Shown here: piece after piece, positions 1-64,000 of the stretch
Layout of the letters: every line of letters starts with the position of its first letter
Position numbering within the stretch: position 1 is the stretch's first letter
From: Methanococcoides orientis
GTDB taxonomy: Archaea; Halobacteriota; Methanosarcinia; Methanosarcinales; Methanosarcinaceae
Assembly (NCBI RefSeq): GCF_021184045.1
Contig: NZ_CP073710.1
Span: forward strand, 2,366,685 to 2,430,684
Length of the DNA stretch: 64,000 nt
Reading direction: 5' to 3'
The notes under the pieces: model-generated
The model's input: the letters and a program-made list of their open reading frames with translations, nothing else
Told to the model about the DNA's origin: nothing
Databases searched by the model: none
Translations under genes and position numbers: made by a program

Positions 1-215
1 ATAATATCCAATGACTCCACTGATACACTCTCATTGCTGGGTTCCATATTTAACAATTTCGGATTAATTGTTTTTTATTCAATTCATATCTGTGAACATT
101 TGCAGTTGTCTTATTTTAGTAATCGTATGGTATGTTTGCTATAGATTCCGTTTCTCTTCAAAAAAAACTGTTCGGAAATACAATTTCGGAGTTTCTAAAG
201 AAAAGTTTACATAAA

Positions 216-224
216 TTAATATAG
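216..224 (+). promoter_or_regulatory. TATA box of first cobD
   Basis: TTAATATAG lies about 33 bases before the GTG start of the first cobD copy. The same arrangement, TTAATATATTT at 2559-2569, sits 32 bases before the GTG start of the second copy, and the following bases are also similar. This suggests the promoter was duplicated with the gene and that the transcripts have almost no leader. The leader length is inferred from usual archaeal TATA spacing. The rest of bases 1-252 shows no gene. Confidence 0.5.
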
Positions 225-252
225 CTTTTGTTCATATCATAGCACGATTAAT

Positions 253-1755
253 GTGACGATGAATCTGGAAGATGAAAGAAGTTTACCTCTCAAAAAACAT
301 ATCGTGGGTCTTGTGCCTGCATCGCATGGCGGTCTTGTGCGAAAGGCATCGCAGGAATACGGGATATCTGAGTCGGATATCATAGATATGAGCGCAAGCC
401 TGAACCCTTTAGACAGCCCATTCGATCATCCGGAATATGGTCTTGACCTGGCTTCTCTCTTTGCCGCTTCGAAGCCGGGGATGTATCACTATCCTGATAA
501 CCGTTATCTACAGTACAAGGAGGCCGCAGCATCCTTTTTGGGTGATGGGATAAGTGCTGTGAACATTATTCCCGGTAATGGTTCATGCGAGACCATACGC
601 CTTGTTGCAGAGTGTATGCTTGATACGAACGATACTGTGGGTATCCCACAGCCAACTTTTGATGAGTATGAGCAACAGTGCAGGATAATGGGTGCAAACA
701 TCCGTTACTTTGAGCACGAAGGGCTGATGGAGATCTCAGATGAGGCATTGGATGATGTAAAGATCCTCTTTGTCTGCAATCCTAACAACCCCACTGGCAA
801 ATTAATACCAAGGGATGATATCCTTGACCTTGCAAAACGGTGTGAGGCAAACGGTACTCTTCTGTTCGTCGATGAAGCTTTCATAGAACTTGCTGACCCT
901 TCACAGAGCGTGGCTGATGTAGCTGCGACAAATGATCATATTTTTGTACTTCGTTCTCTAACCAAGAACTTTGCAATCCCTGGCATACGTCTGGGATTTG
1001 GTGTTGCATCTGAGAAGATGGCACTTGCATTGAACACTGCAAGACTTTCCTGGAACCTTGGTTCTGTTCCTGATGTTGTAGGTACTGCCCTTCTGGAGAT
1101 GGAAGGTGGATGTTACAGCAAATACCTTGTAGAGTCCCGCAGTTTCATTGAGCAGGAGAGGGACTATCTTGTAGAGCGACTTTCCGGTATCTATGGCTTT
1201 AAACCCCTTCCAAGCACTGTGAACTATGTTCTTGTTGACATTAGTGAACTTTTGATGGATTCAGTGGAACTTACAGAACGGCTTGCATCCCATGGTATCC
1301 TTGTAAGGGACTGTAGTTCTTTCTATCTGCTGGATAATGATTTCATAAGGATCGCAGTTCGCACTCGGGATGAGACTGATCGGCTGATCCGGGCTATTGG
1401 GGATGTTCTGACCGAATCCGGGAAGGATTATGCCGAGGAGAAATTAAAGCAGACCATCGAGTGTGCGGCATCCGGTGAACCTGCATCCAGAAATACTTGT
1501 GAATACTATCCATGCCACTTCCAATGCCAGGACTGTACTTTCTGTTTCTGTCCGTTCTATCCATGTGAGGATCCTCGCACAGGTGGGTGCTGGATCGATA
1601 GCACCACCGGTAGCAAGGTCTGGAACTGTGAGGGTTGTACTATAATGCACAGGAAAGAAATTGTACAGGATGTTCTGAAGATCCTCATGCGTGATATTGA
1701 GACCGAGGATAACCTTAAAGTTGCCTGGGATAAAGTAGTGGTTCCCAATCTTTGA
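253..1755 (+). CDS. cobD: L-threonine-phosphate decarboxylase with C-terminal Cys-rich kinase-type extension, copy 1
   Basis: A PLP-dependent fold type I aminotransferase-like enzyme making (R)-1-aminopropan-2-ol phosphate for the cobamide nucleotide loop. The PLP lysine is K238 in SLTKNFAIPG. Residues from about 416 form a Cys-rich extension (CEYYPCHFQCQDC, then CFCPFYPCE and CEGC) that probably binds a metal or Fe-S centre. This architecture matches Methanosarcina mazei MM2060, described as a bifunctional threonine kinase and threonine-phosphate decarboxylase; the kinase role here is inferred by family. The start may be GTG 253 or ATG 259. A cobY copy follows 53 bases later. A second full copy lies at 2596, clearly paralogous but well diverged. 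Confidence 0.9.
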   Translation: MTMNLEDERSLPLKKHIVGLVPASHGGLVRKASQEYGISESDIIDMSASLNPLDSPFDHPEYGLDLASLFAASKPGMYHYPDNRYLQYKEAAASFLGDGISAVNIIPGNGSCETIRLVAECMLDTNDTVGIPQPTFDEYEQQCRIMGANIRYFEHEGLMEISDEALDDVKILFVCNPNNPTGKLIPRDDILDLAKRCEANGTLLFVDEAFIELADPSQSVADVAATNDHIFVLRSLTKNFAIPGIRLGFGVASEKMALALNTARLSWNLGSVPDVVGTALLEMEGGCYSKYLVESRSFIEQERDYLVERLSGIYGFKPLPSTVNYVLVDISELLMDSVELTERLASHGILVRDCSSFYLLDNDFIRIAVRTRDETDRLIRAIGDVLTESGKDYAEEKLKQTIECAASGEPASRNTCEYYPCHFQCQDCTFCFCPFYPCEDPRTGGCWIDSTTGSKVWNCEGCTIMHRKEIVQDVLKILMRDIETEDNLKVAWDKVVVPNL

Positions 1756-1814
1756 TCGGTTGTTCAGGCTCTATTATGGGTTTTTCCGATCGCCTCTAAT
1801 ATGGAGAATTGAAA

Positions 1815-2420
1815 ATGGATGCTATCATTATGGCAGGTGGCCTAACGCAGAGGTTAGGCATGGAGGAGAAAGCATGTGTCATGCTCATAGATAGGCCACT
1901 TATCAATTATCTTCTTGATTCACTTCTTGGTGCAATGTATATCGACCGAGTATTTGTTCAGGTGTCGCCTTATTCCCCGGACACTGAACAATGTGTGAAG
2001 GATAATTATCCGGGCAGGGTTTCAATTCTCAGAACCTCGGGCGACAATTATGTGGGCGATATGGTAAATGCCGTAAAGGATTCCGGGATCACCGGTCCTG
2101 TAATGGTGTTGATGCCGGATCTCCCGCTGGTAACATCGGAACATATTGATATGATGGTAAAAGCCTATGATAAAGTTGGTTTCCCTGCCATGTCTGTCTA
2201 CGCTCCCATTGGTCTGTATCGTGAACTTGGGTTGAGGCCGGGTACCGTTTTCAATAAAAAGGGTGAAATGCTTGTTCCTGTGGGGATAAATATCCTTGAT
2301 TCAATAACTATAGATGTAGAGCAGAAAGATACTGATTACCTTGTTGCTATTCCTGAGGTTGCTATCAGTATTGATTCGGTGGAAAGTCTTCACAAATGTG
2401 AGGAAATGTTGTTGAGATGA
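1815..2420 (+). CDS. cobY: CobY-like nucleotidyltransferase, copy 1 (divergent)
   Basis: Related to archaeal CobY, the GTP:adenosylcobinamide-phosphate guanylyltransferase that activates cobinamide phosphate. I chose ATG 1815 because MDAIIMAGG matches the start of the second copy; the TTG at 1809 also gives an open frame. The nucleotide-binding signature is altered: this copy reads GGLTQRLGMEEKACV where the copy at 6491 reads GGQGLRLGMGEKPCV, so a loop glycine and the KP pair are lost. The rest is conserved (GDNYVGDMV, PVGINILD). It may be a slow, specialised or redundant enzyme. It lies just downstream of cobD copy 1. Confidence 0.82.
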   Translation: MDAIIMAGGLTQRLGMEEKACVMLIDRPLINYLLDSLLGAMYIDRVFVQVSPYSPDTEQCVKDNYPGRVSILRTSGDNYVGDMVNAVKDSGITGPVMVLMPDLPLVTSEHIDMMVKAYDKVGFPAMSVYAPIGLYRELGLRPGTVFNKKGEMLVPVGINILDSITIDVEQKDTDYLVAIPEVAISIDSVESLHKCEEMLLR

Positions 2421-2558
2421 ATGCTTGTTGTGATTGAATCAAACCAAACTGATTAGCTTTCTCTTTATTTTTCCTTGTTTTACTTCAGAAATTTGTTGGT
2501 TGCAGCATCTGTTTTAATTCAATCTCATATTCCTTTAAAGAAACCTAAATTGAATAAC

Positions 2559-2569
2559 TTAATATATTT
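2559..2569 (+). promoter_or_regulatory. TATA box of second cobD
   Basis: TTAATATATTT lies about 32 bases before the GTG start at 2596 and resembles the box before the first copy. It is the likely promoter of cobD-cbiB-cobZ-cobS-cobY, whose genes are overlapping or closely spaced. The interval 2421-2595 contains no gene. Confidence 0.5.
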
Positions 2570-2595
2570 GCTGTTCTTTACATTATTCGATAAGC

Positions 2596-4092
2596 GTGTC
2601 GCACAAAAAACAAATCCCCCTTAAAGATCATGTTGTAGAACTAGCCTGTCCCGCTCACGGAGGCCTTATTCGTGAGATGGCTGACCGTTATGGTATTCCT
2701 GAATCGGATATGTTGGACCTGAGCGCCAGCCTCAATCCTCTGGGAAGTCCCTTTGATCATCCTTCAGGCGGTCTTGACCTTGATGATGTCATGGAACGGG
2801 CAGCGCAGAGATTTGCCCAGTATCCGGATAATCGCTATCTGGAATATCGTTCTGCAGCGGTCAATTTCCTTGGAAACGGACTTTCTGTTGAGAATATCGT
2901 TCCTGGCAATGGTTCCTGTGAGATCATAAGGCTCGTAGCAGAAGCAGTTCTGGAGCATGACGATATTGTTCTCATACCTCACCCCACTTTTGCAGAGTAT
3001 GAACAGCAATGCAAAGTTGCCGGGGCAGATGTACGGTACATAAAGCAGGAAGAGGTCATGGGACTTTCGGATGAGGTCCTTGAAAGTGCAAAGCTCCTCT
3101 TTGTGTGCAACCCAAACAATCCATCCGGTAAATTACGTAAGAGGGAAGACCTTCTTGACCTTGCGAGAAGGTGCGAACTGAATCACACCCTTCTTTTCGT
3201 TGATGAGGCTTTCATTGAACTTGCTGATGATCCGTCCCAGAGTATTGCTGATATGGTCGAGAACAATGATCATCTATTCATACTTCGCTCGCTGACCAAG
3301 GATTTTGCAATTCCCGGGGTCCGCATTGGTTTTGGTGTAGCTTCAAAAAGAATGGCAGAAGCACTTAATACTGCAAGGCTTTCCTGGAACCTTGGTTCTA
3401 TCCCTGAGGAGATCGGTGTTGCATTGATGAACATGGAAGGTGGTTGTGACAGTCCTTATCTTGTTCAGTCCCGTGAAGCCATAAAGAAGGACCGGGAATA
3501 TCTCATAGAACGTATCTCAAGGATACGCAAGTTCATCCCGATAGATACAACGATCAATTACATTCTTGTAGACATAAGCAATTCTTCATTTGATTCGACC
3601 GAACTGACTGAACGTCTTGCTTCCCATGGGGTGCTTATCAGGGATTGCAGTTCCTTCCCGTTCATGGGCAAGGATTACGTCAGGATAGCTGTCAGGCCTA
3701 AGGAAGAGACTGACCGGCTTTCACGTGCTATCGGAAAAGTTGTCGTTGAAAAAGCACGGGAGAATGCAAGATTCGATCTTATCTGTATGCTTGAAAGCGG
3801 GGATGCAAAGCCACAGGGTCCGAATACTGATTGCCCGTACTATCCATGTCATCATTTCCCTGGTCAGGACTGTACATTCTGTTTCTGTCCGTTCTATAAA
3901 TGTGAGGATGAACGAACCGGGGGCAAATGGGTGGATAGGTCAAGTGGTGGCAAGGTCTGGAGCTGTGAAGACTGTGTTGTGGTCCATCAAAAAGATGTTG
4001 TGGAAAATATCCTCAATGAACTCTCCGGTGAAGGCCAGATGGATGATAAACTAAAAAAGGCATGGACTAAGGTCGTGGAGCCTGTTCTATGA
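2596..4092 (+). CDS. cobD: L-threonine-phosphate decarboxylase with C-terminal Cys-rich kinase-type extension, copy 2
   Basis: Paralogue of the gene at 253 along its whole length and the first gene of the main cobamide operon. The PLP lysine is K235 in SLTKDFAIPG. The Cys-rich tail has the same spacing (CPYYPCHHFPGQDC, CFCPFYKCE, CEDC). By analogy with M. mazei MM2060 it may phosphorylate threonine and decarboxylate threonine phosphate to aminopropanol phosphate, which CbiB then joins to adenosylcobyrate. The GTG start is supported by the TATA spacing. Its TGA overlaps the ATG of cbiB, showing translational coupling. Both copies keep the residues I can check, so neither looks dead. Confidence 0.92.
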   Translation: MSHKKQIPLKDHVVELACPAHGGLIREMADRYGIPESDMLDLSASLNPLGSPFDHPSGGLDLDDVMERAAQRFAQYPDNRYLEYRSAAVNFLGNGLSVENIVPGNGSCEIIRLVAEAVLEHDDIVLIPHPTFAEYEQQCKVAGADVRYIKQEEVMGLSDEVLESAKLLFVCNPNNPSGKLRKREDLLDLARRCELNHTLLFVDEAFIELADDPSQSIADMVENNDHLFILRSLTKDFAIPGVRIGFGVASKRMAEALNTARLSWNLGSIPEEIGVALMNMEGGCDSPYLVQSREAIKKDREYLIERISRIRKFIPIDTTINYILVDISNSSFDSTELTERLASHGVLIRDCSSFPFMGKDYVRIAVRPKEETDRLSRAIGKVVVEKARENARFDLICMLESGDAKPQGPNTDCPYYPCHHFPGQDCTFCFCPFYKCEDERTGGKWVDRSSGGKVWSCEDCVVVHQKDVVENILNELSGEGQMDDKLKKAWTKVVEPVL

Positions 4093-5084
4093 TCGAACCT
4101 TTTCTTCCTGGTACTGACCATCTCATATCGGTGCTCCTCCTTGCAACTGCATTTGACCTGTTGATAGGAGAACCTCCAACAGCTCTGCATCCGGTGGTCT
4201 GGATAGGCAACCTGATCGGCTTCTTCAAAAGATCAGCTCCTGCCACACACAGGAAGCTCTATGGTGTGCTTTTCGCCCTTGTTGTTATACTGTTTGCATC
4301 ATCGATCGGCTATGCTGTGCTGCTGGTTGCAAACCTCTCTATATTGCCTGGGTTTGTGGTACTTCTCATCGAAGCTTATTTCCTCAAGTCCACCTTTGCC
4401 ATACGCCGCCTTATAGAGGCTGGTGTCGAGGTCAATACTGAGCTAGTAAAAGGTGATCTGCCTTCTGCACGTCAGAAGTTGTCTATGTACGTCAGCAGGG
4501 ACACCTCGCAGCTAAGCGAAGGTCAGGTCTCTTCATCTGTTATCGAGACCTGCTCGGAGAATTTCGTGGATGGCATTTTAAGCCCTCTGTTTTATTATGC
4601 GATCCTTGGGCCTTATGGTCTGATAGGGGCATACGCGTTCAAGGCAGTGAGCACCCTCGATTCAATGGTAGGCTACATGGATGAGAAACACAGGGACCTT
4701 GGATACTTCTCGGCAAAGACCGATGATGTCCTCAACTGGATCCCTGCACGTATCTGTGTTATTTACATCACTCTTGGATCTGTCCTTGCGGGAATGGTCT
4801 CACAAGGGAAGAAACTTGACCATGGTGGTGCGATAAAGTGTGCTACCAGTGACTGTCGTTCATGCTCTTCGCCAAATTCCGGTTATCCGATGGCTTCTGT
4901 GGCCGGTGTGCTTGGTGTGCGTCTGGAGAAACCGAATACCTATGTGATCGGCAAGGATTTTTCCATGCCTGTGGCAGAAGATATAAAACAAGCATCGTTG
5001 GTAATTGCTGCAGCCTCGATACTTGCAGTGATCTCGTTTGCAGTGTTAATCTATATAATTTCAGTTATAATCAACTACATCTAA
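4089..5084 (+). CDS. cbiB: Adenosylcobinamide-phosphate synthase
   Basis: CbiB/CobD-family integral membrane enzyme that condenses adenosylcobyric acid with aminopropanol phosphate. The 331 residues match the family length. Several hydrophobic segments are visible (about 60-100, 155-175, 215-240 and the last 25 residues), and the conserved stretch SVIETCSENFVDGILSPLFY near residue 150 is typical. It overlaps the upstream cobD by four bases. In many bacteria the name cobD is used for this gene, so the symbol cbiB avoids confusion with the decarboxylases here. Confidence 0.93.
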   Translation: MIEPFLPGTDHLISVLLLATAFDLLIGEPPTALHPVVWIGNLIGFFKRSAPATHRKLYGVLFALVVILFASSIGYAVLLVANLSILPGFVVLLIEAYFLKSTFAIRRLIEAGVEVNTELVKGDLPSARQKLSMYVSRDTSQLSEGQVSSSVIETCSENFVDGILSPLFYYAILGPYGLIGAYAFKAVSTLDSMVGYMDEKHRDLGYFSAKTDDVLNWIPARICVIYITLGSVLAGMVSQGKKLDHGGAIKCATSDCRSCSSPNSGYPMASVAGVLGVRLEKPNTYVIGKDFSMPVAEDIKQASLVIAAASILAVISFAVLIYIISVIINYI

Positions 5085-5106
5085 TCATACCATGTGAGTG
5101 ATCATT

Positions 5107-5694
5107 ATGAAACTTTCAGATATAGACTCTCAGGACCTGAAGAAGGACCAGCCAAAAGAGCTGGAAGGTGAGATCACCTCCGATATCATCGATATACTGG
5201 AGGAGGAAGGTATAACCGTGAAGATGCTTGTGGATACTGCTCTTGAGCTTTATGCTCCACATCCCGGTCTGGAGACCCGTGAGATCGCAGAAGCGCGTTT
5301 CAGGAAGGAGTTTGATATCGCCATATCTGATGCCAACCTTTGCCTTCTGATCTATTCCGGCATCCTTCTGGAAAGGGATGGTGAGAAAGGTAAGCTGCCA
5401 AATATAAGTAAGAGTTCTTATGAGAAAGACCTTACATTCATCATCGCAGATGAGGTAATCGGAATGAGCATTGCCAAGTATATTAGTGGTGATAAAGGCA
5501 TGTTCGAGTTCGTGCGTTTCGACAAACAAAAACCCGGCATCCTCTCTAAGTTAGGTCCGTTCATGGACGACGTCATCGGTGGTCTTATTGGTGGGGTTTC
5601 AGCTAACATGTATACAAGGGGTATGGCTGAAGCTGCTGAAAATGAAAAAAAGTCACGTAAAAATAAAGATGTAAGTGGTGTGATAGCAGCATGA
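5107..5694 (+). CDS. cobZ: Alpha-ribazole-5'-phosphate phosphatase CobZ
   Basis: Related to the PgpA/YutG fold and to the CobZ protein of Methanosarcina mazei, which removes phosphate from alpha-ribazole phosphate. The PgpA-like centre is visible as TADEVIG-like IIADEVIGMSIAKY and the C-terminal DDVIGGLIGGVSANMY. I chose ATG 5107 over GTG 5098 because a GTGAG purine-rich site precedes it. The C-terminal 20 residues are charged and probably disordered. It lies between cbiB and cobS, and the cobS ATG overlaps its stop, as expected for nucleotide-loop assembly. Confidence 0.85.
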   Translation: MKLSDIDSQDLKKDQPKELEGEITSDIIDILEEEGITVKMLVDTALELYAPHPGLETREIAEARFRKEFDIAISDANLCLLIYSGILLERDGEKGKLPNISKSSYEKDLTFIIADEVIGMSIAKYISGDKGMFEFVRFDKQKPGILSKLGPFMDDVIGGLIGGVSANMYTRGMAEAAENEKKSRKNKDVSGVIAA

Positions 5695-6506
5695 ACAATT
5701 TTTTGCTTGCTCTTAAGACAAGTTTTGGTTTCCTTTCCACTATACCTGTGGGTATGACGATGGAAGGGTTTGATGAGCTGGTAAAGCGTAGCTATCTACA
5801 GACATTCGCAGGTGTGGTCCTGGGTCTTATGATCGGGGTCTTTGCTTTTATTACTGAGACTGTGATGCCGGACCAGATCAGTGCAATTCTTATCATGGTA
5901 TTTATCTACTATCTTACGGGGTTGAACCATCTTGATGGCCTGGGGGATTTCGGTGATGGAGCTACTGCTCACGGTTCACTTGAAAAGAAGATAAAAGCTC
6001 TCAAGGATGTTGCCCTCGGTATCGGGGGAGTGGGTTATGCAATTCTTGCATTGCTTGCTCTGTATGCATCAATTTCTGCTCTTCAGGCTGAACTCATATT
6101 CTTCTCTGACAATGCTGCGTTAATGCTTGCAGTCTCGTTACTTGTGGCCGAGATCGGTGCCAAGCAGGCGATGCTTACGGTTGCTGCATTTGGGAAACCC
6201 ATTCACGAAGGGCTTGGTTCCATGATAATCAACAGCACGACCTTCCCGAGATATGTAGTATCCTTCATACTTGGTATTGTAGCAAGCGTACTGGCTTTCG
6301 GTTCCATTGGAGTTATCGGATATCTGGCAGCCATAATTTCCGCATTTGTTATAATTAACATCTCCAACCGCCATTTCAAAGGTGTGAACGGGGATTGTAT
6401 CGGAACTGCAAACGAGATCGCACGTATCATTGTACTGATCGCAATAACTCTCATGGTGATCGCTATCAATAATGGAAATGGAGGATTGCTTTGGACGCTG
6501 TTATAA
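5691..6506 (+). CDS. cobS: Adenosylcobinamide-GDP ribazoletransferase (cobalamin synthase)
   Basis: Integral membrane CobS joins adenosylcobinamide-GDP with alpha-ribazole or its phosphate. The 271 residues carry about six or seven hydrophobic helices. The family motif appears as GLNHLDGLGDFGDGATAHG near residue 82, containing the Asp-rich Mg2+ site. The ATG overlaps the cobZ stop and the gene end overlaps the TTG start of cobY copy 2, so all five genes from 2596 are probably one transcript. Confidence 0.93.
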   Translation: MNNFLLALKTSFGFLSTIPVGMTMEGFDELVKRSYLQTFAGVVLGLMIGVFAFITETVMPDQISAILIMVFIYYLTGLNHLDGLGDFGDGATAHGSLEKKIKALKDVALGIGGVGYAILALLALYASISALQAELIFFSDNAALMLAVSLLVAEIGAKQAMLTVAAFGKPIHEGLGSMIINSTTFPRYVVSFILGIVASVLAFGSIGVIGYLAAIISAFVIINISNRHFKGVNGDCIGTANEIARIIVLIAITLMVIAINNGNGGLLWTLL

Positions 6507-7099
6507 TGGCAGGCGGGCAGGGACTTCGACTTGGAATGGGTGAAAAACCATGTGTCGAACTTCTTGGTAAACCTCTTATAAGTTACGTTATCGATTCTCT
6601 GGAAAAGTCTTCACACATCGAACGCATATTCGTAGCAGTGTCTCCTTCAACGCCCGCTACTGAAGAGCTTGTGAGGGAGAAATATGGTGATCATATACAG
6701 GAGATCAATACGGCAGGTGACAACTATGTAGGGGATATGGTCTATGCCGTGGAGAGTTCAGGTATAAAGGGTCCTGTGATGATAATAATGTCTGACCTTC
6801 CTCTTGTGACGCCGGCACTCCTGGATTCCATCATTGATGCCTATGAATCGTGTGAGGAAGAGTCAATGTCCGTTTTCATACCTCTTTCTCTTTGCAGCGA
6901 GGTGGGCATACGACCGGACACGGTCTTCAATTGGAGCGGTAAGCTAATTGTGCCTGCTGGCATTAATATTCTTGATGGGAAGCATATCAATGAGGAGCAG
7001 AAATATCATAATTACATGCTTGATGATCCTGAGATCGCTTTGAACATAAATACGGCGGAAGATCTGAAACGGTGCAAAAATATCCTCATAAATAGATGA
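6491..7099 (+). CDS. cobY: Adenosylcobinamide-phosphate guanylyltransferase CobY, copy 2
   Basis: Makes adenosylcobinamide-GDP from adenosylcobinamide phosphate and GTP, replacing bacterial CobU in archaea. The TTG start at 6491 is preceded by GGAGG at 6480-6484 and lies inside the end of cobS. The signature MAGGQGLRLGMGEKPCVEL is intact, with downstream GDNYVGDMVYAVE and PAGINILD. This is the better candidate of the two copies for the standard activity. It ends the cobamide operon, though the hypothetical gene at 7128 follows by 28 bases. Confidence 0.92.
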   Translation: MDAVIMAGGQGLRLGMGEKPCVELLGKPLISYVIDSLEKSSHIERIFVAVSPSTPATEELVREKYGDHIQEINTAGDNYVGDMVYAVESSGIKGPVMIIMSDLPLVTPALLDSIIDAYESCEEESMSVFIPLSLCSEVGIRPDTVFNWSGKLIVPAGINILDGKHINEEQKYHNYMLDDPEIALNINTAEDLKRCKNILINR

Positions 7100-7127
7100 T
7101 CTGCTTTAATATTCAAGGAGGCTAAAT

Positions 7128-7496
7128 ATGGTTGAATTCGCAATTCTGGGTGATAAAAAATATTCCATGCAAACAGTAAGGCTGGTTACGGGGAATGTCG
7201 CTGCTGGCACTGACATTCACAATATTCCTGAAGAGCAGCTTCTTCTTTGTGAGGCAATAGATGACCCATACCTTCTCCCCTTCCTTCTGGAGAAGTTCTA
7301 TATGATGGAGATCAAGGATGCAGAACAGTTCAGGTTGTGCCTTATAAGGGTGCAGGTCGATTCGGACATGCGCCTTAATGAAGATATTCAGAAACATCAG
7401 CACCGTGGATATGTTTCCCGAACGATAGAGAAATTGATGTATCGTGATATTTTTCTTGAGATCGTAAGGGAGGAAGATGTCGGTGTTGAGGCTTGA
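7128..7496 (+). CDS. Conserved-looking hypothetical protein
   Basis: A 122-residue soluble acidic protein that I do not recognise. The ATG has a strong AGGAGG site at 7115-7120. It has no signal peptide, membrane helix or cysteine motif; the only cysteines are isolated. The sequence looks globular, with an LLPFLLEKFYMMEIKDAEQF helix in the middle and a C-terminal IEKLMYRDIFLEIVREED segment. Its place 28 bases after cobY suggests possible cotranscription with the cobamide genes, but nothing in the sequence links it to that pathway. Confidence 0.7.
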   Translation: MVEFAILGDKKYSMQTVRLVTGNVAAGTDIHNIPEEQLLLCEAIDDPYLLPFLLEKFYMMEIKDAEQFRLCLIRVQVDSDMRLNEDIQKHQHRGYVSRTIEKLMYRDIFLEIVREEDVGVEA

Positions 7497-7722
7497 AATG
7501 ATTGTTGGATCGATGGTCGAATTGATGGTTCAATTCTGATCATCTGTGTGGAAATAAATCATTTTTTATATCATAACAAGGCATACTGGTATAGATAACA
7601 CAGATACTAATGGGTGCTTGTCTATATGAGTAGTGGGAAAAAGTATTCATTATGTCTGTCAGGATCTCATGATTCTATTTTAAAAATATCGATATGATCT
7701 AACTATATTATCAGGTGTAAAG

Positions 7723-8454
7723 ATGGCTGATGAAGTAACTCAAGAAAGGGTTAGCACGGGAATTCGTGGATTGGATGAAATGTTACGTGGGGGCTTCTTC
7801 AAAGGGACTGCTAATGTTGTCTCAGGAAAGTCCGGTACAGGTAAAACTATCTTTGGAACCCAATTCCTGATGGAAGGTATTGAAAAAGGCGAAACCGTGA
7901 TGTGCATCATCACATCCGAGGAATCCAAGTCTCTCGTACGTGAAATGCAAGCATCCTTCGGATGGGATCTCGATTCCATGGTCGCAGAAGGCAAACTGGT
8001 ATTTGTAGACATCACAGACCCAAGCCTTCGTCTCCAGAAGAGTGTGGAGATCGCTCCGACAGAGCTTATCAAGAGCTTCAAGAAACTGGTGGAAAGCAAG
8101 ATCGAGGAAACAAAACCTGATCGTGTGTTCATCGATTCCATTGAAGCAATGTTCCTTGCAATTGAGTCCAACTACAAGCTGCGCACATTGATCGATGATA
8201 TCTTTGGTATCTTCAGGAAACGCAATGTTACAGCTCTTGTAACCGTTGGTGTTATGTTCGGACTGGACGAGATGGTTGAATATGGTGCAGATGCTGTTGT
8301 CAAACTTGGTCGCGAGATCATAGGAAGCAACCTCCAGCGTACCATCTATGTAATGAAGCTCAGAGGTTCAGGCACCATCAACGAAGTTAGGGTACTCAAT
8401 ATTTCTGACAGTGGTATGGCTGTACTTGCTCAGTCACCATATCTTGAGAAATAA
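7723..8454 (+). CDS. KaiC-like RecA-superfamily ATPase, single domain
   Basis: A 243-residue protein with one KaiC/RadA-type ATPase core. The Walker A is GKSGTGKT at about residues 35-42 and the N-terminus ISTGIRGLDEML-like VSTGIRGLDEML is typical. The Walker B region is DRVFIDSIEAM. Only one domain is present, unlike the double-domain cyanobacterial KaiC, and no KaiB is nearby. Archaeal homologues are often tied to signalling or to the archaellum regulator ArlH-like group, but the role here is unknown. AGGTG precedes the ATG. An intrinsic terminator follows at 8473. Confidence 0.85.
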   Translation: MADEVTQERVSTGIRGLDEMLRGGFFKGTANVVSGKSGTGKTIFGTQFLMEGIEKGETVMCIITSEESKSLVREMQASFGWDLDSMVAEGKLVFVDITDPSLRLQKSVEIAPTELIKSFKKLVESKIEETKPDRVFIDSIEAMFLAIESNYKLRTLIDDIFGIFRKRNVTALVTVGVMFGLDEMVEYGADAVVKLGREIIGSNLQRTIYVMKLRGSGTINEVRVLNISDSGMAVLAQSPYLEK

Positions 8455-8472
8455 TATTAACGTATAAATGAA

Positions 8473-8501
8473 AAGGTGCCTTTCAGGTACCTTCCTTTTT
8501 T
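8473..8501 (+). terminator. Terminator after KaiC-like gene
   Basis: AAGGTGCC and GGTACCTT form an eight-position stem with one mismatch around a TTTCA loop, and a T-run follows at 8496-8501. It ends the KaiC-like gene. Confidence 0.65.
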
Positions 8502-8606
8502 ACTTTAAATATACTTAAGCTGTTTTTTGTTCGCATTACCACTTTAATTATTCACTTATCGACTTAATTATTTACTTATGTGGTCTGCTTTGTTTACTGG
8601 AAGTAT

Positions 8607-9290
8607 TTACAAAAGATACCAGTCCATATCGTTAGTTGAGTGGTCATCATGAACTCCCACGGTACGTTCCGGGATATTCAGTATACTTGTGATGGAGTCT
8701 GAAAAGTCCTGAAGATACTGGCGCTGGCTGAGGCTTCCATACTTAAAGCGCTTATTCGGGTTAGCGACCTCTTCCATAGTCTTCCTGTCAGGCACAATGA
8801 CAACGTCAATGTTGGTCATTTCAACTGCTTTTTCCATGGCCGTCCTGAAGTCGCCGATACAATATGCAATTCGGTGCTTGTAGTTATCGCGTGTTCTTTC
8901 CAGATACTTTGCAAGCCTCTCACTTTCCATCTTGATGAAATCACGTTTTATCTTAGCGACATTGCACTTCCCCATCATGAACTTATAATCAGTGAAAGGG
9001 TATTCGTTATCTATCTCCCGTGGAGTGATCCCGCAGGTGCCAAATACCACAACATGTGCATCCTCTTGTTCGAGTATGCCGAAGATAATGCGGTCATACA
9101 TCTTGTGTGAGGGGCTGGTATGATATGGCTTCCTCATGGCACAGGGTACGAAGATGCAAAAATCCCTCGTAGGGGGCTGGTATTCAGTAAGTACCCACTC
9201 ATTTGCACGTATCATGTCGGGGTGGTATATCAGTCGCTCTGTGTCCAGTGGTTCACTTGAACGTTCATTTTCAGGAATTATAGTTGTCAA
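8607..9290 (-). CDS. DUF5591 protein (archaeosine synthase-like domain, stand-alone)
   Basis: A 227-residue protein resembling the DUF5591 domain known from archaeosine synthase ArcS and related tRNA-ribosyltransferase proteins. The diagnostic N-terminal part is FVPCAMRKPYHTSPSHKMYD. No TGT catalytic or PUA domain is attached, so it is not a complete ArcS. The frame stays open to 9557, but that would overlap the regulator at 9403. I chose TTG 9290 because a strong TATA box (TTATATATATAG on the minus strand, about 9311-9322) lies 25 bases or so upstream, which fits a leaderless message. The next ATG would give a protein shorter by about 25 residues. Confidence 0.7.
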   Translation of the reverse strand: MTTIIPENERSSEPLDTERLIYHPDMIRANEWVLTEYQPPTRDFCIFVPCAMRKPYHTSPSHKMYDRIIFGILEQEDAHVVVFGTCGITPREIDNEYPFTDYKFMMGKCNVAKIKRDFIKMESERLAKYLERTRDNYKHRIAYCIGDFRTAMEKAVEMTNIDVVIVPDRKTMEEVANPNKRFKYGSLSQRQYLQDFSDSITSILNIPERTVGVHDDHSTNDMDWYLL

Positions 9291-9345
9291 GGTGTGAGGA
9301 TTCTGATAAACTATATATATAATTAACGACGTGAATATTATGGTT

Positions 9346-9362
9346 TTGTATAAACTGTACAA
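9346..9362. promoter_or_regulatory. Candidate operator between divergent genes
   Basis: TTGTATA-AAC-TGTACAA is an inverted repeat with six of seven matching pairs. It lies between the TATA boxes of the DUF5591 gene (minus) and the TrmB-like regulator (plus), a typical place for an autoregulatory site. Binding is inferred only from position and symmetry. Confidence 0.35.
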
Positions 9363-9402
9363 GAGTGCTTTATAAGTATCAGTAAATAATAAGTGGTGAA
9401 TA

Positions 9403-9780
9403 ATGACAGCATCAATTCGGGAAATGTTAAGGGCTAACTGTGAATGTGACGACGTGGCAAAGTGTATCTTGGGCTTAAAAGCACTTGATATGGATGCATA
9501 CAAATGCTTGCTTGCCAATGGACCTATGACTGCTGAAAGTCTGGGTGAACATCTCAACAGGGAGCGAAGTACTGCATACCGGTCATTACAGAACCTGATA
9601 TCATGTGGACTTGTCTATCGTGAGACCAAGACTATCGATATTGGTGGCTATTTTTATGAATATGTAGCTGTTGACCCTACGAGGGTCAAGGAAATGCTCA
9701 AGGAAAATATCGACCAGTGGTATGAGAAGGTCAGTGGCCTGGTCGAGAATATTGATAAAGAGCTTCTTGGGACTAACTGA
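9403..9780 (+). CDS. TrmB/MarR-type winged-helix transcriptional regulator
   Basis: A 125-residue regulator. Residues about 25-85 form a winged helix: DAYKCLLANGPMTAESLGEH, then LNRERSTAYRSLQNLISCGL as recognition region, followed by a beta-wing (VYRETKTIDIGGYFYEYVAV). The C-terminal helix (VKEMLKENIDQWYEKVSGLV) is probably a dimerisation helix. Three cysteines near the N-terminus (C13, C15 and C21) could sense metal or redox state; this is inference. GTGGTGA precedes the ATG. The gene is divergent from the DUF5591 gene and may control it. Confidence 0.82.
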   Translation: MTASIREMLRANCECDDVAKCILGLKALDMDAYKCLLANGPMTAESLGEHLNRERSTAYRSLQNLISCGLVYRETKTIDIGGYFYEYVAVDPTRVKEMLKENIDQWYEKVSGLVENIDKELLGTN

Positions 9781-9812
9781 TCCGACTGGTTCTATTATAA
9801 TATTTTAAAAAA

Positions 9813-9833
9813 GATGGATTATTTTCATAATCC
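9813..9833 (-). terminator. Terminator of aminotransferase gene
   Basis: GGATTAT and ATAATCC form a perfect seven-pair stem with a TTTC loop. On the minus strand it is followed by a T-run (AAAAAA on plus at 9807-9812). It overlaps the last codons of the aminotransferase gene. Confidence 0.6.
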
Positions 9834-11015
9834 GTCTACAAACGTACCTATCCTGTCAATAGCTTCCTTGATATCTTCCCTTGATGCTGCATAGGCACAG
9901 CGAAGGAATCCTGCTCCGGTATCGCCGAAGATATCTCCTGGAATTGTTACGACATTCTGCTCTTGAAGCAGCCTTTCTGCAAATTCGTCAGATGTCAGCC
10001 CTGTGCTCTTGATGGATGGGAATGCATAGAATGCTCCTTTTGGGTTGAAGCAATCCAGTCCGATATCGTTCAATCCGCCAACGATGAGCTTCCTGCGCCT
10101 GTCGTACTCCCGGACCATTTTGCTAACTTCTTCCTCTCCGTTGCGAAGTGCTTCGATAGCACCAACCTGTGCTGTTATTGGGGCGCAGAGCATGGAATAC
10201 TGGTGGATCAGCATCATTGAATTGATGATCTCGGGGGCTGCCATTGCATATGCCATCCTGAATCCTGTCATTGCATATGCCTTTGAGAATCCGTTCAGCA
10301 TGATGGTCCGGTCACGCATTCCTTCAAGGGCTGAAAAACATGTATGATTTCCCTCGTAGGTAAGTCTCTCGTAGACGTCATCTGATATCATCATAATATC
10401 ATGTTCTACAATGACATCTGCAATGGCTTCCAGTTCATCTCTGTCCATTGTGGCGCCGGTAGGATTATTTGGATAGTTTATGATGACTGCTTTTGTTTTG
10501 TTCGTAATGGCAGCTTCTATCTCTTCGGCTGTGATCCTGAAATCATTTTCTCCTTTTGCACCAATGGTAACAGGAACTCCGCCTGCGAATATTATGGAAG
10601 GCACGTAAGCCACATATGATGGCTGTACTACGATGATCTCATCGCCAGGGTTCACGATAGCCCGTATCGCAAGGTCAAGTGCCTCACTTACGCCTGTGGT
10701 GACAAGTATCTCATCGTTTGGGTCATAGTATACATTGTGCCTTTTTGTGTATGACCTTGAGATCTCTTCACGAAGCTCCATAAGGCCATAGTTAGAGGTG
10801 TATGATGTTTCCCCGTGTTCGATTGAGTGTATGCACGCTTCCCGTATGTGCCATGGTGTCACATAATCAGGTTCTCCAACTCCAAGGGAGATGACGTCTT
10901 CGCTGTCGGACGCCATGTCGAAGAACTTTCGAATACCCGATGGGGGTACTTTTTGCATACTGTTCGATACAAACCGGGAGGGGTTACATTGTGTTCTCAA
11001 GATAGATGCCTCCAT
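9825..11015 (-). CDS. Class I/II aminotransferase (aspartate/aromatic type)
   Basis: A 396-residue PLP aminotransferase of the archaeal AspC/aromatic group. Typical segments are SLGVGEPDYVTPWHI at the N-terminus, NYPNNPTGATM in the middle and the PLP lysine in NGFSKAYAMTGFRMAY. Substrate cannot be fixed from sequence; aspartate or aromatic 2-oxo acids are likely. The ATG at 11015 has no ribosome site, while TTG at 11000 is preceded by GGAGG at 11009-11013 with eight bases of spacing and may be the real start. The Lrp-type regulator lies directly upstream on the same strand, so both are probably cotranscribed. Confidence 0.9.
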   Translation of the reverse strand: MEASILRTQCNPSRFVSNSMQKVPPSGIRKFFDMASDSEDVISLGVGEPDYVTPWHIREACIHSIEHGETSYTSNYGLMELREEISRSYTKRHNVYYDPNDEILVTTGVSEALDLAIRAIVNPGDEIIVVQPSYVAYVPSIIFAGGVPVTIGAKGENDFRITAEEIEAAITNKTKAVIINYPNNPTGATMDRDELEAIADVIVEHDIMMISDDVYERLTYEGNHTCFSALEGMRDRTIMLNGFSKAYAMTGFRMAYAMAAPEIINSMMLIHQYSMLCAPITAQVGAIEALRNGEEEVSKMVREYDRRRKLIVGGLNDIGLDCFNPKGAFYAFPSIKSTGLTSDEFAERLLQEQNVVTIPGDIFGDTGAGFLRCAYAASREDIKEAIDRIGTFVDGL

Positions 11016-11050
11016 TATGAATGGGGAAAGCAGGTCAGAAGAAAAAAGTA

Positions 11051-11542
11051 TTATGGGGAGACTGCAAGTCTCTTGACCTGATCTGGCTCATCCAGGATCA
11101 GCCCATTTTCCTTGTAGGTCTTCAGAACAAAGTGGGTGGCAGTGCTCTGGACCTGGTCCAATGTCGCGATCTTCTCCGCTACGAAGAATGCGACCTGTTT
11201 CATGGAATTGCCGCGCACTGTAATTGAAATGTCATGTTCTCCGGAAAGTAGTCTTACTGAGCGTACTTCCGGGAACTTGTAAAGCCTCTCGGCAATTGCC
11301 TGATATCCCAGTTTGCGTTCCAGTTGAACCTTAAGCTCAATGATGGCATAAACATAGTTCTCGCCTGCCAGTTCCCAGTCGATGATGGTCTTGTATTTGC
11401 GAATGATCTTCGCTTTCTCAAGATACTCTATCTTCTGGCTCACTTCCTCAACGGTCATGCCGGTGAGTGATGCGATCTCTTCTGGTACGATCCTTGCGTC
11501 TTCTTCAAGGATCTCCAGTATGTTGCGTGTTTGCTCATCCAT
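11051..11542 (-). CDS. Lrp/AsnC-family transcriptional regulator
   Basis: A 163-residue Lrp/AsnC protein: N-terminal HTH (ILEILEEDARIVPEEIASLT, then GMTVEEVSQKIEYLEKAKII) and a C-terminal RAM-like ligand domain (YVYAIIELKVQLERKLGYQA to ISITVRGNSMKQVAFFVAEK). The family forms octamers and often senses amino acids. Its location directly upstream of an aminotransferase suggests control of amino acid metabolism including its neighbour, which is inference. Confidence 0.9.
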   Translation of the reverse strand: MDEQTRNILEILEEDARIVPEEIASLTGMTVEEVSQKIEYLEKAKIIRKYKTIIDWELAGENYVYAIIELKVQLERKLGYQAIAERLYKFPEVRSVRLLSGEHDISITVRGNSMKQVAFFVAEKIATLDQVQSTATHFVLKTYKENGLILDEPDQVKRLAVSP

Positions 11543-11585
11543 ACCTGAAACATCCTGGGTTTAAAAAGAAGTTGATCAAGTAATA

Positions 11586-11963
11586 TTACTCGATCAATAC
11601 TGCGTTGACCACGCCATCCTGTCCAGGGCGGCTTGTGACAATAGCATTGCCAGCTGCGGTCTTGATTACTGAGCCCTTTGTGATGGTGTTACGTCTGATG
11701 TAGTGCTCGTTTGCAGTGTTGTCAACAACTGTTTCGATAGCTGAAACAACTGTCTTTCCATCTGCAGGGTTTGTGACGTTTGCAGTGTTGCTCTGCAGGA
11801 GCCTTACCTTTCTGTTTCCGCCACGTGTTGAGATGTTCTTCCTCTTTGTGTCAGCAACATGTGTTTCTGCAGGTTCACGCCCGAGTTCATATTTCCTCTT
11901 ACCGCGTGATGATTTGATCTTTGCTCCTGTGTATTTCCTTTTTGATCTTCCCTGAAATTGCAT
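11586..11963 (-). CDS. rps8e: 30S ribosomal protein S8e
   Basis: A 125-residue basic protein with the S8e family start [16 protein letters not shown] and the later [17 protein letters not shown] and [12 protein letters not shown] segments. It belongs to the small ribosomal subunit of archaea and eukaryotes. GAGGATA precedes the ATG and a TATA-like ATATATAAT lies upstream at about 12007-12015. It appears monocistronic here. Confidence 0.97.
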
Positions 11964-12146
11964 AAATTTATCCTCTTATTAATTAATAGTGATATGAATT
12001 TCTATCATATATAATCGGTTAATGGACTTCCTTTACTAATAGGATTCTATATGAACTTTTCGAGCCGCTCAGATTTGCCGCAAGTATCCATTAATGAATG
12101 CAAATGTGATAACAGATAAATAATTTTATCGCATAATAATTAATAC

Positions 12147-13061
12147 ATGCTTCTTGTAACATTTTTAGGTACCGGTGGTTCTTTACCCACCAAGAACCGC
12201 AATCCTTCCGCAATCATGGTCAACAGGGATGGGGAACTTATCATGTTCGACTGTGGGGAAGGTGCTCAGCAGCAGATGATGCGTGCAAAGACAGGGATGA
12301 TGAACCTCTCATCCATATTTATCACGCATTTCCATGCAGATCATATTCTCGGCATACCTGGTCTTGTACAGACCATGTCCTTTCAGGGAAGGACCGAACC
12401 ACTCACCATATATGGCCCTGAATGGGTGGGGGAGTTCGTAAAGTTGCTTTCGGCTCTTGGCTACTACAAGCTGAAGTTCGAGATAAAGGCTGTCAAAATG
12501 GAGCGCGGTGATGTTGTAAAGCGGGATGGTTATTCTGTCGTTGCTTTACAGACAGATCACAACGTACGTAGCATTGGGTATGCCCTGGTGGAAGATCCGA
12601 GGCCGGGAAAGTTCGACCGGAAAAAAGCTATGGAACTTGGTGTTCCGATAGGTCCTCTCTTTTCAAAACTTCATAAAGGGGAGGATGTGGAAATTGATGG
12701 CAAGGTCATAAGTTCTGAAGATGTGGTTGGTGAATCCCGGCCAGGAAGGACTATTATATACAGCGGTGATACGAGACCATGCAGGGATATCCTGGAAGCG
12801 AGTGAGGGTGCTGACCTTTTGATACATGATGGAACGCTTGCTGATGAAAAGCTCGAATGGGCAAAGGAAGCAAAACATTCCACTGCAGGTGAGGCTGCAG
12901 CACTGGCAAAGAAGGCGGGTGTAAAGAAACTGGTGCTGACACATGTCAGTTCAAGGTATTCGGATGATGTTTCTCCTTTGCTGAACGATGCAAAAGCAAT
13001 ATTTGAGGATGTTATAATTGCAGAAGACCTGATGTCCATCGAAGTTCCCTATAAGGGATGA
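12147..13061 (+). CDS. rnz: Ribonuclease Z
   Basis: The tRNA 3'-end processing endonuclease of the metallo-beta-lactamase fold, 304 residues as expected for the short form. The zinc motif is FITHFHADHILGIPG and the N-terminus carries FLGTGGSLPTKNRNPSA; later zinc and exosite residues are in TDHNVRS, YSGDTRPC and LTHVSSRY. It removes 3' trailers from tRNA precursors such as those in this window. No clear ribosome site precedes the ATG, suggesting a leaderless message. Confidence 0.96.
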   Translation: MLLVTFLGTGGSLPTKNRNPSAIMVNRDGELIMFDCGEGAQQQMMRAKTGMMNLSSIFITHFHADHILGIPGLVQTMSFQGRTEPLTIYGPEWVGEFVKLLSALGYYKLKFEIKAVKMERGDVVKRDGYSVVALQTDHNVRSIGYALVEDPRPGKFDRKKAMELGVPIGPLFSKLHKGEDVEIDGKVISSEDVVGESRPGRTIIYSGDTRPCRDILEASEGADLLIHDGTLADEKLEWAKEAKHSTAGEAAALAKKAGVKKLVLTHVSSRYSDDVSPLLNDAKAIFEDVIIAEDLMSIEVPYKG

Positions 13062-13134
13062 ATAATCTTCTATTCCTTTTATTTTCTGCATTACACAACT
13101 CTTTTAAGTTCAGGCACCCAAACTATTACTTGTA

Positions 13135-13896
13135 ATGGTTGGTGGTACCATGTTAGGTGAACGACATACTTGCAAGTTTCATGATCTAGGTGGAAAAGAG
13201 GTAATTGATCCCTATCACATAAGTGAGTTCAATGATGTGATAATGAAGATAGCTTCCCTGAAGGGCGAGGACGTCCTGATATCCCTGAGTATCGATAAAA
13301 TTACTACTAAGGTCTGTAATACTGCAGTACGGCTTGCGCAAGATGATCATGAGATGCCTTTAAACCGTATTGACCAGGCCATAGCACTTAATTTTGCAAG
13401 GTCCAAACAAGTGGAGCATGATATTAACAGGATCATCTCCAAAAAGATGAAACTTGGCCAGATGTTTCGATACCCTGAAACTTTCCGTTATGATCAGACT
13501 CGTAAAAAGGACCTTGTTCCTCGTAAAGTCCCTGTGGAAAAGAAACTGGGCATCAATATGAATTATGCAATAGAGGCATTATATGCACAGGAGAATTCCA
13601 CAGACAGGTGGAATATCATTGTCAATCATGAATGGTTTGAGCTTAGTACTGAACCTGTCTTTGATCTGATGCCCGAGATGTTGCCTTCGAATTCGAAGTA
13701 TGGTACAACATTGGGGGTGGTCAATATACTCCGCTTTTTTGATATGGATTCAATACGCAGGGAGTGGCAAGGTCCTGTCGATCTGTTCGATCAGGGTTGT
13801 GTGGATACGTTGCTTAAGCACAAGGTTGCTGAAATAGAGGTTCCTGGAGAAAAGGGTCTTAGCCACACTTACAAGATCAAGTGGATCGATGAATGA
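13135..13896 (+). CDS. Hypothetical protein
   Basis: A 253-residue protein I do not recognise. It lacks a signal peptide and membrane helix. Residues 1-75 are acidic and hydrophobic (SLKGEDVLISLSIDKITTKV); residues 100-140 are basic (FRYPETFRYDQTRKKDLVPR). Two tryptophan-containing segments, DRWNIIVNHEWFELS and SIRREWQGPVDLFDQG, look structured. A TATA-like CTTTTAAG about 30 bases upstream supports the ATG at 13135 with almost no leader; ATG 13150 is an alternative. Two tetranucleotide repeat arrays follow its stop. Confidence 0.65.
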   Translation: MVGGTMLGERHTCKFHDLGGKEVIDPYHISEFNDVIMKIASLKGEDVLISLSIDKITTKVCNTAVRLAQDDHEMPLNRIDQAIALNFARSKQVEHDINRIISKKMKLGQMFRYPETFRYDQTRKKDLVPRKVPVEKKLGINMNYAIEALYAQENSTDRWNIIVNHEWFELSTEPVFDLMPEMLPSNSKYGTTLGVVNILRFFDMDSIRREWQGPVDLFDQGCVDTLLKHKVAEIEVPGEKGLSHTYKIKWIDE

Positions 13897-13920
13897 CTGT
13901 GTGAATAACTGGTTGGCTAA

Positions 13921-13954
<34 letters not shown>

Positions 13955-13996
13955 CCTACCTAATTGGCTACCTGATAGACTAAATGACTAGCTGGC

Positions 13997-14028
13997 TGAA
14001 TGAATGAATGAATGAATGAATGAATGAA
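13997..14028. repeat. Tetranucleotide array (TGAA)8
   Basis: Eight exact TGAA units, 42 bases after the GATT array and with the same unit number. The spacer is itself rich in CTAC/CTGA-like tetramers, suggesting replication slippage over the whole stretch 13897-14030. Confidence 0.97.
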
Positions 14029-14124
14029 TTGCTTATTATGCGTATCAATGAGTTAGTGACAGGTTCAATGGGTCAAACTGCAAGTTACGTTATAATTTAA
14101 TTAACAAATAAAAAAGGTAGGTCG

Positions 14125-14151
14125 CTGGATCATGATCATAATATGGTCCAG
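14125..14151 (-). terminator. Terminator of the 14136 gene
   Basis: On the minus strand CTGGACCAT pairs with ATGATCCAG (one mismatch), and a T-run follows (AAAAAA on plus at 14110-14115). The stem overlaps the last codons of the small gene. Confidence 0.5.
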
Positions 14152-14405
14152 TCAAGTTCTTTATCGTCTTCATCATAGAGGTGAACTTCCATGGACATTT
14201 CCTCTAATCCATAAGGCAGCTCCTTTACGCCTATGAAAAGTGAATCTCCGATGTTTACGTTGAATCCTTCTGCCTTGACCTTCGCAAAGTATACTCTGCC
14301 TCCGGAATTCACATCCTCGACGGTAACTCCTTTCCACTGCTTCAGGTTGTCAATAATGTTCACTACTCTGCATTCGAACCTGTCATTTTCTTTGATGGTG
14401 GTCAT
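14136..14405 (-). CDS. Small hypothetical protein
   Basis: An 89-residue protein of unknown function. Its alternating hydrophobic pattern (RFECRVVNIIDNLKQWKGVT, then GGRVYFAKV, NIGDSLFIGVKEL) predicts a mostly beta fold such as a small OB-like or SH3-like barrel; that is inference. The C-terminus is acidic (YDEDDKELDW). ATG 14405 is the only good start. The AAA ATPase gene ends 39 bases upstream on the same strand, so the two may be cotranscribed. Confidence 0.65.
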   Translation of the reverse strand: MTTIKENDRFECRVVNIIDNLKQWKGVTVEDVNSGGRVYFAKVKAEGFNVNIGDSLFIGVKELPYGLEEMSMEVHLYDEDDKELDWTIL

Positions 14406-14444
14406 AATATCACGTTTAGTTTATTAGGATTAAGCTTTCATTTT

Positions 14445-15443
14445 TCATATATAAAGTCTATTCAAAGCACCAGTGTCTTCTTTTTTAACCAGTTTAGAAA
14501 TTGCATTCTCAAAAAGTTCCTGTGCAACCTCTTCCCGGTCGTCTATGATCGCCTGATGCAATGCATTCTTTAGAACCTTTTCCACAATATCCCTTCCTGA
14601 AAGTCCTGCTGTAAGCTTTGCGATCCTTTGCAGGTCAATATCTTTGGCAGGAAGTGGGAATGTGCTTATGTTCTGTTCAATTATCATATGGCGGTCCTGC
14701 TCATCGGGTAATATGAACTCGATCTCTTCCTCAAATCGGCTCCTTACGGCAGAATCAAGGCTATCGATACGGTTCGTTGCTCCTATGGTGCAAACTCCCT
14801 TGCGCTCCACGATCCCATCCATTTCGGTAAGCAGTGCGTTCACGATCTCTGCCACATCTCCTCTTAGTTCCTGGAATTTCCTGTCCAGTGCAATGGCATC
14901 CAGTTCGTCAATGAATATTATGCATGGCTGCATCTCTTCAGCCCTATCATAAAGCTGGTGTATCTGGCGGGCACCTTCTCCTACAAATTCTCCGATAAGC
15001 TGTGTAGCCTTTATAGGCAACAGTGGTACCTCTGTTTTGTTGGCAAGAGCTTTTGCGAGCATTGTCTTGCCAGTTCCGGATGGTCCATAGAACAGTACGT
15101 TTCGGGGTGCCCATTTACCAAACTTTTCCGGATCTTCGAGAAAACGCTCGATAAGTTTACATTTCCTACGGGCAGTTGTCTGGCCGATAACATCTTCAAA
15201 TGTGATCCTTGTCGCAAACTCGGGTGTAATAGGGATCTTATCATCCTCATTGACAACTATGGTGGTTTCCATTCCAATGACCGATTCGGGCGGTTCCACA
15301 TCGAGGATCTTGTAAGCAAAGTCGGGATACATTCTGTGGTCAAAAAGGTATTCTCCCTTGCGTGCCAGAAATCCCTTCCACTGTTTTCTTGCATATTGTT
15401 CGAAGATATCAGGGTCTTCTATCTCTGGATATTCATCAAGCAT
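14445..15443 (-). CDS. AAA+ ATPase of the COG1223 type
   Basis: A single-AAA-domain ATPase resembling proteasome-activating or ESCRT-type ATPases. Walker A is GPSGTGKT, Walker B is [12 protein letters not shown], sensor 1 is IGATNRIDSLD, and an arginine finger lies in SAVRSRFEEEIEF. The N-terminal 100 residues are specific to this group. The frame stays open 56 codons upstream, to a TAA at 15612-15614, and codes for plausible protein (IVILKPKGYPLSS just before M1), but no ATG, GTG or TTG occurs there. The true start may therefore be a non-standard codon. No proteasome gene is adjacent. Confidence 0.88.
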   Translation of the reverse strand: MLDEYPEIEDPDIFEQYARKQWKGFLARKGEYLFDHRMYPDFAYKILDVEPPESVIGMETTIVVNEDDKIPITPEFATRITFEDVIGQTTARRKCKLIERFLEDPEKFGKWAPRNVLFYGPSGTGKTMLAKALANKTEVPLLPIKATQLIGEFVGEGARQIHQLYDRAEEMQPCIIFIDELDAIALDRKFQELRGDVAEIVNALLTEMDGIVERKGVCTIGATNRIDSLDSAVRSRFEEEIEFILPDEQDRHMIIEQNISTFPLPAKDIDLQRIAKLTAGLSGRDIVEKVLKNALHQAIIDDREEVAQELFENAISKLVKKEDTGALNRLYI

Positions 15444-15614
15444 ACTGCTAAGTGGATAACCCTTGGGTTTTAGTATGACTATGTCTGCAGTGGAGTCGGA
15501 CGTTTCGATGTTTTCTTCCCTATTTCTATTTAATGTTGTCTTCTGGGCAGATCTGACTATTTTATCAACTCTTTTTCGTCTTACGATGAGGGTATTAGTA
15601 AACGATCTGATTTA

Positions 15615-15918
15615 ATCTATTTCCTGAAAGCTCCTTCTCTATATGTCATCTGGAGCTCGAATGCTGGATATATTACTAATCTTAGAATGAGGCAACTAAT
15701 TACATTTCTGTATATGACCTTAACGGGATAATTATTATATATTGGTCTGTGATATATTATATAGGAAAAGTGATAGTTCTATAAATATGTTTTATACTGT
15801 GCCAGAATGAGTGCATGATGTCAGGTTTGTTGTTGTGTTTTCCTTACTATGGCGGTACGCAGGTGCCCCGGATAAAATTTAAAAAGAGCTAACAATTTTT
15901 AATAATAGTCTTCAAAAA
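15615..15918. other. Intergenic region upstream of two-component genes
   Basis: No gene seen. TATA-like stretches occur on both strands, including TTATTATATATTGG at 15731-15744 and ATATATTATATAGG at 15751-15764, which may serve the AAA ATPase (minus) and the response regulator (plus). Confidence 0.5.
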
Positions 15919-15927
15919 GTGGTAATT

Positions 15928-16299
15928 ATGGAACAAATTTTGGTTGTGGAAGATAATCCTATGAATATGGAACTTACTGTGGTTCTGCTGGAATCATGGG
16001 GTTATAATGTTGGGCAGGCAGTAGATGGTGCGCAAGCTCTTAATGAAGTTAAAATGGGCAATTATGATCTTATTTTATTGGATATGCAGCTTCCTCGCAT
16101 GGATGGACTCGAGGTGCTTGAGCATCTTAAGAATGATGTGGAAACTGCAGATATACCTGTGGTGGCCCTTACAGCCCATTCAATGACTGGTGATGGGTGT
16201 AAGTTCCTGAATGCCGGGTGTACGGGATACATTTCCAAACCCATCAATGTGCCTGAATTCAAGGACCAAATAGCTGATTATCTAAAGGGATCTGCTTAA
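15928..16299 (+). CDS. Single-domain response regulator (CheY-like receiver)
   Basis: A stand-alone receiver domain of about 123 residues. The acidic pocket is VVEDNP, the phosphoacceptor Asp is in LILLDMQLP, and the conserved Thr/Ser and Lys are in VVALTAHS and YISKPI. I chose ATG 15928 with GTGGT at 15919-15923 as ribosome site rather than GTG 15919. It has no output domain, so it must act on a partner or as a phosphate shuttle; the adjacent hybrid kinase at 16322, 22 bases downstream, is the natural partner. Confidence 0.9.
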   Translation: MEQILVVEDNPMNMELTVVLLESWGYNVGQAVDGAQALNEVKMGNYDLILLDMQLPRMDGLEVLEHLKNDVETADIPVVALTAHSMTGDGCKFLNAGCTGYISKPINVPEFKDQIADYLKGSA

Positions 16300-16321
16300 C
16301 TGAGTTATTTTTGGTGTAGCA

Positions 16322-17800
16322 ATGAATGAAAGTTCAGTTCCAAAAATACTGGTCGTCGATGATGAACCTTTGAATGTGGAGCTAATGGAGATCTATCTTT
16401 CCGGGGATTATGAGGTAATCTCTGCTTATGGTGGTGCAGAGGGACTTGAAAAGGCGAGGACTGAAAACGTCGATCTGGTACTTCTCGATGTCATGATGCC
16501 TGATGTAAGTGGGTTTGATGTATGTACGGCCCTGAAGGATGATCCTCTTTATCAGTTCCTGCCTGTAGTTATGGTAACTGCTCTTTCAGGTAAAGATGAT
16601 AAAATAAAAAGTATAGAAGCAGGTGCGGACGATTTTCTTTCAAAACCAGTTGACAGGCTTGAGCTTGAGACAAGGGTCAAGTCCCTTATAAAGATAAGGC
16701 AACTGCATAATAGTCTCATCTCCCAGCGCGACGAGGCACAGAAATATCTTGATGTTGCAGGTGTCATTCTTCTAGTACTTGACAAGAACCAGAATGTGAT
16801 GCTTGTCAATAGGAAGGGTTGTGAGATCCTTGGGAGGGATGAAGAGGATGTCCTTGGGAAGAATTGGTTCGATTCATTCCTGCCTCCAGAAGAATCCGAT
16901 TATACGAAGAAGATATTCTCCAGTTTGCTAAATGGTGAAATTGACGAATTTGAATACTCTGAGAATTCCATAATCACTGCTGAAGGTGAAGAGCGGATAA
17001 TAAGCTGGCATAATTCCCTTCTCATGGATGGAAATGGTGATATTTCGGGTATCTTAAGTTCCGGTGAAGATATCACAGAGCGCAAAAAAACAGAAGTTGC
17101 ATTGAAAGATTATGCAAATCAGCTGGAGCATTCCAATGAATTGAAGGATCTTTTTATTGACATCATCCGGCATGATCTAATGAACCCTGCAGGTGCTGTA
17201 AAAGGTTTCACTGATATTCTTCTTAAAAGAAGTAAGTTTGAAGATGGTGATCTGCGTATGCTTAAGGCGATTGAGCGTACGAATAAAAAACTGATCACTA
17301 TGATCGAGAGTGCTGCTACGTTCGCAAAGATCGAGTCAGTATCTAAGGTAAGGCTCAATGTTATGGACCTTGGAGAGATCCTGAACAATGTTGCGCACAC
17401 CCTTGAGTCGCAGTTGAATGAAAACAGGATGAGTCTACATATGTCTCTTAAAGGATCTTATCCTGCACTTGTCGATCCGATGATCGAGCAGGTCTTTGTG
17501 AACTTCCTGTCAAATGCAATAAAGTACAGTCCTGAAGATACTTGTATCACTGTGGAAATTGAGGATCTTGGTGGGGAGTGGAAGGTAAAGGTCATGGACC
17601 AGGGCTTTGGTATCCTTGATGAGGATAAGGAACTGGTCTTTGAACGCTTTAAGAGGCTGGATAAAGGCAACATAAAAGGCACAGGATTAGGACTTGCTAT
17701 TGTTAAGAGGGTCGTTGACTTGCATGGTGGTAAGGTTGGTGTTGCTGACAATCCGAATGGGGAAGGCAGCATGTTCTGGGTCACTTTAAAAATGGCATGA
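16322..17800 (+). CDS. Receiver-PAS-histidine kinase hybrid
   Basis: A 492-residue signalling protein with an N-terminal receiver (about 8-125, DVMMPDVSGFDV around the phosphoacceptor), a PAS domain (about 135-255, ending SSGEDITERKK), a HisKA dimerisation helix with H-box IIRHDLMNPAGAVKGF, and a HATPase domain with N-box FLSNAIKYS and G-boxes DQGFGI and GTGLGLAI. There are no membrane helices, so the kinase is cytoplasmic and its PAS probably senses a soluble ligand or redox state. Having the receiver at the N-terminus suggests it sits downstream of another kinase or regulates its own activity. Confidence 0.92.
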   Translation: MNESSVPKILVVDDEPLNVELMEIYLSGDYEVISAYGGAEGLEKARTENVDLVLLDVMMPDVSGFDVCTALKDDPLYQFLPVVMVTALSGKDDKIKSIEAGADDFLSKPVDRLELETRVKSLIKIRQLHNSLISQRDEAQKYLDVAGVILLVLDKNQNVMLVNRKGCEILGRDEEDVLGKNWFDSFLPPEESDYTKKIFSSLLNGEIDEFEYSENSIITAEGEERIISWHNSLLMDGNGDISGILSSGEDITERKKTEVALKDYANQLEHSNELKDLFIDIIRHDLMNPAGAVKGFTDILLKRSKFEDGDLRMLKAIERTNKKLITMIESAATFAKIESVSKVRLNVMDLGEILNNVAHTLESQLNENRMSLHMSLKGSYPALVDPMIEQVFVNFLSNAIKYSPEDTCITVEIEDLGGEWKVKVMDQGFGILDEDKELVFERFKRLDKGNIKGTGLGLAIVKRVVDLHGGKVGVADNPNGEGSMFWVTLKMA

Positions 17801-17939
17801 TCTTTATTCTCTATCTTTTTTGAGTTGTTATTTTCATTAAGTTTTATCTTTTTTGTATGGCGTTTTTTGCCGGTTCCAATAAGTTTAAGATACATGTATC
17901 CAATGACCCTTTGGATTTTAATTATCACGAGGCAGTAAT

Positions 17940-18716
17940 ATGAAACTTGATGAGGTCACAATTTCAAGAGCGATTATAGACGAGTTCTCTAAGGTATTCC
18001 TTGATTACACAGAAGTAGATGTTGCACTTGTAGGTGGAGGGCCTGCAAATCTTGTAGCTGCAAAGTATCTTGCAGAAGCAGGCTTAAAAACAGTGATCTA
18101 CGAGAAGAAGCTGTCCGTGGGTGGCGGCATGTGGGCTGGCGGGATGATGTTCCCACGTATCGTTGTTCAGGAAGAAGCACGCCATATTCTGGATGATTTT
18201 GATATTGACTATCATGAATATGAGGAAGGTTATTACATAGCCAATTCCGTTGAGTCCGTTGGTAAGCTTATAAGTGGTGCAACAACTGCAGGTACTGAGA
18301 TCTTCAACCTTGTGAATGTTGAGGATGTCATGATTAGGGAAAATGATGAGGTATGTGGACTTGTCATCAATTGGACTGCAGTGGAGATCGGAAGACTTCA
18401 TGTTGACCCTCTGGCAATACGTGCCAAGGTCGTGGTCGATGGTACCGGTCATGAGGCAGCTGTCTGTAACACTGTGCAGCGCAAGGTTCCTGGGGCAAAA
18501 CTGGGTGAACTTGGGGTTGTTGGCGAAAAACCAATGTGGGCAGATGTTGGGGAGCGCATGCTTGTGGAAACCACAAAGGAAGTATATCCAAACCTGTATG
18601 TTGATGGAATGGCAGCCAATGCTGTAGCAGGTGCGCCACGTATGGGTCCGGTATTCGGTGGAATGCTTATTTCCGGTAAACAAGTGGCTGAGCTTATTAT
18701 TGAAAGGCTCAAATAA
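17940..18716 (+). CDS. thi4: Thi4 family ADP-thiazole synthase (sulfide-dependent type)
   Basis: Makes the thiazole moiety of thiamine from NAD and glycine. The FAD/NAD-binding motif is VALVGGGPANLVAAKYLAEA, followed by GGGMWAGGMMFPRI; the C-terminal PRMGPVFGGMLISG is conserved. At the position of the sulfur-donating cysteine of yeast Thi4 this protein has histidine (GRLHVDP), as in methanogen enzymes that use free sulfide with iron and turn over repeatedly. The 258-residue length fits. The gene is monocistronic, just before the tRNA-His. Confidence 0.94.
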   Translation: MKLDEVTISRAIIDEFSKVFLDYTEVDVALVGGGPANLVAAKYLAEAGLKTVIYEKKLSVGGGMWAGGMMFPRIVVQEEARHILDDFDIDYHEYEEGYYIANSVESVGKLISGATTAGTEIFNLVNVEDVMIRENDEVCGLVINWTAVEIGRLHVDPLAIRAKVVVDGTGHEAAVCNTVQRKVPGAKLGELGVVGEKPMWADVGERMLVETTKEVYPNLYVDGMAANAVAGAPRMGPVFGGMLISGKQVAELIIERLK

Positions 18717-18770
18717 GCCCTCTTTCTTCATTTTGAGGAAAAAGTTTATCTAACAAAAGTACTAGTATAA

Positions 18771-18791
18771 GGTGCTTCGCTGTGAAGCACC
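18771..18791. other. Perfect hairpin just upstream of tRNA-His
   Basis: GGTGCTTC and GAAGCACC form an eight-pair stem with a GCTGT loop, ending ten bases before the tRNA. No T-run follows, so it is more likely part of the pre-tRNA leader or a processing signal than a terminator. Confidence 0.6.
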
Positions 18792-18801
18792 CTATTACCA
18801 T

Positions 18802-18873
<72 letters not shown>

Positions 18874-18876
18874 CCA

Positions 18877-19208
18877 TTCTCTTTTACTATTCTTTAAATT
18901 ATTATCTTGAAGTTCGGCTACTAATTATCTTTAAATTCGTTTAAGAAATCTTATAATTTTGTCTATGGTCTGCCTTAAGGTCTGTCCTATGATCATCTCA
19001 TAATTGATCCGGGAAATCTGTCATAAATGTAGTATTAATACAATCTTTATGCTATCATTTTAGCTCTTGACCTTTTATTATCCATTTCTAAGTATGGTGC
19101 TTTAACTACTTCTGTATTTTACAATTTTAAAAATATGCTTGAAATTACAAGGGCAAGTTATGTGAAAATGAACTTAAAAAAAGAAACACTGCGGCTGTAT
19201 GGCCGCTA
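18877..19208. other. AT-rich intergenic region
   Basis: No gene, RNA or repeat that I can support. It separates the tRNA-His (plus) from the end of the DUF356 gene (minus) and so is a convergent terminator region. Confidence 0.5.
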
Positions 19209-19571
19209 TTATATTTCGAATGCCCTGTCAAATTCAGGGTAAAGCTCGGAACTGTCTGCGAGTTCCTCAAAAGCATCATGTCTCGGACTGACGATTACAA
19301 CATGTGCCGGAGGATGTATCTTCCTCAACTTACTGATCGCAGCGCCTGCGTTGGTATCAAGTTCCACCAAAGCAGCAGAATTACATTTTGCTTTTAATGG
19401 TACTCCTGAAACGCTTACAAGAAGCTGATCTGCATATGATGGTTCAATCCTTTTTGGATTTGATCCAAACTTCATACTTCCATAGTGTTCAAGATCGTGC
19501 AAAGCTATTTTTATTTTATTCGGGTCCTCTGCCCGAATCACCGCAAAAGATTTCATTTTTTGTCCCCACAT
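19209..19571 (-). CDS. DUF356 family protein
   Basis: A 120-residue protein of a family confined to methanogens and relatives; function unknown. Recognisable segments are FAVIRAEDPNKIKIALHDLE, PSYADQLLVSVSGVPLKAKC and RKIHPPAHVVIVSPRHD. The start may be the second ATG at 19556, since the first is part of a purine-rich TGGGGA stretch that could serve as the ribosome site. It stands alone between tRNA-His and proC. Confidence 0.85.
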   Translation of the reverse strand: MWGQKMKSFAVIRAEDPNKIKIALHDLEHYGSMKFGSNPKRIEPSYADQLLVSVSGVPLKAKCNSAALVELDTNAGAAISKLRKIHPPAHVVIVSPRHDAFEELADSSELYPEFDRAFEI

Positions 19572-19676
19572 AAACTTTATTGAAGTTTAATAAAATAAAT
19601 AGGGTCATAAAGATATATCAATCTTTGGATATTGTTCTTTATTTTATTATTTTATGACTTCAAAGGAAAGTAATCT

Positions 19677-20486
19677 TTACTTACCTAGCTCCTTTGACCT
19701 TGTGGATGACTCAATTACTGCATTCATGAAAGCAGCCCTGATGCCACTTTCTTCGAGGGTGTGTATTCCTCGAATCGTGGTTCCTGCAGGGGATGTGACC
19801 ATGTCCTTAAGCTCTCCCGGATGCATTCCTGTCTCAAGGACCATCTTTGCGGCACCAAGAACTGTCTGTGCTGCAAGTGTTATGGCGCTTGCACGGTCAA
19901 GTCCTTCATAGACCGCACCGTCTGCCATTGCCTCAATAACAGGGAATATGTATGCAGGCCCACTGCCTGAAAGTCCTGTGACTGCGTCCATGAGCTTTTC
20001 CGGGACTTCGATTGCACTTCCAAGAGATCTGAATATCTCGAGTGCGACCTCTGCATCCTCTTTGGTTGCATTGCTTCCTGTACATATTGCAGATGCAGCT
20101 TCAGCGACTGTTGCAGCGATATTTGGCATTACTCGTATGACCCTTGTATCGCTGTTCAACTCATCTTCTATAGCTGCAAGAGGAACGCCGGCAGCAATTG
20201 ATATTACAAGCTTGTCGGATGTGATGTCATCTTTTATCCGTGCAAGTATATCTTTAAGTATCTGTGGTTTGATTGCAAGAACGACAATATCGGAGTTCGC
20301 GATGGTATGGGAATTGTCTGTGGAAACGCTGATGCCAAGTTCATTATTAAGTTTCTCCAGGGCAGGTTCGTAGACATCACTTGCATAGATACTGATGTCG
20401 CTGTGCGCTCCAAGGATACCTCTTATGAGGGATTCTCCCATTTTTCCTGTGCCTATGAATCCGATCTTCTTGTCTGTAAGGTGCAT
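19677..20486 (-). CDS. proC: Pyrroline-5-carboxylate reductase
   Basis: NAD(P)H-dependent reduction of pyrroline-5-carboxylate to proline. The Rossmann motif is GFIGTGKMGESLIRG and the C-terminal signature GSGPAYIFPVIEAMADG to HPGELKDMVTSPAGTTIRGI matches the family. The 269 residues are the normal length. Note that pyrroline chemistry is also relevant to pyrrolysine in this group, but nothing suggests anything other than proline synthesis here. Confidence 0.96.
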   Translation of the reverse strand: MHLTDKKIGFIGTGKMGESLIRGILGAHSDISIYASDVYEPALEKLNNELGISVSTDNSHTIANSDIVVLAIKPQILKDILARIKDDITSDKLVISIAAGVPLAAIEDELNSDTRVIRVMPNIAATVAEAASAICTGSNATKEDAEVALEIFRSLGSAIEVPEKLMDAVTGLSGSGPAYIFPVIEAMADGAVYEGLDRASAITLAAQTVLGAAKMVLETGMHPGELKDMVTSPAGTTIRGIHTLEESGIRAAFMNAVIESSTRSKELGK

Positions 20487-20543
20487 ATTTTTTCCTTTTC
20501 CTGATTAGAAATATTTGATGCTTAGTCCGTTTATATAAAAAAA

Positions 20544-20560
20544 GGCCATTGGTAATGGCC
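20544..20560 (-). terminator. Terminator of aMBF1 gene
   Basis: GGCCATT and AATGGCC form a perfect seven-pair stem with a GGT loop; on the minus strand a T-run follows (A-run on plus at 20537-20543). It separates aMBF1 from the proC promoter. Confidence 0.75.
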
Positions 20561-20573
20561 ATAGTCTGCTTTT

Positions 20574-21068
20574 TTATTTTCTCTTGATGGTCACAATATC
20601 GCCAAGGGTAGTACCTTTGTTCAGGCGATCAGCATTCCATTCCCCTTCACCAAGGCGTTCTGTAAGGTGGATATTAAGTGTTTTTTCGATCTTCTTCCTT
20701 ACAGAATCTTCGGGGACGATCTCTGCTCGTTCGATCTTCTTGATAAGTGATGCCTTTTCTTTTACTTTTGCGGCAAGCACTTCCTGGCTCCATCCTCGTT
20801 TTTCACGGGCATCGCGTATGAGCTTGTCGTATTCATCAACAAGTTCATCGTTAAGTTCTGCAAAAGGATCGCGCCTTTGTCCAGTCCTTTTTGGGACATC
20901 TCTTCTTATTTGGGGAGATACTGGTGATATCTTCCTGGACACGGGTGAGCGAGCTTTTACTGCAGTTCCATACTGTGAGCATTTGCTGCACACTTTAAGC
21001 TGGCTTCCATCAATTGTGACGTCTACTGCCTGTCCTTTGATCTCTGTGCCACATATTTCGCATTGCAT
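20574..21068 (-). CDS. Archaeal multiprotein bridging factor aMBF1
   Basis: A 164-residue protein with an N-terminal zinc ribbon (CEICGTEIKG and CSKCSQYG), a basic linker (VSRKISPVSPQIRRDVPKRT) and a C-terminal Cro/CI-type HTH (KLIRDAREKRGWSQEVLAAK to IKKIERAEIVPEDSVRKKIE). Archaeal MBF1 associates with translating ribosomes and possibly TBP. It is divergent from PAN, sharing an 83-base promoter region. Confidence 0.94.
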   Translation of the reverse strand: MQCEICGTEIKGQAVDVTIDGSQLKVCSKCSQYGTAVKARSPVSRKISPVSPQIRRDVPKRTGQRRDPFAELNDELVDEYDKLIRDAREKRGWSQEVLAAKVKEKASLIKKIERAEIVPEDSVRKKIEKTLNIHLTERLGEGEWNADRLNKGTTLGDIVTIKRK

Positions 21069-21151
21069 CTGGTATCATCTCTTAAAGGCTCTTTGCATTG
21101 CTCTTTACGAAAGGGCTATATATCGTCTCTACTTAAATATTATTCGGGACT

Positions 21152-22435
21152 ATGAGTGAAACAATAGATGATGAGCCAAGAAACGACAACTACGGCTTCC
21201 ATAGTATTGGTAATAATGCCGGAGATCTCGTTTCCGGAAACGATGAGGACTTTTCTAAATATCTGCTGGATCGAATGAAGCAGCTGGAGTCTCGCAACAC
21301 GCTCCTAAAAGAGCAATGTGGGCAAATGGAGTCTGAAAAGCGCTTTATGGAATCCCAGAAGCTTAAGTATGAGCGTGAGTCTCAGAGGCTTCAAACGGAA
21401 CTGGATCAGTTGAAATCCGTTCCTCTGGTAGTTGCAAATGTGGTTGATGTTTTTGATGATGACAAGGTTCTTATCAGAAGCAGCACCGGTCCGCAATTTC
21501 TTGTAAAGGCTTCTTTGGAACTTGATGAGGACGTTCTGGTTCCTGGTGTCAGGGTAGCTTTGAACCAACAGACATTAGCCGTTGTAGAGGTCATTCCCGA
21601 ATCCGATGAACCGGTCGTATCTGCTATGGAAGTTATCGACTCTCAGGAGGTAGATTATTCCCAGATAGGTGGTCTTGATGACCAGATACGAGAGATCAGT
21701 GAATCTGTGGAGCTTCCTCTAACAAGACCGGAATCCTTTGTGCGCATAGGCATCTCCCCTCCTAAAGGGGTAATGCTTTATGGTCCTCCCGGAACCGGGA
21801 AAACGCTACTCGCCAAAGCTGTGGCACACAGGACGCATGCTACTTTCATAAGGGTGGTAGGTTCTGAACTTGTACAGAAATACATAGGTGATGGTGCAAA
21901 GCTTGTCCGTGACATCTTCGAGATGGCAAGAAAGAAAGCACCTGCTATCATATTTATCGATGAGCTGGATGCCATTGCTGCTACACGTTTGAATGACACC
22001 AATGGTGCAGACCGTGAGGTGCAGCGAACTCTCATGCAGCTGCTCGCCGAGATGGACGGTTTTGACAACAGGGGTGACATTCGCATAATAGCCGCAACCA
22101 ATCGTCCGGACGTACTTGATCCGGCAATAGTCCGCCCGGGAAGGTTCGACCGTGTTATCGAGATCCCTCTTCCTGATCAGGTTGGTCGTGAAGCCATATT
22201 CCGCATCCATACTGACTTGCTTTCAATTGATGGCAACGTTGATCATGAGAAACTTGCCAAACTAACTGAAGGTGCAAGTGGTGCGGACATCGGAGCTATT
22301 GTCATGGAGGCAGGTATGTTCGCGGTTCGCCAGAACAATGACAGTATCAGTATGTCTAACCTGGTCGAAGCTGTGGAAAAGGTCATGTCATCACCGGATG
22401 TCATAACTGACCAGTCATTGCAGATGTTCTCATAA
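21152..22435 (+). CDS. pan: Proteasome-activating nucleotidase PAN
   Basis: Hexameric AAA ATPase that unfolds substrates for the 20S proteasome. Residues about 35-85 are coiled coil ([20 protein letters not shown] onward), then an OB domain, then the AAA core with Walker A GPPGTGKT, Walker [12 protein letters not shown] and the second region of homology [20 protein letters not shown]. The C-terminal gate-opening tail, usually hydrophobic-Tyr-X, here ends MFS, with Phe in place of Tyr. The 427-residue length is normal. No proteasome subunit gene is in the window. Confidence 0.95.
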
Positions 22436-22459
22436 CACTTTCAGATCGGTCGTGTAAGC

Positions 22460-23044
22460 TTGGTTTTTCATATCAAACCGGAGATAAGAATACTTGGCAT
22501 CGATGATTCTGCACTGATACGTGACAATATACTGATAGTCGGGGCTTTCTTCAGGGGGGGGCAGTGGCTGGATGGGGTAATGCGTTCTGAGGTCACTCGG
22601 GATGGGATGGATGCTACTGACCGCATGGTGAAAATGGTAACTTCCAGCAAGCATTATGATCAGATAAGGGTCATTATGCTGGATGGTGTCACATACGGTG
22701 GTTTCAATCCTGTGGACATTGTAAAGTTGAACGAGGATACCGGCATCCCTGTTATTGTCCTTATGCGTGAGATACCGGACATTGAAAAAATAAAAAAAGC
22801 CCTGTGTAATCTGCCGGATGCCGATGAGCGATTGCAGACGATGATGCGCGCAGGCCGGGTCATCAAGACAATATCAAAGGACCCCTCAAATCCTGTTTTC
22901 ATTCAGTGTGCAGGTATTGAAGCCTGTTTGGCATGTGAGATCGTACGTTTGTCTTCCACAAGGGGTAACATTCCAGAACCATTGCGCATTGCTCATATGA
23001 TCGCCACAGGCATTGTCTGTGGCGAGTCAAGAGGGAAGGCCTGA
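22460..23044 (+). CDS. DUF99 family protein (UPF0215, endonuclease V-like)
   Basis: A 194-residue protein of the archaeal DUF99 family, distantly related to endonuclease V. Characteristic segments are RILGIDDSAL near the start, VIMLDGVTYGGFNPVDI in the middle and PEPLRIAHMIATGIVCGESR at the end. The activity is not established. The start is TTG 22460, 24 bases after pan, probably in one transcript with it. Confidence 0.87.
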   Translation: MVFHIKPEIRILGIDDSALIRDNILIVGAFFRGGQWLDGVMRSEVTRDGMDATDRMVKMVTSSKHYDQIRVIMLDGVTYGGFNPVDIVKLNEDTGIPVIVLMREIPDIEKIKKALCNLPDADERLQTMMRAGRVIKTISKDPSNPVFIQCAGIEACLACEIVRLSSTRGNIPEPLRIAHMIATGIVCGESRGKA

Positions 23045-23047
23045 TGA

Positions 23048-24391
23048 TCAGGCCTTGCACTTTTCTACCAGTTCCACACCTTCGTTCATGAGCTCTTCAG
23101 CTCTTCCCTTTGTTTTTGCCTCTGCGAATATGCGTATTATGGGTTCGGTTCCTGATGGTCTGATGAGCAACCAGCCGTCCTTGTGCCAGACCTTGACACC
23201 ATCGGTGGTATCAACTTCGTATTTTCCACCCATGACGTGTTCCTTTATGCTCTCCATGGCTGCCTGAAGTTCGGTGCAGCGGATCTTCGTCTTGGAATTG
23301 AAATATTCAGGGACACTTTTCACAAGGTCTGATAATGTCTTTCCAGATGCCATTATCTCAAGCAGTTTTGCAGCTGCCATGGCGCCGTCACGGCAATACT
23401 GGTGCTCCGGGAAGATAAGTCCGCCATTACCCTCTCCTCCAAAGACCGCGCCTGTTTCCATCATCTTTCTTGCAACATTGATGGAACCGACGGCTGTCCA
23501 GTGAAGTTCGACCTCTGCTTCCTCAGCAACGTCCAGCATTCTCTGTGAAGAGCTTACCGGTGTAACGATAGGACCTTTGTTATTTTCCAGGATGTATTTT
23601 GCCATCATGGAAAGGAGTATCTCCTCATCAATGAAATCTCCGTTCTCATCGAAGAAAACTGCCCTGTCAGCATCTCCGTCCTGTGCAACACCCATGTCTG
23701 CACCTCTGCTCTTCACGATGTCTGCAAGCTCTGTCAGGACATCAGGTGTAGGCTCTGGGTTGCGCCATGGGAATGTCCCATCGATCTGTGCATTAAGTGT
23801 GATGACCTCGCACCCAAGTCTCCTGAGCAGGAATGGTAATGTGAGGGAGCCGGCGCCGCAGCCGGTATCCACAACGACCTTGAACTTCTTTTCCCTTATA
23901 TTCTCAGCATTCACTGAATTGATGACGCCGTTGATGTAGTATTCGTTGGCATTGTTATCTATGTGGAAGTTGCCTGTTCTGTCCCAGTTTGCGGTGGAGA
24001 ACTCCTTTGACATGTAGATCTTTTCTACAACTTTCTCTCCTTCTCGTGAGAATTCGCTTCCATCCCCAGCAACCAGCTTTATCCCGTTGTATTCTCTGGG
24101 ATTGTGGGATGCGGTAACTCCGATGCCTGCATCAGCATGGTCTCTTACATAATATTGTATTGCAGGAATTGGTGCGGTGCCTATGTCTATGACAGTAACT
24201 CCTGTGGAAAGTGCTCCTGCGATAGCTGCAGATTTTAGCATCTCTCCTGATATTCTTGTGTCACGACCGACAGCGATTATTCCCTTTGAGCCCATATAGG
24301 TCCCAAGGCTTTTTGCAACATCTATTGCAAGCTGTGGTGTGATGTATTCATTGGCAATGCCCCTTACTCCGTTTGTACCGAAAAATGCCAT
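23048..24391 (-). CDS. glmM: Phosphoglucosamine mutase / phosphohexomutase
   Basis: Alpha-D-phosphohexomutase family. The phosphoserine loop is GVTASHNPREYNG, the Mg2+ loop is QDGDADRAVF, the sugar-binding loop is GGEGNGGLIFPE, and the C-terminal phosphate-binding loop is RPSGTEPIIRIF. The 447-residue length and TASHNP context match archaeal GlmM, which makes glucosamine-1-phosphate for UDP-GlcNAc; phosphomannomutase activity is the main alternative. It is convergent with the DUF99 gene, with three bases between the stops. Confidence 0.9.
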   Translation of the reverse strand: MAFFGTNGVRGIANEYITPQLAIDVAKSLGTYMGSKGIIAVGRDTRISGEMLKSAAIAGALSTGVTVIDIGTAPIPAIQYYVRDHADAGIGVTASHNPREYNGIKLVAGDGSEFSREGEKVVEKIYMSKEFSTANWDRTGNFHIDNNANEYYINGVINSVNAENIREKKFKVVVDTGCGAGSLTLPFLLRRLGCEVITLNAQIDGTFPWRNPEPTPDVLTELADIVKSRGADMGVAQDGDADRAVFFDENGDFIDEEILLSMMAKYILENNKGPIVTPVSSSQRMLDVAEEAEVELHWTAVGSINVARKMMETGAVFGGEGNGGLIFPEHQYCRDGAMAAAKLLEIMASGKTLSDLVKSVPEYFNSKTKIRCTELQAAMESIKEHVMGGKYEVDTTDGVKVWHKDGWLLIRPSGTEPIIRIFAEAKTKGRAEELMNEGVELVEKCKA

Positions 24392-24501
24392 TTGATATCT
24401 CCTTTTTACAATTGCTTTCCTATGGGTTCTGACACTATTTTATATTTTTGAGGTGTGACATTTGACCAAGTTTAAATTATATGAGTTCCAATCTATGCCA
24501 C

Positions 24502-24795
24502 ATGATGATGCGTGACAAAGGGAAACTGGTTATCTGGCCGGCAAACCTGGACAGGTCCAGGTCCAGAAAAGATGGCAGGATCATCTCCAGGAAAAGTTCT
24601 GTGGAGAAACCCGATCTCAGAGAACTCTCAAAAGCAGCTGAGAAGCTGAACCTGAACCCTGAGGTAGAGGCTGATAAAAAATATCCTCGCTCCTGGTGGG
24701 AAGGAAGCGGTCGTATACTGGTTGATAATGAAGAGCCAAAGACCATGGTTGCGAGAAAGATCGCAAAAGCAATTAAAGAAGCACGTGGTGGCTGA
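24502..24795 (+). CDS. srp19: Signal recognition particle 19 kDa protein
   Basis: SRP19 binds 7S RNA and promotes SRP54 assembly. The family start KGKLVIWPANLDRSRSRKDG is clear, with PRSWWEGSGRILVDNEE further on. The frame is open from ATG 24481, but three ATGs at 24502-24508 lie 25-30 bases after a TATA-like TTTAAATTA at 24469-24477, so I prefer a leaderless start there. It neighbours Sec61-beta, another protein-export gene. Confidence 0.93.
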   Translation: MMMRDKGKLVIWPANLDRSRSRKDGRIISRKSSVEKPDLRELSKAAEKLNLNPEVEADKKYPRSWWEGSGRILVDNEEPKTMVARKIAKAIKEARGG

Positions 24796-24837
24796 AGTCG
24801 GATCATCCTTTATCCGGCATTTGTTTCTCATTTTTTA

Positions 24838-24972
24838 AGCTAATTGAATTTTAACCACTTGAAGTTAAACGAAGTGAACCTGAACTCCTTGAGTTTTAAC
24901 TAGTGAGTTTATACCAAGTAAATTTAAACCAAGTGAGTTTGTACTAAGTAAATTTAAACCAAGTGTAATTTG
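24838..24972. repeat. Nine-unit degenerate 15-bp tandem repeat
   Basis: Nine consecutive 15-base units run without gaps between the srp19 and Sec61-beta genes. Typical units are ACCAAGTAAATTTAA (24913-24927), ACCAAGTGAGTTTGT (24928-24942) and ACTAAGTAAATTTAA (24943-24957). Units decay towards the srp19 side. There is no reading frame of note. It lies downstream of both flanking convergent genes. Confidence 0.9.
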
Positions 24973-25056
24973 GATAAAGGCTAAGGATAAAAAAGTGACC
25001 TTAAAAGCTATCTTGGTTTTAAATGAAAAAAACTCAAACTAAAAATATGAATTAGG

Positions 25057-25230
25057 TTATGGCCAGAGGCCAAAACCTGCACTTAATGCAAGAATAACAA
25101 TTCCACAGAGTGCTCCAAAGACCATAACTGTCTTTGGCTGCAGGTGAATTGCTCTTTTATCTGCATCATAATATGTCATAAGACCTGCGGATGACATAAG
25201 TCCGCTTCCGCCAGATTTTTGTTTAGCCAT
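25057..25230 (-). CDS. secG: Preprotein translocase subunit Sec61-beta
   Basis: A 57-residue tail-anchored protein: N-terminus MAKQKSGGSGLMSSAGLMTY, then DADKRAIHLQPK and one transmembrane helix (VMVFGALCGIVILALSAG) ending GLWP. This is the archaeal Sec61-beta subunit of the SecYE-beta channel. GGAGAG precedes the ATG. The neighbour srp19 also serves protein export, though on the opposite strand. Confidence 0.93.
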   Translation of the reverse strand: MAKQKSGGSGLMSSAGLMTYYDADKRAIHLQPKTVMVFGALCGIVILALSAGFGLWP

Positions 25231-25281
25231 AATCTCTCCGATTGTTTTTTAAATTTTTAAACTTTGTGGCTGTTATTTGGC

Positions 25282-26301
25282 TTACATTATCACTTCATCC
25301 AGGAGGAATGGTGGCTGGAATATTCCCTTTTCAGTAACAATGGCAGTGATATTCTCCATCGGGGTGGCATCAAAAGCCGGATTATATACCTTTACATTCG
25401 CCGGAGCTATCTGTTCATTGCCAATATAGCGAAGTTCATCTCCATCCCTCTCTTCGATCTTTACTGTCTCTTCCCATCCATTGGGATCGAATGTAGAGAC
25501 CGGTGCTGCAACAAAGAATGGGATCTCATGTTCCCTTGCAAGCACTGAGTGTGTGTAAGTTCCGATCTTGTTGAAGACAACGTCCTGTGTGATCCTGTCT
25601 GCACCCACTATTACTTTGTCAACCATGCCGTTCTTCATCACATGGCCGGACATGGAATCTGTGATAAGCGTGACCGGGATGTTGTCCTGCATAAGTTCCC
25701 ATGTGGTGATACGGCCACCCTGGTTCAACGGCCGTGTCTCACAGGCAATGACCTCTATCTCTTTTCCCTTTTCCACTGCAGATCTGATAACTCCCAGTGC
25801 TGTGCCCCAGTCCACACATGCCATCCTACCGGCATTGCAGTGTGTCATTACCCTGTCACCGTCTTCAAGCAGCCTGTGGCCGTGCTTTCCGATGGCTTTA
25901 TTGATCTTCACATCATCATCTGCAATTCTAAGTGCCTCGGATATCACAATGTCCTGTATGCTGTCAAGGTCATAGGCATCTTCTGTTGCTTTTAGCACCC
26001 TGTTAACAGCCCATGCAAGATTTATCGCTGTAGGCCGTGTTGCTTTGAGTGTGTCACCAGCGACCTTCAGGTCCTTGAGCAACATTTCCATGGATGTTGC
26101 ACTGCTGAGGGTTACTGCAAGTGCCATTCCAAACCCGCCAGCTGCTGCGAGTGCAGGAGCACCCCTGACCCTCAGTGACCTTATTGCCTCACAAATTGAA
26201 GCAAGGTTATCGCATTCAATGATCTTGAGCTCTTTTGGCAGGTATGTCTGGTCTACCAATGTGATACTTTTGGCTTCATCATTCCAGTCTATTGTTCTCA
26301 T
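25282..26301 (-). CDS. eIF2B-like sugar-phosphate isomerase (MtnA type)
   Basis: Related to S-methyl-5-thioribose-1-phosphate isomerase. Typical stretches are SLRVRGAPALAAAGGFGMAL, THCNAGRMACVDWGTALG, ACETRPLNQGGRITTWEL and GADRITQDVVFNKIGTYTHS. In archaea the same fold includes ribose-1,5-bisphosphate isomerase of the AMP/RuBisCO pathway, so the substrate is open; sequence length and the NAGRMACVDWGTALG stretch favour MtnA. I chose ATG 26301 (MRTIDWND) over the TTG at 26352. Divergent from the HD hydrolase. Confidence 0.87.
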   Translation of the reverse strand: MRTIDWNDEAKSITLVDQTYLPKELKIIECDNLASICEAIRSLRVRGAPALAAAGGFGMALAVTLSSATSMEMLLKDLKVAGDTLKATRPTAINLAWAVNRVLKATEDAYDLDSIQDIVISEALRIADDDVKINKAIGKHGHRLLEDGDRVMTHCNAGRMACVDWGTALGVIRSAVEKGKEIEVIACETRPLNQGGRITTWELMQDNIPVTLITDSMSGHVMKNGMVDKVIVGADRITQDVVFNKIGTYTHSVLAREHEIPFFVAAPVSTFDPNGWEETVKIEERDGDELRYIGNEQIAPANVKVYNPAFDATPMENITAIVTEKGIFQPPFLLDEVIM

Positions 26302-26445
26302 GTGGACCACTTCATGACCTCTAATGGCACTTCCAGTTAAAAAAGTATTCAATTTGTTCTTCCGGTAATCTTACAATTAATGAAACCATTTTTTGGCATA
26401 GTCCTGACATTCTTTTTATATATGGTCTTTTCATATTATTGTCTA

Positions 26446-28296
26446 ATGACAAAACCCAGGGTGTTCCATGACCCTGTTCACGGAACTATCATTTTATCCG
26501 AATTAGAACAACTTCTGATCGACACTCCTCAGTTCCAGAGACTTCGGGGCATACAGCAACTAGGGCTTGCAGACGTCGTATTTCCAGGTGCTAATCATAC
26601 ACGCTTTGAGCACAGCGTTGGTACCATGCACACAGCATCTCTTTTAGGTAATTATCTTGAACTTGAGGACGAGTCTGTACTGAAACTCAGGCTTGCAGGT
26701 CTTCTTCATGACATTGGTCATTCTGCTTTTTCTCACGCTGTGGAAAGTATCCTCAAAAGAGATCCTGAGATAAGGCCGAAAGTGAATGGCAAAGGCTTCC
26801 TTACGCATGAGGCTTTTACAAAACATATCGTTTCAGAGGTCCTGCCGGGAACGTCTGTTATTTCCAGATTTGTAAATGATGAGCTTGGTCGGGACCCTTA
26901 TGATTTCTTTTCCGAGATCTCAAAGATCGCCACAGGTGATATTTCCATTGAAAAACCGTACCTTTCACAATTGATGTCCGGTGATATCGATGCAGATCGG
27001 ATCGACTTTTTGCTTAGGGACTCGTATCATACGGGGGTATCGCTGGGGCTCATCGATCTTGACCAGATCATACAATGTCTCTGCATCAGGGGGGATAATG
27101 TGGTCCTTGGTGATCCTGAGGCTGGAAGTTTCGGTGAGGAACTGACACTTGCAGCAGTAGAATCCATGCTTATTGCCCGCTCCCATCACTACACTGCTAT
27201 CATACATCACCCTCTCACACAGTCTGTGAGGGTGATGCTTCTGAATGCCCTGGAAAGCACTTTGTTAAAACTGAGGGGAGAAATGGGAGATGAGGCAGTT
27301 GCTGAAATGGTGGCAGAGTTCTTTACAAGTTATAATGATGCTGACCTGCTCAATCTGATAAGCAGGAATGGCGATGAGACTTCAAGGAAGCTGTTGAGCG
27401 ATATCCGTGATGGCAGGATATATACTCCTGTGGCAAGGTTCAATCAAAAGACGCTCTCTCCCGGAACAAGGATGGCACTTTCCACGATCGCACAACACGG
27501 TGTGGCAACAAAAATGCTGGAGAAAGGGCTTGAGAAGGAATTAGGTGATGTGCTTGTGGACCTTAGCATTGCAACAGGTGTTCCAAAGAGTGCAATGGTC
27601 ATCGCAGGTGGTCATGAGAATTTCTTCTATGATGAATCTGCTCTTGCCAATGGACTGGTGCGTGCTATATCCAGGCAGATGTCCCTTACGGCTTTCACTC
27701 ATCCGGATGCAGCTATAGGTTCAGAATTGGCCTCCGCACAAGAAAAGATGCGTGATCTTGTTGATGACCTCTCTCCGAGATTGCTGAATTTTATAAGGGG
27801 TGATCAGTACCTGCCGATCGAAGGTCTGATTCTTCTTCTTTATGCTATCCACAAGCTTTTCGAGGTGGAAAAGGACGGCTTCATCTCAATTCCACGTATC
27901 AGGAACATTACATGGCTGTATCGGAATGTAGCATTCTTCAGGGAGGACAGCAGGTTAAAATACCTGTTCGACTATGATTTCCACACAAGATACGGTTTCC
28001 CTTACAGCAACAAGGTCTATGAGGACATTCAGCTGCTGGTCGCCATGGGTATTGTGGACGAGGATCTGCGCTACTTTGAGAAGGACGGACGCTTCAGGCA
28101 GCGTTATGAATATGCTTTCACCGATGCAGGTGTGCAGTATGCTGCTTCGATTGTTGATTCCTATGGGCGTGAGTTCGGGATGATAACCGAGTATCTTACA
28201 GTGAACAAACATTCAATACCTCGCGATATTGTGACAATTCCTCTGGCAAGGTACCAAAGGGACAGGAAAAAAAGGACATCAGGTGCAAATAGATGA
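26446..28296 (+). CDS. HD superfamily phosphohydrolase (SAMHD1/dGTPase-like)
   Basis: A large HD-domain protein like those hydrolysing dNTPs. The start MTKPRVFHDPVHGTIILSEL and TPQFQRLRGIQQLGLADVVF are characteristic; the metal site is HTRFEHSVGTMH and LLHDIGHSAFSHAVE, with the final Asp in SGDIDADRIDFLLRDSYHTG. About 300 C-terminal residues form an extra helical region. ATG 26446 is preferred to 26380, which would add a hydrophobic tail not seen in the family. Its stop overlaps the trmI ATG. Confidence 0.92.
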   Translation: MTKPRVFHDPVHGTIILSELEQLLIDTPQFQRLRGIQQLGLADVVFPGANHTRFEHSVGTMHTASLLGNYLELEDESVLKLRLAGLLHDIGHSAFSHAVESILKRDPEIRPKVNGKGFLTHEAFTKHIVSEVLPGTSVISRFVNDELGRDPYDFFSEISKIATGDISIEKPYLSQLMSGDIDADRIDFLLRDSYHTGVSLGLIDLDQIIQCLCIRGDNVVLGDPEAGSFGEELTLAAVESMLIARSHHYTAIIHHPLTQSVRVMLLNALESTLLKLRGEMGDEAVAEMVAEFFTSYNDADLLNLISRNGDETSRKLLSDIRDGRIYTPVARFNQKTLSPGTRMALSTIAQHGVATKMLEKGLEKELGDVLVDLSIATGVPKSAMVIAGGHENFFYDESALANGLVRAISRQMSLTAFTHPDAAIGSELASAQEKMRDLVDDLSPRLLNFIRGDQYLPIEGLILLLYAIHKLFEVEKDGFISIPRIRNITWLYRNVAFFREDSRLKYLFDYDFHTRYGFPYSNKVYEDIQLLVAMGIVDEDLRYFEKDGRFRQRYEYAFTDAGVQYAASIVDSYGREFGMITEYLTVNKHSIPRDIVTIPLARYQRDRKKRTSGANR

Positions 28297-29045
28297 AATT
28301 AGGTGAAGTAGTGCTGTTAAAGACCAGCCACAGAGGAAAGATAAGGGAATTCATTACATCAGTATCTGATGAAAAGTTCCACACGGACTTTGGTATGATC
28401 GAGATGTCAGAGCTTCTGGAAAAAGATGCTGGCGATACTGTGGTTTCCCACATGGGTCAGGAGTTCGTGATTCAGCTTCCAAGGATGCCGGATTTCTTCA
28501 GACATGCAAAGCGCACCGGCGCACCTATCATGCCCAAGGACATAGGTATGATACTGGGTTATACCGGCATCAACAAGAACGATGTTGTGCTCGATGCGGG
28601 GACCGGGTCAGGCATCCTTGCCATGTATCTGGGTTCCATTGCAAAGAGGGTACTGAGCTTTGAGATACGGGAGGACTTCGTTGATGTGGCCCGTGAGAAT
28701 ATCCGCCGTGCAGGTTTGGAAAATGTGGAGGTTCGCTGTGGGAATATCGTTGATGAGGTCGGAGACCTTGACGAGAAGTTCAATGCAGTGATCCTTGATA
28801 CAATTGATTCGGCAAGTGTTGTGCCTCATGTTCCTTCCATACTGGCTCCGGGTGGTTTCCTTGTTACTTATTCTCCGTTCCTTGAACAGACTGGCCAGAT
28901 AAGAAAAGCAATAGATGAAGCTGATTTCTTCGAAGTAAGGACGATTGAATGTATTGAGCGTGCTATGTCCTTCTCAGACCGCGGTACACGTCCTTCAACT
29001 TCAAGGGTCGGGCACACTGGTTACATTACCATTGCCAGGATATAA
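28293..29045 (+). CDS. trmI: tRNA (adenine-N1)-methyltransferase TrmI
   Basis: SAM-dependent enzyme methylating A58 (and in some archaea A57) of tRNA. The N-terminal small beta domain is followed by a Rossmann domain with motif I VLDAGTGSGILAMYLG and later GNIVDEVGDLDEKFNAVILD. RTGAPIMPKDIGMI-like KRTGAPIMPKDIGMIL is a TrmI landmark. The ATG overlaps the stop of the HD hydrolase, so both are cotranscribed. Confidence 0.93.
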   Translation: MKLGEVVLLKTSHRGKIREFITSVSDEKFHTDFGMIEMSELLEKDAGDTVVSHMGQEFVIQLPRMPDFFRHAKRTGAPIMPKDIGMILGYTGINKNDVVLDAGTGSGILAMYLGSIAKRVLSFEIREDFVDVARENIRRAGLENVEVRCGNIVDEVGDLDEKFNAVILDTIDSASVVPHVPSILAPGGFLVTYSPFLEQTGQIRKAIDEADFFEVRTIECIERAMSFSDRGTRPSTSRVGHTGYITIARI

Positions 29046-29071
29046 CTATGGCAGTGATCTAAAAAAAGAAT

Positions 29072-29740
29072 TTACCTGACACCATCTGCGGTTATTGTGA
29101 ATTCGCAGGTGGTACCTTCGGGACGGGATCTATGTTTCCAGAGCTTTGCACGGCGTGTGCCGGTGCCTGTTCTTTCAAGCTGGACGATCGTCTTGGATAT
29201 GTGTTCAAGGCCGCTGCCTCCTATTGGTTTGAGCGTATTGGTACTGATATCTGAGTATACCTGGTTGGTTATTACCACCACGATGCCACGCTTACGTGCA
29301 AGGCTGTGAAGGAATCCTATCTGGTTCGATAGCTCTCTTCGTGTCCTGATACTTGAATCATCATCGTCCAGTTCTAACCGGTAGTATGCGGTCGCAGAGT
29401 CCACGACAATAAGACCGACATTCTCGGTGCTTATCTTTTCAGTTTCCCTTACTGCAGAATACTGTTCTTCAAAAGTATGTGGCTCGAAGATTATTATGTC
29501 CTGTGCGATCTCTTTGGCATTCTCCCCGGCTATTTGCCTGAATCTGTCGGCAGAGATTCCTTCTGTGTCAATGAAGATCGCTTTCCTCCCCTTCTTAACA
29601 CATTCCACAGCAAGCTGGAGGCATATGTTCGTTTTACCACTGCCGGCTTCTCCGAATATCTGGGTAACCACTCCTGCTTCGAATCCGCCTCCTAGAAGTT
29701 CGTCTATGGGATGGCAGCCTGATGCTAGCTGTTTGTTTAT
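29072..29740 (-). CDS. radB: DNA repair and recombination protein RadB, probable ATA start
   Basis: RadA paralogue of euryarchaea. Walker A is GEAGSGKTN, Walker B is VGLIVVDSATAYYRLE. The first standard start codon (GTG 29671) would remove the conserved N-terminus, which is encoded upstream in frame as NKQLASGCHPIDELLGGGFE. Between that segment and an in-frame TAG at 29744-29746 the only start candidate is ATA at 29738-29740, with GAGGTG six bases ahead. I therefore extend the gene to ATA. Protein length would be 222 residues, normal for RadB. Confidence 0.82.
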   Translation of the reverse strand: MNKQLASGCHPIDELLGGGFEAGVVTQIFGEAGSGKTNICLQLAVECVKKGRKAIFIDTEGISADRFRQIAGENAKEIAQDIIIFEPHTFEEQYSAVRETEKISTENVGLIVVDSATAYYRLELDDDDSSIRTRRELSNQIGFLHSLARKRGIVVVITNQVYSDISTNTLKPIGGSGLEHISKTIVQLERTGTGTRRAKLWKHRSRPEGTTCEFTITADGVR

Positions 29741-30131
29741 TTTCTACACCTCTGCTTGTGGGATGTATCTGGTATTATGGAATTTATGATATACATCTTT
29801 TGGCAAAGGTCATTTGTCTGGTTGTTCCAGTTAGTCTTACTCGTTTTGTATCAATACTGGTAACAGACATGGTTTGGCACATTTCATTATTATAATGATG
29901 AACTCTTTTATTTGTTACCATATTTGTTACCTCCTATGTTATGTTGTTATTCAGTTGTAGGTGTAAAAAGCATTATTAACTGAGAACTCCATACTATTGG
30001 TTTACTCGTGTAGAGGTCTTTCCCGCATTATACCGGGGCTACTGAATTCGATTATTATTTTTCAGTTGCTATGGGGGGTTTGTGTGTTGGGTCTCTTGCT
30101 TATGTTTAAAGATCAAATGGATGGAAGAAAT

Positions 30132-30383
30132 ATGCCTGGTGTTATTATCTATACAACGGAAACATGCCCGAAATGTGTGCAGCTGAAGAAGGTATTAAAA
30201 GCAAACGATGTGGCTTTCACTGAGGCTGACATGTCAACTCCCGAATCATTGACAGAGTTACGTGTCAACGGTGTTTTCACAGTTACAGCTCCGGTGCTAC
30301 AGATAGATGATGATTTCCTGACATATGATGAGCTCTTTAACAGCGAAGGCGTGAACCTCGATTCACTAAAAGATATACTATAA
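30132..30383 (+). CDS. NrdH/glutaredoxin-like redoxin
   Basis: A small redoxin: MPGVIIYTTETCPKCVQLKK with active site CPKC and the cis-Pro region VFTVTAPVLQIDDDFLTYDE. It directly precedes nrdD and probably supplies electrons to it; in Methanosarcina barkeri a class III reductase uses a redoxin of this kind. The frame is open to 29997 and would add a hydrophobic segment (IIIFQLLWGVCVLGLLLMF); I prefer ATG 30132 because the normal length is about 80 residues, but a membrane-anchored form cannot be excluded. Confidence 0.85.
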   Translation: MPGVIIYTTETCPKCVQLKKVLKANDVAFTEADMSTPESLTELRVNGVFTVTAPVLQIDDDFLTYDELFNSEGVNLDSLKDIL

Positions 30384-30396
30384 GGGAAGTGATCAT

Positions 30397-32784
30397 TTGT
30401 CATCTAATACAAAGCTTATCGATGATCCCGAGGGGGAAATAGAAGTGGGTACAAAGGAGCAGAATCAGGCTGCAGATAAGCTGGGAGCTGACATGATGCC
30501 TCTCACCGAACCGCAGTCCATGCAGCAGACACTTGACGGCCAGTTTATCTCAACAATGCCAAAGGTTAGAACAACCGATGGTCATATGGTGAACTGGGAC
30601 CGCAATATCGTGGTGAACCAGTTACTGAAGGAAACTGCGCTGAGTGAGTGGTACCATGGGATCGATTCCATCACAAAAGATGAAGCTCATGATATTGCCA
30701 GGGAAACAGAGAAGCGTATCCGCAGTATGAACATAAAGTTCCTCTCAGGTCCGCTTATCAGGGAACTTGTAAATATGATCCTGCTGGAGCGTGGACATCT
30801 TGAATGGCGTAATGTCTCCACAAGGGTAGGTTCTCCTGTTTTCGATGCATGTGAGATCGACCAGGGATCAGGCTTTGAGGCAAATGAGAATGCCAACCTG
30901 CAGGAAAACGCTGAAACTTCCCACAAGAAGAAAGCTGATAAGATCTCAAAGGAACAGTACCTTCTGTTGCTCCCACCAAAGGTTGCAGACCTTCACCTCA
31001 ACGGTGACCTGCACATTCATGACCTTGAATATTTTGGTACCCGTGCTTTCTGCCAGGACTGGGATCTCAGGTATTTCTTCTATTATGGATTGATGCCTGA
31101 TGGATCAGGTGCAAAGGCAAGCGTGGCAGGACCTTCCATGAAAGCAGAAGTTGCAATGCTGCATGCTGTAAAGGCTCTTGGAAGCGCCCAGACCAACTTT
31201 GCAGGCGGACAGGGATTCTACAATTTCCTTACCTTCTGTGCTCCATATTTTGAAGGCAAATCATACAAAGAGATCGAGCAGCTCATGCAGATGTTCGTCT
31301 ATGAGATGACGCAGATGATGGTGGCCCGTGGTGGTCAGCTTGTGTTCTCTTCAGTACAGTTATCTCCTGGTGTCCCGAAGATGTGGAAGGACAAGCCTGT
31401 GGTCTACAAGGGTCGTGTCTGGGATGGTAGCAATGATACTGACAGGCGTGTCTATGGTGACTATGAGCGTGAAGTAAGACTTGGATTCAAGGCACTTATG
31501 AACGTCATGCTGGAAGGCGACTATTGGGGCAAACCATTCAACTTCCCTAAGCCTGAGATCTCCATTGAGCCTGATTTCATGACAGAGGACGAGATGTTCA
31601 ACCGTGCAAATCCGGACCTTCCAACCTATGATGAACTGTACACCATGACCTTTGAACTGACCGCAAAATACGGAACTCCGTACTTTGACAACCAGCTTCC
31701 TGAATACAGGGGAGCCGGAGAGGGCATATCCTGTTACCAGTGCTGTGCATACCAGTTCTCCGCAACTCCTGAAGATGATGCTGAGTTCGAGGACAAGATG
31801 TACTTCAGGGAAGGAAAACATTTCTCAATGGGTTCCTGGCAGGTAGTTTCATTGAACTGTCCAAGGGCTGCATATGAGGCAGACGGTGATGACCAGAAGC
31901 TGTTCGCTCACCTGAAGCACCTTATGGATGAGGCAATGGAAGTGTTCCAGACAAAGGTCAAGTGGATGACGCCTATCATCGACAATGGCAGGATGCCATT
32001 TGCAACACAGCAGCCAAAGGACCCGATAAGCGGTAAGAAAGGTGCAATTGCGGTGGATATTGATTCGCTGGTCTTCACCATCGGTGTTGTGGGCCTTAAT
32101 GAGATGGTCCAGTATCACACAGGTTCCCAGATGCATCAGTCAAAGGCAGCTTTCAAGGTTGCTATCCGTGCCATGACAGAGATGGAGATGTATGGAAGAG
32201 AACTTTCGGAGAAATATGGTATGGAGATCGCTCTTGCAAGGACTCCTGCAGAGACCACCGGCCAGAGGTTCGCAGTTTCCGATATGCTTCACGAGGAGTA
32301 CAGTGAAAAGGTACTCACCGTTGCAAAAGGCGATGTTAAGGCAGCAGTGGATGGTATAAAGAAAACTCACGACCTGCCGGTCTATTATACCAACGGTACT
32401 CACGTACCTCCGGGAGCAGACATATCCCTGGTTGACAGGATCAACATCGAACATGTGTTCTTCCCTATCGTTGACGGTGGAGATATCATGCACATCTGGA
32501 TGGGCGAGGGTTCACCTGATGCAAAAGGTCTGAAGGATTTTGCAATGAACATTGCAAGGAACACTCAGGTAGGATACTTTGCATTCACCAAGGACATGAC
32601 CGTTTGTATGGATGATTATCACATGATGGCAGGTCTCAAGGAAAACTGTGAGAATTGCGGATCCGATCACGTTGAACAGCTTTCAAGGGTTACCGGATAC
32701 ATTCAGGCTGTTGGTGGCTGGAATGCTGCAAAGAGGCAGGAACTGGAAGACCGTAAACGTTACTCTTCTGCCGATATGATCTGA
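30397..32784 (+). CDS. nrdD: Anaerobic (class III) ribonucleoside-triphosphate reductase with ATP-cone
   Basis: Glycyl-radical enzyme reducing NTPs to dNTPs. Residues about 45-140 are an ATP-cone (TTDGHMVNWDRNIVVNQLLK). The catalytic barrel has HIHDLEYFGTRAFCQDWD and NFAGGQGFYNF. The C-terminus has the zinc cysteines (VCMDDY, ENCENCGS) and the glycyl-radical loop RVTGYIQAVGGWNAAKRQEL. The start is TTG 30397, with GGGAAGTGAT just before. It lies between the redoxin and nrdG, forming a complete system. Confidence 0.96.
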   Translation: MSSNTKLIDDPEGEIEVGTKEQNQAADKLGADMMPLTEPQSMQQTLDGQFISTMPKVRTTDGHMVNWDRNIVVNQLLKETALSEWYHGIDSITKDEAHDIARETEKRIRSMNIKFLSGPLIRELVNMILLERGHLEWRNVSTRVGSPVFDACEIDQGSGFEANENANLQENAETSHKKKADKISKEQYLLLLPPKVADLHLNGDLHIHDLEYFGTRAFCQDWDLRYFFYYGLMPDGSGAKASVAGPSMKAEVAMLHAVKALGSAQTNFAGGQGFYNFLTFCAPYFEGKSYKEIEQLMQMFVYEMTQMMVARGGQLVFSSVQLSPGVPKMWKDKPVVYKGRVWDGSNDTDRRVYGDYEREVRLGFKALMNVMLEGDYWGKPFNFPKPEISIEPDFMTEDEMFNRANPDLPTYDELYTMTFELTAKYGTPYFDNQLPEYRGAGEGISCYQCCAYQFSATPEDDAEFEDKMYFREGKHFSMGSWQVVSLNCPRAAYEADGDDQKLFAHLKHLMDEAMEVFQTKVKWMTPIIDNGRMPFATQQPKDPISGKKGAIAVDIDSLVFTIGVVGLNEMVQYHTGSQMHQSKAAFKVAIRAMTEMEMYGRELSEKYGMEIALARTPAETTGQRFAVSDMLHEEYSEKVLTVAKGDVKAAVDGIKKTHDLPVYYTNGTHVPPGADISLVDRINIEHVFFPIVDGGDIMHIWMGEGSPDAKGLKDFAMNIARNTQVGYFAFTKDMTVCMDDYHMMAGLKENCENCGSDHVEQLSRVTGYIQAVGGWNAAKRQELEDRKRYSSADMI

Positions 32785-32785
32785 T

Positions 32786-33592
32786 ATGCCGGATGTCTGG
32801 TATCTGATGAAAGTGAATTTTGGGGAGATCATCCCCATATCAACCGTTGACTGGCACGGAAAGGCGTCAGTCGTTCTTTTTTTACGTAGCTGTCCCTACA
32901 GGTGTCCCTATTGCCAGAACTACGAGATCCTTACAGGTTCTGATATGCTGGATGCAAAGGAACTTGAGAAAAAGATCGATTCTTCCTCACTCTTTGTGAG
33001 TAGCGTCGTGTTCTCAGGCGGTGAACCGCTTGTGCAAAAGAAAGCAGTAATGCACCTGGCTGCCTATGCAAAGAAAAAAGGACTGCTTGTGGGGATCCAT
33101 ACGAATGGCTATTATCCGGAAGTTGTGGAAGAACTGATCGATGGCAGTCTTGTGGATAAGTTCTTCATCGATGTCAAGGGTTCTCTGGACGATCCTGTGA
33201 TGTATGGCAAGGCCATCGGGTACGGCGATGATGTTATTGTTCCTGATCCTGCTGAAGTTGTGGAAAAGGTAAAGCAGACATTATCCATTGTCACTGACAG
33301 GGAAGTGGAATATGAACTGCGCACCACTGCAATACGTGGTTTTGTAGGGGATCCTGATGACATCGCAGCGATCGCAAGTTCTATTGTTCCGTATATTTCA
33401 ATTTCGAATGTTCCGTATGTGATTCAGCAGGGTCAGCCAGCTCACTCAATGAGGGAGGACCTGCGTGACATTACACCCTTTTCTCGTGATGAGATGCTGG
33501 AACTTGCCAGACGTGCCCATGAGTTTGTCGGGAATGTATGGATCAGGACAAAAGAAGGTGGCAACGAACAGGTTAACTTCGAATCCGTTTGA
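32786..33592 (+). CDS. nrdG: Anaerobic ribonucleotide reductase activating protein (radical SAM)
   Basis: Installs the glycyl radical on NrdD. The radical SAM motif is SCPYRCPYCQNYEI (CxxxCxxC) and the SAM-binding GGE is in FSGGEPLVQ. At 268 residues it is longer than bacterial NrdG and like the archaeal form. It starts two bases after nrdD; ATG 32807 (MKVNFGEIIPISTVDWHG) is an alternative start that fits the family better. Confidence 0.93.
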   Translation: MPDVWYLMKVNFGEIIPISTVDWHGKASVVLFLRSCPYRCPYCQNYEILTGSDMLDAKELEKKIDSSSLFVSSVVFSGGEPLVQKKAVMHLAAYAKKKGLLVGIHTNGYYPEVVEELIDGSLVDKFFIDVKGSLDDPVMYGKAIGYGDDVIVPDPAEVVEKVKQTLSIVTDREVEYELRTTAIRGFVGDPDDIAAIASSIVPYISISNVPYVIQQGQPAHSMREDLRDITPFSRDEMLELARRAHEFVGNVWIRTKEGGNEQVNFESV

Positions 33593-33659
33593 AGTTTAAG
33601 TAAAAACTTTATATGTTCGCGTTATAGCTTTATTTATAATGTTATAGGAGCATAGCAAC

Positions 33660-34535
33660 ATGAAGCGAACATATCCATTACTATTTATTTTCCTGCTTAC
33701 CTGCGTTATTGCAGCAGGATGCCTTTCAACTGACAGCAATACTCAGTATGCACCACAGGAAGAAAGCTTTTCCTTTGGGAACAAGATGGCCGAACTGAGT
33801 GCAGATGAGGCCTGGTATGATTCTGATGACCGCTCTTTCAATGTAGCTGACAGCGGGGAATCCACAGGAAGCAGTATAACACGCAAGGTGATAACTACTT
33901 CTGATGTTTCCCTTGAAGTAAAGGACGCTCCGGAAGCAGTTGATTCAATTGGCAATATAGCACTTGAATATGATGGCTATGTTTCCTCTTCATCTGTCTA
34001 TGATACTTACTATGGGGACAGCGAAAGCATGTCCGGATACATCACCATACGTGTCCCGACAGCTGAACATGATACTGTACTTGACAGGATCGAAGCTCTC
34101 GGGAAGGTGACCTCAAAGAGCACCAGCGGTGTCGATGTGACCGAGGAGTATATCGATGTGGAGGCACGCCTGTCGAACATGGAAAAGCAGGAACAACGTC
34201 TTCAGGAGATCCTGGAAATGGCTACCACCGTGGAAGAGGTCCTTGAAGTGGAAAAGGAACTTGGACGTGTTCGCGGTGAGATCGAAAGCCTCACAGGAAG
34301 GCTCAATTATCTTAACGACAGGATCGATTTCTCTACTATATCTGTAAGTGTCTCCGAGCCTCGCAACATTACTCATTCATGGGGACTTCGGGATGCTTTG
34401 TCCGATTCCGTGCGTGGTTTCATAGCCAGCGTCAATGGTATCATCATCTTTATCGGAATCGCTCTTCCAATATTGATATTCGTGACCATTGTTGGCAGTG
34501 CAGCTATCTTTGTTAAGAGAAGGGTATGGCGATAA
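33660..34535 (+). CDS. DUF4349 lipoprotein
   Basis: A 291-residue membrane protein: lipobox-like signal (FLLTCVIAAGC, Cys about 21), a low-complexity linker, the DUF4349 body (SDVSLEVKDAPEAVDSIGNI, VDVTEEYIDVEARLSNMEKQ), a coiled coil at about 175-220 and a C-terminal transmembrane helix (IIIFIGIALPILIFVTIVGS) before KRRVWR. The family occurs in bacteria and archaea; function unknown, with a proposed envelope role. TATA-like TTTATTTATAAT lies at 33628-33639. Confidence 0.88.
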   Translation: MKRTYPLLFIFLLTCVIAAGCLSTDSNTQYAPQEESFSFGNKMAELSADEAWYDSDDRSFNVADSGESTGSSITRKVITTSDVSLEVKDAPEAVDSIGNIALEYDGYVSSSSVYDTYYGDSESMSGYITIRVPTAEHDTVLDRIEALGKVTSKSTSGVDVTEEYIDVEARLSNMEKQEQRLQEILEMATTVEEVLEVEKELGRVRGEIESLTGRLNYLNDRIDFSTISVSVSEPRNITHSWGLRDALSDSVRGFIASVNGIIIFIGIALPILIFVTIVGSAAIFVKRRVWR

Positions 34536-34597
34536 TTCTTTCTTTTCCCTTCTTTTTAACCACATTGCTAATAAATATTGAATCTATAAGGTATCCC

Positions 34598-35593
34598 ATG
34601 GATAGGTCTGATCTTATTTCCGACATAGCTGAACGCAAACTTGTTTCCAGACTATGCGGTATCTTCAGCCAGGATGAATGTGGCTCCATCATGGCAGGCG
34701 CAGGAAAGGATGATTGTGCTGTCCTGGATGTCTCAGATGAGGATTGCATGGTCATTACCACGGACATGCTTCATCGGAAGACTGATTTTCCTGTTGTTAT
34801 GACTCCCTGGCAGATCGGCTGGATGTCCGCTGCTGTTAACCTGAGCGATGTGGCTTCCATGGGTGCAAAACCTGTGGGTTTCCTTTCAGCTCTAGGGGTT
34901 ACGAATGATATGCAGTTGGGGGATGCCGAGGATATTTCCCGTGGCATGGATGCCTGTGCAAAGTTCTGTGATACATCGGTCATCGGTGGTGACATCGATC
35001 TCCACGACGAGCTGACAATAACAGGAACAGCCCTCGGAATGGTCAAGAAAGAACACCTTTTGAGAAGGACCGGGGTAAAACCTGGCGACCTTGTCTGTGT
35101 TACAGGAAACGCAGGTTCTGCTGGTGCTGCACTGCTGGCGATCCAGCACGACCTTGATGTCAGCGATGAACTGCTGAATACATTGCTTGAACCTGTCCCA
35201 CGCACGGACGAGGGGCAGAAGCTTGCAAAGACTGGTGCGGTAACTTCCATGATGGATACAAGTGACGGGCTGGCGATGTCCCTTTATGATCTGATGGATG
35301 CCAACAGCATCGGTTTCAGGATATATGAGGACCAGATTCCAATTGATGATGAAGTTCGCTCTCTTGTAGGGGATGATGATGCCCTTGATCTTGCTCTTTA
35401 CACAGGCGGAGATTTCGAGTTGCTTTTCACAGTCTCACCTTCGATGCTGGAAGCCGCGAAATCCGTTTGTTATTTAAATGTTGTAGGCGAAGTTACTGAT
35501 GACACTTTAATAACTATGATAAACAGAGAGGATGCAGAAGTTTCGATATATCGAAAAGGTTATGTGCATTTAGGAAGATTTGATAACATATAA
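34598..35593 (+). CDS. thiL: Thiamine-monophosphate kinase
   Basis: Phosphorylates thiamine monophosphate to the pyrophosphate cofactor. PurM-like fold: GAGKDDCAVLDVSDEDCMVI and TTDMLHRKTDF with conserved metal-binding acids, NLSDVASMGAKPVGFLSALG, GGDIDLHDELTITGTALG and MDTSDGLAMSLYDL. I chose ATG 34598 (MDRSDLIS), preceded by AAGGT, over 34526, which lies inside the lipoprotein gene and adds an atypical hydrophobic stretch. Works downstream of Thi4 at 17940. Confidence 0.94.
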   Translation: MDRSDLISDIAERKLVSRLCGIFSQDECGSIMAGAGKDDCAVLDVSDEDCMVITTDMLHRKTDFPVVMTPWQIGWMSAAVNLSDVASMGAKPVGFLSALGVTNDMQLGDAEDISRGMDACAKFCDTSVIGGDIDLHDELTITGTALGMVKKEHLLRRTGVKPGDLVCVTGNAGSAGAALLAIQHDLDVSDELLNTLLEPVPRTDEGQKLAKTGAVTSMMDTSDGLAMSLYDLMDANSIGFRIYEDQIPIDDEVRSLVGDDDALDLALYTGGDFELLFTVSPSMLEAAKSVCYLNVVGEVTDDTLITMINREDAEVSIYRKGYVHLGRFDNI

Positions 35594-35619
35594 TCATACA
35601 ATATTCGGAGAATTAAACA

Positions 35620-38600
35620 ATGAATAAAGGTTTTAAATTATTACTAATGAGTTTGCTCATCGTAGGGATGAGCTGTGGGGTGGCGATGGGTGCTGACCCT
35701 GTACTATCTGATGAAAGTGTGTCTCCAGATGGTGGCGACACGTCACAAATTTTCACATTTGAAGTAAAATTCACAGATGATGATAATGACACTGCTGATT
35801 ATGTGACGTTGACAATCAATGGTGGCGATTATACATTAGATCCAGTAGATTTGGGTGACGTTAATACTACAGATGGTAAAATGTATATTAATTCGTCTGT
35901 AGGTCCTTTCTCTTCAGGGGATTATGGTTATACATTTTCATCCTTCGCTAATGGCAGTAGTTCGAATGAACCTTCTGGAACATTAACAGTTACATCTATA
36001 CCTGCGCCACAAATAAGTTCCCCTTCCCCTTCTCCATCTTCAGATCCTGTTGAAACTGATACTGGTGATTCACAGGCCTTCTCTGTAGATGTTGATCAGG
36101 ATGTGACAGTTGTCTGGACAATAGGTGACACCGAAGTTCAAAACAGTTCAGCAACTGCTTCTTCAACTTCTACTTATAGTAATGCTTCTGCAGAACTTGG
36201 AAGTTACACTGTCAAAGCATACATCTATAATGCAAATGGTAATGACAGTCATTCATGGACATGGGATGTGGCAAATCCGAGTCTTAGTATTACTGATTTT
36301 GAGCCATCAGATGATGAACCTGAATCTTTTGTAAACGAACTTCAGACTTTCAATGCAACTACAAATCAGGATTGTACTTTTGAGTGGTATCTTGATGATG
36401 TCTCAAAACAAACAGATTCTGGTTTCTCATCTTCTTATGAGATCACCCCCACATCTATTGGAACTTACACTGTACGTGTTGATGTTTCCAATCCAAATGG
36501 GACCGCTTCTCAGGAATGGAACTGGGAAGTCCAGCCAAAGACCTTCTATTCAGGCGACCGCATCTGGGAAGAAGATATCCAATCTAAAGACAAATACACC
36601 TGGAATTACCTGAGCTATTCCGGCTTCTACTATGACCTTGACACTGGCGAAGGTTCTGAATCAATGACCATGGAGGACATTGGAAGGGATATTGATTCTG
36701 GAGATCTTACATATGAAACAAAGGCTTTCGAAACCGAATTTGAGAGTAGCAGATGGAATGAATATGAAGTCATCGGATTTATGGCAGAGAAATATTTCGC
36801 CGGTTATCCTGAAGATGCTTTTGGACCTGGATTCGATGAAGTCCCGTTGATGTCAGAAGGCATACTTTCAAAAGTTCTAATCGATGACGATGACAAGAAA
36901 TCTGTCTATACAGGTGCAGGACTTGTCCTTGAAGATGGATATGTACTGAACATTGTAGAGGTCGACATAAACGGTGACAGGGTATACGTCAAGCTATCAA
37001 AGGACGGCGATGAGATTGATGAGGGTATCCTTTCTTCAGGTTCCACATACATCTATGAGAAAGATATAGGCGATGTTGATGATGTCCCTATAATTGCAGT
37101 TTATTTCAAGGAGATCTTCAGTGGAATTGAGACAAACGCTGTTTTTGTTGAAGGTATCTTCCAGATCTCTGATGAATATCTGGAGATCGATAGGGGCGAT
37201 GACTTTGGAGAAATGGAGATTGACAGCGTTGATTCCGATAGCATTAAAATGTCAAACGAAGATGACATTTCCCTTGACAAAGGTGACATTGTTGACATCA
37301 TGGGTAAATTGAAATTCATTGTTGCAGACAGTGGTACTTTGAGATTTGCACCATTTGTGGACATGTCTGAACCTGGGACCTACGAACTCAGAGGTACTGT
37401 TGTAGAGGAAGACGTTTTCAAATGGACTCCTATGAACTTTGAAGGTTTCTACTATAATATCGATGAAGGCATAGGCACAGAATCACTTGAAGTGCTTGGT
37501 CTTGATGGAAACGATATTGAGGAAGGCAACCTGACCTATACAACAAGACCGGATAATGTTTCCTTTGAATATGGTTCATGGGGCGAATATGAGGTAATTG
37601 GTTTCATGGCAGAGAAATACTTTGCCGGTTATCCTGATGATGCCTTTGAATCTGGTTTCGATGAAGTTAGCCTGATGGAAGAAGGTATGCTTTCCAAGGT
37701 CCTGATCGATGACGATGACAAGAAGTCTGTTTATGGTGGTTCCTCTTTAATTCTGGAAGAGGGATATGCACTGGATATTCTTGAGGTTGATATTAATGGA
37801 GAAAAGGTTTTTGTGGAACTCAATAAAGATGGGGACCGCGTAGACTCCACAATTCTGTCTTCAGGAGATCCTTACATTTATGACAAGGATCTGGGTGATG
37901 CCGAAGATGTACCTATAATTGTCATCAATTTCGATGAGATCTTCAGTGGAAGGGAGTCAACAGCCGTATTTGTTGAAGGTATCTTCCAGATATCTGAAGA
38001 CTATCTTGAGATCGAAGAGGGTGATGACTTTGGTGAAATGGAAGTTTCTAACATTGAGGATGATATCATCGAAATGGAAAATGAAGATGAAATAACACTT
38101 TCCGATGGTGATGAGATCGAGATCATGGGTGAAATCCAGTTCAAGGTTGCAGACTCCAACACTCTTCGCTACTACCCATTCGTCGAAGTAACCGTTGAAC
38201 CGGATGAGGCACTTGATGTAGAAATAGATCCAGAGGTTACTGTAGAAGGTGATGAGGTAGTCATAACCGTAACATCACGTGGCTCTCTTATCAGTGATGC
38301 AACTGTCAAAGCAGGAAGTCTTACACTTGGTACCACAGATGATGAAGGTATAGTGGAATATGAGTTCGTTTCTGATGGCACCTACGATATAACTGCTGAG
38401 AAAGATGGCTATGCTACTGGAACTGCTGAAGTCGAGGTAATATCACCTGACGACCTGAGCAGGAAGATGAGCATTGAAGTCACTCCTGAGGTCATCTATG
38501 AGGGTAACCTTGTGACATTCACCATCGTGAAAGCTATTGGTGGAGATCCAATGGATGATGTCAGAATTTCTCTTGATGGTAAGACCATTGGACAGACCGG

Positions 38601-39159
38601 TAGTGATGGTGTTGTAACAGATGTTATTACTGAGCCTGGTATGCACAAGATCGTTGCTGAAAAGTCCGGTTTCCTGGATGCCGAGCTGAACATCGAGGTT
38701 AAGGAAATGCAGGCAAAGTTCGAGTTCAGTGATCTTGTGCTCGATCCGATCGAGGTAAGGTCCGGCAAGGATGTGAAGATCACATTGAATGCTGTGAACA
38801 ATGGTAATGCAGAAGGTAGTTACTCACTTGAATTGAAGGTCAACGATAATGTGACAGATTTCCAGGAGATCGCTCTTGGTATCAATGAATCTACAGAAGT
38901 GACTTTCGATTACACTGCCGGAGAACCTGGCAGCTATCTTGTGAAGGTTGGAGGAATGACTGCAACCCTCGAAGTAGTTGAAGGTGTAAGTACCATAGTT
39001 TACCTGCTTGGTGGTTTAGCAGTAGCAGTTCTTGGTGGTGCAGCATACCTGTTCACAGCAGGTGGCTGGACAGTTGAGACTGCAGGTCCTAAGGCAAGTG
39101 AAGCAATGGCTGCACTTTCTGAGAGGATTTCCAACCTGCTTTCAAGAGGTAAGGAATAA
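35620..39159 (+). CDS. S-layer protein with duplicated Methanosarcinales domain
   Basis: A 1179-residue secreted protein. Signal peptide 1-25 (LLLMSLLIVGMSCGVAMGAD); Ig/PKD-like modules to about 305; two copies of the S-layer duplication domain (about 308-595 and 605-870), sharing EVIGFMAEKYFAGYP and LSKVLIDDDDKKSVY almost exactly; then two carboxypeptidase-regulatory-like or PEGA-like modules and a CARDB-like module; finally a transmembrane helix (STIVYLLGGLAVAVLGGAAY) and a 30-residue C-terminus. The protein is very acidic and rich in N-glycosylation sequons. Probably a major or alternative envelope lattice protein anchored in the membrane. Confidence 0.9.
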   Translation: MNKGFKLLLMSLLIVGMSCGVAMGADPVLSDESVSPDGGDTSQIFTFEVKFTDDDNDTADYVTLTINGGDYTLDPVDLGDVNTTDGKMYINSSVGPFSSGDYGYTFSSFANGSSSNEPSGTLTVTSIPAPQISSPSPSPSSDPVETDTGDSQAFSVDVDQDVTVVWTIGDTEVQNSSATASSTSTYSNASAELGSYTVKAYIYNANGNDSHSWTWDVANPSLSITDFEPSDDEPESFVNELQTFNATTNQDCTFEWYLDDVSKQTDSGFSSSYEITPTSIGTYTVRVDVSNPNGTASQEWNWEVQPKTFYSGDRIWEEDIQSKDKYTWNYLSYSGFYYDLDTGEGSESMTMEDIGRDIDSGDLTYETKAFETEFESSRWNEYEVIGFMAEKYFAGYPEDAFGPGFDEVPLMSEGILSKVLIDDDDKKSVYTGAGLVLEDGYVLNIVEVDINGDRVYVKLSKDGDEIDEGILSSGSTYIYEKDIGDVDDVPIIAVYFKEIFSGIETNAVFVEGIFQISDEYLEIDRGDDFGEMEIDSVDSDSIKMSNEDDISLDKGDIVDIMGKLKFIVADSGTLRFAPFVDMSEPGTYELRGTVVEEDVFKWTPMNFEGFYYNIDEGIGTESLEVLGLDGNDIEEGNLTYTTRPDNVSFEYGSWGEYEVIGFMAEKYFAGYPDDAFESGFDEVSLMEEGMLSKVLIDDDDKKSVYGGSSLILEEGYALDILEVDINGEKVFVELNKDGDRVDSTILSSGDPYIYDKDLGDAEDVPIIVINFDEIFSGRESTAVFVEGIFQISEDYLEIEEGDDFGEMEVSNIEDDIIEMENEDEITLSDGDEIEIMGEIQFKVADSNTLRYYPFVEVTVEPDEALDVEIDPEVTVEGDEVVITVTSRGSLISDATVKAGSLTLGTTDDEGIVEYEFVSDGTYDITAEKDGYATGTAEVEVISPDDLSRKMSIEVTPEVIYEGNLVTFTIVKAIGGDPMDDVRISLDGKTIGQTGSDGVVTDVITEPGMHKIVAEKSGFLDAELNIEVKEMQAKFEFSDLVLDPIEVRSGKDVKITLNAVNNGNAEGSYSLELKVNDNVTDFQEIALGINESTEVTFDYTAGEPGSYLVKVGGMTATLEVVEGVSTIVYLLGGLAVAVLGGAAYLFTAGGWTVETAGPKASEAMAALSERISNLLSRGKE

Positions 39160-39167
39160 CTGAATTT

Positions 39168-39214
39168 GGACCAACTGGTCCGATAAGCTGCCGGCAGAAG
39201 TAATGTCTGGCAGC
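39168..39214 (+). terminator. Terminator of S-layer gene
   Basis: Two hairpins follow the stop: GGACC-AACT-GGTCC (39168-39181) and GCTGCC at 39187-39192 paired with GGCAGC at 39209-39214, then a pyrimidine and T-rich run ending near 39230. Strong termination is expected after a highly expressed gene. Confidence 0.6.
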
Positions 39215-39356
39215 ATCTCTTTTCTTTTTTACTTTATTTTCGATTTTGTTTTTACTATATCCAGGCTTTATTTATTCTATTTACAGGCCTATGGCTATTC
39301 AAATTGTCAAGTTCTGGATGTTCTGTATGTAAAATAAGAAAATAGTGAAAGATCGC

Positions 39357-39878
39357 TCATTCGATCTTACGTGCTACTGTTTCGATAGCTTCTACAAGGC
39401 TGTTCTTTGGCATGATGGTTGCAACAGGGATGCGGATTATCTTTTCAACAGTTGTGCTTACAATCGGTGCACACACAAGTGCTTTGGCACCTTCCCTTTC
39501 GGCACGCACGGCAGCGATGATGGCTTCTTCCATTGATGTGGCGGAGTATTCTCTGATGGTGCAAAGGGTGCCGGAGATCTTTCTCTTTGTTTCATTTATA
39601 TTGTCCAGTACAGGACGTGCAGCTATGACTGCAATGAAATCTCCTTTTTCGGAACCCTCGATCGTTCGGATGGTCTTCACTATCTGGCGAAGTGTCCTCA
39701 TGTTCGGTTCCCTGTTCCCTGACATGAGCTTATAAAGCGTGCTTGGGGGAATATTTGCATATTCTGAGAACTCTATTGCTGTGAGCTCAAGGTCTTCTTT
39801 TATGACTTTCAAAAGTGTGTTCTGAAATGCCTCATCTGATTCAAAAGCAGCATCAATAACCTTATTTGCAACGCTAAT
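39357..39878 (-). CDS. XRE-type HTH regulator with C-terminal sensor domain, probable ATT start
   Basis: HTH in ELTAIEFSEYANIPPSTLYK and LMSGNREPNMRTLRQIVKTI, then a C-terminal domain (FIAVIAARPVLDNI, EEAIIAAVRAEREGAKALVC, ATIMPKNSLVEAIETVARKI) with a PrpR-N-like look, possibly ligand binding. The first standard start, TTG 39812, has no ribosome site and cuts off plausible N-terminal protein (ISVANKVIDAAFESDEAFQN). ATT at 39876-39878 has a perfect GGAGG seven bases upstream and is the best start. The gene is divergent from the ABC importer and may regulate it. Confidence 0.78.
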   Translation of the reverse strand: MSVANKVIDAAFESDEAFQNTLLKVIKEDLELTAIEFSEYANIPPSTLYKLMSGNREPNMRTLRQIVKTIRTIEGSEKGDFIAVIAARPVLDNINETKRKISGTLCTIREYSATSMEEAIIAAVRAEREGAKALVCAPIVSTTVEKIIRIPVATIMPKNSLVEAIETVARKIE

Positions 39879-39967
39879 ATTAATTCCTCCGCTACACTCC
39901 GATTTCCATAAAGGATATATTTCGCTTCGTATTAATACTTTTAGGACATAATGAGGGCATATGTGGT

Positions 39968-39980
39968 AAGATATAAATAG
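39968..39980 (+). promoter_or_regulatory. Promoter of ABC importer operon
   Basis: AAGATATAAATAG is a good archaeal TATA box, giving a leader of about 45-50 bases. The leader contains GACGAA (39989-39994) and TTCGTC (40024-40029), an inverted pair ending just before the GGAGG of the substrate-binding gene, which may be an operator half-site pair or an RNA stem. Confidence 0.5.
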
Positions 39981-40042
39981 AACATTTAGACGAAATACAA
40001 TGTTACTAAGATTAATATTATAATTCGTCAGGAGGTTTTTAT

Positions 40043-41038
40043 TTGAAAATCACAACAATTGCATTCATTTCTATTATGCTGGTTGCAGCTGTATTCCTCT
40101 CCGGGTGTACTTCTGCACCTGAAGAAGATGCCGCGATCACAGAGATCAATATTGGCTATCAGCCAAGTACACACCAGATCGCCCACATGACAGCTATGGA
40201 GAAAGGCTGGTGGGCTGAAGACCTTGCACCATTTGGTGTTGAGGAAGTGAACGAGTTCGAGTTCCCAACCGGTGCTCCTGAGATGCAGGCAATGCTTGCA
40301 GGCGAGCTTGATGTTGCTTACGTGGGCGCAGCTCCTGTTATCTCTGCACTTGCTACTGGTCTGGATGCCAAGATCGTTGCAGCAGTCAACACACAGGGTT
40401 CCGATCTTGTACTTAGACCTGAGATTCCGTATGAGAGTCCTGAAGATCTCAAAGGGTTGACCATTGCAACATTTCCGCCAGGAACCATTCAGGATACACT
40501 CTTGAGGAACTGGCTTATTGAGAATGGCCTTGATCCTGTTAATGATCTTGAAATAAAGGCTATGGGACCGGGACCTGCTAAAGCAGCTATTGCAGCAGGC
40601 CAGGTAGATGGGGTATTCCTTCCACATCCTTCTCCAACTTTCATTGAAGCAGAAGGAAATGGTCGCTCTGTCGTTGCATCAGGTGAGATCATGCCGGATC
40701 ACCCATGCTGTGTACTGGTTGTAAGTGGTGACCTTATCAGGAACAACCCTGAAATGGTCGAACAGATAGTCATGACACACATTAGGGCTGTAGAATATGA
40801 TTCTGCAAATCTTGAAGAAGCTGCAGAAACATATGGTACCAAGCTTACCGCTGATCAGGAGATAGTCCTTGAATCCCTTGAGGATTGGGATGGTGTCTGG
40901 TCTGCAGATCCACGTCCGCTTGTAGATTCAACAGTTGAATATGCAAACATACAGTATGAACTTGGATTCATTAATGCAGAGCTTACAGCAGAAGACATGT
41001 TTGATGTGAGCTTCTATGAAGCTGTGTCTGAAGACTAA
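40043..41038 (+). CDS. ABC transporter substrate-binding lipoprotein (SsuA/NMT1 type)
   Basis: A 331-residue lipoprotein with lipobox VAAVFLSGCTS. The binding domain begins NIGYQPSTHQIAHMTAMEKG and contains GAPEMQAMLAGELDVAYVGA and KGLTIATFPPGTIQDTLLRN, typical of the nitrate/sulfonate/taurine and thiamine-precursor family. Substrate is unknown. TTG start with GGAGGT at 40031-40036. First gene of an importer operon with permease and ATPase. Confidence 0.92.
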   Translation: MKITTIAFISIMLVAAVFLSGCTSAPEEDAAITEINIGYQPSTHQIAHMTAMEKGWWAEDLAPFGVEEVNEFEFPTGAPEMQAMLAGELDVAYVGAAPVISALATGLDAKIVAAVNTQGSDLVLRPEIPYESPEDLKGLTIATFPPGTIQDTLLRNWLIENGLDPVNDLEIKAMGPGPAKAAIAAGQVDGVFLPHPSPTFIEAEGNGRSVVASGEIMPDHPCCVLVVSGDLIRNNPEMVEQIVMTHIRAVEYDSANLEEAAETYGTKLTADQEIVLESLEDWDGVWSADPRPLVDSTVEYANIQYELGFINAELTAEDMFDVSFYEAVSED

Positions 41039-41070
41039 ATAGAAACATACATTAATGAACAAAATATATA

Positions 41071-41113
41071 TTGCCGGACCTGAGGGTTAATCCCCTCAGT
41101 CATCCGGAGGCAA
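41071..41113 (+). promoter_or_regulatory. Intercistronic hairpin covering the permease ribosome site
   Basis: CTGAGGG (41080-41086) and CCCTCAG (41093-41099) form a perfect stem with a six-base loop. The outer arms TTGCCGGA (41071-41078) and TCCGGAGGCAA (41103-41113) extend it with a two-base bulge and enclose GGAGG at 41106-41110, the ribosome site of the permease. It may lower permease translation and protect the upstream message. Confidence 0.6.
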
Positions 41114-41114
41114 C

Positions 41115-41903
41115 ATGAGTAAAGACAGCACAAAAAGAATTTCAGGCAGGGGTATAGAACTACTTTCTCTTGCTATTACTATCATTGTGTGGCAACTGGT
41201 GGCTGACTATATTGTTGCTAATAAATTCAAGCTTCCGAGCTTTACTGATGTTCTATTTGCTTTTTTTAAGACTATAGAAAGCGGAGCATTGTTCACTGAC
41301 CTTGCTATAAGTCTGTTGCATTTCGGAATTGGTATCATTTCAGCTTTGGTGATAGGGATACCCATAGGCATCTCAATGGGTTGGTTCAAGACTGTAAATC
41401 GTGCTTTAGACCCTATCATTGAAATTATAAGGCCTATTCCACCTCTTGCATGGATACCTTTTGCTATCATATGGTTCGGTCTTACTCACATTTCCGCAGG
41501 ATTTGTAGTATTTGTAGGTGCTGTTTTCCCGATAATAATCAATAGTTTTGATGGTTTCAAAAGCGTTCCAAAGGTCTATGTAGAGGCTGCAAAAGTTCTT
41601 GGCTGCATGAAAAGTGGATCTCTTATCCGCCATGTCGCTTTCCCATCAGCATTGCCTTCAATTGCGGCTGGTATTCGCATAGCGATGGGAGTTGGATGGA
41701 TGTGTCTTGTAGCTGCGGAAATGTTCGGAGTGAGCAGCAGTGGTCTCGGTTACAAGATATGGTGGCACTATTACCTGCACCAGATGGACTTTGTACTTGT
41801 TTACATGTTGATCCTCGGTTTCCTGGGTCTTCTGATCGATAGGATATTCAGGTGGTATGTGGATGGGCATCTGCTTAAATGGCGTGAAGGGGTCGTGGTA
41901 TAA
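41115..41903 (+). CDS. ABC transporter permease (SsuC/TauC type)
   Basis: A 262-residue inner-membrane permease with six predicted helices. The EAA loop is EAAKVLGCMKSGSLIRHVAF followed by PSALPSIAAGIRIAMGVGWM, typical of the sulfonate/nitrate/taurine group. Its ATG has GGAGG only four bases ahead, buried in the hairpin at 41071-41113. The stop region overlaps the start of the ATPase gene by one base. Confidence 0.94.
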   Translation: MSKDSTKRISGRGIELLSLAITIIVWQLVADYIVANKFKLPSFTDVLFAFFKTIESGALFTDLAISLLHFGIGIISALVIGIPIGISMGWFKTVNRALDPIIEIIRPIPPLAWIPFAIIWFGLTHISAGFVVFVGAVFPIIINSFDGFKSVPKVYVEAAKVLGCMKSGSLIRHVAFPSALPSIAAGIRIAMGVGWMCLVAAEMFGVSSSGLGYKIWWHYYLHQMDFVLVYMLILGFLGLLIDRIFRWYVDGHLLKWREGVVV

Positions 41904-42661
41904 TGGGTGAAGTGAAAGTATCCGATGTCTCGCTGGCATTTGAAAAGGAAAATGGTGAAGAGACTCTTGCATTGGATAATGTAAATCTTGAGATCAAGGA
42001 CAAGGAATTCGTTTGTTTCATAGGCCCTTCAGGCTGTGGAAAGACAACACTTCTGAGGATCATTGCCGGGCTTGAGTTCCCGGATTCCGGTGAGATAACC
42101 CTTGACGGTGAAAGGATCGCACTTCCGGATTCCAAGAGAGGTATGGTATTTCAGGAGTATTCATTGTTCCCCTGGAGAACTGTTATCCAGAACATAACAT
42201 TCGGTCCGCAGATGCAGGGGATGAGCAAAGGTGAGTCTCTTGAGAGGGCGGAAAAATACCTGAAACTCGTTGGTCTTGAGCAGTTCAGGAACAGCTATCC
42301 ATATGAACTCTCAGGTGGAATGCGTCAAAGAGTTGCAATTGCACGTGCTCTTGCAAATGAGCCCAAGGTGCTTCTCATGGACGAGCCGTTCGGTGCACTG
42401 GATGCACAGACCAGGAATACCTTGCAGAACGAACTTCTCGATGTATGGGCCAAAAATCAGATCACCATTGTGTTTGTTACTCACAGTGTGGATGAGGCCG
42501 TATTCCTTGCAGACAAGATCGTTGTTATGACTGCAAGGCCGGGCAAGATCAAAAAGGTCATAAATGTGGATCTTCCACGACCTCGTGACAGGACAAGTTC
42601 TGAAGCAAATGAATTGCGTCACCAGCTTCTCAGGATGCTGGCAGAAGAAAGACGTGATTAA
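41903..42661 (+). CDS. ABC transporter ATP-binding protein (SsuB/TauB type)
   Basis: A 252-residue nucleotide-binding subunit. Walker A is GPSGCGKTT, the signature is YELSGGMRQRVAIARAL, Walker B is VLLMDEPFGALD and the H-loop is VFVTHSVDEAVFL. FPWRTVIQN is typical of the nitrate/sulfonate/taurine group. It forms the last gene of the importer operon and is convergent with the bactofilin-like gene. Confidence 0.95.
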   Translation: MGEVKVSDVSLAFEKENGEETLALDNVNLEIKDKEFVCFIGPSGCGKTTLLRIIAGLEFPDSGEITLDGERIALPDSKRGMVFQEYSLFPWRTVIQNITFGPQMQGMSKGESLERAEKYLKLVGLEQFRNSYPYELSGGMRQRVAIARALANEPKVLLMDEPFGALDAQTRNTLQNELLDVWAKNQITIVFVTHSVDEAVFLADKIVVMTARPGKIKKVINVDLPRPRDRTSSEANELRHQLLRMLAEERRD

Positions 42662-42685
42662 TGCAAAGAATATGAGCTTTCCATT

Positions 42686-43135
42686 TTACATGTCGGAACG
42701 AACAATAAGCTTTGTTCCGGATTCAATTTCTTTAATGTCTACTTTTCCGATGAGTTCAAGGGCGGTATCTGCTTTTGCAAAAGTGATCTCACATCCCGGT
42801 CGTATGGACATCTCATTGCCACATATTGCATGACCAGTGACCTTCACATTGTCAAGCATTGTAAGGTTGTGGGCAACATCAACATTCCCTCCTATCTCGC
42901 AGCGTGTGCTTATCAGGGCATCAGATGCTTTGATATTTCCTTTGACAAGGGATGCCTTGCCAAGTTCAAGCGAACCACTTACCTCGAGGTTTTTCCAGAA
43001 GTTCGCGCCTGAACCGATGATAACATTTCCATCAAGCCTGACACTATCTTCGAAAAATGCTTTCCTTCGAATAATGTAAGTATTTGTATCTGCGTGGTAT
43101 TTGACAAATTTATCCATTTTATGTTCCACATCCAT
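42686..43135 (-). CDS. Bactofilin-like polymer-forming protein
   Basis: A 149-residue protein whose central part has a regular hydrophobic-x-G pattern (DGNVIIGSGANFWKNLEVSG, LVKGNIKASDALISTRCEIG, GNVDVAHNLTMLDNVKVTGH) predicting a right-handed beta-helix as in bactofilins. The N-terminus (MDKFVKYHADTNTYIIRRKA) is polar and there is no signal. A start at the internal M7 is possible. A cytoskeletal or surface scaffold role is inferred from fold only. Confidence 0.7.
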   Translation of the reverse strand: MDVEHKMDKFVKYHADTNTYIIRRKAFFEDSVRLDGNVIIGSGANFWKNLEVSGSLELGKASLVKGNIKASDALISTRCEIGGNVDVAHNLTMLDNVKVTGHAICGNEMSIRPGCEITFAKADTALELIGKVDIKEIESGTKLIVRSDM

Positions 43136-43206
43136 GATCTTAAAGGCGGATTGGTCCTGTCCTGTAATATATGTCCTATCAGCTGCTTTATTAATCTGTC
43201 TTTTTG

Positions 43207-43977
43207 TTAATATATCCTATTGTTCTTTAAAGATCTCAATGTGATAAGTGAAAGTGCTGTTGCTGTAACGTCTCCTTCACCTTTTCCCCATGAACCGTTA
43301 ACATTCTGCCTTGATAGGAGCCAGTTCTCAGATGCTTCAAGGTCTTCTTTATACCCTGCGGTCGATAATGCCTGGATCACGAGATTGCTTGTGGAGATGA
43401 ACTTCCAGCCACCGTCTTCGTTCCTCTCTGATAGTATCCATTCTGCACGCTCGTTGATGAAATCGGCAAAAAGGTCTTCTTCGATCAGATGATCCTGTTC
43501 GATCAGGGCAGTAATGATAAGTGATGTCGTTCCCACGTGTTCCCATTTCTCGCCATAGTTCTCTACAAGCCACCTGCAGCCTTCTGGATCGTGAATGCCC
43601 ATGTCTGCCAGGGCCATTAATGCGTAAGTGGTATCATAAACATCATTTTCCCACGAGCCGTTGCTTTCCTTTCTGGAGGTAAGCCATTGTGAGCTACCTT
43701 CAAGATCAATGTCTGGTGATCCGTGGTCTGATGATGCAAGCGCGGAACAGGCTCTTGCTGTTTCCCTTACTGAATCGTTCCAGTTGGTTCCGCTCCTGAG
43801 TTGCATCAGCCGGGAAGAATAGTCATTTTCAACATCCCAGAGTTCACATGCAGTTACTAGGCGTGATAATTCCTTTGCACTGGATGGATCCTGCTGGTAT
43901 ATCCATATAAATGCTCTGTCTATTGCATCTTCCATGCGATAGATGACGTTGACATCATTATTTAGTGTTTTTACCAT
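43207..43977 (-). CDS. Alpha/alpha-toroid protein with terpene cyclase-like repeats
   Basis: A 256-residue protein of repeated helical hairpins with QW-like ends: WLTSRKESNGSWENDVYDTT, WILSERNEDGGWKFISTSNL and WLLSRQNVNGSWGKGEGDVT. This is the prenyltransferase/squalene oxidase fold. It lacks the DXDD or DXDDTA catalytic motif of real cyclases, and is half their size, so it is probably binding or structural. Its ATG lies inside the last 20 bases of the second nrdD, implying coexpression. Confidence 0.8.
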   Translation of the reverse strand: MVKTLNNDVNVIYRMEDAIDRAFIWIYQQDPSSAKELSRLVTACELWDVENDYSSRLMQLRSGTNWNDSVRETARACSALASSDHGSPDIDLEGSSQWLTSRKESNGSWENDVYDTTYALMALADMGIHDPEGCRWLVENYGEKWEHVGTTSLIITALIEQDHLIEEDLFADFINERAEWILSERNEDGGWKFISTSNLVIQALSTAGYKEDLEASENWLLSRQNVNGSWGKGEGDVTATALSLITLRSLKNNRIY

Positions 43978-45808
43978 GAAGGTTGTATCGATGCCGTTCT
44001 TCGTACTCTTTCTGTTTTCCCGGGTTCCATTGTTTCACGTGTCCGAAATAACCTGTGACCCTTGATACATGATCGATCGCAGGTTTATTACAAATGGGAC
44101 ATTCAAGGTTCATTCCGCGGGAAACATGCCTGTTCTCACAGACAGAGAAGTCAGGCGAGAAGCAGAAGTATGCAAGGTTCGTTTCGGAAAGTTTCTGTAT
44201 TAGTTCGCTCATTCCTTCGGGGTCGGGAAAACTTTCTCCCATCCAAATATGGCTTATAGTTCCTCCGGTAAAATATGGGTGGAACTCTGATTCTATCTTT
44301 ATCTTCTCTGCCAGGGATATCTTTGAGCTGTAAGGTACATGTGTGGAGTTCGTATAATATGCATCATGACTGCTTCCCTGCATGTGTGCTTTTTCACCGA
44401 AGGAGGACCTGTCAAGCATGGCAAGCCTGTGTGCGGTGCTCTCTGCAGGGGTCTGTTCGAACGTGTATTCAATTCCGTCTTCCCTTGAGTATGTCTCTAT
44501 CTTTGCAAGCATATGACGAATTATCTTTATTCCCATCTCATGCTGCTCTATCAGACCTTCTCCTGTAATGTTCAGCAGGCATTCATTAAGTCCGACCACT
44601 CCAAAGGTCAGATGTCGCGAATCAGGATCGAAATACGGGAGGTCATTTTCAGTTCTCTGCAAAAGCCAGGGTAGTATCTTCCATTCGTATAATGACCTTC
44701 TGACTATCTCCTGTCCTTCGAGCAGGGCTTTCCTTGTTATCTCCAGAACTTCATCCAGCCGTTCAAAGAACCTATCGATATTTTCGATCCTGTCTATCCC
44801 ATTTGTTCTTTTTGTTCTGTCTGAATCAAGTGCAACTCCTGGCAGGTTCACAGTTACTATCTTATTGGAACCGCTTCCCATTCCGCCAGCTGTCCACACT
44901 CCTCCGGAATGTCTTGCAAGAAGGCGGCAGCACATGGCCTGTACAGTGTTCTCTTCAAGATAATCTGCGGTCAGGTTCAGGAAATATGGAGCACCTGTGG
45001 AAGACGTGGCATACATCGTTTTTTTCCATAAGGGGTCTTCAAGGTCAAGGTCTTTTGTTATGGCTGTAGTTATCAGTGGGAATGTGAATGGAAGTCCGTC
45101 AGCGTCACCATTTGCTGCGATCTCCATAAATGCGTCGTAGATAGCAAGTGCCTCTTTTTCAAATTCTGAGTATGTCCTGTCAATGAACTTACCATCATAG
45201 ACCGCAGGTTCATTTGCAAGGGATGAAGGACAATTGATACGAAGTCCGATGTTGGTGAATGCACTCTGTGCACCGATACGGTTGGACTGGTTCATCTGGA
45301 ACATGAATCCCTGTACTATCTGGAGAAGTTCCTCTTCATCGATATCCGAATAGTGAAGATGCGGTGCAAGTAGCCAGTTGAACATATCAATAGCCTGGGC
45401 TCCTGCGAAGAACTGCTGGGAATGCAGCATGAATGACATTGCATGGAACATGGCTGCATTGAATTGTTTTGCAGGAGCACTTCTGGAGTCCGGGAACTTC
45501 AGTCCGTCCATGAGGAATATCCTGCCATCAATACCATTGCAGTAAGGCTTGAATGGATCGCTCAGGTCGTGTATGTGTATGTTACCTTTAATGTGTGCAT
45601 TGGCAACATCTTTAGAGTATAGCTTTTCAAGTGCGTATATTTTCTTGAGCTGAGATGAAATGTGCATGTCAATGACAGAAGGACTAAGTCGTGTGTTGGC
45701 ATTTTCTCTTATCAGCCAGTTCTTTTCATACAGGACATCATCTATCAGTTCGTTAGTGTCTTTAAAATCAAGACGATTGATCTCCTCTTTATCTTCACTC
45801 CCACTCAT
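43958..45808 (-). CDS. nrdD: Second class III ribonucleoside-triphosphate reductase, no ATP-cone
   Basis: A shorter glycyl-radical reductase of about 616 residues. NIHIHDLSDPFKPYCNGIDG, HSQQFFAGAQAIDMFNWLL and TYTFEQTPAESTAHRLA-like EYTFEQTPAESTAHRLAMLD mark the barrel. The C-terminus has zinc cysteines (SVCENRH, ECPICN) and the radical loop RVTGYFGHVKQWN. The N-terminal ATP-cone of the copy at 30397 is missing. No nrdG is adjacent, so it may be activated by the NrdG at 32786 or another. I chose ATG 45808; 45829 is also open. Confidence 0.9.
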   Translation of the reverse strand: MSGSEDKEEINRLDFKDTNELIDDVLYEKNWLIRENANTRLSPSVIDMHISSQLKKIYALEKLYSKDVANAHIKGNIHIHDLSDPFKPYCNGIDGRIFLMDGLKFPDSRSAPAKQFNAAMFHAMSFMLHSQQFFAGAQAIDMFNWLLAPHLHYSDIDEEELLQIVQGFMFQMNQSNRIGAQSAFTNIGLRINCPSSLANEPAVYDGKFIDRTYSEFEKEALAIYDAFMEIAANGDADGLPFTFPLITTAITKDLDLEDPLWKKTMYATSSTGAPYFLNLTADYLEENTVQAMCCRLLARHSGGVWTAGGMGSGSNKIVTVNLPGVALDSDRTKRTNGIDRIENIDRFFERLDEVLEITRKALLEGQEIVRRSLYEWKILPWLLQRTENDLPYFDPDSRHLTFGVVGLNECLLNITGEGLIEQHEMGIKIIRHMLAKIETYSREDGIEYTFEQTPAESTAHRLAMLDRSSFGEKAHMQGSSHDAYYTNSTHVPYSSKISLAEKIKIESEFHPYFTGGTISHIWMGESFPDPEGMSELIQKLSETNLAYFCFSPDFSVCENRHVSRGMNLECPICNKPAIDHVSRVTGYFGHVKQWNPGKQKEYEERHRYNLHGKNTK

Positions 45809-45979
45809 GACTAAATGTTTGGAAGTCAAGATTTAAATAGCTATTTAGAAGGACTGAACAAAAGTTAGGCCATGTATCAAATATAGTGTTCGGTCAGTGG
45901 GTCAAATATATCAAAAAAGGGTGAGGGGACATCAGGGGTGGTTGTTTCACCATCTCTTGCCAATGTCCTCTTGAGGTGA

Positions 45980-46816
45980 TTATTTTACGAAATCTTCGAC
46001 AGCGTCAACGATCTCATTGAAGGTCTTATACCATTCGGAATCGCCTTTGATATCTTCATGGACCTTTCCACTGTCACTTGTGGCTGCAATTTCTGTTTCG
46101 ATAGGTAATGTGCCAAGCACTTTCACTCCAAAGTCCTCTGCTGCCTTTGATACTCCGCCTGATCCGAATACGTGTATTATCTCGTCACAGTGTGGGCAGA
46201 TGATACCGCTCATGTTCTCAACCATTCCAATAACAGGAACTTCGATCATGTTTGCGAAGTTGAGTGACTTCCTGACACTTGTAAGTGCAACATCCTGTGG
46301 TGTTGTGACAACGACAGCACCATCGAGGTTTCCAATGAGCTGTGCAATGCTCAGTGGTTCGTCTCCTGTTCCGGGAGGCAGGTCGATGATAAGATAGTCC
46401 AGCACGCCCCAGTCAACTTCTTCGAGGAATTGTTTGATGGCACTCATCTTAGCAGGTCCTCTCCAGATCACAGGGGAGTCATCGCTATCGAGGAGAAGTC
46501 CTACGGACATGACCTTCAGGTTATCGCTGACCTTTACCGGAACAATGCCTTTTTCTCCTACAGTTGGTTTCTGACCTTCAACTCCGAACATAGTTGGGAT
46601 TGTGGGGCCGTGTATGTCGCTGTCAAGAAGACCGACCTTGTATCCGCGGTCAGCAAGTGTGGCAGCAAGGTTGGCGGAGACTGTGCTTTTTCCCACGCCG
46701 CCTTTTCCGCTCATGACCATGATCTTCTTCTTTATGCCTCTAAGATTGGTTACGAGCTTTGGTTCTTCTGGCTTTGCGTTAAGCAGACTTTCCGGTGATT
46801 GAATATTGGATGCCAT
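45980..46816 (-). CDS. Mrp/NBP35-family Fe-S carrier ATPase (ApbC)
   Basis: A 278-residue P-loop protein. The deviant Walker A is VMSGKGGVGKSTVSANLAA, followed by GLLDSDIHGPTIP and DLPPGTGDEPL. The C-terminal pair GIICPHCDEII (CxxC) binds a bridging Fe-S cluster in the dimer. It acts in Fe-S cluster transfer, relevant to the many Fe-S enzymes of methanogens. The DUF134 gene lies 37 bases upstream on the same strand. Confidence 0.94.
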   Translation of the reverse strand: MASNIQSPESLLNAKPEEPKLVTNLRGIKKKIMVMSGKGGVGKSTVSANLAATLADRGYKVGLLDSDIHGPTIPTMFGVEGQKPTVGEKGIVPVKVSDNLKVMSVGLLLDSDDSPVIWRGPAKMSAIKQFLEEVDWGVLDYLIIDLPPGTGDEPLSIAQLIGNLDGAVVVTTPQDVALTSVRKSLNFANMIEVPVIGMVENMSGIICPHCDEIIHVFGSGGVSKAAEDFGVKVLGTLPIETEIAATSDSGKVHEDIKGDSEWYKTFNEIVDAVEDFVK

Positions 46817-46853
46817 TTTAAATCTCCTGTGATTATTTTTGAGTTACCAGAGT

Positions 46854-47177
46854 TCAGTTCTCTTCGTTCTGGTCTTTGATGCTGACATAGTTTCCACCCT
46901 TGATCTCTATTGCCTTTCCTGTGGTCAATGCAAAGGCTATCTTCTTTCTTGCACTCTTAAGATCTTCCCAGAATGCACGCCTTGAGATCCCCATCTGTGT
47001 TGCTGCTTCCTGCTGCTGGAGTCCTTCGTAATCCACAAGTCTTAATGCTTCCAGCTCTTCCACTGCAACGGAGACTACCTCAAGCTCCGAAAGTGCAACT
47101 CCACGTGGCTTAAAATAGAATCCTTCCGGGTTGCATTTGACCCTTCTGGGGCTTTTTGGTCTTCCTCTGCATGTCAT
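46854..47177 (-). CDS. DUF134 HTH protein (UPF0251)
   Basis: A 107-residue putative DNA-binding protein: [20 protein letters not shown] at the start, then an HTH ([40 protein letters not shown]). The first ATG at 47195 overlaps GAGGAGAT, which instead looks like the ribosome site for ATG 47177. A TATA-like TTATATATAAG precedes it. Cotranscription with the Mrp-type ATPase is likely, a common pairing for this family. Confidence 0.86.
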
Positions 47178-47384
47178 AACATCGTATCTCCTCATATGTT
47201 AGCTTATATATAAGCAATTCCCACAATGCTTTTATATTTATTCCCATGTGTTTAAAAACGTTTTTTTAATTGCATATCCCGCTCCACTTTTTTCTAAAAA
47301 AATAACAATGGAGGTTCCATAAGCAAAAGGCTATTATGTATTTTCACAATTATTGTATTAGAATTTATTGAGGAGATGCTGTAT

Positions 47385-48497
47385 ATGGATAAGGATATGC
47401 TGATGTGGGACGAGACCATTTTCAGGGATGGTAGTGTTCTTGAACTGGACCATCTTCCTGATCATTTCTCGCACCGTGAAACACAGATGCAATCCCTTAT
47501 GTACAGTTTGCGGCCTGCTCTTCGGGGAATGCGTCCTATCAACAGCCTTCTCAGTGGGCCACCGGGTACCGGAAAGACAACGACGGTCATGAAGGTTTTC
47601 GGGGAGATGAAAAAACACTCGGAAAATGTGGTTTTCGTAAAGGTGAACTGCCAGATGGATTCTACAAAGTTTGCTGTTATTGCGAGGGTCTACAAGGCGC
47701 TTTTCAAAGTATCTCCTCCTGCATCAGGAGTTGCATTCAGGAAACTTTTTGAAAAGGTAATGAACTTCCTTGTAGAAAATGAGAAGACGCTGGTTGTCTG
47801 CCTTGATGATATCAATTATCTTTATCATGAAGGAAATGCTGACGATGTCATGTATTCCATGCTCAGGGCTCACGAACAGTTCCCGGGAGCAAAGGTTGGT
47901 GTGATCGCTATCGTGAGTGATACCGGAAAGCTTTACCAGTTCGACCCGAAGGTGAACTCGGTGTTCCTGCCGGAAGAGGTTGCTTTCCCAAGGTATGCGT
48001 ATGATGAGCTCCAGGACATCCTTGGCAGAAGGATCGATCTTGCATTTTTCCCTAATGTCGTATCGGATGAAGTAAAGGATGCTATTGTGGAATACGTTGA
48101 TATGACCGGTGACCTCCGGGTGGGCATAGATCTTCTGAAACGTTCGGGCCTGAATGCCGAAAGGCGAGCCAGCAGGACAATATCTGTTGAAGATGTGGAA
48201 AGTGCATATGAAAATTCCCGTTTATTGCATCTTGGAAGGAGCATTATGTCCCTTACACCCGATGAGCGAACACTTCTCGAGCTTATCGCAAAGCAAAGGG
48301 AATGCCAGACCGGTGAGCTCTACAAGCTTTTCCATGAACAGACTGGTCTTGGATACACTCGGTTCTATGATATGGTCAACAAGCTCAATGATGCACGCTA
48401 TGTTAGCACTGATTTTTCCGGCAAAGGCACTCGTGGTCGTACACGTATCGTGAAACCAAGATATCAGCCGGAAGATATTCTCAAGTGCCTTGAATGA
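47385..48497 (+). CDS. cdc6: Orc1/Cdc6-type replication initiator
   Basis: A 370-residue AAA+ initiator. Walker A is [10 protein letters not shown], Walker B is LVVCLDDINYLY, sensor 1 lies in GVIAIVSDTG, and the C-terminal winged helix spans about 280-370 (ECQTGELYKLFHEQTGLGYT, RFYDMVNKLNDARYVSTDFS). ATG 47385 is chosen because AGGAGAT at 47371-47377 covers the earlier ATG 47376. Such genes often lie beside replication origins. I did not see convincing origin recognition repeats in 47200-47380. Confidence 0.92.
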   Translation: MDKDMLMWDETIFRDGSVLELDHLPDHFSHRETQMQSLMYSLRPALRGMRPINSLLSGPPGTGKTTTVMKVFGEMKKHSENVVFVKVNCQMDSTKFAVIARVYKALFKVSPPASGVAFRKLFEKVMNFLVENEKTLVVCLDDINYLYHEGNADDVMYSMLRAHEQFPGAKVGVIAIVSDTGKLYQFDPKVNSVFLPEEVAFPRYAYDELQDILGRRIDLAFFPNVVSDEVKDAIVEYVDMTGDLRVGIDLLKRSGLNAERRASRTISVEDVESAYENSRLLHLGRSIMSLTPDERTLLELIAKQRECQTGELYKLFHEQTGLGYTRFYDMVNKLNDARYVSTDFSGKGTRGRTRIVKPRYQPEDILKCLE

Positions 48498-48510
48498 AGG
48501 GGGTAGGACG

Positions 48511-49074
48511 TTGGAGACAAGAACTAAAGTATGGCTTACAGAAGATGGGAAGCATATAATCGGTGCTGGTAAGGTTAATTTGCTCAAAGCCATTGATGAA
48601 GAACGTTCTTTAAGTAAAGCATGTAAAAAACTCGGGATGTCTTACAAACATGCATGGCTCATCCTGAAGAAAATGAATGAACGGGGAGACCAGGAGGTCG
48701 TGTACACTGTCAGGGGTGGAAAGGACCAGGGTACTTTCCTGACCGAGTATGGTAAACAACTTATCGATGAATACGAGGCAAGTCGTACCTACATTGATGA
48801 AACGGTTGGTGATGACACCTCATGGGAGAACATTGCCTTCAAACTATCTGCCCGCAATAAATTGATCGGAAGGGTGGTCGAAGTTGAAAAAGGTGACATT
48901 GTCTCTAAGGTGAAGATCGAAGTAGATCCTGCAATTCTTACATCCATTGTAACAGCAGAGGCTGTTGACAGACTCGATGTAAAGGAAGGGGATGAGTTGT
49001 TTGCAATCATCAAATCCACCGAGGTCATGCTGGCAAGACCTTCTCGGGTATCAGCTGAAAATGAGGATAATTAA
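48511..49074 (+). CDS. ModE-like molybdate/tungstate regulator with TOBE domain
   Basis: N-terminal ModE-type winged helix (GAGKVNLLKAIDEERSLSKA, CKKLGMSYKHAWLILKKMNE) followed by a TOBE-like oxyanion-binding domain (SARNKLIGRVVEVEKGDIVS to EGDELFAIIKSTEVMLARPS). It should sense molybdate or tungstate needed for formylmethanofuran dehydrogenase. TTG 48511 is preferred, with GGGGGTAGG just ahead; TTG 48490 overlaps cdc6. No Mo transporter is nearby. Confidence 0.87.
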   Translation: METRTKVWLTEDGKHIIGAGKVNLLKAIDEERSLSKACKKLGMSYKHAWLILKKMNERGDQEVVYTVRGGKDQGTFLTEYGKQLIDEYEASRTYIDETVGDDTSWENIAFKLSARNKLIGRVVEVEKGDIVSKVKIEVDPAILTSIVTAEAVDRLDVKEGDELFAIIKSTEVMLARPSRVSAENEDN

Positions 49075-49854
49075 ATGGCTTCTATCAATATTATGTCATG
49101 GAATGTGAATGGTTTAAGGTCCATGGTGAAGAAAGGTTTTCTGGAATGGGTGGCTGAATCTCAACCTGATATACTCTGTCTTCAGGAGATTAAAGCACAG
49201 GAAAGGCAGCTTCCTACTAATCTGCGACATATTGATGGCTACATTCCTCATTTCTTTTCGGCAGAACGTAAAGGTTACAGTGGTGTTGCGGTTTATACGA
49301 AACTTCCTCCGGTAAATGTTGAATATGGTCTCGGTGAGAAGCGCTTTGATGTGGAAGGCAGGACTTTGATCGCAGAATTTGAGGATTTTGTTCTTTTCAA
49401 CATATATTTCCCTAATGGGAAAGCCTCTGATGAAAGGCTCCAGTACAAGATGGATTTCTATGATGCATTTATGGAACGTGCAGATGGATTCAAGGATGAA
49501 GGCAAGGATGTTATCGTATGTGGGGATGTGAACACCGCTCACAAAGAGATCGATCTTGCAAGACCCAAACAGAATGAGAAGTCCTCCGGTTTCCTTCCTA
49601 TGGAAAGAGCATGGATCGATACTTTCCTGGACCACGGCTATCTTGATACTTTCCGGATGTTCAATCAGGGGGCAGGACAATACAGCTGGTGGGATCAGAA
49701 GACGCGTGCAAGGGGCCGTAATGTTGGCTGGCGAATAGATTACTTCTTTGCAAGCGAGAGCCTGAAAAATCGGATAACTTCAGCTTACATACTGTCGGAT
49801 GTTATGGGTTCTGACCACTGCCCGATTGGCATCGAATTAGAGGTCGGTCAATAA
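49075..49854 (+). CDS. xth: Exodeoxyribonuclease III / AP endonuclease
   Basis: Base-excision repair enzyme of 259 residues. Family marks: [35 protein letters not shown] (metal Glu), [20 protein letters not shown], and the ending [33 protein letters not shown] with the catalytic His. It begins immediately after the stop of the ModE-like gene and is probably cotranscribed. Confidence 0.95.
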
Positions 49855-49970
49855 TTGGAATGATATTTTGTTGATAGCCGGGCTGTGTAGCTTTTGCTAT
49901 CCAAAAAATATGGGTAATTATTTTATGAGAAATAGTAAGTGAGAATTTGTATTTATTAAAAAGAATTGTT

Positions 49971-49987
49971 GGGCGCAAAATGCGCCC
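49971..49987. terminator. Bidirectional terminator
   Basis: GGGCGCA and TGCGCCC form a perfect stem with an AAA loop between xth (plus) and the thermosome gene (minus). T-rich runs lie on both sides: TTTTTTATTTTTT on the plus strand, and TTCTTTTTAA on the minus strand. Confidence 0.75.
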
Positions 49988-50009
49988 TTATGTTTTTTAT
50001 TTTTTGAAT

Positions 50010-51650
50010 TTACATCATTGGAGGCATTCCGCCGCCCATACCGCCCATGCCGCCTTCTGGCATTGGTGGTGCTCTGGTTGATGCAATGATGTCGTCGATC
50101 CTGAGGATCATGACTGATGCTTCAGCTGCTGAGTTGATTGCCTGGGTCTTTACCCTGAGTGGCTCAACAACGCCGTTCTCCCACATGTCGATGACAGTGC
50201 CGGTGTAGACGTTAAGACCAGCGGTCTTTGTGCCTTTCTCATGGTGTGAGCGCAGTTCAACAAGCATGTCTATTGGGTCAAGACCTGCATTTTCTGCAAG
50301 TGTCCTTGGGACGATCTCGAGTGCTTCTGCGAATGCTTTGACTGCGAGCTGTTCCCTGCCGCTGAGTGTTGCTGCGTACTCGTTGAGTCTGAGTGCAACC
50401 TCTACTTCAGGTGCTCCGCCACCAGCGACGAGCTCTTCATCTTCGATTGCAACAGCGACTACACGGAGTGCGTCTTCGAGTGCTCTCTCGATGTTGTCGA
50501 TCACGTGCTCTGTACCGCCACGGAGGAGGATTGACACGGACTTTGGATTGACACAGCCGGTAATGAATACCATGTTGTCGCCACCGATCTTTCTCTCTTC
50601 GACAAGTTCTGCCTGTCCAAGATCGTCTGCGTTCATCTCTTCGATGTTGGTAACAAGTTTTGCACCTGTGGAGCGGACAAGTTTTTCCATGTCGCTCTTC
50701 TTGACACGCCTGACTGCAAAGAGACCTGCCTTTGCAAGGAAGTGCTGTGCCATGTCGTCGATACCTTTCTGGCAGAATACGACGTTTGCGCCACTGTCGG
50801 TAATGCTGGTCACAAGGTTTCTGAGCATTGCCTCTTCCTGATCAAGGAATGACTGGAGCTGGTCAGGGGATGTGATGGAGATCTCTGCATCGACTTCTGT
50901 TTCCTTAAGTTCGATAGCAGTGTTGAGGAGTGCGATCTTTGCGCCTTCTACCTTCTTTGGCATGTTGGCGTGTACCCTTTCCTTATCAAGGATCATACCT
51001 TCGATGAGTTCGGAGTCGTCGATACGTCCGCCGACCTTCTTCTCGATCTTGACGTTCTCGATCTCGACCTTGTTTCCGCCGTCCTGGTCGACGATGCTTG
51101 TGATAGCGTCTACAGCGATCTTGGAAAGTACTTCCTTTGATGCTTCTGCGCCTTTACCGGTCATTGCTGTGTCAGAGATCTTGGTAAGCATTTCCTTGTT
51201 GTCGCATGTGACATGCTTTGAAAGTGTTTTGAGGATCTCTCCTGCTTTTTTGGAGGCCATCCTGTAACCTGCTGCGATGATGGTTGGGTGGACGTCCTGC
51301 TCGATCATTTCTTCTGCTTTCTTGAGGAGTTCGCCTGCAACGACAGCTGCAGATGTTGTACCATCTCCAACTTCATCGTCCTGTGTCTTTGCGACTTCGA
51401 CGATCATTTTTGCAGCTGGGTGCTCAATGTCCATCTCTTTGAGGATGGTTGCACCATCGTTTGTGATAACTACATCTCCAAGGGAGTCTACAAGCATCTT
51501 GTCCATACCTTTTGGACCAAGGGTTGTTCTTACTGCTTCAGCAACTGCCTTTGCTGCCATGATGTTGTTGCTCTGGGCATCCCTGCCTCTAGTTCTCTGG
51601 CTACCTTCTCTTAAAATGAAGATAGGCTGTCCTGACATCTGTCCTGCCAT
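50010..51650 (-). CDS. ths: Thermosome subunit (group II chaperonin)
   Basis: A 546-residue CCT/thermosome subunit. ATP motifs: [27 protein letters not shown] and [20 protein letters not shown]-terminal [12 protein letters not shown]. The tail [17 protein letters not shown] is the usual Gly-Met-rich end facing the cavity. A TATA-like ATTATATATAG lies on the minus strand near 51727-51738, leaving a leader of about 50 bases. Only one subunit gene is in the window. Confidence 0.97.
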
Positions 51651-51885
51651 ATATTTTAACCTCCTATATTAAACATAGATCAATGTAACTACCTGTGTCT
51701 CAGGTCGTTTTTACATGTTTGTAGTTCTATATATAATTTACTGATAACTGGTTTTTCCGGACCTAATTTCCAGTGATCACTGGGTGAGCTTGTGAACTGC
51801 TTACGACTAATACTATCCGTGCACAAAAAGCATCAGCTATGCGGTTAACATACCGATGGTTCATTTAATTCAAAAAAAGATAGTC
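51651..51885. other. Thermosome promoter region
   Basis: No gene. It holds the thermosome TATA box near 51727-51738 (minus strand) and, to the right, the hairpins ending the DUF5350 gene. Confidence 0.5.
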
Positions 51886-51935
51886 GGTCCCTTTCAAAGA
51901 GACCAATCTTGATAAAGGACTGATCTTTCAGTCCT
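51886..51935 (-). terminator. Double hairpin after DUF5350 gene
   Basis: AGGACTGA (51916-51923) and TCAGTCCT (51928-51935) form a perfect eight-pair stem with a TCTT loop. A second, weaker stem, GGTC/GACC at 51886-51904, is followed on the minus strand by a T-run (AAAAAAA on plus at 51872-51878). Confidence 0.6.
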
Positions 51936-51948
51936 GAAAGAGAGATAC

Positions 51949-52122
51949 TTAGTTTACAATAGCTTTTGGTGATCTCTTAAGGAAACGCCTTTTTGCGCCA
52001 CCTGAGGTGAATCTCTGTGCAGGTCCTGGATGTGCCTTTGCTCCGAAAGCTTTCTGCACTTTGATTATCCTTCCCTTTCTTCCTTTGACCTTTACCCATT
52101 CAATGCTGCCTGTTTTACCCAT
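51949..52122 (-). CDS. DUF5350 small basic protein
   Basis: A 57-residue very basic protein: [20 protein letters not shown], then [20 protein letters not shown]. It resembles the DUF5350 family of methanogens; its composition suggests RNA or ribosome binding, which is inference. GAGGATTG precedes the ATG. It is a separate transcript between thermosome and nurA. Confidence 0.82.
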
Positions 52123-52377
52123 TATCAATCCTCGTTATGATTTTATGTTAATATTAATTTTAAGGCCCTGATGGCCTCTGATATCTATTATATTTGTAAT
52201 TGGCACAAATGTGGATATTTGTGACCTGATAAATACAATGTTATAGGTTTCCTTTAGATGTAATGTTTATAGTTAAAGTTTACGGAACTTATGATGTGTG
52301 AAGACTGATTGTTTCAGGCCAGTAAATTGAGCAATTGAATATAAAAAATAAACAGATATATCTATGTTCCTGTACAT

Positions 52378-53649
52378 TTGTTTCACATGACCCTTGAGCC
52401 GGTTCACATTAAAGCCATTTCCAGTATGGTATCCCGTATCGATAGTTTATCGGAGGACGATGAACCGGAAAAGGCACCTGAGCTTTTTGAACTTCTCAGT
52501 GAGCTGGAATATGAAGGTAAGGTCGTGCTCAAGGCACTCGGTAAACTCTTCCGTGCAAAAGTTGACATCGATCGGATGTCTCTTGCAAAAGACCCCTTTG
52601 AGAAGACCTATTCCTGCGATAGCGGCAGTACCAATCCGATATCTTTCAACAGCGGGCTGTATGTGGATCTTTGTCATTGCAGTATTGCTTCAACTCCTAC
52701 GGATATCGATCTTCATTCAAAATGGACCATGGTGATGTCAACGTACTCTCCCGGTACAGGCATGGTTATCGACACAACAGGGGGTTGGGACTACTTTGAT
52801 GAAAATGAGGGTCGTGCATCCATTGTAAAGATCAGACCCGGACTGCTCAAGAAAAGGGTTGACCGGATGGTGCATAATATTGCATTGTACCTGTCAGAAT
52901 CAGAACACATACTATGGCTCATGGAAAAATTCGATGAAGATGGCTTTTTCATAATGGATGGTCCTATTTATCCAAAACAGTTGATGTACTGGATGGTTGT
53001 GGAATCCGATGAAGTGCAGATAAGGGATGACGACAATGCAAAACGGATCCTGCAGAACTATGTGGACATCATGGACCATCATATTGCTAACAGAAGACCT
53101 CTCATCGGCTTTGTGAAAAACCCGGAGGATATGCAGACAATGATAACTCTCCGGAAAAAATATTCTATGGGCGATCTTCCCTGGCTGAGGGATTCACAGT
53201 TCTTCAAAAATGTGCTCTCGCCGGGAAAGGACGAAGGAAAAGGTAGCAGATGGATAACCTATACCAACTGGTTCCTGCAGCCCAATCAGTTCTATGAGAA
53301 TATGATGGATAGCACTTCTCTTGTTCTGGATCTGGATCTTAAGCATGAGTTTCCCAAAGAGGACTATGCGATCACATTTTTCATGGTCTTTGTTCCGTCC
53401 ATTGATGTTCTTTTCAAGATCGAATCTCCTTATGGGATAACAAAGGATGAGCAGATGCGGGACCAGATCACAAGGAAAGTTCTGCACGATATTGCTGTGA
53501 ATGGCATCCCTATGACACTTTCAAAGGCAGATTCCCTTGCGAAGATAAGGATCTCGGAAAAAAAGCTGATCAAAGGCATGTTCAAAGGACAGAAGATCGA
53601 TACTATTTACAATGATGTGAGATGGGGTGAATCAATAGATGATCAATGA
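52378..53649 (+). CDS. nurA: NurA-family nuclease
   Basis: A 423-residue protein with NurA features: the catalytic Asp in YSCDSGSTNPISFNSGLYVD, a second acidic patch GFFIMDGPIYPKQL, and RRPLIGFVKN. NurA is a 5'-3' nuclease working with HerA in DNA end resection. ATG 52378 or the internal ATG 52387 may be the start. It overlaps herA by 11 bases. Mre11 and Rad50, often neighbours of this pair, are absent from the window. Confidence 0.82.
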   Translation: MFHMTLEPVHIKAISSMVSRIDSLSEDDEPEKAPELFELLSELEYEGKVVLKALGKLFRAKVDIDRMSLAKDPFEKTYSCDSGSTNPISFNSGLYVDLCHCSIASTPTDIDLHSKWTMVMSTYSPGTGMVIDTTGGWDYFDENEGRASIVKIRPGLLKKRVDRMVHNIALYLSESEHILWLMEKFDEDGFFIMDGPIYPKQLMYWMVVESDEVQIRDDDNAKRILQNYVDIMDHHIANRRPLIGFVKNPEDMQTMITLRKKYSMGDLPWLRDSQFFKNVLSPGKDEGKGSRWITYTNWFLQPNQFYENMMDSTSLVLDLDLKHEFPKEDYAITFFMVFVPSIDVLFKIESPYGITKDEQMRDQITRKVLHDIAVNGIPMTLSKADSLAKIRISEKKLIKGMFKGQKIDTIYNDVRWGESIDDQ

Positions 53650-55477
53650 TACAGACTTATTGGCCTATGCTTCAGAGAGTGATCTTAATGATGAAAACGC
53701 TACGGAGCTAATTTCGGAAAACAGGGCTACTTCAAAAGTTCCTGAATTCGAGGAGTATGATGTTGGGGCTTCGTTCGATCTGAATACCGGTGATGCGGAC
53801 AACGCCTTTGGTATCATAACGACAGGTTTTGATCCTCTCGAGGTCACCGAATCCGGCTCGAGGATCGCAGGCTACATCACTACGGATCACAGGTCACAGG
53901 TACGCCTGGGCACATATGTTATAGTACCTTATGAGAACGAACACCTCTTTGCACGTATATGGAAGCTCCAGTACCAGCAGCAGTTCGAAGTGGATGATGC
54001 TACCGAGATACATTCACGCAGGATGCTCAGGAGCAACACCACTGCAGAGCTGGATTACAAGTTCCTAGCCTACCTTGATCCGATATGTATCCTTTATGAG
54101 CATGTACCCGGGGATGAATCCTCTCTTATGCGTCGTATGGCAGACCGTATCCCAAGGCCCAACACTCCTATATTGCCGGTAACTGAAAAACTGAAGATAC
54201 AGACCGGGCTTAACATCCCTCGCGAAGGTATCTTCCTTGGTCACCTGAGCGTAGGTGGTGAACTGGTACGAACACATGCATCACCACCGACCGTGCCTTA
54301 CTATCTGAGGAATGATTATTCCATGGGCGACCCATTGATATTCAGGCATATGCTGGTCTGTGGAAGTACCGGTACCGGTAAGACCTTCCTCACAAAGAAC
54401 ATCCTGCGCCAGTTCATGAGCGAGGATAACAGATATCAGGTGCGTGACAATGGGGATGGTGTAAAAAAGAACAAGAACCCGTGTCTGGTGATAATGGATC
54501 CTCAGGATGAGTATTCTCAGCTTCTGGAGGATAATCCTGATCTTGTCTCTTCCGATGAACATAATATGAACTCAGAGAGCGTGAAGTTTGGTGGCGTCCC
54601 TTCCACAAAGACCTTTGTGGCAAAGGTGGATGGGCAAAACTACAATGGCAGGTCACGTGCCCAGCAGGCTGAATTTACAATACCTTTCGAGATGGTCAGA
54701 AGCAACTCCTGGCTGATCGCTGCAGCAGGACTTACTGAGCTTCAGGGAATCGCTCTTGAACTTCTGCTTGAGGATTACTTCAAAAGACCTGGAAAACATA
54801 CGTACAACGGCTTTATGGAGCACATCGATGATGCAGGCGTGAGGGGCACTTATGTTGACAACGGCAAGATTCACGAAGCATCCTATGATGGAATTGTAAG
54901 GAAGGTCAGGAACCAGGCTTTCAAAAGGGTCTTCGACCAGCCTGCAACCCCTATTAATGAAATGCTTGCTGATATCTTCAAAGCAGGGCAGATCTGCGTA
55001 TTCCCTACTGAGTACATCTCGAACACCAGGATACGGGATCTTATCACACTTACTCTTATGACCATCGTTGTGGACAACAAATTGAATACATCCGGCGATG
55101 CACTGGTCAAGGAAACTCCGATCATCCTTGTGCTGGATGAAGCACACAGGTATCTCTCGAAGGGTGCAGGAGAACACTCTAAGCGCATCATCTCCAAGTT
55201 CGCGGATGCAGCCCGCCAGGGCCGTAAGGAAGGCCTGGGTCTGTTCCTTATCACGCAGGACCCTCAGGATATAGATGAAACAGTGTTCAAGCAGGTCAAC
55301 AGTCGTGTGATCCTGAACCTTTCCAACGATGCCGCAATAAGTGCAATGAAGGTCAAAAAAGAGTATGAAAAGCGTATTCCATATCTCAAGAAAGGACAAA
55401 TGATAATTCAAAGTCCTGACAACAGCGATGTTGTGGAAGTCATAGGGCTTTCAAAGTGTGTTGTAAAGCATGTCTGA
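53639..55477 (+). CDS. herA: HerA-type bipolar DNA helicase/translocase
   Basis: A 612-residue ATPase. The N-terminal HAS barrel (GYITTDHRSQVRLGTYVIVP), Walker A CGSTGTGKTFLTKN, Walker B IILVLDEAHRYLS, and a C-terminal arginine finger region (DAARQGRKEGLGLFLITQDP) are all present. It forms a hexamer that works with NurA. ATG start inside the nurA gene shows coupling. A tRNA-Lys follows 88 bases later. Confidence 0.92.
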   Translation: MINDTDLLAYASESDLNDENATELISENRATSKVPEFEEYDVGASFDLNTGDADNAFGIITTGFDPLEVTESGSRIAGYITTDHRSQVRLGTYVIVPYENEHLFARIWKLQYQQQFEVDDATEIHSRRMLRSNTTAELDYKFLAYLDPICILYEHVPGDESSLMRRMADRIPRPNTPILPVTEKLKIQTGLNIPREGIFLGHLSVGGELVRTHASPPTVPYYLRNDYSMGDPLIFRHMLVCGSTGTGKTFLTKNILRQFMSEDNRYQVRDNGDGVKKNKNPCLVIMDPQDEYSQLLEDNPDLVSSDEHNMNSESVKFGGVPSTKTFVAKVDGQNYNGRSRAQQAEFTIPFEMVRSNSWLIAAAGLTELQGIALELLLEDYFKRPGKHTYNGFMEHIDDAGVRGTYVDNGKIHEASYDGIVRKVRNQAFKRVFDQPATPINEMLADIFKAGQICVFPTEYISNTRIRDLITLTLMTIVVDNKLNTSGDALVKETPIILVLDEAHRYLSKGAGEHSKRIISKFADAARQGRKEGLGLFLITQDPQDIDETVFKQVNSRVILNLSNDAAISAMKVKKEYEKRIPYLKKGQMIIQSPDNSDVVEVIGLSKCVVKHV

Positions 55478-55516
55478 AAAAAGAATTTGAGGGGCTATGT
55501 CTCCTCTCTTCCGATA

Positions 55517-55526
55517 TGTATATATG
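55517..55526 (+). promoter_or_regulatory. TATA box of tRNA-Lys copy 1
   Basis: TGTATATATG lies about 44 bases before the tRNA. The second tRNA-Lys has CCTATATATC at 57308-57317, at a similar distance, so each copy has its own promoter. Confidence 0.55.
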
Positions 55527-55565
55527 TGGGTACTACGTATGGGGGGAACTACTCATACATGCGTT

Positions 55566-55639
55566 GGGCCGGTAGCTTAGTCAGGCAGAGCGATGGACTC
55601 TTAATCCATCGGCCGAGGGTTCAAATCCCTTCCGGCCCG
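55566..55639 (+). tRNA. tRNA-Lys (CTT), copy 1
   Basis: A 74-base cloverleaf: acceptor GGGCCGG/CCGGCCC, anticodon loop CTCTTAA (anticodon CTT) on stem ATGGA/TCCAT, T-arm with TTCAAAT loop, discriminator G. The CCA is not encoded (CTT follows). Identical base for base to the copy at 57354. Confidence 0.97.
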
Positions 55640-55918
55640 CTTTTTATGAGATGCTAATTCTATATTCTAATTCTCTATCTTTAAATTTCAATCTGACTAT
55701 TTACAATCGGATCATTGTTGATATCAGGCTTACAAATGTTTCTCATGGGATCTTATCTTCCTCCCGAATTTTGTAGACTATTTTGGGGCAGTTTTATTTT
55801 CGTCTATAAACCCGGAGTAATGCTCAATACATTTGCTCGGTCTACCTACAAAAACTTATTATGTGATATTATCAATCATATAACAAAATAATAATTTTCA
55901 CAAAATTTAGTTTGTAAT

Positions 55919-57259
55919 GTGGCGGTATGTGTGAATAAAACAAACGTTATCCCGGTAGTGAAAGTCTGTATGCTTATGTGTGTACTCTTCCTCGTATTTT
56001 CAATGGGTGTTGTCAATGGAGGAACGGGGGAATCTCTTGATCCGGAATGGGTACAGATTTTTTTCGGAAAATCCAATGATAGTGTCGCTGGCTATTCTGT
56101 CCAGCAGACCACTGATGGAGGGTATGTACTGACAGGTTATTACAGCAGCTATCCTGAAAATCTGATCGTGGATGAATTTGATGATACTAATTGGGTAACG
56201 GAAGGAGTCTGCCTTATCAAGACCGATGCTTCCGGCACTCTCCAGTGGTTCAGGCTTTTTGATTCTCAATATGGTAATGAAGGCCAATCCGTACAACAAA
56301 CCTCCGATGGGGGTTACATCATAGCCGGTGAGTATGGGGGAAACAATCGTGATGTCTGGCTTATCAAGACCGATACTGAAGGCAGAAAGGAGTGGGATAA
56401 AACATTCGGTGGCCCTGAAGACGAAATGGGATTTGCTGTTGTGCAGACTTCGGACGGGGGATATATTGTTACTGGTTCCACATACTCGTACGGTCCGTAT
56501 GGGGAAAACATCTGGCTTATCAAAACGGATTCCAATGGCACTAAAGAATGGGATAAAGTATTCGGCGGTTCTGAACATGAAGGCGGGCGAGATGTTATAC
56601 AGATTTCAGATGGTGGGTATATTGTAACGGGGGGTAGCTGGCTTATCAAAACCGATTCTGATGGCAATGAGGAGTGGAATAAAACAGGCGTGGACGGCCG
56701 CTCTGTCTGGCAAACTGCGGATGGAGGTTATGTTATAGCCGGTGAGATTGGGTACGATCTACAGCTTACCAAAACAGATCATTTCGGTAATACGGAATGG
56801 AGTAAGACATTTGAGGAATTTGGTACGGGAACTGCTTATGCTGTCCAACAAACTCTCGAGGGTGGCTATATTTTAACCGGCAGTTACTATGCAGGTTAGG
56901 ACAATGTTGATGTCTGTCTTATAAAAACCGATTCATCAGGTAATAAAGAATGGGAGAAATCGTTTGGAGGCGGTGGTGAAGACCGGGGCTTTTCCGTCAA
57001 ACAATCCACTGATGGGGGATATGTACTCACAGGTGTCACTTCCTCTCAGGGACCCGGAGGGGAAGATGCCTTCCTGATCAAGACCGATCCGAACGGCAAC
57101 GCCGGGGATGGTAAGATGACTCCTGTGCCAAGAAATGTGTCCCATTTGCAGGATACTATATCTCTTGTCGGCTTCATGGTCATTTTCCTGTTGCAGCTCC
57201 TGGCTATCCCACTTCTTGTATTCCTGATACTCGTTTATCTGTGGAAAAGGTATAAATGA
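55919..57259 (+). CDS. Secreted/membrane beta-propeller-like repeat protein with in-frame TAG
   Basis: Signal sequence (VCMLMCVLFLVFSMGVVNGG), then about eight repeats of some 50 residues with consensus SDGGYIVTG and WLIKTDSNGTKEW, probably a beta-propeller. A TAG at 56897-56899 interrupts the frame, in the loop of a repeat. Reading on gives DNVDVCLIKTDSSGNKEWEK, another complete repeat, a transmembrane helix (ISLVGFMVIFLLQLLAIPLL) and KRYK before TGA at 57257-57259. So TAG is probably read as pyrrolysine, or is a recent nonsense mutation. Start GTG 55919 or GTG 55931. Flanked by the two identical tRNA-Lys genes. Confidence 0.8.
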
Positions 57260-57353
57260 ACAATTCTGTTGCAGATCCGGATGGATTGAATTCCCTTTCT
57301 TCCGAAACCTATATATCATGAAAATACCTATGGAAGCCAGCTTCAATAGAATT

Positions 57354-57427
57354 GGGCCGGTAGCTTAGTCAGGCAGAGCGATGGACTCTTAATCCATCGG
57401 CCGAGGGTTCAAATCCCTTCCGGCCCG
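57354..57427 (+). tRNA. tRNA-Lys (CTT), copy 2
   Basis: Identical over all 74 bases to the gene at 55566, including the immediately following CTT. Flanking sequence outside the gene differs. A TATA box lies at 57308-57317. Confidence 0.97.
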
Positions 57428-57576
57428 CTTTCAATTCATATCTTTTTTCGGAATAATTATTGAATAACTATATTGAATAATTAACTACTGTAATGCTTAT
57501 GATGTCTTACATATCATATTGATAACCTATGCCACGTATAGTGTTGCATACTAATTTCCATCTTTAGGTGAGAACA

Positions 57577-57756
57577 ATGCCAAAAGTAAGTGTTGATATT
57601 CCACAGGAACTTCTTGACGACCTGAACGCACATGTAGGAAATGACAGGAAGTTCGTCAGCCAGTCCGATGCTATAAGAACTGCCATCCGCAAGATGCTTG
57701 ACATGATGGATGATATCGACCGGAGGCATGGAAGGTTGGATCAGGAAAGGCCCTGA
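57577..57756 (+). CDS. Ribbon-helix-helix (CopG-type) regulator
   Basis: A 59-residue RHH protein: beta strand PKVSVDIPQELLDDLNAHVG, then DRKFVSQSDAIRTAIRKMLD. ATG 57577 has GGTGAG five bases ahead, so the GTG at 57568 is not the start. Probable DNA-binding dimer; target unknown. No toxin gene sits beside it. Confidence 0.85.
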   Translation: MPKVSVDIPQELLDDLNAHVGNDRKFVSQSDAIRTAIRKMLDMMDDIDRRHGRLDQERP

Positions 57757-57839
57757 TGGCTTTTTAATGCAAATCCATTTAGTTCGAACTAAATGGGGAT
57801 CGAAAATATAAATTTAAAAAATAAGAAAAAGGCTAAGTC

Positions 57840-58613
57840 TCAAAGCCCTTTTAGGAAATTCAGACTTTCTCTTCCTTCTTCCAGGCTGCTCATCTCGGTG
57901 ACGAGCCTGCCCTTGTAACCGGATAATCCTTTTTTCACAGCTTCCCAGTTGACAGAACCCCTGCCTGCGGGGAGATGCTCATCTCTCTTGCCCATGTTGT
58001 CATGAAGGTGTACATGCAATATCCTGTCCCTGCATTTTTCAAGGAATTCCTCGAGGTGTCCTGTTGTGTTCGCATGTCCCACGTCCAGGGTCATTGCGAC
58101 GTTGTCACGGTCAACATCGTCCAGTATCCTTAATATTTCATCAGGTTCCCTGCCAAATATCATCGGGAAATCGGGCATATTCTCCACAGCAATGGAGATG
58201 CCATATTCTTCAGCAGTATCACATAGTTCCCGGATTGAACGGACGTTCGTATCCCATGCACGTTCAGGCACCTTCTTTCCGTATGGTGAAAGGTATCCGG
58301 GGTGCACGACTGCAACTTCCACAAGTCCGGATGCCAGGGTGAGGTAGTTCTTCATTTGCCTGAGCACTTCTCCGTGTATGCCTGGATTGAGGCCTGCCAT
58401 GTTCATGTCCGAGAATGGCATGTGCATGGTAAGCACAAGATTTGTGGTCTCAAGTACTTCCCTGATCTTTGGCAGATTTTCTTCGCTAAGGCACTGGGTA
58501 CCTTCCTGTACCATCTCCCAGCCTGTAAAGCCTATGTCCTCAAGTTCATAGACCCATGGGAAGGGTTCCTCAAGGACTGCATTTGATGAGAAACTTAATC
58601 TGCTGACGTCCAT
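57840..58613 (-). CDS. TIM-barrel sugar-phosphate isomerase/AP endonuclease-2 family protein
   Basis: A 257-residue xylose isomerase-like TIM barrel. Metal-ligand segments are AVVHPGYLSPYG, SIAVENMPDFPMIFG, MTLDVGHANTTGHLEEFL and LHVHLHDNMGKRDEHLPAGR. Endonuclease IV and sugar isomerases share these; the shorter length and context do not decide. First gene to the left of a minus-strand group with DUF54 and UPF0200. Confidence 0.87.
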   Translation of the reverse strand: MDVSRLSFSSNAVLEEPFPWVYELEDIGFTGWEMVQEGTQCLSEENLPKIREVLETTNLVLTMHMPFSDMNMAGLNPGIHGEVLRQMKNYLTLASGLVEVAVVHPGYLSPYGKKVPERAWDTNVRSIRELCDTAEEYGISIAVENMPDFPMIFGREPDEILRILDDVDRDNVAMTLDVGHANTTGHLEEFLEKCRDRILHVHLHDNMGKRDEHLPAGRGSVNWEAVKKGLSGYKGRLVTEMSSLEEGRESLNFLKGL

Positions 58614-58634
58614 GCTATCTCACTTCCGGGGGTT

Positions 58635-59075
58635 TTAGAGCTTTGGCATTTCAGGTTCAAAGAGTGGTATTCCTTCCTCTGTTGGTGGTGCTAACCACTC
58701 GATGAGTATCTCCATCTCTTCCGCGGTATCTGTCGTTATATCAACGTGTATGGATCCGAGGGGTTCATCCTGGGTAGCTAAATTCAATTTACCTATTGTT
58801 GCTACCTGCTTGTTAATGAGGAATCTGCTTCTTGTCGGATTCCTGTAACTGCCTGCTTCCAGTCTGGTGCGGGCAGTATCAATGATAAGTTCTCTCCTGA
58901 ACAGGTCATGAATGTTCCTGAGACTCTCGATATCACCGTTACCTTCGATGAAATCACCTTCGTCGGTAGTTACTGTTTCTATCTCTATAAGCGGGAACAT
59001 GTTCATGACTGCCTTCTCAACACGTTCCTTATCCTCTGTGGGATTGACGGCAGTTCTGACTTTTACTTCTATCAT
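58635..59075 (-). CDS. DUF54 RNA-binding protein (UPF0201)
   Basis: A 146-residue COG1325-type protein linked by family to RNA binding or exosome work: VRTAVNPTEDKERVEKAVMN, then ARTRLEAGSYRNPTRSRFLI and LNLATQDEPLGSIHV. ATG overlaps the stop of the UPF0200 kinase gene by four bases, a conserved archaeal pairing. Confidence 0.88.
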   Translation of the reverse strand: MIEVKVRTAVNPTEDKERVEKAVMNMFPLIEIETVTTDEGDFIEGNGDIESLRNIHDLFRRELIIDTARTRLEAGSYRNPTRSRFLINKQVATIGKLNLATQDEPLGSIHVDITTDTAEEMEILIEWLAPPTEEGIPLFEPEMPKL

Positions 59076-59611
59076 GTGTTCTCCAGTATTTCATTGATAG
59101 TATTCCTGAATGCATCGATGGTGTCGGTGTTATCGACAGTTATGTCTGCCACTTTGATGGCTTCTGCAAGTCCCCATCCAAGTTCCCGTTCATCTCTTAT
59201 CTTCAATGCTTCGATATCGGTCATATCATCGCTTCTGCCACGGTTCGTGACCCTTTCAAAGCGTGTTTCCAGAGGTGCATCGATGAAGACCAGTGTAAAA
59301 TCGTCTCCGAAATGCTCCTTGAAAAATGTGACCTCTGCTATTCCGCGTACACCATCCACAACGACAAGGTCTTTTCCTAAAGCCTCTATCTTTGGAACAC
59401 AACGCTTTGCAACAGCATCCATGCCTTCCTTATCTCGCAGGTCGTTTGCCACGCCGCCGGTGTTGGCATCTGTGGGGTCGAGCCCTCTTGCTTTGACCTC
59501 GTCGCGTATAACATCTCCCATGTTTACAACATCGATATTTTCTTCCTTTACAACATCTGATGCTACGGATTTGCCTGCTGCCGGCATTCCTACAAAAGCT
59601 ATGATCTTCAT
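59072..59611 (-). CDS. UPF0200 nucleotide kinase-like protein
   Basis: A 179-residue P-loop protein resembling dephospho-CoA or nucleoside kinases. Walker A is FVGMPAAGKSVASD; the lid-like region is VFIDAPLETRFERVTNRGRS; VVVDGVRGIAEV holds the Walker B-type Asp. Substrate is unknown. Head of the minus-strand group. Confidence 0.88.
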   Translation of the reverse strand: MKIIAFVGMPAAGKSVASDVVKEENIDVVNMGDVIRDEVKARGLDPTDANTGGVANDLRDKEGMDAVAKRCVPKIEALGKDLVVVDGVRGIAEVTFFKEHFGDDFTLVFIDAPLETRFERVTNRGRSDDMTDIEALKIRDERELGWGLAEAIKVADITVDNTDTIDAFRNTINEILENT

Positions 59612-59760
59612 ATTTTGTGATCCTGTTGTGGTTTAAGTAATAATATATTGAAATTATAATGTTCATTACACTGATTAGTGTATATTATATGTATGGTGAA
59701 CGGGATTATCAAGGTTTTGATTTTATATATCAGTATGTCTTTGTGTGAGTTGAGCTTAAT

Positions 59761-60714
59761 ATGAGACTGGGCGGCGTGGATCTTACTGGTAACCTTTTGC
59801 TTGCACCTATGGCGGATGTGACGAATCTGGCCTTCAGGCTGATGTGCAAAAGATATGGCGCGTCCCTGACATTTACTGAGATGATAAGTTCAGATGCAGT
59901 TGTACACGGTAATGAGAAGTCTTTCCTTCGGGGAATGACCTGTGAGGAAGAGCGTCCTTTTGGAGTGCAGTTATTTGGTCACTGTCCTGAAACGATAACT
60001 ACTGCAGCACTTGCTATTGAGGAAATGTTCGAGCCGGTGGTAATTGACATTAACCTTGGATGTCCATCACCTACTATTACAAGTGCCGGGTGTGGTTCCG
60101 CACTACTTCGCTCACCTGAAATTGTGAGTGAGATCTTCAGGGATCTTTGTGAGAACGTGAACACGCCGGTAAGTGCAAAGATACGTATTCTTGAAAGCGT
60201 GGATGACACTCTTGATATTGCTACCCGGCTGGAAGAAGCTGGTGTCTGTGCGATCACTGTCCATGGACGTACAAGGGAGCAAGGCTATCAGGGGTTTGCA
60301 GACCATAGTTATGCAAAGCGCATCAAAGAGGAACTCTCAATTCCGGTTATCGCCAATGGGGACGTAAAAGATGGTGAGTCTGCAAAACGTATTCTGGAAT
60401 ATACCGGATGTGACGGGTTGATGGTCGGGAGGGCAGCGATGGGTGACCCTCATGTTTTCTATCGAATATCCCGTTACCTTGAGGACGGTGAGGTCATTGG
60501 AACTTGCTGTGGACAACGCAGGGATGATCTACTTGAATACATTGAACTGCTGGAAAAGTTCGATCTGACGTCACATGTGAACATGAAGGCACATTCGCAG
60601 TGGTTCACAAGGGGCTTAAAAGATAGCAGGCGTATGCGTATGGAGATGGGTAATGCCGATTCCCACGTTTCTCTTGTGGAATGCATTCGGAATATGTGCG
60701 GGAATGATTCTTAA
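59761..60714 (+). CDS. dus: tRNA-dihydrouridine synthase
   Basis: FMN-dependent reduction of uridines in the tRNA D-loop. The barrel start LAPMADVTNLAFRLMCKRYG, the active-site stretch DINLGCPSPTITSAGCGSAL with the catalytic Cys, and ITVHGRTREQGYQGFADHSY are clear; NGDVKDGESA and VGRAAMGDPH follow. A TATA-like TTTTATATATC lies about 30 bases before the ATG, suggesting a leaderless message. Confidence 0.94.
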   Translation: MRLGGVDLTGNLLLAPMADVTNLAFRLMCKRYGASLTFTEMISSDAVVHGNEKSFLRGMTCEEERPFGVQLFGHCPETITTAALAIEEMFEPVVIDINLGCPSPTITSAGCGSALLRSPEIVSEIFRDLCENVNTPVSAKIRILESVDDTLDIATRLEEAGVCAITVHGRTREQGYQGFADHSYAKRIKEELSIPVIANGDVKDGESAKRILEYTGCDGLMVGRAAMGDPHVFYRISRYLEDGEVIGTCCGQRRDDLLEYIELLEKFDLTSHVNMKAHSQWFTRGLKDSRRMRMEMGNADSHVSLVECIRNMCGNDS

Positions 60715-61034
60715 TAACATTTTGTACATATGTGCATTAAATATCATAACTGTCGCATGATGCCGTTTTTCAAACATATTCTTCTATTTTAGGGTTAGTT
60801 TTTTTCATCGATTTACCGAAAGACTAAATAGTAATTAGGATTGTACACAATTAAACATTGCATTTAGACTGCGATATATATTTTTGGCAGTCAATGTGTG
60901 TGAAAAACAACTACGGTCTAAAGGTTCATGCCTTTTGGCGATACATTCCGAATACTATTGGACCTTGTCCAAAACGAATGTGGTAGCTGTTCATTATCGA
61001 ATAATTATAACTTATTGTCTTACGGAGAATACAC
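60715..61034. other. Long leader/promoter region of porCDAB
   Basis: No gene. A TATA-like GATATATATTTTT lies at 60874-60886, which would give an RNA leader of about 120 bases. Within it TTGGAC-CTT-GTCCAA (60958-60972) is a perfect stem, with outer CATTC (60944-60948) and GAATG (60976-60980) also complementary. CGGAGAA lies before the porC ATG. Confidence 0.5.
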
Positions 61035-61577
61035 ATGAAAGAAATAAGAATACACGGTAGAGGCGGACAGGGTTCTGTTACTGCTGCCGAGCTGCTGGCT
61101 GTTGCAGCTTTTGCTGATGGTAAGTTCAGCCAGGCATTCCCTGCTTTTGGTGTGGAACGCCGTGGTGCACCGGTTCAGGCATTTACAAGGATCAATGATG
61201 ATCCTATCAGACTCAGGGCTCAGGTATACGAGCCGGACTATGTTATCGTCCAGGACCCAACACTCCTCGAAGTAGTCAGTATCGCAAGCGGTGCAAAGGA
61301 CGACGGAATCATTCTTATTAACAGTGATTTTGATCCGGAACACTTCGACCTTGACACCAATGCTAAGATCATGACGGTCAACGCTACAAAGATCGCCCTT
61401 GATATTATTGGAAGGCCTATTGTGAACACTGTTCTCTTAGGTGCTTTCGCAGGTGCATCCGGTCTTATCGACCCTGCATCCATCAAGGAAGCTGTTATGG
61501 AGCGCTTCCCCGGCAAGGTCGGTGAGAAGAACGCAGAGGCTATCCAGAAAGCCTACGATATGATGATGGAGGCTTAA
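61035..61577 (+). CDS. porC: Pyruvate:ferredoxin oxidoreductase, gamma subunit
   Basis: A 180-residue gamma subunit: [40 protein letters not shown] and [20 protein letters not shown]. With PorD, PorA and PorB it converts pyruvate and CoA to acetyl-CoA, CO2 and reduced ferredoxin, and in methanogens works mostly toward pyruvate synthesis. First gene of the operon. Confidence 0.96.
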
Positions 61578-61580
61578 ATT

Positions 61581-61841
61581 ATGACAATCCCACCAGGAGG
61601 AGTCTGTGCTCCAGGTTCCACTCTTGTTAACAAGACCGGCGGATGGAGAACATTCAAACCAGTCTATGATTATGACAAATGCATCAAATGCAAGCTCTGT
61701 GAACTCTTATGTCCGGATATGTCTATAGATCCAAAGGACGATGGTTTCTTTGAGTTCAACTATGACTTCTGCAAAGGATGCGGTATTTGTGCTAACGAAT
61801 GTCCAAAGGACGCTATTGAAATGGTTCTGGAGGAGAAATAA
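61581..61841 (+). CDS. porD: Pyruvate:ferredoxin oxidoreductase, delta subunit (ferredoxin)
   Basis: An 86-residue subunit with two [4Fe-4S] motifs: CIKCKLCELLCPD and CKGCGICANECPK. It passes electrons from the catalytic subunits to ferredoxin. It follows porC by three bases; its TAA shares a base with the ATG of porA. Confidence 0.97.
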   Translation: MTIPPGGVCAPGSTLVNKTGGWRTFKPVYDYDKCIKCKLCELLCPDMSIDPKDDGFFEFNYDFCKGCGICANECPKDAIEMVLEEK

Positions 61842-63055
61842 TGAAGCGTGATTTTGAGAAAGACAAGAAGGACATGGTCGTCGTCGAGGGTTCATATGCA
61901 GTTGCAAGCGCTGTAAAATCCTGCAGGCCAAATGTTATCTCAGCATATCCTATCACCCCTCAGACACATATTGTGGAAGACCTTTCACAGTTCATGGCTG
62001 ACGGGGAAATCCCAAACTGTGAATACATCATGGTAGAATCAGAGTTCTCTGCCCTTTCCGCATTGGTAGGTTCATCCGCAGCAGGCGCAAGAAGCTACTC
62101 TGCAACAACTTCCCAGGGTCTTGAACTCATGCACGAGGTCCTTTTCAACGTTTCAGGTATGAGATTACCTGTTGTAATGACCGTTGCAAACAGGGCAGTA
62201 AGTGCACCTATCAACATCTGGAACGACCAGCAGGATTCCATCTCCCAGAGAGACACTGGCTGGATCCAGCTCTATGCAGAGGATACACAGGAAGTTTCCG
62301 ATATGACTGCACAGGCATTCAAGATCGCTGAGGACCCTGATGTCCTGCTTCCGGTAATGACCTGTATGGACGGTTTCATCCTGTCCCACGTCTACGAACC
62401 TGTTGTACTTCTTGACGATGACCTTGTAGCAGAATACCTGCCACCATTCGAGCCTGAGTTCAAGCTCGATCCGAAGAACCCAAAGACCTTCGGTGCATTC
62501 GCAGATCCAAACTCTTACACTGAGTTCAGATTCCTGCAGCAGCAGGCAATGAACAAAGCACTGAAAACGATCGAAGATGCTGCAGACGAGTTCTATGACC
62601 TCTTTGGCAGGTACTACGGTGGCCTTATTGACACATATGAGACAGATGATGCAGATATCGTCCTCATGGCAATGGGCTCAATTGTAGGTACTATCAAGGA
62701 TGTCATTGACACGCTCAGGGCAAAAGGCGTCAAGGTCGGCTTATTGAAGGTAAGGTCCTTCCGTCCGTTCCCAGTTGAAGCTATTCATAATGTTATCAAG
62801 GATGCAAAGGTCGTTGTGGCACTCGATAAGAACATCTCTATCGGTCTTAACGAAGGTGCGCTCTTCACTGAGACCAAAGCAAGCCTTTACAACACTAAGA
62901 TCGATGTTCCTGTGATCGGCTTCATGATCGGTCATGGAGGTCGTGACATTCCTGTAGAGACCATCGAGAACATCATCGATGAGGCAAAGAAAGTAATCGA
63001 TTCAGGTATCAGTGTCGAAAGTCAGTTTACTGACCTGAAGGAGGAGTTGTTATGA
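61841..63055 (+). CDS. porA: Pyruvate:ferredoxin oxidoreductase, alpha subunit
   Basis: A 404-residue subunit with the pyrimidine-binding domain: [40 protein letters not shown], and the C-terminal transketolase-like domain ([29 protein letters not shown]). Overlaps porB by four bases. Confidence 0.97.
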
Positions 63056-63927
63056 AATCACTTTTAGCACCAGGACACAGGGGATGCGCAGGTTGCTGTG
63101 ACGCAATGGCTGCAAAGTTCACACTCATGGCTGCCGGCGAGGACTGTATTGTTGTAAGTCCTACCGGATGTCTTGAAGTTATGACCACCCCATATCCTGA
63201 ATCCTCATGGGAAATCCCATGGATCCACTCACTCTTTGAGAACAACGCAGCAGTCGCATCAGGCATTGAAGCTGCACTCAAGGCAAAAGGCGAGATGGGC
63301 AACACAAAGATCATTGCAATGGGCGGTGACGGTGCAACCCTTGATATCGGTATGCGCTCCGTATCCGGTGCATTCGAGCGTGGACACGATTTCACATTCG
63401 TCTGTATCGACAACGAAGCATACATGAACACCGGTGTACAGAGAAGTGGTGCAACACCATTTGCTGCATCTACCACAACAAGTCCATCCGGTACAGTATC
63501 TTTCGGTAACATCCGTCCAAAGAAGAACATGCCTGCTATCATAGCTGCACATGGTTCACCATACATTGCTACAACTTCCATCGGATATCCAAAGGATATG
63601 ATCAGGAAGGTCAAGACAGCAGTCGATGTAGAAGGTCCTACCTATGTGCATGCACATTCACCATGTACAACAGGATGGGGATTCGATACTTCCAAGACCG
63701 TAGAGGTCGCAAAGATGGCAGTAGAGACATGCCTCTGGCCACTCTATGAAATGGAAGATGGTGAGATCACCAAGGTCAAGAAGATCAAGAATCCAAAACC
63801 AGTAGAAGATTATCTCAAGATGCAGCGCCGTTTCAAGCACCTTTTCACAAAGGAAGGCGGAGACGATTTCATAAAACAGATCCAGGCGCTCGCTGACAAG
63901 AACATTGAGAAATTCGGGTTACAGTAA
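63052..63927 (+). CDS. porB: Pyruvate:ferredoxin oxidoreductase, beta subunit
   Basis: A 291-residue thiamine pyrophosphate-binding subunit: [20 protein letters not shown] near the start with Fe-S cysteines, the TPP motif [20 protein letters not shown] and [18 protein letters not shown], and a later cysteine in [11 protein letters not shown]. Last gene of the operon; a terminator overlaps its stop. Confidence 0.97.
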
Positions 63928-63935
63928 ACCCGAAT
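63912..63935 (+). terminator. Terminator of porCDAB
   Basis: ATTCGGGTT and AACCCGAAT form a perfect nine-pair stem around ACAGTA, covering the porB stop codon, followed by the T-rich TTTCTTTTTATTTTATTC region. Confidence 0.75.
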
Positions 63936-64000
63936 CTCATTTCTTTTTATTTTATTCTATTTTTTATCGTTCCTGGTCTTGTATAACTGTTACTTTCCTG

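Follow-up and report, generated by a model that had tools for sequence, protein, structure and literature searches.

Does the TAG codon inside the gene of a propeller-like membrane protein of Methanococcoides orientis end the protein, or is it read as an amino acid? The gene lies in the window, by which we mean the whole stretch of 64,000 nucleotides that was analyzed. As an earlier note on this DNA had described, the frame from position 55919 meets TAG at 56897–56899 and then runs through 119 open codons to TGA at 57257–57259. The features of the locus are as follows.

55566..55640, + strand: tRNA-Lys(CTT), upstream copy, identical in sequence to the copy at 57354
55931..57259, + strand: propeller-like membrane protein gene, read through TAG; 442 aa from GTG at 55931, 446 aa if GTG at 55919 is used
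55946..56008, + strand: putative N-terminal hydrophobic helix, signal or anchor (model helix 10–30; hydrophobic sequence)
56897..56899, + strand: in-frame TAG, putative pyrrolysine (residue 327 if numbering begins at 55919), predicted to sit in the blade 6 loop that joins strands 3 and 4; codon shared by three species
56900..57256, + strand: 119 sense codons behind TAG, predicted to encode the remainder of blade 6, blade 7, and the C-terminal transmembrane anchor
57137..57253, + strand: putative C-terminal transmembrane helix with basic tail (model helix 407–445; sequence)
57354..57428, + strand: tRNA-Lys(CTT), downstream copy, identical to the upstream copy

The repeats and the membrane anchor that had been reported downstream of TAG were present: VCLIKTDSSGNKEW, another GGYVLTG repeat, and a hydrophobic C-terminus. 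The frame from 55919 stood, with a minor correction of its start: GTG at 55931 is the likelier start codon, because in the orthologue of genome G003 the GTG matching 55919 lies in another frame, while position 55931 is matched there by an ATG in the correct frame; the sequence GGCGGT preceding 55931 would also fit a start at this position. The extension behind TAG had a coding score of +17.1 bits. This positive score, the full-length homology to orthologues of other species, and the identical TAG column in all three congeneric orthologues show that the open frame behind TAG is not a product of chance.

Full-length orthologues were found in three of the 11 genomes of the genus: in this one and in G003 and G005, each 62% identical to it and each with a single TAG. 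In the orthologue alignment, a check that the earlier note had proposed, TAG occupied exactly the same codon (GSYYAG-TAG-D) in all three sequences, and all the indels among them were in frame. The dN/dS values (NG86) between the TAG-bearing orthologues were 0.24–0.37 downstream of TAG versus 0.27–0.38 upstream. The observed downstream pN/pS values of 0.26–0.45 were matched by 0–1 of 1000 neutral simulations, and simulated downstream parts acquired on average 0.8 to 2.5 stop codons, while the real orthologues have none. The part behind TAG is under purifying selection. Orthologues from two other genera of the same family (g2 and g10) were single uninterrupted proteins lacking TAG; the TAG column corresponds in them to glycine (GGC or GGT), the residue homology being approximate in this indel-rich loop. 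TAG codons seen upstream in the g10 orthologues were rejected as irrelevant, since they are positioned before the start.

The machinery for pyrrolysine (Pyl), a check likewise proposed earlier, adjoins the window and is complete in the genome (pylT, pylS, pylB, pylC, and pylD). The pylS gene lies about 0.25 kb beyond the left edge of the window, with pylB, pylC, pylD, and MtbA behind it, and the gene of tRNA-Pyl(CTA) sits in the gap separating pylS from the window, at a distance of 71 bases from window position 1. PylS, PylB, PylC, PylD, and MtbA all scored above the NCBIfam cut-offs. Each of two MtmB genes of the same genome contained a single TAG, in line with what Pyl methyltransferases should show. 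A search for changes in the stop recognition of the release factor found none: the NIKS and YxCDSSF motifs of aRF1 are the usual ones, as in its relatives. With its motifs unchanged, aRF1 may still recognize UAG, so that some termination at TAG, in competition with decoding, would be possible. No read-through RNA stem common to the three orthologues was found downstream of TAG, their minimum-energy folds being different.

The use of TAG was analyzed in 464 kb of the 2.49 Mb genome, consisting of the window and twenty 20-kb stretches; the counts refer to ORFs of at least 100 aa with a codon score, which are not a curated gene set. The earlier statement that the other genes of the window avoid TAG as a stop was borne out: among 59 ORFs of 100 aa or longer, selected for little mutual overlap, 33 ended in TAA, 25 in TGA, and one, the propeller gene, in TAG. 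In the whole sample, 349 coding-like ORFs were found, of which 174 ended in TAA, 171 in TGA, and four met TAG. All four ran on past TAG with a positive coding score; thus, none of the 349 clearly ended in TAG. Four further TAG-ended ORFs of the sample had negative coding scores and were set aside as spurious.

Besides the propeller gene, the four comprised a subtilase, an FrhB-like protein, and a short protein that matched S-layer sequences weakly. The subtilase with an fn3 domain (L042, 9451–13404, − strand) had its in-frame TAG inside the Pfam domain Peptidase_S8, near the domain end, and the FrhB-like F420 protein with YHS and ferredoxin domains (L034, 17686–18858, + strand) inside the Pfam domain FrhB_FdhB_C. 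The latter TAG was common to six of ten congeners, the other four having tyrosine (TAT). The gene of the biotin carboxylase subunit of this genome (L253, C1:166518–168011) carried an in-frame TAG immediately ahead of the conserved GVTTNIPF motif; at a search cut-off of E ≤ 1e-120, which gave one match per genome, this TAG was found in six species including this one (in G005, L232, 14466–15959), and isoleucine or valine in the other four possessing the gene. The gene of the small subunit of DNA polymerase D contained TAG in G001, G002 (L227, 3801–5423), and G008, and glutamine (CAG) in the other eight congeners. The scale of the phenomenon goes beyond the earlier note: in the sampled genome TAG hardly ever serves as a stop, and it stands in frame in other genes, including that of biotin carboxylase.

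Regarding the remaining members of this set, the short protein (L045, 12896–13501, + strand) combined a hydrophobic N-terminal stretch, the weak S-layer match, and the in-frame TAG. A match in G004 to the N-terminal part of the subtilase also had a TAG inside.

Other genomes were sampled as well. In genome G059 of the g10 genus, in contrast, TAG terminated 18 of 177 coding-like ORFs, and in nearly every case the extension beyond it was short or non-coding; the codon serves as an ordinary stop in this genus, whose propeller orthologue has glycine at the site. TAG-ended coding-like ORFs made up 5 of 336 in G005 and 4 of 168 in G002, and several of them were clearly read-through genes. A few had tails of just 4–26 codons and could be either real TAG stops or short Pyl extensions. 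Two ORFs of G005 (L235, 14757–15284; L187, 19260–19637) had TAG followed by 7–8 codons to the next stop and allow the same two readings. A TnpB gene of the IS200/IS605 type in G005 (L180, 10363–11475, − strand) contained an in-frame TAG before a zinc-finger-like C-terminus. A very large surface-type protein of G002 (L226, ORF 6189–8867, − strand, and beyond) had TAG after 892 codons and continued for 1271 codons further.

No Pfam family matched the propeller protein above its cut-off, and no match to the MtmB, MtbB, or MttB families was found in it. The AlphaFold2 model, built on 14 sequences (mean pLDDT 83, pTM 0.77), contained an N-terminal helix (10–30), 28 strands with one additional short strand, and a C-terminal hydrophobic helix (407–445). 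The 28 strands were grouped into seven four-stranded blades, which predicts a seven-bladed beta-propeller. Residue 327, encoded by TAG, fell between model strands 317–326 and 329–337, which are the third and fourth strands of blade 6. According to the model, termination at TAG would leave 5¾ of the seven blades and no anchor. The closest relatives of solved structure were the CylK propellers (PDB 7ron, 7fh6), similar both in the repeat sequence (E 4e-36) and in fold (Foldseek E 6e-19, TMq 0.66). CylK is an alkylating enzyme from cyanobacteria, whereas the archaeal propeller has predicted transmembrane segments; its assignment to the CylK repeat type is by repeat sequence and fold.

The TAG at 56897 is very probably a sense codon read as Pyl via the neighboring pyl cluster, with the full-length anchored propeller as the main product. 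This was the main reading of the earlier note, and it is now supported by the pyl genes, the conserved codon, the constrained downstream part, and the near-absence of TAG stops from the sampled genome; from these we infer the residue itself to be Pyl and its decoding to be efficient. The cluster next door would make Pyl-tRNA(Pyl), which would decode TAG 56897 as pyrrolysine, giving mainly the full-length membrane-anchored seven-bladed propeller. The simplest account would be a reassignment, TAG being read as Pyl wherever it is present, in a clade where this codon is practically no longer a stop and may occur in ordinary genes. Since TAG appears to be tolerated in ordinary genes of the clade, a special signal at the propeller gene would not be necessary. 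Pyrrolysine in the hairpin loop of the model is probably a tolerated residue and not a catalyst.

The earlier note had also suggested that partial read-through could give two forms of the protein. In such a dual-product gene, termination by some ribosomes at TAG would set free a form lacking the anchor, and others would insert Pyl and yield the anchored one, perhaps under regulation by the supply of methylamines. The unchanged stop-recognition motifs of aRF1 would allow this, and condition-dependent amber suppression has been described for the bacterium Acetohalobium arabaticum (PMC11467909). However, TAG lies in the model inside blade 6 of the seven, and the short form would be left with an unclosed and probably unstable propeller. 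Moreover, TAG also occurs within the genus in the genes of biotin carboxylase and the PolD small subunit, which suggests routine read-through without a switch; because of these genes, routine read-through is the more likely mode and two forms need not be assumed. We consider a dual-product gene unlikely.

A surface function of the residue itself has distinctly little probability. Pyl in the conserved loop would, through its electrophilic imine, bind an amine or cross-link a partner, and the propeller would then be a functional Pyl protein outside methyl transfer. At about 62% residue conservation, retention of one codon across three sequences would be unremarkable, and the shared TAG alone therefore does not indicate functional conservation at the site.

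A recent nonsense mutation in a dying gene, the main alternative of the earlier note, would agree with the loss of the gene in close relatives. The propeller gene was absent from eight congeners, including the close relatives G004, G009, and G010, and is thus dispensable. Two identical tRNA-Lys(CTT) genes flank it in all three TAG-bearing species; G004 keeps both tRNA genes, 281 bp apart (L127/L134), with a mere remnant of the last codons of the propeller gene between them, and the seven other congeners without the gene have one copy of tRNA-Lys(CTT), the flanking genes being matched where compared. The natural reading is that in the single-tRNA congeners, at least in the relatives of this genome (G000), the gene would have been lost via recombination between the tRNA repeats. 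However, the TAG is older than the split between G000 and G003/G005 (62% identity), and the downstream part is still in frame, free of stops, and constrained. The conserved codon and the downstream constraint exclude a recent nonsense mutation for practical purposes, and we regard it as very improbable.

The locus could also hold two genes, one for a truncated secreted protein and another for a downstream part translated on its own. Nothing but the TAG itself suggests this, and it is extremely improbable, since the downstream part would start in the middle of a modeled hairpin and the g2 and g10 orthologues are uninterrupted. Decoding of a sense TAG by another suppressor or near-cognate tRNA instead of tRNA-Pyl is conceivable insofar as the identity of the inserted residue comes from inference, but its probability is negligible in a genome with the complete pyl set, including a CUA tRNA, and Pyl-type MtmB genes.

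Reading of TAG as Pyl thus places the propeller gene among known systems. Kivenson and co-workers (Science, 2025, 'An archaeal genetic code with all TAG codons as pyrrolysine') reportedly described archaea that read every TAG codon as Pyl, M. burtonii being said to be among the organisms studied. As reported for that code, TAG is nearly absent here as a stop, in-frame TAG occurs outside methyltransferases, and the pyl set is full; the lists of that paper may already include the position-conserved TAG codons found here in the genes of biotin carboxylase, the FrhB-like protein, and the propeller. The propeller gene shares in-frame TAG and its probable decoding by tRNA-Pyl with the Pyl methyltransferases MtmB, MtbB, and MttB, but differs from them in its predicted propeller fold, the position of Pyl in a loop, and the lack of any sign of a catalytic role. 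Pyl proteins named in a review are methylamine methyltransferases, transposases, and the tRNA-His guanylyltransferase Thg1 (PMC8211752); other in-frame amber genes were called rare (PMC11467909), and predicted read-through ORFs were reported earlier (PMC1242214, PMC3639795). The transposase, Thg1, and predicted read-through cases likewise have TAG within non-methyltransferase genes of Methanosarcinales; unlike them, the propeller gene has a codon conserved between species, in a sampled genome where TAG stops are practically missing.

The propeller gene is a further, well-supported example of a known phenomenon, the Pyl code, and, for Pyl in a surface protein that is not a methyltransferase, a clean case built on the comparison of species. 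The sampled genes of the genus treat TAG as sense, and standard annotation would truncate such proteins at TAG, the biotin carboxylase and the DNA polymerase D subunit included. The series of species with TAG in some and TAT, CAG, or ATT in others can be used to trace how a stop codon turns into a sense codon.
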